Shown one piece after another: positions 1 through 36,857 of a stretch of DNA of 36,857 bases. The notes beneath the pieces are model-generated. The model did not search any database. It saw only the letters and a program-made list of their open reading frames with translations, and was not told the DNA's origin. Position numbers and translations under genes: made by a program. Source of the stretch: Candidatus Tayloriibacteriota bacterium (lineage in GTDB: Bacteria > Patescibacteriota > Minisyncoccia > Phycocordibacterales > PALSA-1337); the NCBI GenBank assembly GCA_003151615.1, contig PLXZ01000001.1, positions 315,267 to 352,123 of the forward strand, in the 5' to 3' direction. How positions within the stretch are numbered: the stretch's first letter is position 1; the number at the start of each line of letters is the position of its first letter.

Positions 1-2
1 CG

Positions 3-3000
3 GTCGCGAATTCGTCATCTTCGCTCGCAGCTGCAATTTCAGCCGGTACTACAGCGGTTAATTCAAACACCAACACAGTCGTCGGCAACGCTTCAACCTC
101 ACTGGCTTCAGGCATCAACGCGAACACGACGAGCGTAGTCGGATCGGCGTCGTCTTCATTGGCCTCAGCAATCTCTGCAGTCAATACTTCAGTCTTGAAC
201 GCGTCTTCATCACTCGCAGCCGGTATCAACGCCAACACAAACTCCCAAATCACTTCAGCAATTTCAACGATCAACACCAACACAAACGTAACCGTGCTGA
301 CCGCTTCAACGTCATTGGCAGCAACGATTCCGTTGGCAGTTTGGTCAACGGCAACGCGTTCTCTCACGTCATTCGGCTCGCTCGCCTCTGACGTCTGGAA
401 CATCGCGACCTCGACGCTCACAAATGCGGGTACGATCGGAAATGTCCTGGCGACAAACTCAACCGGTCTCACTGCATCCCAAGTCTGGTCATTCGGTGTG
501 CGAACGATCACGGCTGGTACACTCACTTCAGGAACATTGGCACTGCAGTCTGACGTGACGTCTGCCTCTTCATCGCTCGCCTCGGCCATTTCAGCCGCTT
601 CATCTTCGGTCGCGGCGAGCGTGAATGGCAATACCAACTCTATCGTCGGTTCCGCATCGACCTCGCTCGCGAATGCGATTTCCGCAGGTACAACAGCTGT
701 CAATTCAAACACCAATACGACGGTCGGAAACGCTTCGTCATCTTTGGCATCTGGAATTAATGCCAATACAAATACCAGCGTCTTGGCCGCTTCAACGTCC
801 CTCGGTGCGTCGCTCGCGACAGTCTCGGCCAACGTGACCACGGCAAACGGTAATGTGTTGTCGGCTTCTACATCTCTCGCCTCGGCAATCTCCGGAGTTA
901 ACACCGCGGTCGCGAATTCGTCATCTTCGCTTGCCGCCGCTATCACCGCCGGAACGGCCTCGGTTAACGCCAACACCAACGCCCAAATCGCTGCCGCCGT
1001 CACTACTATCAACGCAAGCACGAGTGCTACGGTGCTAACCGCGTCTACTTCACTCGCCGAAACCATTCCACTCGCGGTTTGGTCGTCGGCAACGCGTTCT
1101 CTCACAACATTTGGAAACCTCGCCTCTGACGTATGGAATATTGCGACATCTACGTTGACGACACCGGGTACGATCGGAAATGTCCTCGCAACAAACTCAA
1201 CCGGTCTCACCGCCTCCGACGTCTGGTCGTTCGGTACGCGAACACTCACCGCCGGTACGCTTACTTCCGGAACATTGGCGCTTCAGTCTGATGTGACAAG
1301 CGCTTCGACGTCGTTAGCCGCGGCAATATCAGCCGGTACGACGGCGGTTAACAGCAATACCAATACGACGGTCGGAAACGCTTCCACTTCACTGGCCGCC
1401 GCTATCACCGCTGCGTCGACGTCAGTGGCTTCAAGTGTCAATGCAAACACAAATTCAGCTATCGCAAACTCGACGAGTTCACTCGCCGCAACGATCAATG
1501 CCAACACGAATTCTATTGTCGGTTCGGCTTCAACATCGCTTGCTTCAGCAATTTCTGGAGTCAATACAGCAGTCGCAAACTCTTCAACGTCACTTGCTTC
1601 GGCAATCTCAGCCGGAACAGCCAGCGTCAATTCCAATACGAATACTATCGTCGGCAACGCATCATCATCAATCGCCGCAGGCGTGAATGCGAACACAAAT
1701 GCAATAGTTCTCGCCGCCTCAACGTCTCTCGGCGCATCCCTTGCAACAGTTTCGACAAACGTGACGACGGCAAACAGCAACATATTGTCGGCTTCAACTT
1801 CACTGGCCGCCGCTATCACCGCGGCATCCACGTCGGTTGCGACAAATGTGAATGCGAATACGAACTCCCAAATCACTTCAGCGATCAGCACGATCGACGC
1901 GAACACGAATGCAACCGTGCTGACTGCGTCTACATCCCTCGCCGCGACAATTCCTCTGGCAGTCTGGGCAAACGCAACGCGTTCTTTGACATCGTTCGGC
2001 ACATTGGCGTCTGACGTCTGGAACATTGCGACGTCGACATTGACGACTCCAGGTAGCATTGGAAATGTGCTGGCGAGCGGTTCTGTCGGCGGCGGCGGTT
2101 CAAATTTGACTGCTGCGGATGTTTGGTCATTCGGCACGCGAACGCTCACCGCCGGAACGCTCACTTCCGGCCAACTCGCGCTTCAGTCTGACGTGACGTC
2201 GGCTTCGTCTTCGCTTGCAACTGCGATTTCCGCAGTCAATACCGAAGTTGCTAACGCTTCCTCATCAATCGCCGCAGGCGTGAATGCAAACACAAATGCA
2301 ACGGTCCTTGCCGCTTCAACGTCACTTGCTTCCGCGATATCAGCCGGAACGGCATCAGTTAATTCAAATACTAATTCTGCGGTTTCAAATTCGAGCACTT
2401 CGCTCGCGGCTGTCATAAATGCCAATACCAATTCAGTGGTCGGCTCGGCATCAACGTCATTGGCCGCGGCAATATCAGCCGGTACAGCTAGCGTCAATTC
2501 GAACACCAACACCGTTGTCCAGAACGCTTCGACATCGCTCGCATCCGCGATTTCGGCAGGAACAGCCGCGGTTAACGCCAACACCAACAGCATCGTAAAC
2601 ACCGCTTCGACCTCAGTTGCGTCCAACGTGAATGCGAATACAAATACAATCGTAAACAATGCGTCGTCGTCTCTTGGTGCGACGCTTGCTTCGCTGCCGG
2701 CGACAATCTGGGCATATAGTTCGCGAACGTTGTCGTCATTTGGAACGCTCGCGACGGACATAACGGCGGACGTATGGAATGCGGCTAACCGAACACTCAC
2801 GTCATTGTCGCTCTCGTCCCAGACTCCATGGGTCGTAACAACTTCGAACTTCGGATCAGTAGTAGCCGGAAGCAATTATCTCGCGACAATTACGACGGTG
2901 TACAACGGAACGCTTACGGATTCGGCAAACCTTCCGACGGTCAGCGTTTATGATCCGAACGGAAATCTTGTCGTCAATGCCGCAAATCTAACCCGAATCG

Positions 3001-3767
3001 CAACCGGTACCTACACATATTCATACGCGACAGCCGGAAATGCCCAGGCCGGAACATGGGAAAGCGTATTCTCGGCTACGGTGGCAACGGGCAACACATT
3101 GCCGGGTATCGATTATTGGACGGTCGTGACGACGCCTGCGCAGGTCAAGATCAACAGCATTACGAACAATGTCACGCCTTCAATCGCGGCAAACGTCACG
3201 ATTACCGATGAAGGCCTGAGCGGCAACGAATACCAGTACGAATGGTGCGTTGTCTCCGATCCAAGCCAGCAGTGCGGTGCCGCGGGAAATGTGTTTGACG
3301 AAGTTGCGGCGAAATACATCAATCAAGGCCAGGATTTCAATACTACGTTAACCGCGACAGTTCCGAATCCGGGCACCTATTACTTCAAACTCGTCGTGTA
3401 CTTCGGCACGGAGGATTCCGTATCGTATCAGTCGTTTACGGCGGTAGCCCCTACGAATAGCGGAGGTTCGGGCGGAAACGGAGGCAGTGGCGGCTCTGGT
3501 GGTTCCGGCGGCTCCGGAGGGGGTGGAGGAGGCGGGGGCGGCGGAGGATTATCGATTCCGGCCGCTTCACCTCCGGCGGTTACCGGAGTATGCGGTAAAC
3601 CTGGAAACTTTAGTTGTAGCGGCAAGGTGAGTGCAGTCGACTTCGCAATCCTTCTGTATTTCTGGGGAACAAAGCCGCCATTCGCCAACAAATACGTCGA
3701 CATGAATCATGACGGAAAGGTGAATGCGATAGACTTCTCGATGTTCTTGTATAACTGGGGCAAATAA
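3..3767 (+). CDS. 5'-truncated giant Ser/Thr/Ala/Asn-rich repeat surface protein with Ig-like region, Gly-rich linker and C-terminal dockerin-like domain
   Basis: Frame stays open from nt 3 through the listed start at 159 (VANSSSSLAAAISAGTTAVNSNTNTVVGNAST...). Dozens of ASTSLAxxI...VNxNTN units; C-terminus has Gly/Ser linker then GNFSCSGKVSAVDFAILLYFWG...VDMNHDGKVNAIDFSMFLYNWGK, with a canonical DxNxDGxVNxxDF loop. Confidence 0.88.
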   Translation, partial: VANSSSSLAAAISAGTTAVNSNTNTVVGNASTSLASGINANTTSVVGSASSSLASAISAVNTSVLNASSSLAAGINANTNSQITSAISTINTNTNVTVLTASTSLAATIPLAVWSTATRSLTSFGSLASDVWNIATSTLTNAGTIGNVLATNSTGLTASQVWSFGVRTITAGTLTSGTLALQSDVTSASSSLASAISAASSSVAASVNGNTNSIVGSASTSLANAISAGTTAVNSNTNTTVGNASSSLASGINANTNTSVLAASTSLGASLATVSANVTTANGNVLSASTSLASAISGVNTAVANSSSSLAAAITAGTASVNANTNAQIAAAVTTINASTSATVLTASTSLAETIPLAVWSSATRSLTTFGNLASDVWNIATSTLTTPGTIGNVLATNSTGLTASDVWSFGTRTLTAGTLTSGTLALQSDVTSASTSLAAAISAGTTAVNSNTNTTVGNASTSLAAAITAASTSVASSVNANTNSAIANSTSSLAATINANTNSIVGSASTSLASAISGVNTAVANSSTSLASAISAGTASVNSNTNTIVGNASSSIAAGVNANTNAIVLAASTSLGASLATVSTNVTTANSNILSASTSLAAAITAASTSVATNVNANTNSQITSAISTIDANTNATVLTASTSLAATIPLAVWANATRSLTSFGTLASDVWNIATSTLTTPGSIGNVLASGSVGGGGSNLTAADVWSFGTRTLTAGTLTSGQLALQSDVTSASSSLATAISAVNTEVANASSSIAAGVNANTNATVLAASTSLASAISAGTASVNSNTNSAVSNSSTSLAAVINANTNSVVGSASTSLAAAISAGTASVNSNTNTVVQNASTSLASAISAGTAAVNANTNSIVNTASTSVASNVNANTNTIVNNASSSLGATLASLPATIWAYSSRTLSSFGTLATDITADVWNAANRTLTSLSLSSQTPWVVTTSNFGSVVAGSNYLATITTVYNGTLTDSANLPTVSVYDPNGNLVVNAANLTRIATGTYTYSYATAGNAQAGTWESVFSATVATGNTLPGIDYWTVVTTPAQVKINSITNNVTPSIAANVTITDEGLSGNEYQYEWCVVSDPSQQCGAAGNVFDEVAAKYINQGQDFNTTLTATVPNPGTYYFKLVVYFGTEDSVSYQSFTAVAPTNSGGSGGNGGSGGSGGSGGSGGGGGGGGGGGLSIPAASPPAVTGVCGKPGNFSCSGKVSAVDFAILLYFWGTKPPFANKYVDMNHDGKVNAIDFSMFLYNWGK
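294..2200 (+). repeat. Three dispersed in-frame copies of an ~85-90 aa VW/RTLT module (about 294-561, 1029-1300, 1914-2200) separated by ASTSLA/NTN stalk repeats; degenerate fourth copy near 2701-2817
   Basis: ASTSLAATIPLAVWSTATRSLTSFGSLASDVWNIATSTLTNAGTIGNVLATNSTGLTASQVWSFGVRTITAGTLTSGTLALQSDVTS recurs with few amino-acid changes but many synonymous nucleotide differences. Confidence 0.85.
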
Positions 3768-3798
3768 GCGGGGTAAAATTATAAATAATTAAAAACAT

Positions 3799-4755
3799 AT
3801 GAAAAACATTATTCAAAAAATAAAATACGCGTCAATCATGGGGTTTCTCGGAACTGTCGCTGTGGTTGCGATACCAGCCTACGCTTCGGCCGCAACGGTT
3901 TATGTTCAGGCTTCGCGAACGACGCTGTCGGTGGGGGATACGGCGATTGTCAGCGTTAAAATTGACGCGGACGGGGGAGTGCTGAACGCGGTATCGGGCA
4001 CAATCGGATTGAAGTCGTCTTCGGCGACGAAACCGGTTTTGGCGGTCCAGCAATTCAGCCTGGGAGGTTCGGCATTTGGTTTGTGGCCGCGTACGCCGTC
4101 GTTATCAACCGATGGAAGTTTGATAACATTCGTTGGCGGAGTTCCCGGCGGTTTCAGCATCGAGGGCGCGACGATGTTTAATATTGTCGTAACGGCCACA
4201 AGCACCGGAACCGTCACCATAACGCCTGAAAACATGTCGGTATATGCAAATGACGGAAAGGGCACGCTCGTTCCGACTCAAATAAAGGGATTGACGATAG
4301 AGGTGGTTCCGGCAAAAGCGGGTTCCGTGCCGGTCAATGATTGGACGACGCTTCTTGCCTCCGACAAGACGGCACCCCAACCGTTCATCATCGTTCTCGG
4401 CCAGGATCCGTCGATTTTTAATGGCGCAAAATTCGCGTATTTCAGCGCGGTCGACAATGTTTCCGGAATTGACCATTATGAAGTCTCCGAAAATGGCGGA
4501 GCTTATGTCAGAAGCGGCAGTACGTATGTATTGCAGGATCAGACAACGCCGGTGACCTTGAGCGTCGTTGCCTACAACAAGGCGGGACTTTCGACGGCGG
4601 CGACGTACGGAATTTCTTCAAGCACGTCAACGTTTGCTTCGGCGCCGACCGCGGTCAAGTTGATTGCGATTGTCATAGTTATTGTCCTGATCGCAATCGT
4701 ATTGGCAATTCTCTGGTTTATATTCCGTAAAATATCGAAAAGACGAAAAGTATAG
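3799..4755 (+). CDS. Cohesin-like domain protein with signal peptide, Ig-like domain and C-terminal TM anchor
   Basis: Hydrophobic N-terminus; ATVYVQASRTTLSVGDTAIVSVKIDADGG...SLITFVGGVPGGFSIEGATMFNIVVTATSTGTVTI resembles the cohesin fold pattern; C-terminal LIAIVIVIVLIAIVLAILWFIFRKISKRRKV. Confidence 0.75.
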   Translation: MKNIIQKIKYASIMGFLGTVAVVAIPAYASAATVYVQASRTTLSVGDTAIVSVKIDADGGVLNAVSGTIGLKSSSATKPVLAVQQFSLGGSAFGLWPRTPSLSTDGSLITFVGGVPGGFSIEGATMFNIVVTATSTGTVTITPENMSVYANDGKGTLVPTQIKGLTIEVVPAKAGSVPVNDWTTLLASDKTAPQPFIIVLGQDPSIFNGAKFAYFSAVDNVSGIDHYEVSENGGAYVRSGSTYVLQDQTTPVTLSVVAYNKAGLSTAATYGISSSTSTFASAPTAVKLIAIVIVIVLIAIVLAILWFIFRKISKRRKV

Positions 4756-4766
4756 GCGTTTAACAC

Positions 4767-6536
4767 ATGTTTCCAAGGACCCTTATAAAAAGAAATAGCC
4801 GAGCGCTCATTATGTCATTCATCATGACGTGGCTGTTCTTTTTTGCGTTGTCGGCGACGTCGGTTCATGCCGCGACGCTGACGTTCAGTCCGGTTACGGC
4901 GGCGGTTCAGGCCGGCAATATCGTCTCGGTCAAGGTTCTCGTCAATACCGACGGTGCGGACATCAATACGGTCGTAGCCACGATTCAGTTTCCGCCAAAT
5001 TTGCTTCAGGTAATGTCGATCGACCAAAGTTCCTCGATATTTTCACTGTGGGCTCAAAATCCGACGTTCTCAAATTCGGCCGGAACGGTGACTTTTACCG
5101 GCGGACTTCCGACTCCCGGTTTTACCGGGCAAAACGGGGAAATCGTCTCGATTATTTTCCGCGCATTAAAATCGGGCAGCGCGTCGCTCATTTATTCCAA
5201 CGCTTCCGTTTTGCAAAACGACGGCCTTGGTACGGATGTTTTGGATGCGACACAAGCCGGAACGATTGTCATTAAATCCGCGGCGCAGAGCCAGCCGGCA
5301 AATTCAGAAACTTCAAGCAGTGTGCCGCCGTTGCCGGTCATAACTTCAACGACAGATCCCAAACAAGACGCGTGGTATTCGAATACGTCCGCCGAATTCG
5401 GTTGGATGATTCCGAGCGGCGTGACGTCGATCGAAACCATTTTGAGCAAAAATCCAGACGCGACGCCGACCCAGATTTACGACAATTCGGTTTCCCAGCG
5501 GACGGTTGACGGTATCGCCGACGGTGTTTGGTACTTCAATCTTCGTTACATGAACGCAAACGGCTGGGGTCCGACGGCAAGTTACAAGATCAAAGTCGAT
5601 TCGACGCCTCCGCAGAACTTCGCTCTCAACGTGGGGACGCAGAATTCGCACAACATCGTCACGCTCGACGCAATCGACGCAATGTCGGGCATCGACCATT
5701 ATTCGGTGCAAATCGACGATGGGTCGCCCGTCAATGTCGCGGAGTCGAGTCTTCCTTCAAACGATAGCTATGTCTTGCCGACGCAAAATGAGAGAGAGCA
5801 CAGTCTCGTCGTAAACGCATACGACAAAGCCGGCAATTCAAGGGCATCCGACGCGCAATTTACGAGTCCGGCGATCGTTGCCCCGACTATTTCTCTTGCG
5901 CTTGCCGCTCCCAACGCTCAGACTGCCAATGCCACTTCTTCCGAATTCAAACGAGGCGATATCCTCAGCGTGACGGGTCAGACCCAGTATCCGAATACGA
6001 CAATCAATGTCTTCCTCAAAGCCGAAGGAACAGAGGCGAAAGAATACACGGTAACGACTCTCGCCGACGGATCCTATTCACTGCTGTCCGACCCGATTAC
6101 CAATACGGGGATAACGACCGCCTGGTCGCAACTGGCATTTTCCGGGGATGTACGGAGTCCTCTTTCAAATACGGTCAGCATTGCCGTCACTGACGGACTC
6201 ATAGTCCAAACCAGCAAATCACTCATATATATGCTCTCATACGCCATTCCCGCGACGCTTCTGCTCCTCGCCCTGTTATTTGCGCTCTATTTCGGCTGGC
6301 ATAAATTCTTCGGCTTGAAACGCCGCCTCAACAAGGAAGTTCAGCAGACCGTGAACGAAGCTCACCGCGCGCTCATGATATTCAAGGATGAATTAAATCG
6401 CCAATTAAAACAGCTCGAAAAAATAAAAGGAGACCGCGAGCTCAACAAAAAAGAGGAAAAAATATTCAAGGAACTTCAGGATAATATTGACGATATCGAC
6501 GCATTCATTGCGAAGAATCTGAAGAAAATTAGATAG
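4767..6536 (+). CDS. Cohesin-like domain protein with Ig-like domains, C-terminal TM and cytoplasmic coiled-coil tail
   Basis: ATLTFSPVTAAVQAGNIVSVKVLVNTDGADINTVVATIQFPPNLLQV...GTVTFTGGLPTPGFTGQNGEIVSIIFRALKSGSASLIY (cohesin-like); TM near SYAIPATLLLLALLFALYF; charged helical tail. Confidence 0.78.
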   Translation: MFPRTLIKRNSRALIMSFIMTWLFFFALSATSVHAATLTFSPVTAAVQAGNIVSVKVLVNTDGADINTVVATIQFPPNLLQVMSIDQSSSIFSLWAQNPTFSNSAGTVTFTGGLPTPGFTGQNGEIVSIIFRALKSGSASLIYSNASVLQNDGLGTDVLDATQAGTIVIKSAAQSQPANSETSSSVPPLPVITSTTDPKQDAWYSNTSAEFGWMIPSGVTSIETILSKNPDATPTQIYDNSVSQRTVDGIADGVWYFNLRYMNANGWGPTASYKIKVDSTPPQNFALNVGTQNSHNIVTLDAIDAMSGIDHYSVQIDDGSPVNVAESSLPSNDSYVLPTQNEREHSLVVNAYDKAGNSRASDAQFTSPAIVAPTISLALAAPNAQTANATSSEFKRGDILSVTGQTQYPNTTINVFLKAEGTEAKEYTVTTLADGSYSLLSDPITNTGITTAWSQLAFSGDVRSPLSNTVSIAVTDGLIVQTSKSLIYMLSYAIPATLLLLALLFALYFGWHKFFGLKRRLNKEVQQTVNEAHRALMIFKDELNRQLKQLEKIKGDRELNKKEEKIFKELQDNIDDIDAFIAKNLKKIR

Positions 6537-6538
6537 TG

Positions 6539-7303
6539 CTACATGACCGGCGAAACGGTGGTGGTGACGGATGAAGATGCATTTATCCATTGTAATGCGC
6601 CCATTTTGACGTCGGCATACATTTTTTTGGTCGTCGTTGCCGCGCCTTTGATGTAATCGATTTCGATGACTCCGTTTCCAATGGTGATTGCAGCCGGCTT
6701 TATTTTATCGCCCAAAAAAAGTAGGTTTGTTCCGATGTGACCGGTCGATGTGGCGATGGCCGCCGTGAGATAGTAGACGGAGCCGAGCTGCGGGTCGTTT
6801 CGCGGGATGATGAATGCCACGTCGCTCATACCGTCAGCATTCAAATCGCCGTCGGCTTCCAATCCGCCGAAATACTGCTGTTGGGTTTGCGTGATAGTCG
6901 ACGACGCCGGTTTTGCCAATGCCGCGATGACGGATGCCGTTTGTTGGAAGGCGTTTTCGGGAACGGCTATGTTTATTTTTGAGCCGAATACCTGTTCCGT
7001 GCCCGTTGCCGCTATCGTCAAAATCATTGCCGCGGCAATGGTTATCGGTTTATCGACGGTTTTTATTATCAAGCCGATGATTGCGCCGTAGACCGCGTAT
7101 ACAATGACGAAAAAGACAAAAGAAACCGCCAGCTGGTCGTTTTGCGGAATCGTAAAGAGATTTATGGCCGGTTGCAGTGAAATCCAGCCGAGCAGGTCGC
7201 CGACAAAACCGCCCGTCGTCGTTTCAAACGTGAGATATGCCGCGACGATGACGCCGATAAAAATTCCAATGATACTCGTCTCCAGAACCGTGAATTTTTT
7301 CAT
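6539..7303 (-). CDS. Membrane protein with FG-GAP-like/Ca-binding-like segment (DLNADGMSDVAFI), function unknown
   Basis: 254 aa ORF with several N-terminal hydrophobic segments; convergent with the preceding gene (2 bp between stops). Confidence 0.7.
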   Translation of the reverse strand: MKKFTVLETSIIGIFIGVIVAAYLTFETTTGGFVGDLLGWISLQPAINLFTIPQNDQLAVSFVFFVIVYAVYGAIIGLIIKTVDKPITIAAAMILTIAATGTEQVFGSKINIAVPENAFQQTASVIAALAKPASSTITQTQQQYFGGLEADGDLNADGMSDVAFIIPRNDPQLGSVYYLTAAIATSTGHIGTNLLFLGDKIKPAAITIGNGVIEIDYIKGAATTTKKMYADVKMGALQWINASSSVTTTVSPVM

Positions 7304-7330
7304 TGCTAGATTGTATCATGAAATAAATGA

Positions 7331-7336
7331 TATAAT
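7331..7336 (+). promoter_or_regulatory. Predicted -10 TATAAT, 6 nt before ATG (leaderless configuration)
   Basis: aaatgaTATAATgaagccATG. Confidence 0.55.
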
Positions 7337-7342
7337 GAAGCC

Positions 7343-8473
7343 ATGAAAACAACGGGACTTTCGGGAAATGAAATATATTGTTTGGATAAAATCGGCTACA
7401 AGGCCGGGGATTTGGTCGTGGGCAACAGCGTGCATGCCCTTGGTTTTGGCCGCAGCATCGGTTCCGGATTTCGGGCCATGGTCGGCGGAGAGGTAACTCA
7501 GTTTACGAGCCTGATTGAAGAGGGCCGCGCGGCCGCGTTGGCGCGCCTCGAAAAAGAAGCGACCGATGCGGGAGCAGTCGGAATTACCGGCGTGACGAGC
7601 GAGCTTGTTTTCCACGGAAGCAACATCGAATTTTTGTCGGTCGGGTCTTCTTTACATACGAAAGGAACGACGACGAATGAACAGCTCGGCTTCAGCACTT
7701 CGACCGACGGACAGGATTTGTTTGCTCAGGTGGACGCGGGCTACAAGCCCCTCAAATTTGTTTTTGGAAACGTGGCGTATTCGATCGGCTTGGCTGGCGG
7801 GATTATCGGGTCGCTCAAAACCCTGGCCCGCGGTGAAATTCGCGAATTTTCGGATATTTTTAACAAGACGCGGCATTTGGCATTGGATCGAATAACCGCA
7901 GAAGCAGCCAAACACGGAGCCAATTCAATCGTAGGAATCGAGACAACAATTTTGCCCTTGATGGGAACCGGTTTGCAGGAAATGCTCATGATAGGAACTG
8001 CGTCATATAATCCGGCGCTGCCGAAGGACAGCATTGTTTCGAGCGATCTTACTCCACAGGAAATGTGGAATCTCAATAAAATGGGGTATGCGCCGCTGAA
8101 AATTTTGATTGGCACGTCGGTCTATTCGCTCGGCCTTGTCGGCGGACTGACTTCATTTGCCAAGTCATTTACCAAAGGCGAAATTCCCGAACTTTCCCGC
8201 ATGATTTACGATGCACGCGAAAACGCACTTGGCATTATCAACAAGGAAGCCGATGCGATTGGCGCGGACGAGGTTGTTGGTGTGAAGACATATGTTTATC
8301 AGCTCGGCAGCGGATTGATCGAATTTTTGGCAATTGGAACGGCGGTGAAAAAAGTAGCCGGCCTGAAAAATCAGAGTGCCGAATTGCCGCCGCAGGCGTT
8401 TACTCCGGATTGGGATACATTTGTCAATACTGCGGAAACAAGTTTCGGCGTCGGCTTGAACAAGAGGCCTTAA
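7343..8473 (+). CDS. Protein with three tandem YbjQ/UPF0145-like domains
   Basis: Three ~105-aa repeats, each ending in EA...GA..V.G+...G..++.L.+GTA (e.g. AAKHGANSIVGIETTILPLMGTGLQEMLMIGTA; EADAIGADEVVGVKTYVYQLGSGLIEFLAIGTA). Confidence 0.75.
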   Translation: MKTTGLSGNEIYCLDKIGYKAGDLVVGNSVHALGFGRSIGSGFRAMVGGEVTQFTSLIEEGRAAALARLEKEATDAGAVGITGVTSELVFHGSNIEFLSVGSSLHTKGTTTNEQLGFSTSTDGQDLFAQVDAGYKPLKFVFGNVAYSIGLAGGIIGSLKTLARGEIREFSDIFNKTRHLALDRITAEAAKHGANSIVGIETTILPLMGTGLQEMLMIGTASYNPALPKDSIVSSDLTPQEMWNLNKMGYAPLKILIGTSVYSLGLVGGLTSFAKSFTKGEIPELSRMIYDARENALGIINKEADAIGADEVVGVKTYVYQLGSGLIEFLAIGTAVKKVAGLKNQSAELPPQAFTPDWDTFVNTAETSFGVGLNKRP

Positions 8474-8487
8474 TTATAAATTAGCAC

Positions 8488-8511
8488 GTCGAGGGTACTC
8501 GACATAAGTGT
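8488..8511 (+). repeat. Intergenic hairpin GTCGAG-GGTA-CTCGAC plus shared 16-mer TACTCGACATAAGTGT (copy 1)
   Basis: Direct reading; the same 16-mer occurs inverted at 11105-11120. Confidence 0.7.
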
Positions 8512-8537
8512 CCGCGAGTACGCTTCCCTTAAATCAA

Positions 8538-9545
8538 ATGAATTCAAAAACAACTCCAAAAGATTTTTTCATGCATATGTTTGCCGCGATAGCGCTGTAT
8601 GTTTCGGCAATCGCCCTGATGAATCTGGTATTCGCGATCGTGAACAAAATTTTACCTGATGCTTTAGGCGGGTTTTTTGCAGCCAATTCGATTGTCTGGC
8701 CGGTTTCAGTGCTGGTTGTTCTTGTTCCATTGCTGTATGTGGCCGAATGGTTTATTTTCCGCGATATCATCAGAATGCCGCAGAAAAAAGACCTCTGGGT
8801 CCGAAGATGGCGCATCTATACGACCTTGTTTTTGACGGCACTCACCATGGCAGGGGATTTAATCGTACTTATTAATGTATATCTCAACGGGGAAATAACC
8901 GGACGATTTATTTGGAAAGTGCTGGTTGTCTTTGTCGTTTCCGCACTTATTTTTGCCTACTATATATTGTCACGCGTCGGGGCATTGCTTGGTCCGAAAA
9001 AAGCATGGAGAATTGTTTTGGCCTGGATTAGCGCCGTTTTAGTTTTCGCCGCAATTGTCGGTGGATTCATCATTGTCGGCTCTCCGGCCCAGCAAAGGGC
9101 TTTGCGTTTTGATGAAGGAAGAATCACCGACTTAACCAACATTCAATATCAGGTCCTGGATTATTGGCAGACAAATGCCAAGTTGCCGTTGTCGTTGATC
9201 GATCTCAACGACCATTTTACTGAATACGTCGCGCCAGTTGACCCTGAAACCGCATCTTCGTATGGATATGCTGTGTTGCCGAGCGTTCAATTTGACGGGC
9301 AAAGCGAACCGTCTTTTCAGCTGTGCGCGACGTTTGATTTGCCTTCCTCGGAAGATCCGTCTTTTGCTTCTCAAGCTCTTTCTGATTCGCCCATGATTCC
9401 CGGTAATGGTTTTGTCGGCGCAGTTGATGTTTCGGGCAATTCGACGGGTTGGCAACATTCGGCTGGCCATGCGTGCTTTGTCAGAATTATTAATCCGAAA
9501 CTATATCCCGCAAGGCAGCCCATTCCGTCTCCCGTCACGAATTAA
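8538..9545 (+). CDS. Multi-pass membrane protein with soluble C-terminal domain, unknown function
   Basis: Four hydrophobic segments then a C-terminal soluble region; ATG at 8538 preferred over the GTG at 8508, which overlaps the intergenic hairpin element. Confidence 0.75.
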   Translation: MNSKTTPKDFFMHMFAAIALYVSAIALMNLVFAIVNKILPDALGGFFAANSIVWPVSVLVVLVPLLYVAEWFIFRDIIRMPQKKDLWVRRWRIYTTLFLTALTMAGDLIVLINVYLNGEITGRFIWKVLVVFVVSALIFAYYILSRVGALLGPKKAWRIVLAWISAVLVFAAIVGGFIIVGSPAQQRALRFDEGRITDLTNIQYQVLDYWQTNAKLPLSLIDLNDHFTEYVAPVDPETASSYGYAVLPSVQFDGQSEPSFQLCATFDLPSSEDPSFASQALSDSPMIPGNGFVGAVDVSGNSTGWQHSAGHACFVRIINPKLYPARQPIPSPVTN

Positions 9546-9568
9546 TTTCAAACCGATTCCCAACTGGC

Positions 9569-9616
9569 AATAAAATAAAAAATGAGGTACAATCGTATCT
9601 CACTTTTTATTTTATT
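9569..9616. promoter_or_regulatory. 18-bp inverted repeat (one mismatch) whose 12-nt centre contains the predicted pyk -10 box TACAAT
   Basis: AATAAAATAAAAAATGAG-GTACAATCGTAT-CTCACTTTTTATTTTATT. Confidence 0.6.
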
Positions 9617-9642
9617 AATTTTACGAATAACCGAAAAAACAT

Positions 9643-11067
9643 ATGAATTTGGGAAAGAAAACAAAGATTGTCTGTACGATAGGGCCGGCGACGGAGAGCG
9701 AGCAGAAATTAACGGAATTGGTGGAAGCGGGAATGAACGTCATGCGCCTCAATTTCTCGCACGGTGATTTCGCTGAACACCAGGTTCGTGTTGACAACAT
9801 CCGAAAAGTCATCAAAAAAAGCGGCAAGACAGTCGGCATTCTCCAGGACCTTTCGGGACCAAAAATTCGCACGGGCGAATTCGTTGACGGCAAAATTACG
9901 TTGAAAGCCGGCCAGACATTCACATTCACTACCAATGCCGCTGAAAAAACGACCGGTACCGACAAACGCGTTTGGATCAACTATCCGCTTCTTCCAAAGG
10001 AAGTGAAGGTTGGCGGCTATATTCTCGTTCACGACGGTAAATTCAAGCTCCAGATCACTTCAATCAAAGGCAAAGATGTCGTTTGTAAAGTCATCGTTGG
10101 CGGTGAAATCAAGAGCAAACGCGGCGTCAATCTTCCGGGTGCATATTTGTCAGTGAGTTCTATTACAGACAAGGACCGCGTGGATATTGCTTTTGGAATC
10201 AAAAACAAGGTGGACTTTGTCGCCCTTTCGTTCGTGCGTCGCGCCGACGACATCATCGAACTCCGTGAAATGCTGAAGAAGGCAAAGTCAGACGCGATGA
10301 TCATCGCGAAAATCGAAACTCCGGAAGCTATTGAAAACATGGACGCCATTTTGGCGGTGACGGACGGAATCATGGTTGCGCGCGGAGACCTTGCCATTGA
10401 AATCCCTGCGGAAAATGTGCCATTTGCGCAAAAAGACATGATTCGAAAATGCGTGGCGCTCGGCAAACCTGTCATTACGGCCACGCAGATGCTTGAATCG
10501 ATGATTAAAAATGCAGTTCCGACGCGCGCGGAAGTTTCCGACATAGCAAACGCAATTATCGACGGAACCGACGCAATCATGCTTTCCGAAGAGACGACTC
10601 TTGGTGATTTTCCTGTCGAAGCCGTCAAAATGATGACACGCATTGCTCTCGAAATCGAAAAGGACATTAAAAAATACTGTGCTCCGTTCCATTACGACAA
10701 TTCAACCGAGATGACGGACATTATTTCACAGTCTGCGGTGCGTTTGGGTAATGAATTGGGTGCGAAATATCTCGTCGCCCTGACAAAATCCGGTTGGACG
10801 GCTCGCATGATTGCGCGCTACCGGCCGGGACAGACGATCTTGTCGCTCATGGGCAATCAGCGCGACGCGAACAAGCTTATCCTGAGCTATGGCTGTTATC
10901 CGGTCATTGTGCCTCATTTTGAAACTGCCGCTGACATCATGGATCTTGTCAGAAAAGTATCAGTCGGGCATCACTTTGCCAAAAAAGGCGATAAAGTCGT
11001 CATTGTCGCCGGAATGCCGGTCGGAAAGGCGAAGGGGACGAACATGGTTTTGGTAGAAACGATATAA
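9643..11067 (+). CDS. pyk: Pyruvate kinase
   Basis: KTKIVCTIGPATES..., MNVMRLNFSHGDF, SGPKIRTGEF, DGIMVARGDLAIEIPAENVPFAQK, GKPVITATQMLESMI. Confidence 0.97.
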   Translation: MNLGKKTKIVCTIGPATESEQKLTELVEAGMNVMRLNFSHGDFAEHQVRVDNIRKVIKKSGKTVGILQDLSGPKIRTGEFVDGKITLKAGQTFTFTTNAAEKTTGTDKRVWINYPLLPKEVKVGGYILVHDGKFKLQITSIKGKDVVCKVIVGGEIKSKRGVNLPGAYLSVSSITDKDRVDIAFGIKNKVDFVALSFVRRADDIIELREMLKKAKSDAMIIAKIETPEAIENMDAILAVTDGIMVARGDLAIEIPAENVPFAQKDMIRKCVALGKPVITATQMLESMIKNAVPTRAEVSDIANAIIDGTDAIMLSEETTLGDFPVEAVKMMTRIALEIEKDIKKYCAPFHYDNSTEMTDIISQSAVRLGNELGAKYLVALTKSGWTARMIARYRPGQTILSLMGNQRDANKLILSYGCYPVIVPHFETAADIMDLVRKVSVGHHFAKKGDKVVIVAGMPVGKAKGTNMVLVETI

Positions 11068-11085
11068 ATCTGCGTTTTAGCGCCA

Positions 11086-11132
11086 CTTATCCACAGATAA
11101 GGGAACACTTATGTCGAGTATCCTTCTCGACA
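11086..11132. repeat. Tandem intergenic hairpins CTTATC-CACA-GATAAG and TGTCGAG-TATCCTT-CTCGACA; contains inverted copy 2 of the 16-mer TACTCGACATAAGTGT
   Basis: Direct reading of perfect stems of 6 and 7 bp. Confidence 0.7.
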
Positions 11133-11158
11133 GATAAAGTTTTGATAAAGTTTTTGTG

Positions 11159-11184
11159 AAAAACGGCATTGATTGCCGTTTTTT
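11159..11184 (+). terminator. Rho-independent terminator-like hairpin
   Basis: AAAAACGGCA-TTGAT-TGCCGTTTTTT, 10-bp stem plus T-run, between pyk and radC. Confidence 0.65.
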
Positions 11185-11190
11185 CGATGC

Positions 11191-11196
11191 TATAAT
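11191..11196 (+). promoter_or_regulatory. Predicted -10 TATAAT, 6 nt before radC ATG (leaderless configuration)
   Basis: gatgcTATAATcactgcATG. Confidence 0.6.
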
Positions 11197-11202
11197 CACT
11201 GC

Positions 11203-11976
11203 ATGAATACAAAAACATTGGAAAATAAATTGCAAAACATTAAATCGCCGTACGTGATTCGCGACACAGATCTGCTTCTGGACGTCGCACCTGGCGAGCG
11301 AAAATATGTCCTCAAGGTCCGCGATTTGCCGACTGACGACAAACCGCGTGAGAAATTAGTTCAGCAAGGTCCCGAGGCTTTATCCATAAACGAACTTTTG
11401 GCCATTGTATTGGTGACCGGCACAACAAAAGAAGGCGTCTTGGAAATGTCACACCGCGTGTTACGGGAATACGGAGAAAAAGCCATTATTGCCGAGCGTT
11501 CTCCCGAAAAATTAGCTGCTGAAATGGATATCCCTCTGGGCAAGGCCTGCCAGATTGTCGCAGTCGGGGAATTGGGTCGGAGGTTTTACGAGAAAAACGC
11601 GTCCGGATTTTCCGTCATCCGCAGTGCAAAAGACGTTTACGACCACGTCAATGACATGCATAATTTGCCGAAGGAATATCTCCGTGGACTGTATTTAAAT
11701 ACCCACAATCAAATCATTCACGACGAGGTCATCTCCATCGGCACTATTAATTCCAATATCGTCCATCCGCGCGAAGTTTTCCGCCCAGCCGTCGAATATA
11801 ATGCCGTTGCAATTGTTTTGGTACACAATCATCCTTCAGGCGTTGTCACTCCGTCGGATCAGGATGTTGAAATTACCAACCAGCTTGTTCAGGCAGGAAA
11901 AATTATGGGTGTGCATGTGCTCGACCACGTCATCATTACGAAAGACGCGTACAAAAGCATTGATGCCGAATATTAA
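11203..11976 (+). CDS. radC: RadC family JAB/MPN-domain protein
   Basis: LVHNHPSGVVTPSDQDVEITNQLVQAGKIMGVHVLDHVII; start at 11203 chosen because the upstream listed start lies within the terminator. Confidence 0.93.
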   Translation: MNTKTLENKLQNIKSPYVIRDTDLLLDVAPGERKYVLKVRDLPTDDKPREKLVQQGPEALSINELLAIVLVTGTTKEGVLEMSHRVLREYGEKAIIAERSPEKLAAEMDIPLGKACQIVAVGELGRRFYEKNASGFSVIRSAKDVYDHVNDMHNLPKEYLRGLYLNTHNQIIHDEVISIGTINSNIVHPREVFRPAVEYNAVAIVLVHNHPSGVVTPSDQDVEITNQLVQAGKIMGVHVLDHVIITKDAYKSIDAEY

Positions 11977-11992
11977 TTGAAGTTGCCGTTTT

Positions 11993-14014
11993 TTACTGGC
12001 ATAAAACCGAGAGCAATTTTGAAACAGAGAGCGTCGCGACTCCGGTTACCGAATCCGCGCCGCCGTAGTACATAAAAAGAGTGTCTTTGCGGATGACTGC
12101 GCCGCAAGGGAATACGACGTTGCCGACCTGGCCCCTGAGCTCGTAGTCCATTTCAGGGGACAGGAGAGCGTCGGTGGTCCGGGCAATGACTTCCGTAGGG
12201 TCTTTCAGGTCAAGGAGGGCCGCTCCGACGCGGTATATGTTCCTTTCCGATATGCCGTGATATATGAGCAGCCAGCCTTTTTTTGTTTTGATTGGTGGAG
12301 CGGATATACCGATTTTTCGTTCATCCCACATGCCGGGTCGCGGACGGAGAATTTCGATGCATTTATTTATTTTCTCGTTTTTGAAGTCGAGGCTGTTGAA
12401 GTAATCGGCGCAGATATTCGTGCCGACGCGGTGGAATACCAGATACTTCATGCCGCCGTTTATTCCGCTTGCGGTTTTTACTTTTTCAGGCAGGAGGCAG
12501 CTGTCCTTGTCATCGACTTGCGTCGGGCTTATCAAATACGGCTTGTCCCAGTTCCATTTTTGGGCGATGAAATCTTTCACTGAAATACCGGTGACGGCGA
12601 TTGCCGGCATATCGATGCCGTCGTACGCGGTGTAGGTCATGTACAGCCGTTCGCCGATTTTAACGATGCGAGGGTCCTCGCAGCCGCTGTTGCCGCCCGG
12701 CACGCGCTTCATTTCAAAAGGTTCGCGCGGCACATATATCGGCTCGGGAAGGCGTTTTGTAATATGCAGGCCGTCGGTGCTTTCCGCGTATCCGACTGTT
12801 GAAGTATTGTCGTTGGACATGGCACGGTAGAGAATGCGAACTTTGCCCCCGATATCGATTGCCGCGGGATTAAAGACAGCTTTTGATTCCCACGAAAGTT
12901 CAGTCGGCTTCAAAATCGGATTTTCGCCGGAACGGACGACAAGTTCCGCGGCCGATGTAGGAATCATGCTGTCGAGAAGATCGTCGAGATTCACATGCGC
13001 CCGCGCACAGGTCGTATCAGCCGCTCCGTAATATATTTCAAGAGTTTGATTTTTGCCCGTACCTCTCAGAAAGCCGCCGGAAGGGAAGGCAACGCCGGGT
13101 ACGAAACCGTATTCCTCGTATATTTCTTCGGGAGCGACGATTGGCCCCTTTGTTTTGCCGATGACCATTTCAGGATTTTCGAGGTCAAGAAGAAGAGCTT
13201 CAATTCCGAAGACTTTTTGCTGGCCGTCGAAATAATGCTGGATATGGGAATAAATGAAAAGCCAACCTTTTTTGGTTTTGATCGGCGGGGCGCCGATTTC
13301 GGTATGGTCGCTTGGAAAACGGCGCATGTCCAGGACGTTTGACGCGGAATGGCCGCCTGTGCTCCCGTTTGCTCCTGTTGAATTTAATTTCGCATACCAT
13401 TGTGCCCAGGCGTTTTCGTCCCACAAGTCTTCCATGCGGTCGAAATAGGCGAATGCGATTTTTGCCGGCGGCATGTCCGTGTTTACCGTGAGGGCGACGA
13501 GGATTTTTCCGTTAATTCGCTCCGGAAAGAGAATCATAGCCTTGGCATTGAACGGCGTGACAAGATGCTTTTCCTGAATTGTCTTGAAATCCTCGGTTAT
13601 TGCGACGGCGACTTTTATGCCGGCTGCGTTAAAGGGGAAATTCGAAAGCGCGGTGTAAAAAATATAATATTTTCCTTCGAAAAAAGTGACGCGCGGATCC
13701 TCGCAACCGAACTGTTCCCAGGGCAATTGGGGCTCTATCAGTTTCCGTCGGTTTTCAAAGTGGATGCCATCCTTGCTGTCCGCATAACCGACTACTGACA
13801 AATGCTCGGGTCCTTTCAAAGGCCCGGCTGATTCGGCCGGTCCCATGGCCCGGTAGACGCAGCGGGTATGGCTGTTTTCGCTATTATTCTTTCCTGTTTT
13901 TCCTCCGATTTTTCCCTGAATCGGGCACCAATTAAAGGCCGCTACCGACTCCCACAGGTTTTCTTTGGTCGGGACGAGCAGGGGATTGTGCCGGGATTTT
14001 TTTACAACAAACAT
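11993..14014 (-). CDS. Tandem two-module GH130-type glycoside phosphorylase/hydrolase (673 aa)
   Basis: Both halves carry GCEDPR and five-bladed-propeller-like repeats (FGCEDPRVTFFEGKYYIFYTA; SGCEDPRIVKIGERLYMTYTA); C-terminal half has KGWLLIYHGISERNIYRVGAALLDL. Confidence 0.88.
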   Translation of the reverse strand: MFVVKKSRHNPLLVPTKENLWESVAAFNWCPIQGKIGGKTGKNNSENSHTRCVYRAMGPAESAGPLKGPEHLSVVGYADSKDGIHFENRRKLIEPQLPWEQFGCEDPRVTFFEGKYYIFYTALSNFPFNAAGIKVAVAITEDFKTIQEKHLVTPFNAKAMILFPERINGKILVALTVNTDMPPAKIAFAYFDRMEDLWDENAWAQWYAKLNSTGANGSTGGHSASNVLDMRRFPSDHTEIGAPPIKTKKGWLFIYSHIQHYFDGQQKVFGIEALLLDLENPEMVIGKTKGPIVAPEEIYEEYGFVPGVAFPSGGFLRGTGKNQTLEIYYGAADTTCARAHVNLDDLLDSMIPTSAAELVVRSGENPILKPTELSWESKAVFNPAAIDIGGKVRILYRAMSNDNTSTVGYAESTDGLHITKRLPEPIYVPREPFEMKRVPGGNSGCEDPRIVKIGERLYMTYTAYDGIDMPAIAVTGISVKDFIAQKWNWDKPYLISPTQVDDKDSCLLPEKVKTASGINGGMKYLVFHRVGTNICADYFNSLDFKNEKINKCIEILRPRPGMWDERKIGISAPPIKTKKGWLLIYHGISERNIYRVGAALLDLKDPTEVIARTTDALLSPEMDYELRGQVGNVVFPCGAVIRKDTLFMYYGGADSVTGVATLSVSKLLSVLCQ

Positions 14015-16011
14015 GGCGTAATTTTTAAATGGGGTTGGCGATCGCGGAGCAAGCTTTCAACAAGTTCGTTTACGGGAACAGTGGCCACGCAGGTGACCAT
14101 GTCGGCACCGCCATAGTATATATGAAGCATGCCGTCGATATCAACGGCTCCTCCGGGATAGACGATTCCCGATTTGCCACGTCCGCCCTCATAGCTGTTT
14201 TCATACTGTTCATCGGGTTCCAAAATTGGTTTGCGGCTGCGGGCGATTGCTTTCCATGGTTGTTTCAAATCCAAAAGCATCGCTCCGATTTTATATTTCG
14301 AAGAATCCTGCCTATCAACTGCCGAATAGATGGCGAGCCAGCCGTGCGGTGTCCGTATCGGAGCCGTACCCATGCTCATTTTCTGGCTGTCCCAGTAGGA
14401 GCGTCGCGGTCTAATGGAATAGAGATTTCGAAGCCATCGTTTTCCTTCGCCGAATTCCAGTTTCGGCACAAGGTCGACCATGATATTCGGCCAAACGCGG
14501 TGAAAGACGACATATTTCTCCGTGCCGTCTTCGTCGATAATTTTTTCCGGCAATATTACGACGCTCTTGCTGCCGACATTTGGCGGGGACATCAGTTGCG
14601 GCTTTGCCCACTTCCATTTTTTATTCAAAAAGTCCTTTTTGCCAATTGAAGTGAGCGCGCTCCTCATCGGCCAGCCGCCGTCATGGGCGACGAATGTCAT
14701 GTAAACTCTTCCGTCAATGTTCGTTGCTTTCGGATCCTCACAGCCGCCCCAGCTTCCGCCGGAAGAAAAAAGAGACATGTCCTCGCCGTCGGCCAAATCG
14801 GGAATTTCGTGCTTGTGAAGGGAATAGACCGGCTTTACTCCGCGTTCGCTGATTCGTACGCCGTCGGTCGTGGCCGCATGTCCGATGCGCGACCAGCCGT
14901 CGTTTCCGACGGCGCGGTAGAGCAGATGAACCTTTCCGTCCAGACGTACAACCGCCGGGTTAAAAACTCCGTCATATTCCCAGCCCTTTTGGGACGGCTT
15001 CATGATCGGATTTTCCGGCGCACGCTTTGCCCGCGTCACGCGTCCGCTTTTATGGTCGGCAATATGCTCCAGAGGGAATTCAAACAGATGGATTTTCCCG
15101 GCCTTGTCGGAGAAATAAAAACGGACACCGTGCATAGTGTATTCCTTTTTCGACTTGCTTTTTGGGTCCATTTCCGGATGTATCGGGGTGACTCCGATGA
15201 ACGAAATCTGTCCGTCGCTTTCGACCGATATTTCCATGAGCGGCAGTTCCGTTTGCCATATGAGCTGGGTCGGATTCTTACTCGAAAAGAGGGCGCAGCC
15301 GATTTTAACGAAATGCTCGTCGCCGATTTTCTTGTTATGCAAATGGTCGTCGATGAGGATGTCGGCTTTCATCCGCGATTCATAAAAAAGGGCGATGCCT
15401 CCGCCGGCAATGATGCCGTCCGGCACTGCGATTGCACCGACGATGTTGAAAGGCAGGCCTTCGAAAAAATTCCAGTGCGGCGCGCGGGCGGGAAAAACAA
15501 TTTTCCACGAGCGCAAATTTTGCGAAATGGCGGTTTCAATTTGGCCGCCGTTTGAATAAATGACGTCGCCGGCGCCGTCTTCCAATTCAGGAATCAAAAT
15601 TCCGGGCTTCTTCACTTCCTTGACGGTTCCTCCGACGACCCAGGTGATAAAATCCTCGGTCGAAGCGTACGCGAACTCGGGACCATGCGTACCCTGACGC
15701 ACATATGCCAAAGTCATGTCGTCATCGTGGCAGAAAAATTTAAAGTCACGGCAGTGGGCAAGATTTTCGTCAACTTTTTTTCCACGCGGTCCGATGCGGA
15801 CGAGATGCGCATGTTCGGGTTTGCCGGTGAAGACGCTTTCTCCGTGTCCGCGAACGATTGCGAGCCCGTGTTCGCGCGGCTCTTTTTTTCCACGAATAAT
15901 CTTCATCAGAAGAAAGACTTCCTTTTTATGATAGCCGACCGCGAGAGGTATTTTTTGTGAATGAGCGTCAGGAGTTATGCCAATTTTTTTAGTTTTTTTT
16001 ATAGGAGCCAT
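14002..16011 (-). CDS. GH130-like protein (669 aa) with divergent N-terminal propeller-like half and C-terminal GH130 module
   Basis: C-terminal half has GGCEDPKATNIDGRVYMTFVAHDG, FHRVWPNIMVDL, KIGAMLLDLKQP; the N-terminal half lacks GCEDP. Overlaps the next gene by 13 nt. Confidence 0.85.
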   Translation of the reverse strand: MAPIKKTKKIGITPDAHSQKIPLAVGYHKKEVFLLMKIIRGKKEPREHGLAIVRGHGESVFTGKPEHAHLVRIGPRGKKVDENLAHCRDFKFFCHDDDMTLAYVRQGTHGPEFAYASTEDFITWVVGGTVKEVKKPGILIPELEDGAGDVIYSNGGQIETAISQNLRSWKIVFPARAPHWNFFEGLPFNIVGAIAVPDGIIAGGGIALFYESRMKADILIDDHLHNKKIGDEHFVKIGCALFSSKNPTQLIWQTELPLMEISVESDGQISFIGVTPIHPEMDPKSKSKKEYTMHGVRFYFSDKAGKIHLFEFPLEHIADHKSGRVTRAKRAPENPIMKPSQKGWEYDGVFNPAVVRLDGKVHLLYRAVGNDGWSRIGHAATTDGVRISERGVKPVYSLHKHEIPDLADGEDMSLFSSGGSWGGCEDPKATNIDGRVYMTFVAHDGGWPMRSALTSIGKKDFLNKKWKWAKPQLMSPPNVGSKSVVILPEKIIDEDGTEKYVVFHRVWPNIMVDLVPKLEFGEGKRWLRNLYSIRPRRSYWDSQKMSMGTAPIRTPHGWLAIYSAVDRQDSSKYKIGAMLLDLKQPWKAIARSRKPILEPDEQYENSYEGGRGKSGIVYPGGAVDIDGMLHIYYGGADMVTCVATVPVNELVESLLRDRQPHLKITPCLL

Positions 16012-16060
16012 TGTGAGAACGTACGCGTTATATTACAATTGTACAACATTATATATTTCT

Positions 16061-16816
16061 ATGGAACACCACAAAATCGTCATTTTCGACCTCGACGGCA
16101 CTCTTTCCGAAAGCAAAATCGCGATTGACCGGGAAATGGCTGATTTACTGTGCGAATTGCTCAAAAAAAAGAGGGTGGCAGTCATTTCCGGCGCTTCTTT
16201 TGAACAATTTGAGAAGCAATTTTTGTCGAATCTGCCGTGTCCGCCGGTGAATTTGTCGGTTTTACCGGCGAATGGCAGTGCTTTTTTGGAATATAAGGCT
16301 GGCGAATGGCAGACGGTCTACGAGAAAAAGCTGTCCGACATGCAAAAAGTTTTGATTCGCACGGCGATGGATTCCGTTTTAAAAAAATACGCGGATTTGA
16401 TTCCGGAAAAAACATACGGTGAACGGCTCGCAGACATCGGTCTCGGTATGACATTTTCAGCGCTCGGTCAGGAGGCGCCTCTCGATGAAAAACAGAAATG
16501 GGATCCTGACCATGCGAAGCGCACAAAAATTGTCGCTGATCTTCAGCCGCTTCTGCCCGATATCGAAATGACCATCGGAGGAACCACATCGATCAATATC
16601 ACGGTCAAAGGCGCGGACAAGAAAAATGCGATTCTGGCTCTCGCCGAACATTTTGCCGTTTCAAAAGGCAAGTTGGCGGCCGACATTTTATATATCGGTG
16701 ATTCATTGTTTGTGGGAGGCAATGATTATGGCGCAATTGCTTCCGGTGTCGCCACCCAGAAAGTCTCCGGCCCTGCCGATACAAAAAAGATTATTCGCGA
16801 TATACTTAAGGCATAA
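16061..16816 (+). CDS. HAD-IIB phosphatase, eukaryotic-type phosphomannomutase-like
   Basis: KIVIFDLDGTLSESKIAIDREMADLL; GGTTSINITVKGADKKNAIL; ILYIGDSLFVGGNDYGAI (PMM-like GGNDYE). Confidence 0.8.
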   Translation: MEHHKIVIFDLDGTLSESKIAIDREMADLLCELLKKKRVAVISGASFEQFEKQFLSNLPCPPVNLSVLPANGSAFLEYKAGEWQTVYEKKLSDMQKVLIRTAMDSVLKKYADLIPEKTYGERLADIGLGMTFSALGQEAPLDEKQKWDPDHAKRTKIVADLQPLLPDIEMTIGGTTSINITVKGADKKNAILALAEHFAVSKGKLAADILYIGDSLFVGGNDYGAIASGVATQKVSGPADTKKIIRDILKA

Positions 16817-16829
16817 AAAAACGGATCAA

Positions 16830-17204
16830 ATGAAACAGCCGGAAAATCAACCAAAATCATCACTTCAGACATATACCGAAAAACGTCCTTGGGGCAGTTT
16901 CGAGCGATTTACTCAGAACGAACCTTCGACTGTCAAAATAATTACCGTAAATGCGGGCGAAGAACTAAGCCTCCAATACCATTTCAAGCGCAGCGAATTT
17001 TGGAAAATCTTGTCCGGTAATCCGATGATTACCGTCGGCGACAAAATCATTCAGGCCCACGAAGGCGGCGAATTTTTCGAATTGGCGAAAGAAAAGCATC
17101 GCATACAGGCGGGTAAAAGCGAGGTCCGTATTCTCGAAATTGCCTTTGGTCAATTCGAAGAGGGAGATATTGTTAGACTGGAGGATAAGTACGGACGCAA
17201 GTAA
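16830..17204 (+). CDS. Cupin protein, mannose-6-phosphate isomerase type II-like domain
   Basis: EKRPWGSFERFTQNEPSTVKIITVNAGEELSLQYHFKRSEFWKILSGNPMITVGDKI...ILEIAFGQFEEGDIVRLEDKYGR. Confidence 0.85.
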   Translation: MKQPENQPKSSLQTYTEKRPWGSFERFTQNEPSTVKIITVNAGEELSLQYHFKRSEFWKILSGNPMITVGDKIIQAHEGGEFFELAKEKHRIQAGKSEVRILEIAFGQFEEGDIVRLEDKYGRK

Positions 17205-17221
17205 AAAGCGTTTTTCGATTT

Positions 17222-18151
17222 CTAATCCCCGCAAATAACGCAGGCCACGGCGCCGTCCCACGAATGTCCGGTATAAATTGCCTGCATCAGGCCGGCCACG
17301 GACAATGCGCTGTTCGGAGAAATAAAAACACCCGTATGTTTTTTTGTGATATCAATTGCAGACATGATGCTTTCATTGTTTGAAATCCATGCCGCCCCGC
17401 CTGTTTTTTCTATGAGTTTCGCCACAGTTTCTTTGCGCAAGGCTGTCCGGTCGACGATGGCATCGGCGATAGATTTTTCAGGTTCTTCGCTGTCAAGTAT
17501 TCCGGAAATGGCATCAACTATCGGGTGACAGGTTGGAGTTTGCACGATATGAATTTGAACGCTGTTTTTGTTTTTGCTCGCGCTAGTTTTTTTAAAAAAA
17601 TACTCAGCAAGCGCCTGAGCGGTCGTTCCGGAAGAAGTGCCGATGAAAATTGCCTGCAGATTCGGAATTTCGCCAAGTTCGCGCGCTAGACTTTCGTATC
17701 CAACCAATGCAGTGTCATCGTCGGACTGGCGCAGGCTAACGACAGTGGCGGCTCCATTTTCGTTGGAACCTTTTGTTTTCATGAGCAGAGCCTGCTTCGG
17801 CCGGTCATGAATTGAAACGTGAACAGTGTCGCTTTTGAGCGCTTCAAGTTTCGCCAATTTTTTTGGAGCGATGTTTTGTCCGACCAAAATTTCGAGGATT
17901 ATCGGCTCGGCATTTTTTGCTTCGGACGCATCATTCAATTGCCGCACATACAATCCCGCCGCCAGCGCCGCATTTCCTGAGGACGAAATTGCGAAACGTT
18001 TTGCACCCGTTTTGATGTGCGTATTAATCATATGCGGAATCGAACGGCCCTTGTGGGAACCGAGAGGATGGAGGTCTTCGCGCTTGAAATAGAGCTTTGG
18101 AGCCCCCAAAACCGCCCCTAATTCATTGTATTGTTCGTTTGGAGTTACCAT
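17222..18151 (-). CDS. PLP-dependent fold-type II enzyme (threonine synthase / cysteine synthase-like)
   Basis: LYFKREDLHPLGSHKGRSIPHMI; ISSSGNAALAAGLYVR; FIGTSSGTTAQALAEYF. Confidence 0.85.
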   Translation of the reverse strand: MVTPNEQYNELGAVLGAPKLYFKREDLHPLGSHKGRSIPHMINTHIKTGAKRFAISSSGNAALAAGLYVRQLNDASEAKNAEPIILEILVGQNIAPKKLAKLEALKSDTVHVSIHDRPKQALLMKTKGSNENGAATVVSLRQSDDDTALVGYESLARELGEIPNLQAIFIGTSSGTTAQALAEYFFKKTSASKNKNSVQIHIVQTPTCHPIVDAISGILDSEEPEKSIADAIVDRTALRKETVAKLIEKTGGAAWISNNESIMSAIDITKKHTGVFISPNSALSVAGLMQAIYTGHSWDGAVACVICGD

Positions 18152-18250
18152 TGCGTTGGCATATTTACCTTGTTGATATACTACCTTGTTCGGGGTAAAA
18201 TATGAAGCGTAACGCTCCGCCTACCATTACTATTTTAAATATATAAAACC

Positions 18251-18415
18251 ATGAATTGCGTCTGTCCCGAATGTAAAAATGATGTCAACCTCGGCCGCTA
18301 TCCGAATCTTGCGGTCGGCAATGTCATCGAGTGTGACGTCTGCGGCATCACTCTTGTCGTGAAAGGAATCGAAAACAACGAAGTCTTCACCGAGATCGCC
18401 GACGAAGGGAAATAA
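18251..18415 (+). CDS. 54-aa LysW-like zinc-ribbon carrier-type protein (absent from ORF track)
   Basis: MNCVCPECKNDVNLGRYPNLAVGNVIECDVCGITLVVKGIENNEVFTEIADEGK: CPEC...CDVC zinc ribbon and LysW-like layout. Confidence 0.8.
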   Translation: MNCVCPECKNDVNLGRYPNLAVGNVIECDVCGITLVVKGIENNEVFTEIADEGK

Positions 18416-19826
18416 TAGTTTCTTCGATCATGCCGCGGAAACCGTGCGACCCGAGAAAGGCAATGACGTCTCCTGTTTTCGCTTCGGCTGTGATTTTTTC
18501 GACGAGCATGGAATCATCCTCGATGTACGCCACGTTTTTGTGAGTTTTTGAAATATAGTCGGCAAGCTCGTTTCCTTCGAGCGGTTTTTGGGGATCATCG
18601 GAAATTTTGAGCTTTGTCAGACGCGGAATTACAACAACATCCGCATCCCCGAATGCATTGTCATACTGGGCAACTGATTCTCGCTGGCGGCCGCCGGTAT
18701 TTGGTTCGTATACCACAATAATTTTTGTGTCGTAGACTTCGCGAATGCTTTGCAAAACCGATTGGGCTTTTTCTGCAGTCGGAGCATGACAGTCAAGCAC
18801 GGTAACCTCACCCTCAAAACGCTTTTCGAGGCGGCGTTTAATGCCTTTAAACGTCGCGATTGCCTCGATGATTTTTGCCGGCGCGATACCGATTTCTAAA
18901 GCCAGTGCAAAACAGCCGGCGATGTTTTCGACGTTGAAACGGCCCAGCATCGGCGATTCAATTGAAAAAGTCTCGTCCGTCGATTTTTTGTCTATTTTAA
19001 AGAAAATGCCTTTTTTCGTGGGAAAGACGTTGTGGTAAGAATAGTCGGGCTTTGCCGCGCTTCCGGCTTCATCTTTTCCGTATGTCACTACTTTGCATTT
19101 CGCTTCCGCGATTACTTTTTTAATTCCAGCATCGTCGGTGCAGGAAACAATGAGGCCGTTTGGCGGTATTCGCGCAATTAAATTCTTGAATTCGTCAAAG
19201 TACGCTTTTTCAGTCGGATACAAATCGGCATGATCCCATGAAACCGAAGTTAGCAACAGATGAGTCGGGGAATAGTAGGCGAATTTCGGTTTTTTGTCCC
19301 AAATGGCCGTTTGGTATTCGTCTCCTTCGACAACGCTCCAATCGGAATCGGATATTTCACCCGTATCGTGCGAGAGCGAAACACCGCCGGTAAAATATGA
19401 CGGTTTCATTCCGCTCTGAAGCAATATATATGAAAGAATTGCGGACGTGGTCGTTTTACCCCAGGTTCCGACAGTGACAATCGAATTCTTTCGTATGAAA
19501 AATTTTCCGATTGCTTCGGCGAACGCAAGAACGGGAATATTTTTTTCGCGCGCATATGCCAGTTCGGGATTTGAGGTGCTCGTGCCGCTTCCGCCGGCAA
19601 CGACAAAATCAGGAATGCCGCCCATTTCGCGCGAGATCATTTTTTCGTGATGCCAGCCGGCGTAAAAAGGAATGCCCGCGTTTTCGAGAGCCGTTGAAAC
19701 CGGGGGATAGAAGCCCTTGTCGCTGCCGGAAACAGTCCAGCCTTTTTTGTGAAAAGCAATCGCAAGAGCCGACGTCGCGACGCCGCAGATGCCGATGATG
19801 TGGATGTGTTTTTTACTTTGATTCAT
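18387..19826 (-). CDS. mpl: Mur ligase, Mpl-type (UDP-MurNAc:peptide ligase-like)
   Basis: HIHIIGICGVATSALAIAFHKKGWTVSGSDKGFYPPVSTALE; VGTWGKTTTSAIL; VVEGDEYQTAIWDKKPKFAYYSPTHLLLTSVSWDHADLYP; YEPNTGGRQRE. Confidence 0.85.
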   Translation of the reverse strand: MNQSKKHIHIIGICGVATSALAIAFHKKGWTVSGSDKGFYPPVSTALENAGIPFYAGWHHEKMISREMGGIPDFVVAGGSGTSTSNPELAYAREKNIPVLAFAEAIGKFFIRKNSIVTVGTWGKTTTSAILSYILLQSGMKPSYFTGGVSLSHDTGEISDSDWSVVEGDEYQTAIWDKKPKFAYYSPTHLLLTSVSWDHADLYPTEKAYFDEFKNLIARIPPNGLIVSCTDDAGIKKVIAEAKCKVVTYGKDEAGSAAKPDYSYHNVFPTKKGIFFKIDKKSTDETFSIESPMLGRFNVENIAGCFALALEIGIAPAKIIEAIATFKGIKRRLEKRFEGEVTVLDCHAPTAEKAQSVLQSIREVYDTKIIVVYEPNTGGRQRESVAQYDNAFGDADVVVIPRLTKLKISDDPQKPLEGNELADYISKTHKNVAYIEDDSMLVEKITAEAKTGDVIAFLGSHGFRGMIEETIISLRRRSR

Positions 19827-20496
19827 TGAGCAATTTTTTTACTTCCTCCGTTTCGGTCTGCCATTTTTTTCCGTTAAACCATTCGATGCTGCGGAATTGC
19901 AGTTTGTAGACGTCAGTCGGACGTTGAAGCGAGCCGAGATATATGTATTTAAGACCCGATTCCTTGGCATGTACGATGGCCTGAATCATCATGCCCATTC
20001 CCATGTCTTTTGTCGAGCGGGCGAGGTCGTAGAACGGATATGAATAATGAAAGATTGCGTCATCAGTGTATGAAATGCAGTAGCCTTGTCCGCAATAAAT
20101 GAGGAGAGTGTTGAAGTTGCTAGCGTCGAGGTCGGTGACGAGTTCGCGGATTTTATTCGCGGTCATGATGTTCGCGCCAAATTTTTTCTCGTAGAAATCC
20201 TTGGCCATTTTGCCGACGATCCATGTATAGTTGTCGTAAGGGAGTTTTGTGCTCATCAGATCGATGCACTGTAATTTTTTGAGGATGCGCCGGTTTTCGC
20301 TCGTCAATTCGAATTTCGAAAGATCGATGCGCAGGCTGCGCGTCTGATGCATCACTCCGCGTCCGATGCGCGTGAAAACCCAGCCGTCCTCGTACATTTT
20401 CTGCACGCTTGTCGGCGTGAAATCCGTAATCGTTTTCTCGTTCCAATGGAGATAGGTTTTTGCGGTCGTGGCTAATTTTGCGGGCGTCGTGATCAT
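19813..20496 (-). CDS. Arginyl-tRNA-protein transferase (ATE)/GNAT-like protein
   Basis: FHYSYPFYDLARSTKDMGMGMMIQAIVHAKESGLKYIYLGSLQRPTDVYKLQFRSIEWFNGKKW resembles ATE C-terminal/GNAT domains; overlaps the Mpl-like gene by 14 nt. Confidence 0.65.
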   Translation of the reverse strand: MITTPAKLATTAKTYLHWNEKTITDFTPTSVQKMYEDGWVFTRIGRGVMHQTRSLRIDLSKFELTSENRRILKKLQCIDLMSTKLPYDNYTWIVGKMAKDFYEKKFGANIMTANKIRELVTDLDASNFNTLLIYCGQGYCISYTDDAIFHYSYPFYDLARSTKDMGMGMMIQAIVHAKESGLKYIYLGSLQRPTDVYKLQFRSIEWFNGKKWQTETEEVKKLLNESK

Positions 20497-20717
20497 CCCT
20501 CTAATGTAGCGCAATTTTCAGTATTCGTCCAAATGTATCCAAAAAGAAAACCGCCTTTCGGCGATGTTCCTTTTCCATGTCTTTTGGGTTTTCTACATAC
20601 GTACCGATAAAAGTATGTATGTGCAAGACGGGACTCGATATGGGCACAGTCTATCAGTCTATATTTTCTTGTCAAATGGAATTTTGCACAGGACAATATA
20701 TTTTAAATTTTTTCAAA

Positions 20718-20784
20718 GCCGGCGGAGGGAATCGAACCCTCCGGACATGGAATATCGAGTCCCGTCCGACACCAAGCCGCCGGC
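20718..20784 (-). tRNA. tRNA-like element with perfect 7-bp acceptor and T-arm but degenerate/absent D-arm (67 nt, no encoded CCA; candidate anticodon CGA, uncertain)
   Basis: Minus strand: GCCGGCG GCTTGGTGTCGGAC GGGA CTCGATA TTCC ATGTCCG GAGGG TTCGATT CCCTC CGCCGGC. Confidence 0.45.
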
Positions 20785-20917
20785 ATGTCCTCGGCAAAAA
20801 TTGCAGGGACGCAGGAGACTATAGCAAAACGCCTATGAAGTTTTAATGAAAAAAGAATAAAATTTTGATAAAGAAATCGAAGGAAATCAATATCTCGCAG
20901 AAGTCAAGCTTTGAGGT

Positions 20918-22705
20918 CTAGGCATTCAGAAACTCGCCCGACTGGTGATTCCATAATTTTGCGTATAACCCTTTTTTCTTTATCAATTCGGCATGAGTTC
21001 CATCTTCCACAATTTGACCTTTGTCTATAACGACGATTCTATCGAGGTGTTTTATGGTTGAGAGGCGATGGGCAATGACAAGAGCGGTTTTATTTTTTAT
21101 AAGTTCAAGCAGACCTTCCTGAATGTATTTTTCTGATTCGGAATCGAGGGCGCTCGTGGCTTCATCAAGAACCAGAATTGGTGCCGGCTTCAAAAGAGCG
21201 CGGGCAATTGCCACGCGTTGGCGCTGTCCGCCGGATAGTTTAATCCCGCGTTCCCCGACCAATGTTTGGTATCCGTTCGGCAAAGTTGAAATAAATTCGT
21301 GAGCATGGGCGATTTTCGACACGCGGATGATGTCTTCTTCCGATGCGTCGGGGTTGCCGTAGGCGATATTTTCCAATAATGACCGGTGAAATAGCAGCGG
21401 TTCCTGCGGAACGTACGACACCGCTTTTCGCAAGGAATTCTGGGTCACTTCACTGATGTTTTGGCCGTCGATGCAGATTTTCCCCGATTGCAGGTCGATA
21501 AACCGGAGAATCAGTTTTGTTATGGTTGTCTTGCCTCCACCGCTCGGCCCAACCAGCCCCACTTTTTGATGCGCTTTGATGTCCAAGTTAAAATGATTGA
21601 GAAACGAAGGCGTTTTCTCGTCACTGCCGCCATAGGAAAAGTCAATATCTTCAAAAGAGATAGTCGGATTTTTAACGACGAGCGTCGCGGCTTTCGCGCT
21701 GTCGGCGACCGCAGGCGGATCAATGAACATCTGCGTGAACTCGGCCGCTTCGCCGATCGATGACTCTATGTTTCGGTACACCCTGTTTGTATCCCAGAAA
21801 ACCCTCGTAACCGCGGCGTAATAGGAGAATACGACAAAAATAGTTCCGACTTGAAGACCCAGTTTCTGGGAAAAGAAAATGGCGATAATGAGTCCGATGA
21901 CGTTTGTTCCGACGTATATCGGCGATATGGCCGTATCGAAACGGAGATTTTGAAAATTTGCCGCACGCACGTATTTTTTCTTGTGATCGTCTACGAGTTC
22001 GGAAAACGTATTGAGCTCCAATCCTTCATGAGCGAAGGATTTTACGGCCATGATGTTTGTCAATGAATCGGAAAGCCGCCCCGAGACCTTACTGCCGGCA
22101 ATATGTCTCTCTGCGACAAGTTTTGACCGCATCCGTACGATGGGGAACCCTACGCCAAGAGCCACAAAAAGACACAAAATAAGAATGATTGAAATCCAGG
22201 GCGAATAGAACCACAGAATTACCACTGCGAAGATGGCAGGAATAATATTGTTTATGACATTGAAACACAGCGTATCGGAAAAAGTTTCGAAGCCGCGCAT
22301 AAAAGCCGTGGCTGTTTTTGTGAGTGATCCGACAAAATGATTTGTGTAAAAATCGTAATCGCGTTCCGACAACCGTTCGAAGCTCAGCTTGCCGAGAACA
22401 TTCATGGCGTCTGCGTCAAGTTTGATGAGATAATGCATGCCGATTCGCCATGTGATTTCGCCAAGCAACCAGAGAATTGCGAATAATAGTATATATGGCC
22501 ATGCCGCATGAAGCGATATTCCGTTTTTAACAAACGTATTTATGAGCCGGGCGATGATAAGCGGCGGCACAAGGAAAACGAGTATGCTTCCAATTGCAGG
22601 CGCAAGAAAAGCCGCCAGTGAATTCCATGGGTGTTTCTTATACTGTTGCCAATAGTCGAGCAAAACCTGCTTGACCGCGGCGGCTGTAATCTTCTCTTTA
22701 TTCAT
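20918..22705 (-). CDS. ABC exporter, fused permease/ATPase (MsbA-like)
   Basis: [21 protein letters not shown] (Walker A), [29 protein letters not shown]-terminal TM region. Confidence 0.96.
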
Positions 22706-22725
22706 TGTATTCGGGAAATACTATT

Positions 22726-23862
22726 CTAATGCAGAGCCACCCAAACTCCAAATATCACGAATGCCAGATGGATGATCCAAAAACGCATGATTGTTTTTTC
22801 TTCGCTCCAACCGGAGAGCTCGAAGTGGTGATGGAGCGGCGCCATGCGGAAAATGCGGCGGCCCAAAAAATAACGGCTGCCGACCTGGAGCAAAACGGAA
22901 ATCGCTTCGACGTAAAAAACAAAGCCGAGGAAAAAGAGCGAACCGATCGCGCCGACGGCCACGGCGTTGACCGCGACCAATGCCCCGAGCCCCAGCGATC
23001 CGACGTCACCCATGAAAAAACGGGCTGGCTTTATATTAAAATACGTATATGCAACAAGCGCCCCGAGCGTCACTCCGTTCAAAATGGCAATTTCCTCAAA
23101 ACCTTTGATCCACGAAATGAGGGCGAGCGCGCCGAAAGTTATGATGAGCATACCGCCCGCCAAACCGTCCATGCCGTCGGCGATGTTCACCGCGTTCGCC
23201 GTGAACATAACGGTGAAAATGACGATCGGTATGATGAGCCAGCCTAAATAGAACGTGCCGAGAAAGGGAATCGTTGCGTAATGCCATTGGATGCCGAGTT
23301 TCCAGTAAATCCACCAAGCCGCCACGGCACCGGCCGCGAATTGCAGGACCAATTTTTCATGCACGTGCACGCCTTTGCCCGGATGCGAGCCTATCCAGAG
23401 CGACGCGCGTTTGAAAACAGACCATGGCAATGTAATCGTGTACCAAAAGCGCTTTTTCCAATCCTTGTGCACGCGGATGAGGGTCATCACATGATTGAGT
23501 TTTCGCGAACGGCGTTCTTTGCCGAAAATATTGAGAAGGTCGTCGATGCCTCCGAGGGCTGCTGAAAAAAGCATGATGCCGATGGGCACCCAGGTGTATT
23601 GGCGGTCCCAGTTGAAGCCGATGGTCAAAACGGCGACAGTGACGATCACGAGAAGCCCGCCCATGATCGGCGTTCCGATTTTGGCACTGCTGTTTCCGTG
23701 CGCCCGGCTGGAGATGCGGGCCATTTCAATCTTCTGGCCTTTTATGATGCGGTGTTTATAGAGAAGATGAGTGAGAATCGGCGACCAGAGAAAGGCCAGG
23801 ACGCAAGCCATGACTGCCCAGCCCAGAACGTACGAAAGATTCGAAATATTTTCGGCAATCAT
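22726..23862 (-). CDS. mraY: Phospho-N-acetylmuramoyl-pentapeptide-transferase
   Basis: GTPIMGGLLVI; NAVNIADGMDGLAGG; FFMGDVGSLGLGA; MAPLHHHFELSGWSE. Confidence 0.95.
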   Translation of the reverse strand: MIAENISNLSYVLGWAVMACVLAFLWSPILTHLLYKHRIIKGQKIEMARISSRAHGNSSAKIGTPIMGGLLVIVTVAVLTIGFNWDRQYTWVPIGIMLFSAALGGIDDLLNIFGKERRSRKLNHVMTLIRVHKDWKKRFWYTITLPWSVFKRASLWIGSHPGKGVHVHEKLVLQFAAGAVAAWWIYWKLGIQWHYATIPFLGTFYLGWLIIPIVIFTVMFTANAVNIADGMDGLAGGMLIITFGALALISWIKGFEEIAILNGVTLGALVAYTYFNIKPARFFMGDVGSLGLGALVAVNAVAVGAIGSLFFLGFVFYVEAISVLLQVGSRYFLGRRIFRMAPLHHHFELSGWSEEKTIMRFWIIHLAFVIFGVWVALH

Positions 23863-23929
23863 TTCTACACGATACCACAGAGGCGGCGCGGCACAAAATT
23901 AAATGTCTGCGGTCATAAAGACAAAAATG

Positions 23930-24772
23930 CTAGAACCAGCGAAGGCGTCGGATTTCTGTCAGGGATTTTTGCGCCCGCACGAGAGTGTAATTTTCCGGTC
24001 CGCTTTTATCGGCTTCGGTCCATTTCTGATCGACGAGGGATTTATTGATGTCGAGAATTTGAATCGTTCCTCCGCGCACGCCGTGTCCGTATTCTCCGTC
24101 CGAAGGCCACGATATCGAATGACTGTAATGAATTGAAGTCGGTACGAAGTTTTGATATTCGACACGGTCCACGACGATAATGTGGTCGCGAACCCGGTCT
24201 TCCTTGTTCATGGTGTTGAGCATGGTGATGATATCGCCCGGCGCTATTTCGCCAAGAAGGATGCTACGGCTGTTTGTATCATGGGCCATTGTGGCAACGT
24301 CCGCATTCTCAGCCGGCCGCATTTTCGAGCGGATTTTTCCGATGATTCCGGTGCAATATGGAAAATGAAGCCGCCGGTCGAGGCCGTTTTTTCCTCGAGA
24401 TTTGCTTTCAGCATCGAGAACGTAATATGCAAAGCCGGAGCAGTCAATGCCGATATTTCTTTCAACCAAAAAATGTTTCAATGCCTCTGATGTAATTGCG
24501 CCGGGAATAAAAGTTCCGCCTTTTATCGCACCTGCGGGCATTTCTGACGGAATTGTGCCGCGCAGTTCTCCGCTCTTGGCAAGCTCTATCTCGACTTCCT
24601 CATAAATGTCGCCCGGAGAGCCTTTGCCAATAGTTGCGCGCAGACCCGCACGAACGACCTTGTGATTGTTGTTGAAGTATGGAATGCTGCACGTTCCCGA
24701 ATTTCCAATGTGAAAATGCTCATATTGGTCAATAATTGCGAGCGCCTGGTCTGAGAGGAGTTTTGTATTCAT
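23930..24772 (-). CDS. NlpC/P60-like (C40-type) predicted peptidase/amidase
   Basis: NIGIDCSGFAYYVLDAES; GEIAPGDIITML; DHIIVVDRVEY: Cys in DCSGF and downstream His as in NlpC/P60-like enzymes. Confidence 0.65.
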   Translation of the reverse strand: MNTKLLSDQALAIIDQYEHFHIGNSGTCSIPYFNNNHKVVRAGLRATIGKGSPGDIYEEVEIELAKSGELRGTIPSEMPAGAIKGGTFIPGAITSEALKHFLVERNIGIDCSGFAYYVLDAESKSRGKNGLDRRLHFPYCTGIIGKIRSKMRPAENADVATMAHDTNSRSILLGEIAPGDIITMLNTMNKEDRVRDHIIVVDRVEYQNFVPTSIHYSHSISWPSDGEYGHGVRGGTIQILDINKSLVDQKWTEADKSGPENYTLVRAQKSLTEIRRLRWF

Positions 24773-24777
24773 GAATA

Positions 24778-26130
24778 TTAAATAGTATCATATTCCGCCG
24801 CGACCCCGGTCACGATTTCCAAGATTTCCTTTCCGCGCGCATTAAATTTAATAACTGATTCTAAAATTCCGCGATCGGATTGTATGCGGATGAGATCGTC
24901 GCCCGGTTTTGTGTTTGCATATTCGATGACCGTGTATTTTTTCGCGCGAAGCGATGCAGAAATTTCATTGATTTCTTCGCCGGTTTTTTTAATTTCTTTC
25001 AATGCCGGGATGCGCATGATGATTTGCGCTCCGTCATTTATTTCGATCAGACCTTCGGCAAATTTTTTTGCGGTGTTTTTTTGATTCTGCAGCGTCGCAA
25101 GGTGGGCTTCAAAAATAGTCATGCTGTTTTTGAAATGATCCGGCGCGAACGCGCGAATTTTTTCCTGCAGCTGCGATTCGTAGGTAGTCGAAGCGGGCTG
25201 GCGCGCGTTCACTTCAATCAAATGAAGATTGTCTCGCTCGACGTCATATATGCAGTCGATGCCGAAAAGTCCGACCCAGCCGCTCTCGCGCATGCGTTCG
25301 CCGACCGCGCGGGCGATTTCATGAAACTGCGCAATTTTTTCCTCGCTCAAAATGCCGTGCGGCAGGCTCCAGTCATTACCGACGGTTGTCCAGGGATTGT
25401 CAGTGAAAGGAAGCATGCCCGTAATCTGACTGCTGATATTGCCAACTAGAATGTCATCTTTTACGCAGATATTCGCCGTAAAAATGGGGCCGTTTATGTA
25501 GCTTGTCACCCGGGCATCGCGTTTCGGGAATTTTTCGCGGAGAGCCGTAAGGGTTTTTTCGCCGGTTTTGTTGTCCGCAATGAAAATAGTGCCTTCGCCT
25601 GTGTGGCCGTGTCCCCATTGAATCATAAATGGCGCGGAAACGCCGCCGATTTTTTCACCCTTCAATTGTATGTCCGAAACTTTTTTGACCGCATGCGGCG
25701 GAAGATATTGTTCCGCATTCGTTTTACCCGCGCCGGTTTTACCCGCGCCGAGCCATTTGACCTGCGTGATTTTATTTTCAATTTCTTCGGCGAGGGCTGC
25801 CTGAGGATTGAGCAGATTCCATTTTTTTTCCGCGCACAGTTCCTCAATCCGCGTTGTGTTTTTAAAAACGAGGATGTCTCCGCCGATTTTTTGAATAATT
25901 TTTTCGCCAGCTTTCAACAAATCAAAAGTATCCAAAATGTCGCCCGAATCTGTTTTTGCATCAATCAAAAAAACATTGTCGGGATATTTTCCGCGAATTG
26001 ATTCGGAGTAGGGGGTGCGGTTTGCGACAATAAAGTATCTGCCGGCCGGTTCGCAGCCAAGAGCCCGTTCAATGTCGCGGGTGACATATATAAGAGGTGT
26101 TTTTTTTGTTTCCGCCTTTTTCATTGCCAT
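24778..26130 (-). CDS. ATP-grasp domain protein (predicted peptide/amide ligase)
   Basis: APFMIQWGHGHTGEGTIFI; WVGLFGIDCIYDVERDNLHLIEVNARQPASTTYE. Confidence 0.78.
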   Translation of the reverse strand: MAMKKAETKKTPLIYVTRDIERALGCEPAGRYFIVANRTPYSESIRGKYPDNVFLIDAKTDSGDILDTFDLLKAGEKIIQKIGGDILVFKNTTRIEELCAEKKWNLLNPQAALAEEIENKITQVKWLGAGKTGAGKTNAEQYLPPHAVKKVSDIQLKGEKIGGVSAPFMIQWGHGHTGEGTIFIADNKTGEKTLTALREKFPKRDARVTSYINGPIFTANICVKDDILVGNISSQITGMLPFTDNPWTTVGNDWSLPHGILSEEKIAQFHEIARAVGERMRESGWVGLFGIDCIYDVERDNLHLIEVNARQPASTTYESQLQEKIRAFAPDHFKNSMTIFEAHLATLQNQKNTAKKFAEGLIEINDGAQIIMRIPALKEIKKTGEEINEISASLRAKKYTVIEYANTKPGDDLIRIQSDRGILESVIKFNARGKEILEIVTGVAAEYDTI

Positions 26131-26139
26131 ATAAAAATA

Positions 26140-26150
26140 GTGTAGTACAC
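26140..26150. promoter_or_regulatory. Palindrome GTGTAGTACAC between divergent genes; TACACT -10-like box in both directions
   Basis: AGTGTA-G-TACACT read on both strands. Confidence 0.4.
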
Positions 26151-26160
26151 TTTGGATTAT

Positions 26161-26925
26161 ATGGCTACTTTCTACGTTATCGGCACGCCGATTGGAAACC
26201 TGGAGGACATAACCCTTCGGGCTCTTCGCATTTTGGGCGAAGTCGACCTCATTTTATGCGAGGATACGCGGGTGACGCGAAAACTTTTGGATCGGCACAA
26301 TATAAAGACCAAATGCGAAAGCTACCATGCCCACACGACCGATTCGAAAATGGAAAAAATTCTGGATATGATTGGCGGTGTCGGCGAGGATGGTGCAAAG
26401 GACGGCGCGCACGTCCCGAAAAATATTGCCCTGGTTTCGGACGCGGGAACGCCGGGTATTTCCGATCCCGGTTCTCATTTGGTTGGCCTTATCCGCGCCC
26501 GGTTTGCGGATGAAATCGCCCGCGGAGAAATAAAAATAGAATCGGTGCCGGGGCCGTCGGCTGTTACCGCCGCTTTGTCGATTGCCGGAATTGAATGCAG
26601 TCAATTCACATTTTTGGGTTTTTTACCGCATAAAAAGGGAAGGGAAACATTGTTCAAGGAAATTACCGCAATGACTTCAGGCGCTGAAAAATCGGCAACG
26701 GCCCGGCCTGCACTTTTTTACGAATCTCCGCACCGAATCATGAAGACTTTGGAATCTCTCGCGGGACATCTTCAGCCGGAGCAAAAAATCGTCATTGTCC
26801 GCGAGCTTACTAAAATATACGAGGAAGTCGTGCGAGGAACGCCGGCAGAAGTCTCCGTGTTTTTTGAGAAAAACGCCGAAAAGATTCGCGGGGAGTTTGT
26901 GGTCATTATCGAGGTTGTCGCTTAA
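26161..26925 (+). CDS. rsmI: 16S rRNA (cytidine 2'-O-)-methyltransferase RsmI
   Basis: MATFYVIGTPIGNLEDITLRALRILGEVDLILCEDTRVTRKLL; ALVSDAGTPGISDPG; VPGPSAVTAALSIAG. Confidence 0.95.
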   Translation: MATFYVIGTPIGNLEDITLRALRILGEVDLILCEDTRVTRKLLDRHNIKTKCESYHAHTTDSKMEKILDMIGGVGEDGAKDGAHVPKNIALVSDAGTPGISDPGSHLVGLIRARFADEIARGEIKIESVPGPSAVTAALSIAGIECSQFTFLGFLPHKKGRETLFKEITAMTSGAEKSATARPALFYESPHRIMKTLESLAGHLQPEQKIVIVRELTKIYEEVVRGTPAEVSVFFEKNAEKIRGEFVVIIEVVA

Positions 26926-26930
26926 TTCTG

Positions 26931-26970
26931 ACATAAAAATGCCGACCCTTGTTTCAGGCCGGCATTATGT
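26931..26970. terminator. Bidirectional stem-loop between convergent genes
   Basis: ACATAAAAATGCCG-ACCCTTGTTTCAGGC-CGGCATTATGT. Confidence 0.55.
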
Positions 26971-27441
26971 CTGCGGAGGATCGTTGATTCCCAGAATTTC
27001 GCGGTTGAATCGTTTGACATCGCATTGAAGCGATGAGAAAACAAGACGCTCCCGTATGTTATCGGTAACCAACATGTGAGTCCGATACACCGCGGCCAAA
27101 TCCGGCGCGCCATTTTTGACGATCTCCTTTTTAAGGGAAGCGATGCCGAACTGCATGTTTGTCGGTTTGAGATCGCCGCCTATTTGTTCGTAACGTTCGG
27201 ACCGATTCCAATACATCTTGATTATTCTCACGCGCATGATTTTATCGAAAACGACGATTATAGGCAGGGCACGGCCGTACCGATCGCACTCACTGGAAAG
27301 CGCGGGAATTATTTTATGCGTAATTCCGGCGTAGATCTCGCCGTATGCGTCAGTGAACTGTATAACTGTTGGCTTGTCAGAATATAATAGATAGTCCGCA
27401 AGCCCGTCCAACAAGGACAGAATTTTTTTGCTTGCATTCAT
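26965..27441 (-). CDS. Hypothetical protein (158 aa)
   Basis: ORF occupying otherwise empty space between rsmI and the next gene; no family recognised. Confidence 0.6.
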   Translation of the reverse strand: MNASKKILSLLDGLADYLLYSDKPTVIQFTDAYGEIYAGITHKIIPALSSECDRYGRALPIIVVFDKIMRVRIIKMYWNRSERYEQIGGDLKPTNMQFGIASLKKEIVKNGAPDLAAVYRTHMLVTDNIRERLVFSSLQCDVKRFNREILGINDPPQT

Positions 27442-27545
27442 ATGATTTTGCGAATCACGCCGCGTAAGTCCTTTCGGCGCGGCGATTTACTATTGTTTCT
27501 ACTGCCGCCGAGAATAGCATATTTTTGCTTTTTCGGGAAATAGGA

Positions 27546-27551
27546 TATAAT
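27546..27551 (+). promoter_or_regulatory. Predicted -10 TATAAT, 7 nt before ATG (leaderless configuration)
   Basis: taggaTATAATgcacttcATG. Confidence 0.55.
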
Positions 27552-27558
27552 GCACTTC

Positions 27559-27810
27559 ATGTCAAAAAGACAACTATCGGCGCTTCTCGGATTCTGGGTC
27601 ATTATTTTTCTGTTTCTCGGCTTTCCCATTGCTTGGGACAAATGGATTGCAATCGTGACCGGAGTTCTTGTCATACTTGTCGCTTACCGGAAAACACCGC
27701 AGCTGAAAACTTCTTCAAACAGCGCGTTTGTGCAGAGCAATAGTCAGGCCAATGCGCAGTCCGCTTCCCCAATCCTTTCCGCAGAAAAAGAAACGACACA
27801 GGCGCAATAG
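27559..27810 (+). CDS. Small membrane protein (83 aa)
   Basis: MSKRQLSALLGFWVIIFLFLGFPIAWDKWIAIVTGVLVILVAY: two hydrophobic helices, polar tail. Confidence 0.65.
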   Translation: MSKRQLSALLGFWVIIFLFLGFPIAWDKWIAIVTGVLVILVAYRKTPQLKTSSNSAFVQSNSQANAQSASPILSAEKETTQAQ

Positions 27811-27834
27811 CAGCCGTCCCACGAAATAATATGG

Positions 27835-27840
27835 TATAAT
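27835..27840 (+). promoter_or_regulatory. Predicted -10 TATAAT upstream of ATPase gene
   Basis: atatggTATAATggtgcg. Confidence 0.5.
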
Positions 27841-27859
27841 GGTGCGAAAGTTCACTATT

Positions 27860-29788
27860 ATGAATCCCGATCGAATAACATATTTTGCCGAAACTGATGC
27901 CCGCAGCAAAAGGGTTCCTTTTGGCATAAAGGCCAAGGACCGCACGCGCCACGTTTATGTCATCGGAAAAACAGGAATGGGCAAATCGACCCTGCTCGAA
28001 AACATGGCCGTTCAGGACATTAAAAACGGCGAAGGTATGGCATTCCTCGACCCGCACGGAAAGTCCGCGGAACTTCTTCTCGAGTATATTCCGCCGGAGC
28101 GCATGAAGGACGTTCTCTATTTCGCGCCGTTCGATACGGATTTTCCGATTTCGTTTAATGTTCTCGAATCGGTCGATCCGGACAAGCGGCATCTCGTTGT
28201 GTCGGGTCTTATGTCCACGTTCAAAAAAATCTGGCAGGATGCATGGTCCGCCCGTATGGAATATATTTTGACGAACACTTTGCTGGCGCTCTTGGAATAT
28301 CCGGGAGCGACGCTTTTGGGCGTGAACAGAATGCTTGCCGAAAAAGATTTCCGCAAGGACGTCGTCGACCACGTCACCGATATTTCCGTGAAAAATTTCT
28401 GGGTCAAGGAATTCGCGAACTATACCGAACGCATGGCGGCCGAAGCCGTGCCCGCGATTCAGAACAAGATCGGACAATTTACGGCAAACGCCCTCATCCG
28501 AAACATGATCGGCCAGGCAAAGTCATCCTTCAACATCCGCGACATGATGGACAACCGAAAAATTCTCATCATCAACCTTTCAAAAGGGAAGATTGGAGAA
28601 TCAAATGCCAATTTGCTCGGCGGCATGCTCATCACGAAAATTTATCTCGCCGCGATGTCGCGCGCCGATTTGTCCAACCGCGTCATGGCGACGATGCCGA
28701 ACTTTTATCTCTATGTGGACGAGTTTCAGTCCTTTGCCAACGAATCTTTTGCGGACATTTTGTCCGAAGCCCGCAAGTATCACTTGAACCTGACCATTGC
28801 CCACCAATATATAGAGCAGATGGAAGAAGAAGTGCGCGCGGCTGTTTTCGGTAACGTCGGAACCATGATTATTTTTCGCGTCGGCGCGTACGATGCCGAA
28901 GTTTTGGAAAAGGAATTCGCTCCGACTTTTACCGCGGAAGATATTGTGAATTTGGGCCAGTATCAAATTTATCTGAAGCTCATGATTGACGGCATCAGCT
29001 CGCAGCCTTTTTCCGCGACGAATCTTCCGCCAATCAAGCCTCCCGAAGTCGATCATGTTGCCGATGTCATCGCTTCATCCCGTGAGCAGTTTGCCCACAA
29101 GCGCGCGGACGTCGAGAGTGATATCACCGACTGGCACAAGCCAATCATGAAAACCCCGCCGCAACCGTATCAGGCGCCAATGCAAAAACCACCGCAAGCT
29201 CCTGTTTCCGTCGCGCCGATTGCTCCCGTCACTCCAAAGCCAATTTCTCCTCCGCCGTTGAAACCAGCGCAATCATTCCAACCTCGTCCGGCACCTGTAT
29301 ATCAGCCCGCACCCGTAAGTGTACCGACACAGCCACCGGCACATAAACCTGCGCAAGCATACGTGCCGGCACCTGCGCAAAAACCGCCCCTCAAACAGCC
29401 TTTCAAGGAAGCTTTTCAAAAAGTGACCGTGCCTCCGACTCCACAGCCGGTCCAGTCTCAAAATCCGCTTCCGACGCAAATGCAACCGCAGGCTCCGACA
29501 TCGCAACCAACTTCTCAACCCGCTCCTCAGCCAGCGTCTCAGCCGGTCTCACTGAACACCCTCGCAAAACCTCCCGTGAAAAACGACCAAAAAACGCCGA
29601 CGGCGAAAAACGTCAACGATTTGAAAAATGCGCTCGCGTCAGTTTTAGGTTCAGTCAAACCTTCGGAGAAACAAGCCGAAAAACCTCTCGAAAAACCTCC
29701 GGAAAAGCCAAAAACAACTCCAACGATGGCCGCTCCCGCGAAAGAAGTGCCGAAGGACGTTCTCGAGAAAATTCTGAACGTAAATTAG
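27860..29788 (+). CDS. Type IV secretion/conjugation-like (VirD4/TraG/DUF87-type) ATPase with Pro/Gln/Ala/Lys-rich C-terminal tail
   Basis: VYVIGKTGMGKSTLLENMAVQDI; GMAFLDPHGKSAELLL; NFYLYVDEFQSFANESFADILSEARKYHLNLTIAHQY; low-complexity tail of ~230 aa. Confidence 0.85.
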   Translation: MNPDRITYFAETDARSKRVPFGIKAKDRTRHVYVIGKTGMGKSTLLENMAVQDIKNGEGMAFLDPHGKSAELLLEYIPPERMKDVLYFAPFDTDFPISFNVLESVDPDKRHLVVSGLMSTFKKIWQDAWSARMEYILTNTLLALLEYPGATLLGVNRMLAEKDFRKDVVDHVTDISVKNFWVKEFANYTERMAAEAVPAIQNKIGQFTANALIRNMIGQAKSSFNIRDMMDNRKILIINLSKGKIGESNANLLGGMLITKIYLAAMSRADLSNRVMATMPNFYLYVDEFQSFANESFADILSEARKYHLNLTIAHQYIEQMEEEVRAAVFGNVGTMIIFRVGAYDAEVLEKEFAPTFTAEDIVNLGQYQIYLKLMIDGISSQPFSATNLPPIKPPEVDHVADVIASSREQFAHKRADVESDITDWHKPIMKTPPQPYQAPMQKPPQAPVSVAPIAPVTPKPISPPPLKPAQSFQPRPAPVYQPAPVSVPTQPPAHKPAQAYVPAPAQKPPLKQPFKEAFQKVTVPPTPQPVQSQNPLPTQMQPQAPTSQPTSQPAPQPASQPVSLNTLAKPPVKNDQKTPTAKNVNDLKNALASVLGSVKPSEKQAEKPLEKPPEKPKTTPTMAAPAKEVPKDVLEKILNVN

Positions 29789-29837
29789 GCTTTTTTGGCG
29801 GTTTTTCCGCGCACTGGCGGATACTGGGGAATTAGGG

Positions 29838-29843
29838 TATAAT
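29838..29843 (+). promoter_or_regulatory. Predicted -10 TATAAT upstream of SWIB gene
   Basis: ttagggTATAATcgaccg. Confidence 0.5.
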
Positions 29844-29878
29844 CGACCGTATTAGAATTAAAATAATAAATAAAACAT

Positions 29879-30139
29879 ATGCCAACAAAAGCAAATTCAG
29901 CATTCATGAAGCCGTTGAACATCAGTCCTGACCTCGCCGCAGTCGTCGGAAAAGGTCCTATGCCGCGCTCCGAAGTCGTAAAGGCTCTCTGGGTTTATAT
30001 CAAGAAAAACAATCTCCAGGATCCGCAGAAGAAGCGCAATATCATTGCGGACGCAAATTTGAAGAAAGTATTCGGCGGCAAGGCTGTCGTCGACATGTTC
30101 GAAATGACGAAGCTTGTTTCGAAGCATCTCAGCGCTTAA
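29879..30139 (+). CDS. SWIB/MDM2-domain protein
   Basis: MKPLNISPDLAAVVGKGPMPRSEVVKALWVYIKKNNLQDPQKKRNIIADANLKKVFGGKAVVDMFEMTKLVSKHL is a near-complete SWIB domain. Confidence 0.9.
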   Translation: MPTKANSAFMKPLNISPDLAAVVGKGPMPRSEVVKALWVYIKKNNLQDPQKKRNIIADANLKKVFGGKAVVDMFEMTKLVSKHLSA

Positions 30140-30154
30140 TCATTCGGCAAGCGC

Positions 30155-30925
30155 TTAAAAATACGCTTTAAGGAGACGAAGATATCCTTTGATCATACCC
30201 CGGGCAAAACCCGGGTATGATTTTTTCCAGCGGCTGATGACGGACAATTCATCAAGGGCGACCTGTTTGCTCCGGCTTTTAGTCACGGAGTTTTCGTGGA
30301 TTCGATAGCCGGTTGCATATATCGGAAGTGTTTCAACTTCGTAGCGTGTACCAATATTGAGCCATAAATCGTGGTCCTCCATTGTCGCCAGGTTTTCATC
30401 ATATCCTCCGGCGACGAGTGCCGCCTTTTTCAAAAAAAGAACGCTTGACTGGGCGATGTGATTTTTATACAGAAAAGACCGCCGGATTTCCGCGTCGTGT
30501 ATGGCAAATGAAGCATTCTGTTTTTTCGTTTCGTTCGGTGTTTTGTAGATAAAGGTGATCCATGTTCCAATGATGCCGAGCTTTGGATTTTCCCCGAAAG
30601 CGGTGATCTGCTTTTCGAGTTTTTCCGGATCAAGCCAGAGATCGTCGCTGTCGAGCATTGCGACATATTCGCCGCGGGCTTCGCGCAGGCCGCGGTTTCG
30701 GGTTTTTGAAATGCCGAGATTCGCGCTGTTTTTCAAGTAGTGGATGCGGCGGTCTTTGGCTATATATTTCTTGACCAAAGTTTCCGTCAAATCGGTGGAA
30801 GCGTCATCCACAATAATAAGCTCCCAATTTGCATAGGTTTGCATGCAAACACTCTCAATCGCCTCGCCAATAAAATCGGCGCGATTATAGGTCGGAATGA
30901 TGATTGTGATTAAAGGCGTGTCCAT
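30155..30925 (-). CDS. Glycosyltransferase family 2
   Basis: ITIIIPTYNRADFIGEAIESVCMQTYANWELIIVDDASTDLT; GEYVAMLDSDDLW. Confidence 0.93.
   Translation of the reverse strand: MDTPLITIIIPTYNRADFIGEAIESVCMQTYANWELIIVDDASTDLTETLVKKYIAKDRRIHYLKNSANLGISKTRNRGLREARGEYVAMLDSDDLWLDPEKLEKQITAFGENPKLGIIGTWITFIYKTPNETKKQNASFAIHDAEIRRSFLYKNHIAQSSVLFLKKAALVAGGYDENLATMEDHDLWLNIGTRYEVETLPIYATGYRIHENSVTKSRSKQVALDELSVISRWKKSYPGFARGMIKGYLRLLKAYF
30192..30226 (+). terminator. Strong rho-independent terminator-like hairpin with T6, lying inside the 3' coding end of the convergent GT2 gene
   Basis: ATCATACCCCGGGCAAAACCCGGGTATGATTTTTT: ~12 bp stem with one bulged C. Confidence 0.65.
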
Positions 30926-31824
30926 GTTGTCGGCACCGTATCGGTGTGCCATTTTTTATCGCGAGTCGACCATTCTTTCGGGGCAATGACTATCTTATCA
31001 GGGTTTTTGTTGAGCCACGCGCCCCACCAGCTGAACGACGAGTTGGCAACGATATTGTGGTCGCACATGCTCATGAGAGTCATTTCCTCGTGGTCGGGAA
31101 GATTATTTTTTGCATCATCCCCCAAAACATACGTCGTCGGGTAGGGAATGGCGATATTTTTCTTCGTCCATTCGATGTCGTCGGAAAAAACGAAGATACG
31201 AAAGTTTTTCATGTTTCGCGCCGCCAATTTTTCCGCGACATGTACCAGTGCGCGCGAATAATATTCAGGCGTCGCTATTCCGTAGTAGGGGTTTGTCGCG
31301 GCATTGCGCGCAACATCGCCCCGGCGGATGTGGATTGAAACCGAAGGACCGTTTCCGGACTGCTGTCCGATTGCGCCGGCAATTGTCTGCGCCGCCGGGC
31401 TGAGGGGTTTTTTCAGCGTGAAATCCTGCCGGATAGTTTCGGCGCAGTCCGCAAAATATTTTTCGCTCTGCCAAAAGCCATCGAGATATATGGTGCGGCC
31501 GGCTGTCTTCGCGCGGAGAATCCGTGAATTGAAGCCGACGTTGAATTGTCGGAGAATTTTCCTGCGGAAAATCGCGAAATAATTTGAAAATGCGCCATAG
31601 GGAAGGCGTGCCGCGGTAGCTTCTTTCTCGCCGGCGATATCCTCTTTAATATTAAAATGAGAAAGACTGTATTCGCGCACAGCGTCAATGCCGTTTGACC
31701 GGCCGGGACCGTATTCCGAAATGTCGAGCTTTAACAGGTCATTATTGCGCAAGGCCAACGCCCGCCCGCAGGCATACTGGAACATCTGATTGCCAAGCCC
31801 CCCGTTCAATTTGGTGATAATCAT
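30910..31824 (-). CDS. GT11 alpha-1,2-fucosyltransferase-like
   Basis: MIITKLNGGLGNQMFQYACGRALA; SVSIHIRRGDV; SMCDHNIVANSSFSWWGAWLN. Confidence 0.93.
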   Translation of the reverse strand: MIITKLNGGLGNQMFQYACGRALALRNNDLLKLDISEYGPGRSNGIDAVREYSLSHFNIKEDIAGEKEATAARLPYGAFSNYFAIFRRKILRQFNVGFNSRILRAKTAGRTIYLDGFWQSEKYFADCAETIRQDFTLKKPLSPAAQTIAGAIGQQSGNGPSVSIHIRRGDVARNAATNPYYGIATPEYYSRALVHVAEKLAARNMKNFRIFVFSDDIEWTKKNIAIPYPTTYVLGDDAKNNLPDHEEMTLMSMCDHNIVANSSFSWWGAWLNKNPDKIVIAPKEWSTRDKKWHTDTVPTTWTRL

Positions 31825-31831
31825 CGCCTCT

Positions 31832-32974
31832 TTATAGTACATTATTTGGGTCTGCAGCGGTATTCAGGGCTTGTTTGAGACGTGAGACGTCAACTGCTCC
31901 GGCAAGCGTTTTGTCCGATTCCGCCATGGAAATCAGCACGCGTAGCATCGTTTTTTCATCGGTATGATAGCCGTCGATTGCTTCAGTATCGGGAGCGCCG
32001 AGCGATGCCATGTCAAAGAAATTAAAAAGAGTGAAACCGTATTTTTTGAATGTCGGATCCGTTTTCGCATACGTCTGGAAAATATAATCATATGAAGGAA
32101 ACTGTTGATAGGCCAGCGCGACGGCATGCGGCGTCGGCGGAATGTAGCCGATGACGTAAATGTTGTGGGCTTTGCAGTAGGCGAGGAGGGAATCGAGTTC
32201 GTTTACGGCTTCGGTCGAAAAAGATTCGGTGCTCGAGGCTTCCTGCTTGTGTTCCAGAAAATTAATCGCATCGTTGATCCTGTCGATTCTGCCCTGGTCG
32301 CCGACATACTGTTTCCCGTAATGATAACTGCCGTCATTGCGCGTGCCGCTGTCGTTGATGAGGGCGTTCAGACCTATTGTCCGTTCGGGTGTGTCCGTCG
32401 CATTATTTTCTGCGCCGCCGGAAGCTCTAAACATTTCGCCAAGAGTAAATTTTTGCAGGGCGTAATCCTCGTATACGCTCGACCAGCTGTCAGTTATCAG
32501 ATTAGTGTCTTCGGAAAGGGTTGAAATAGGCTGAAGTTTCTGAAGCTCAACGGAAGTGTTTATGCTCAAGGTCGGGTCAAAATTGAGCGGTTCGACCGTT
32601 ATAATGACTATGTTTGGGTACACTCCTGACTTTTCCAGAAAGACTCTGTAGTCCTCGATTGCCGCGGTTGTTCCCCCGGCATTGTAGAATGTCGTGCTTG
32701 CGTCAAAAAATTCGCGGCGCATGGTCAGTATTTTCGAGTTGCCCAGAGCCAGAATTTCAGGATTCAGTTTTTGGATCATTTGCTGCTTGAAATACGTGGT
32801 CTGGTCGCTGTATGCGGAACCGTACAGGACTGCAGTTGAAGTGGAAAGTTGTGCGGCAATGATTGTACTGAGAGGCGTGAGTTCTCCGGATTTTATCTGA
32901 ACCGCGACAGGGAAAGCGAACAGCGCGAAAACCGGCAGGAGTAGGATCAGAATTTTTTTGAAAAAAGTTCGCAT
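31832..32974 (-). CDS. SGNH-type, AlgJ/DltD-like membrane-anchored acyltransferase/esterase (copy 1)
   Basis: N-terminal TM; ILALGNSKILTMRREFF (Ser block); YVIGYIPPTPH; DGYHTDE (Asp/His). Confidence 0.65.
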   Translation of the reverse strand: MRTFFKKILILLLPVFALFAFPVAVQIKSGELTPLSTIIAAQLSTSTAVLYGSAYSDQTTYFKQQMIQKLNPEILALGNSKILTMRREFFDASTTFYNAGGTTAAIEDYRVFLEKSGVYPNIVIITVEPLNFDPTLSINTSVELQKLQPISTLSEDTNLITDSWSSVYEDYALQKFTLGEMFRASGGAENNATDTPERTIGLNALINDSGTRNDGSYHYGKQYVGDQGRIDRINDAINFLEHKQEASSTESFSTEAVNELDSLLAYCKAHNIYVIGYIPPTPHAVALAYQQFPSYDYIFQTYAKTDPTFKKYGFTLFNFFDMASLGAPDTEAIDGYHTDEKTMLRVLISMAESDKTLAGAVDVSRLKQALNTAADPNNVL

Positions 32975-32990
32975 GATGTTGAATTGAAGG

Positions 32991-33869
32991 CTAGAATTGG
33001 AAATAAATGAACTGCTGTGCTCCGAACCGGGCGAATATCACCAGCGCAAAAATGATTGCGTAATAATAGAGCCAACGGACGGATGTTTTTTGCAGGGCGA
33101 TTTTCTGCCAGATTGTCTGTTGTCTCTCGATCAGTTCCGCGATGATAATTATTGCAATGCCGCAGGCGGATATTACGAAGTCGCCTTTGTTCGCGAGACC
33201 GGAAAGCGAAAAGAGATTTTTCCAGGTGTAATAATTGTAGGCGTGCGCGATAAAACTGCCGAGTCCGACCTGCCAGTGCGACAAAATGTACCAGGCATCG
33301 CTGATTTTATTCACCCGGAAGAAAACCCAGCCGATGCATACCAAGACGAACGTCACTGCGATGCGCCAATAGTTCAGGATTTTCGGATATCGGTCGAGGC
33401 CGATTTTTGCCGTCAGGGTGCTCCGATATTTTTTGGTCATCTCCGAGAACGTTATATAGAAGCCGAACAGCAGACCCATGATGACGTAATTCCAGCCCGC
33501 TCCGTGCCAGAGACCGATCAGAAAAAAAGTAAATATGATTGCGCCGTACAATTTCGTCCGCGTCAGATTTTTCGTACTGCGGGCGATGGGAAAATAAACG
33601 TAATCGCGCAGCCATGAGGAAAGCGAAATGTGCCATCTTCGCCAGAATTCGGCGATTGATTTTGAAAAATACGGCCGCTGGAAGTTTTCAATCAAATTTA
33701 TTCCCATGACCTGCGCCGAACCGAGCGCGATGTCGGTGTATCCGGAGAAGTCGCAATATAATTGAAAAGCAAAAAATAGTGTGCCCATTATCAGCGTCGG
33801 TCCGTTGAATCCCTGCGGATTGGCGTAAATGATGTTGACGAAAATTGCCAGGTGATCCGCTACAACCAT
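32991..33869 (-). CDS. MBOAT (AlgI-like) O-acyltransferase, C-terminal fragment separated by frameshift
   Basis: MVVADHLAIFVN...FQLYCDFSGYTDIALGSAQVMGINLIENFQRPYFSKSIAEFWRRWHISLSSWLRDYVYFPI; GLWHGAGWNYVIMG. Confidence 0.88.
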   Translation of the reverse strand: MVVADHLAIFVNIIYANPQGFNGPTLIMGTLFFAFQLYCDFSGYTDIALGSAQVMGINLIENFQRPYFSKSIAEFWRRWHISLSSWLRDYVYFPIARSTKNLTRTKLYGAIIFTFFLIGLWHGAGWNYVIMGLLFGFYITFSEMTKKYRSTLTAKIGLDRYPKILNYWRIAVTFVLVCIGWVFFRVNKISDAWYILSHWQVGLGSFIAHAYNYYTWKNLFSLSGLANKGDFVISACGIAIIIIAELIERQQTIWQKIALQKTSVRWLYYYAIIFALVIFARFGAQQFIYFQF

Positions 33870-34480
33870 TTTTTTGAAGAATCCCAGGCCATTCTCTTCA
33901 GGCCCTTCGTCACGCGGTCCGCGTCAAAATGATGCTCGGCATGGAATTGTGGCAGTAAATGCTGTGGACGCTCGATCGGACCGGCAACGAGCTGGGGATA
34001 AAACATGACGTAGAGGGCGTATATGCCGAAATGGCGCTCGGCCTTCTGAGCGCCGCGGTAGACTTCGATGGTATAGCTGAGCGCCTGAAACGTATGGAAT
34101 GAAAGGCCGATGGGAAGCAATATTGACAGAAGTGGAAGGGAATAATTCCAGTCCAAAAAATGGGCGACATAATTTATGTTGCCGATGAAGAAATCATAAT
34201 ATTTGAAAAAAGCCAGGACGCCGATGTTTGCAACGATACTGATCACGAGGAGAAGTTTTTTTCTTGACCCCATCGCATTTTCCATGAGAATGCCGGCGCA
34301 ATAGTTCACGACGATGGTTCCGCCGAGCACCAGAATATATATCGGTATGAAGGCCATATAGAAGTAGCAGCTGGCGAGCAGGAGTAGAAGCCACCGGAAA
34401 CGATAGGGTATCAGAAAATATGCCGTCGTTACGATGGTGAAGAAAAAAATGAATTGTATCGAGTTGAAAATCATAGACAA
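33860..34480 (-). CDS. MBOAT (AlgI-like) O-acyltransferase, N-terminal fragment separated by frameshift
   Basis: PIGLSFHTFQALSYTIEVYRG; MFYPQLVAGPIERPQHLLPQF; ends GLKRMAWDSSKKWL* where AlgI-like proteins have GxxKK(V/M)V(I/V)AD. Confidence 0.88.
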   Translation of the reverse strand: MSMIFNSIQFIFFFTIVTTAYFLIPYRFRWLLLLLASCYFYMAFIPIYILVLGGTIVVNYCAGILMENAMGSRKKLLLVISIVANIGVLAFFKYYDFFIGNINYVAHFLDWNYSLPLLSILLPIGLSFHTFQALSYTIEVYRGAQKAERHFGIYALYVMFYPQLVAGPIERPQHLLPQFHAEHHFDADRVTKGLKRMAWDSSKKWL

Positions 34481-34483
34481 AAA

Positions 34484-34912
34484 CTATTTCAGCAACTGCA
34501 CCGTCGCTTCGCCGGTAATCAGGACGTTTCCTGATTCATCATGGACGGATGTCTCGATTCTGACCGTTTTGTACGCGTCTATTTTTTGGACAATCATTCC
34601 TTTCACCGTCACCTTTGTTCCGTAGAATATCGGCTTTTTGAAATTGAGATTTTGCGAGAGATACAGGCAATAGAGGCCCGGAAGGTGCATGCCGAGAAGT
34701 CTCGATATCAATGCTCCGCAAAGCATTCCATGGGCAATGGGTTTCTTGAAGGCCGTCTCCGCCGCGTACCCCGGATCCATATGCAGGGGATTGACGTCTC
34801 CCGAAACTCGGCTAAATTCCTTCACCATTTCTTTGGTAATCGTTTCTTCAAAATGCGCTTCCTGGCCGATGGTCAAATCGTCGTAAATAAATTTTTCCGG
34901 TTTATTGTTCAT
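34484..34912 (-). CDS. MaoC-like hot-dog dehydratase
   Basis: FSRVSGDVNPLHMDPGYAAETAFKKPIAHGMLCGALISRLLGMHLPG. Confidence 0.93.
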   Translation of the reverse strand: MNNKPEKFIYDDLTIGQEAHFEETITKEMVKEFSRVSGDVNPLHMDPGYAAETAFKKPIAHGMLCGALISRLLGMHLPGLYCLYLSQNLNFKKPIFYGTKVTVKGMIVQKIDAYKTVRIETSVHDESGNVLITGEATVQLLK

Positions 34913-34935
34913 ATCTTTAATTATACCCGATTAAA

Positions 34936-36087
34936 TTAAAACTGAAGGAAATTGCCCGTCGTGCTCGCTATCATATTCTGCAGGGCAGTTTTGTCGAAAT
35001 AATTTTTAAGGACAGGATCATGATTGGCGAGATAGAGGCTCATTTTTGCATAGAGAAGATCGGTGCCATGGACGGTATCTGAAAATTCCGCGTCGGTTCC
35101 TCCATATTGGGCAATGTCCGACATGTCATAGAAAGCGAAGCCGTCCTGCTTGAAATCAGCCGAGATTTGGTTGGTAAGGTCGGTTTCCCTTGTTTTGTAG
35201 GCCGAAGTTGAGGCAAATGTAGCCTGATTGATTTCAACCGGATATGGGGGAATATAACCGACGACGGTAATGTTTTTACTTTTCGCCGTTTCGAGTATTT
35301 GTTTCAGTATAATGAGGTTTGCAGCTATATTTGGTTCGTCAGTCGATGGCAAGCTCGCGGGCGTATCGCGCAGAATATTTTGGGCGACGACTTTTATTTC
35401 AGCCTCGTTCGTCGCAACAAGATTTGGATCCTGACTCTCCTTATTGTACCGGTAACTGCCGTCGGATCGGAAACCGTTTCCGTTGGCTATAGCCTGCATG
35501 CCCAATTTGTCGGTATTTGCTTCATTCGAGACAAGTTTAATGAAACTGTATTTATGCCGTATAAAATAATCAAGATACATGCCGCGTGCGACATTAAACG
35601 GAGCATAGAAATGAAAGCCAAAAATTGATATGTAGTTTTCTGTTGTTTGATCAGCCTGTTCCGAATCAAGTGTGAACAATTCGCGGTCAAGATCAAGTAT
35701 CAATACGCGTTTCGTCGAGCTATTTTGACTGCTCGATGCGGACTGGAGAATATACTCGATGTCATTGAGGGACCAGGGAACTCCTAGTCCCGCATTGAGA
35801 AACTGCGTCTGCGGGGTGAAAAATTCCTTTCGCAGTTGGAGCACTCGCGATGTGCCGAGCGCAAATATTTGGGGATTATTCGTGTCGAGAAGTATTGTCT
35901 TGTACGGAATCAGACTGCCGGTATTGTACACATTTCCAAAAAGGGTTTCTTTGTGTGTGTTTTGTATCGCTACTACTTCATATGCAGGATAATATTCCTT
36001 TGAAAAAAAGAGGACTGCAATAGGGAAAGCATAATAAAGGGCGATGGGTGAGAGGAACAGGATGACTTTGAGGGTAAATTTAAACAT
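34936..36087 (-). CDS. SGNH-type, AlgJ/DltD-like protein (copy 2, paralog of 31832-32974)
   Basis: IFALGTSRVLQLRKEFF; VVGYIPPYP; DTVHGTD; same layout as copy 1. Confidence 0.65.
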   Translation of the reverse strand: MFKFTLKVILFLSPIALYYAFPIAVLFFSKEYYPAYEVVAIQNTHKETLFGNVYNTGSLIPYKTILLDTNNPQIFALGTSRVLQLRKEFFTPQTQFLNAGLGVPWSLNDIEYILQSASSSQNSSTKRVLILDLDRELFTLDSEQADQTTENYISIFGFHFYAPFNVARGMYLDYFIRHKYSFIKLVSNEANTDKLGMQAIANGNGFRSDGSYRYNKESQDPNLVATNEAEIKVVAQNILRDTPASLPSTDEPNIAANLIILKQILETAKSKNITVVGYIPPYPVEINQATFASTSAYKTRETDLTNQISADFKQDGFAFYDMSDIAQYGGTDAEFSDTVHGTDLLYAKMSLYLANHDPVLKNYFDKTALQNMIASTTGNFLQF

Positions 36088-36091
36088 GGTA

Positions 36092-36857
36092 TTAGAATTT
36101 GAAGTAGATGAAGGTTTGTCCCGCAAAATATCCGCCGAATATGATTGCGGCCATTATCGCGTAATACCATGCGTAACGGAGAGCTGCCGTTTTATTTTCA
36201 AATATGTACAGCGTCTTTTTCTTCGCCTGATAGTATTGGACGATTTCCATCGCCACGACCGCAAAAAATGCCGGAATCACGATGACGCGGACTCCCACAT
36301 AAATTGGATTATATAATACCTGGGTGATGAAATAATGTATGTGGATCGGAGAGAAGACATATTTTACATACCATAATGCCCGGGCCAGATTTTCCGATCT
36401 GAAAAAAATGAGGCTGAATGCGAAGAGGGCAAAAACAATTAATTGCTGAATAATTCTGTGCAATCGCGGCATTTTTTCGAGGCCGATTGTCTTCACTATT
36501 TTTTTTCTGATATCAACGGTCATCGTTCCGATTATCATATATATGCCCTGGAGCGCGCCGAAAACAACGAACGTCCAGTTCGCTCCGTGCCAGAGGCCGA
36601 TCACGACGAATGTTATGAAAAGGCTCAAATATAATTTATATTTTTTCACTTTCCGCCAGCTGAATGCCATGGGATAATACAGGTAATCACGCAGCCACGA
36701 CGACAGCGACATATGCCATTTTCTCCAGAAATCGGCCACGCTGGTTGCGGAAAAAGGCCGGTCGAAGTTTTCCCGGAGGTCAATGCCGAGAAGCATCGCC
36801 GAACCGAGTGCGATGTCGGTGTATCCGGAAAAGTCGCAATACAATTGATACGTGAAC
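36092..36857 (-). CDS. MBOAT (AlgI-like) O-acyltransferase, truncated by window end
   Basis: Frame open to the window edge (FTYQLYCDFSGYTDIALGSAMLLGIDLRENFDRPFSATSVADFWRKWHMSLSSWLRDYLYYPM; GLWHGANWTFVVFG). Confidence 0.92.
   Translation of the reverse strand, partial: FTYQLYCDFSGYTDIALGSAMLLGIDLRENFDRPFSATSVADFWRKWHMSLSSWLRDYLYYPMAFSWRKVKKYKLYLSLFITFVVIGLWHGANWTFVVFGALQGIYMIIGTMTVDIRKKIVKTIGLEKMPRLHRIIQQLIVFALFAFSLIFFRSENLARALWYVKYVFSPIHIHYFITQVLYNPIYVGVRVIVIPAFFAVVAMEIVQYYQAKKKTLYIFENKTAALRYAWYYAIMAAIIFGGYFAGQTFIYFKF

What the first reader, a model, noticed from the sequence alone, without database searches (positions are those of the whole stretch)
3..6536. Putative non-cellulosomal cohesin/dockerin surface-display operon
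Seen: a >1,250-aa repeat protein ends in a dockerin-like domain and is followed on the same strand (31 and 11 nt gaps) by two secreted, C-terminally TM-anchored proteins whose N-terminal domains look like cohesins. Established: cohesin-dockerin pairs are high-affinity assembly modules, best known in clostridial cellulosomes, with scattered non-cellulosomal occurrences reported. Inference: the giant stalk is exported and docked on either membrane cohesin, which would be a reversible, non-sortase way to display an adhesin on a reduced-genome, probably host-dependent cell. No carbohydrase is present in this operon, arguing against a cellulosome role.
Basis: partly seen in the sequence, partly recalled or inferred. 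Interest (0 to 1): 0.9.

Follow-up and report, generated by a model that had tools for sequence, protein, structure and literature searches.

The report
Cohesin–dockerin anchor for surface stalks
A tiny-genome bacterium, and many of its relatives, carry a three-gene set in which a long secreted stalk ends in a molecular plug (dockerin) and the next two genes make membrane proteins carrying the matching sockets (cohesins), most likely a non-covalent way to hold variable stalk proteins on the cell surface.

Summary
The repeat protein ends in a Dockerin_1 domain (32.5 bits, cut-off 22.9). It is followed by two membrane-anchored proteins. COH2 passes Pfam Cohesin (36.7 bits, cut-off 24.1). COH1 fails Pfam but is a cohesin by homology and predicted fold (pLDDT 94.7; best match 2w1n, a cohesin–FnIII construct). 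The genome has one dockerin and two cohesins, all in this operon. The repeat protein really starts upstream of the window, across a 2-N scaffold gap: about 2,040 aa, with a signal peptide, directly behind tatC. The trio dockerin protein > COH1 > COH2 is conserved: 61 of 63 related loci with enough upstream sequence carry a dockerin protein there, and 62 of 63 carry COH1. The anchors stay the same while the dockerin proteins differ greatly in length (237 to over 5,000 aa) and domains (VW-repeats, FnIII, MG2, Big_6); no enzyme family recurs in 67 of them. Dockerin divergence tracks the COH2 cohesin domain more than the rest of COH2. Best explanation: a dedicated, non-covalent surface-display operon. 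Binding itself was not tested. Cohesin–dockerin anchoring is known from cellulosomes and scattered elsewhere; I found no paper describing this patescibacterial operon.

The parts
3..3767 (+). Repeat stalk protein, C-terminal 1,254 aa; the 5' part (signal peptide, N-terminal domain, further repeats) lies upstream at C5:312894 onwards, beyond a 2-N gap
   Evidence: ORF; upstream locus and gap; Ala/Ser/Thr/Asn-rich, 15 VW-type motifs
2934..3071 (+). MG2-like Ig-type segment before the dockerin (below Pfam cut-off here; MG2 significant in relatives)
   Evidence: MG2 16.9 bits; MG2 arrays in relatives' passengers
3603..3764 (+). Dockerin domain: two F-hand loop-helix repeats; loop 1 degenerate (N-x-S-x-S with a nearby Cys pair), loop 2 canonical (D-x-N-x-D-G)
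   Evidence: PF00404 32.5 bits; 49/49 homologues match PF00404; model pLDDT 85.7, top matches all dockerins
3799..4755 (+). COH1: signal peptide, cohesin, Ig/FnIII-like domain, C-terminal TM helix, short cytosolic tail
3892..4293 (+). Cohesin domain of COH1
   Evidence: Foldseek matches to solved cohesins incl. 2w1n, 2jh2, 2xdh; profile match to cellulosomal cohesin 5aoz E 3e-4
4660..4716 (+). COH1 transmembrane helix
   Evidence: hydropathy 3.58
4767..6536 (+). COH2: signal peptide, cohesin, Ig-like domains, TM helix, about 78-aa charged, helical-looking cytosolic tail
4872..5270 (+). Cohesin domain of COH2
   Evidence: PF00963 36.7 bits, cut-off 24.1; 36.2 bits
6231..6287 (+). COH2 transmembrane helix
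   Evidence: hydropathy 2.23
6300..6533 (+). COH2 cytosolic tail, conserved across relatives (invariant R557, L559, E563)
   Evidence: alignment A1

Best explanation
This is a dedicated non-covalent surface-display operon. The stalk protein is exported through Sec by its signal peptide, and its C-terminal dockerin then plugs into the cohesin head of a membrane-anchored partner (COH2 and/or COH1). The stalk is thereby held at the outside of the cytoplasmic membrane without an LPXTG motif or a TM segment of its own. The two anchors are a conserved chassis; the passenger on the dockerin is exchangeable between species (VW-repeat stalks, FnIII arrays, MG2 arrays, Ig adaptors). Shown: the domains, the membrane topology signals, one dockerin and two cohesins in the genome, the conserved gene order, the variable passengers, and correlated divergence of dockerin and COH2 cohesin. 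Inferred: physical binding, orientation in the envelope, and an adhesin-like function of the stalk.
For: Dockerin passes Pfam; top-ranked PDB fold matches are dockerins. COH2 passes Pfam Cohesin; COH1 is a cohesin by fold and family. One dockerin and two cohesins in 923 kb, all in this operon. Of 80 named genome loci, 63 have at least 2 kb upstream of COH2: 61 carry a dockerin protein and 62 carry COH1 there. At phylum level dockerin and cohesin co-occur (54 genomes; Fisher P 1.8e-10) and 23 dockerins have a cohesin downstream within 4 kb against 5 upstream. Passengers are Ig/FnIII/MG2/repeat proteins; no catalytic family recurs in 67. Dockerin distances correlate with COH2 cohesin (0.67) more than with COH2 Ig region (0.32) or tail (0.22); bootstrap interval of the first difference 0.23-0.48.
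Against: No binding was predicted or measured. The window's dockerin loop 1 has lost the usual Asp residues at calcium positions 1 and 5, so one calcium site may be weak. The correlation test is not corrected for shared ancestry, and within the 18 repeat-type loci, the class to which the window belongs, the difference is not significant. Gene order in related genomes is not independent evidence genome by genome. The adhesive role of the stalk rests on its domain make-up only.
Confidence: 0.76

Rival explanations
1. Only COH2 is the dockerin receptor; COH1 binds something else, or assists assembly, so the complex is not 'either cohesin'.
For: Dockerin divergence tracks the COH2 cohesin better than the COH1 cohesin (difference 0.04-0.26 over all loci). 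COH2 passes Pfam Cohesin while the window's COH1 does not.
Against: COH1 is present in 62 of 63 loci and is a cohesin by fold. In L130 COH1 and COH2 are one polypeptide. In the repeat-type class the two correlations are about equal. Some genomes have only one short cohesin beside the dockerin (G036, G041, G011).
Confidence: 0.3
2. The pair works in trans: the dockerin stalk is released and bridges cells or a matrix by binding cohesins on neighbouring cells.
For: The stalk has no membrane anchor of its own apart from its signal peptide; nothing in the sequence fixes cis binding.
Against: Tight operon linkage and short gaps suggest co-production; adaptor-type passengers of about 350 aa encoded next to pilin-like and membrane genes fit a cis anchor.
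Confidence: 0.12
3. A cellulosome-like enzyme scaffold for polysaccharide breakdown.
For: A true scaffoldin-and-enzyme locus exists in another patescibacterial genome: L182 with two cohesins plus dockerin, and Apiosidase/Cellulase/CBM_6 enzymes with dockerins.
Against: No catalytic domain in this operon and none recurring among 67 orthologous passengers; one cohesin per protein rather than an array; a single dockerin in the genome.
Confidence: 0.03
4. Cohesin and dockerin folds are used as plain structural modules that do not bind each other.
For: No binding data; dockerin loop 1 is degenerate in the window.
Against: Operon linkage of two known interaction partners in 61 of 63 loci and correlated divergence strongest for the cohesin domain.
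Confidence: 0.07

Closest known systems
Cellulosome surface anchoring by type II cohesin-dockerin (Clostridium thermocellum CipA DocII with SdbA; review PMC5817068) and Ruminococcus DocB-CohE (PMC7456326)
   Same: A C-terminal dockerin of a large extracellular protein plugs into a cohesin on a cell-surface protein; the window's dockerin model is closest to type II dockerins (2y3n, 5g5d, 2b59).
   Different: No enzymes and no scaffoldin array; the cohesins sit on TM helices rather than SLH domains or a wall-linked protein; two paralogous anchors; a dedicated three-gene operon.
Clostridium perfringens cohesin-FnIII and NagJ-NagH cohesin-dockerin modules (PDB 2w1n, 2jh2, 2ozn)
   Same: Non-cellulosomal; the same cohesin followed by FnIII/Ig-like module order as COH1.
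   Different: There they link secreted hydrolases to each other (own knowledge); here TM-anchored receptors carry a non-enzymatic stalk.
Scattered non-cellulosomal cohesins/dockerins in all domains of life (Peer 2009, PMC3035643, not held and known here only from citing papers; Archaeoglobus cohesin 2xdh; Omnitrophota giant protein with nine dockerins, PMC10066038)
   Same: Cohesin or dockerin modules in organisms without cellulosomes.
   Different: Here the pair is in one conserved operon with a clear anchor/passenger division.
Essential dockerin protein SEML1_0315 of Southlakia epibionticum (Saccharibacteria; PMC10633639)
   Same: A dockerin envelope protein in a reduced-genome patescibacterium.
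   Different: The authors suggested it targets host glycans; whether a cohesin partner is encoded nearby was not examined here.
TMEM132 family (PMC6030884)
   Same: Cohesin plus tandem bacterial-type Ig domains plus TM, proposed as adhesion molecules.
   Different: Animal proteins without a detectable dockerin partner.

Membership tests
Dockerin (PF00404, type I) | Profile match above curated cut-off | tested here: met
   32.5 bits against 22.9; 49/49 homologues match
Dockerin (PF00404, type I) | Duplicated F-hand loop-helix with two calcium-binding loops | tested here: inconclusive
   Two repeats and two helices are present; loop 2 canonical, loop 1 lacks Asp at positions 1 and 5 in this genome though present in most relatives
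Dockerin (PF00404, type I) | Dockerin fold | tested here: met
   Top 18 Foldseek matches are dockerins, best probability 1.00; E-values are weak (0.056 at best), as the domain is short
Cohesin (PF00963), COH2 | Profile match above curated cut-off | tested here: met
   36.7 bits against 24.1
Cohesin (PF00963), COH1 | Profile match above curated cut-off | tested here: not met
   Window COH1 not listed; 7 of 49 orthologues match at E <= 0.01
Cohesin (PF00963), COH1 | Cohesin fold | tested here: met
   Model pLDDT 94.7; 2w1n E 4.5e-11, 2jh2, 2xdh and other cohesins. TM-scores normalised to single-cohesin targets reach about 0.75; over the two-domain query they are about 0.43
Cohesin-dockerin pair | Specific high-affinity, usually calcium-dependent binding | not testable with these tools
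   No multimer modelling or assay available
Cellulosome | Dockerin-bearing carbohydrate-active enzymes | tested here: not met
   No catalytic family recurring in 67 passengers; one dockerin in the genome
Cellulosome | Scaffoldin with several cohesins | tested here: not met
   One cohesin in each of two proteins
Sortase/LPXTG display | LPXTG-type sorting signal | tested here: not met
   No LPXTG-like motif in the three proteins, although the genome has one sortase

The most novel reading that the evidence does not exclude
A general patescibacterial display platform: two conserved membrane cohesins serve as a universal socket into which lineages plug different dockerin-tagged surface structures (repeat stalks, FnIII/MG2 adhesins, and small adaptors next to pilin-like operons), replacing covalent anchoring in reduced genomes; essential dockerin proteins such as that of Southlakia would then be read as plugs rather than glycan binders.
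Probability: 0.45. Interest if true: 0.87.

Novelty: new variant of a known kind. Interest (0 to 1): 0.75.

Why it matters
How patescibacteria, most known only from metagenomes and presumed to live attached to hosts, hold large adhesins on their surface is largely unknown. A conserved socket-and-plug operon gives a concrete and easily tested mechanism, explains why dockerins occur in organisms without cellulosomes, and offers a reinterpretation of a dockerin protein shown to be essential in a cultivated relative (PMC10633639). It also supplies a large natural set of matched cohesin–dockerin pairs (366 related stretches found in one genome collection).

Tried and rejected
Whole-protein Pfam scan of COH2 missed the cohesin; the domain alone found it. 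Phmmer of COH1 against PDB gave nothing useful; profile and fold searches did. A dockerin and a cohesin in one frame in G007 (L086) turned out to lie in an RHS/YD-repeat-type neighbourhood unrelated to this operon. Folding an artificial dockerin-cohesin fusion was considered and dropped, because it would not be a natural protein and no coordinates or interface scores are returned. The Tat route for the stalk was considered because tatC lies directly upstream: signal peptides of orthologous stalks show no conserved twin-arginine motif (by eye), so Sec is preferred. Membership of the adaptor-type operons in the NCBIfam 'Pam pilus' family: only weak matches below cut-off, and the family is found in 1 of 60 relatives; no paper on it was found. 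Peer 2009 could not be read.

Full report
The window lies at C5:315267-352123 of a 923-kb, five-contig patescibacterial genome. The left edge of the window is not the start of the gene: two N bases stand directly before it, with the same nine bases on both sides, which suggests a scaffold join inside repeats. The reading frame upstream begins at C5:312894 with a signal peptide and an N-terminal domain shared with the stalks of relatives, and overlaps the end of tatC by four bases. The protein is therefore about 2,040 aa if nothing is missing in the gap; the true repeat number is unknown.

Domain identity. The last 68 aa match Pfam Dockerin_1 at 32.5 bits (cut-off 22.9) and 49 of 49 homologues match it. 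A profile of them finds solved cellulosomal dockerins (E 1e-7), and the predicted fold has dockerins as its best 18 matches, with type II complexes first. COH2 passes Pfam Cohesin (36.7 bits, cut-off 24.1). COH1 does not, so its status needed more: it is homologous to COH2, 7 of 49 orthologues match Pfam Cohesin, a profile finds the cellulosomal cohesin 5aoz at E 3e-4, and the model of its outer part (pLDDT 94.7) matches cohesins throughout the top ranks, first of all 2w1n, a cohesin followed by an FnIII module from Clostridium perfringens, the same order as in COH1. Both proteins have a signal peptide and one C-terminal TM helix; COH2 adds a conserved cytosolic tail.

Conservation. The genome has one dockerin and two cohesins by lineage-specific profiles, all in this operon. 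The same trio is found across relatives. A scan of named bacterial genomes found 366 stretches encoding relatives of COH2; the 80 best were read. Among the 63 with at least 2 kb of sequence upstream of COH2, 61 carry a dockerin protein and 62 carry COH1. In one locus (L130) COH1 and COH2 are one polypeptide with the dockerin protein directly upstream. Organisms named in the records include Nomurabacteria, Adlerbacteria, Wolfebacteria, Portnoybacteria, Falkowbacteria, Magasanikbacteria, Doudnabacteria and others. In a phylum-wide sample of 287 genomes, dockerins occur in 107, cohesins in 81, both in 54 (Fisher P 1.8e-10, not corrected for ancestry); 23 dockerins have a cohesin within 4 kb downstream on the same strand, against 5 upstream.

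What changes and what stays. The two anchors stay. The dockerin protein ranges from 237 aa (smallest complete one) to 5,194 aa and carries VW-repeats as in the window, arrays of 8-10 FnIII domains, arrays of MG2 domains, InlB B-repeats or Big_6 Ig domains. No enzyme family recurs among 67 of them. This is what a socket with exchangeable plugs should look like.

Co-divergence. Over 58 loci, pairwise distances between dockerins correlate with those of the COH2 cohesin at 0.67 and of the COH1 cohesin at 0.52, but with the COH2 Ig region at 0.32 and tail at 0.22; the bootstrap interval of the difference between COH2 cohesin and COH2 Ig is 0.23 to 0.48. Within the 40 adaptor-type loci the difference remains (0.11 to 0.39); within the 18 repeat-type loci, to which the window belongs, it is not significant. 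The COH1 Ig region also correlates with the dockerin (0.59), so the signal is not confined to cohesin domains. The test is not corrected for shared descent and the regions differ in length and rate, so it is supporting evidence only.

Mechanism, with its status. Export by Sec: inferred from the signal peptide. Anchoring of COH1 and COH2 in the membrane with cohesins outside: inferred from sequence. Dockerin-cohesin docking: inferred from family knowledge, operon conservation and co-divergence; not shown. Adhesive role of the stalk: inferred from domain types only. The window's dockerin has an unusual first loop, with N and S where relatives have D and D, and a nearby pair of cysteines; binding in this species could therefore rest on the second loop or be weaker. 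The operon carries no LPXTG-like motif; the genome has one sortase, and 12 of the 19 relatives with a COH2 match show none, so the system does not depend on a sortase.

Comparison. Cohesin-dockerin anchoring to the cell surface is known from cellulosomes, where a type II cohesin sits on a surface protein, usually with SLH domains (PMC5817068), or a cohesin is covalently attached to the wall (PMC7456326), and isolated modules occur widely. In patescibacteria, one dockerin protein was found to be essential in Southlakia epibionticum and was interpreted as glycan-targeting (PMC10633639). I found no paper that describes a cohesin-dockerin operon in this phylum (the library is open-access only). 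I therefore rate it a new variant of a known kind.

Noticed in passing
L002:13116-13898 (C5:312115-312897): A tatC gene overlaps the start of the stalk gene; tatC also lies upstream of the dockerin stalk in L068, L075, L107, L108, L109, L129 and L160. Reason unknown, since the stalk signal peptides do not look Tat-type.
   Followed up: partly
L002:5266-13065: Upstream of tatC: a protein with a Tat-like KRSFLK signal, large repeat proteins (a counterpart in L107 weakly matches a phage tail-fibre family), and a protein with a Glucosaminidase domain (31.7 bits). Similar genes precede tatC in relatives.
   Followed up: partly
L112, L116, L123, L128, L138, L141 (upstream of COH1): A second class of the operon: pilin-like small and large secreted proteins (weak NCBIfam CPR_Pam_pilin_C matches), a membrane protein weakly like WxL-interacting proteins, a dockerin protein of about 350 aa with Big_6-type Ig domains, then COH1 and COH2. 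Possibly a pilus-like structure anchored by cohesins.
   Followed up: partly
L182 (G126:C27:3000-20000): A cellulosome-like locus in another patescibacterial genome: a 939-aa protein with two cohesins and a C-terminal dockerin, beside several dockerin proteins with Apiosidase/Cellulase, CBM_6 and beta-helix domains. Contamination of the assembly was not excluded.
   Followed up: partly
window 3603-3764: Dockerin loop 1 is degenerate (GNFSCSG) with a nearby Cys pair, while most relatives keep the D-x-N-x-D pattern.
   Followed up: no
window 6539-7303 (-): A 254-aa protein with two TM helices and a weak FG-GAP match; homologues lie next to the operon in L068, L071, L074 and L075, mostly on the same strand as the operon, opposite to the window.
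   Followed up: no
window 32991-34480 (-): An MBOAT-like acyltransferase (by eye) appears split into two overlapping frames (206 and 292 aa), a possible frameshift or assembly error; a second copy is cut by the window end at 36092-36856.
   Followed up: no
window 11993-16011 (-): Two tandem proteins of about 670 aa that resemble GH130-type phosphorylases by eye, without signal peptide; not tested.
   Followed up: no
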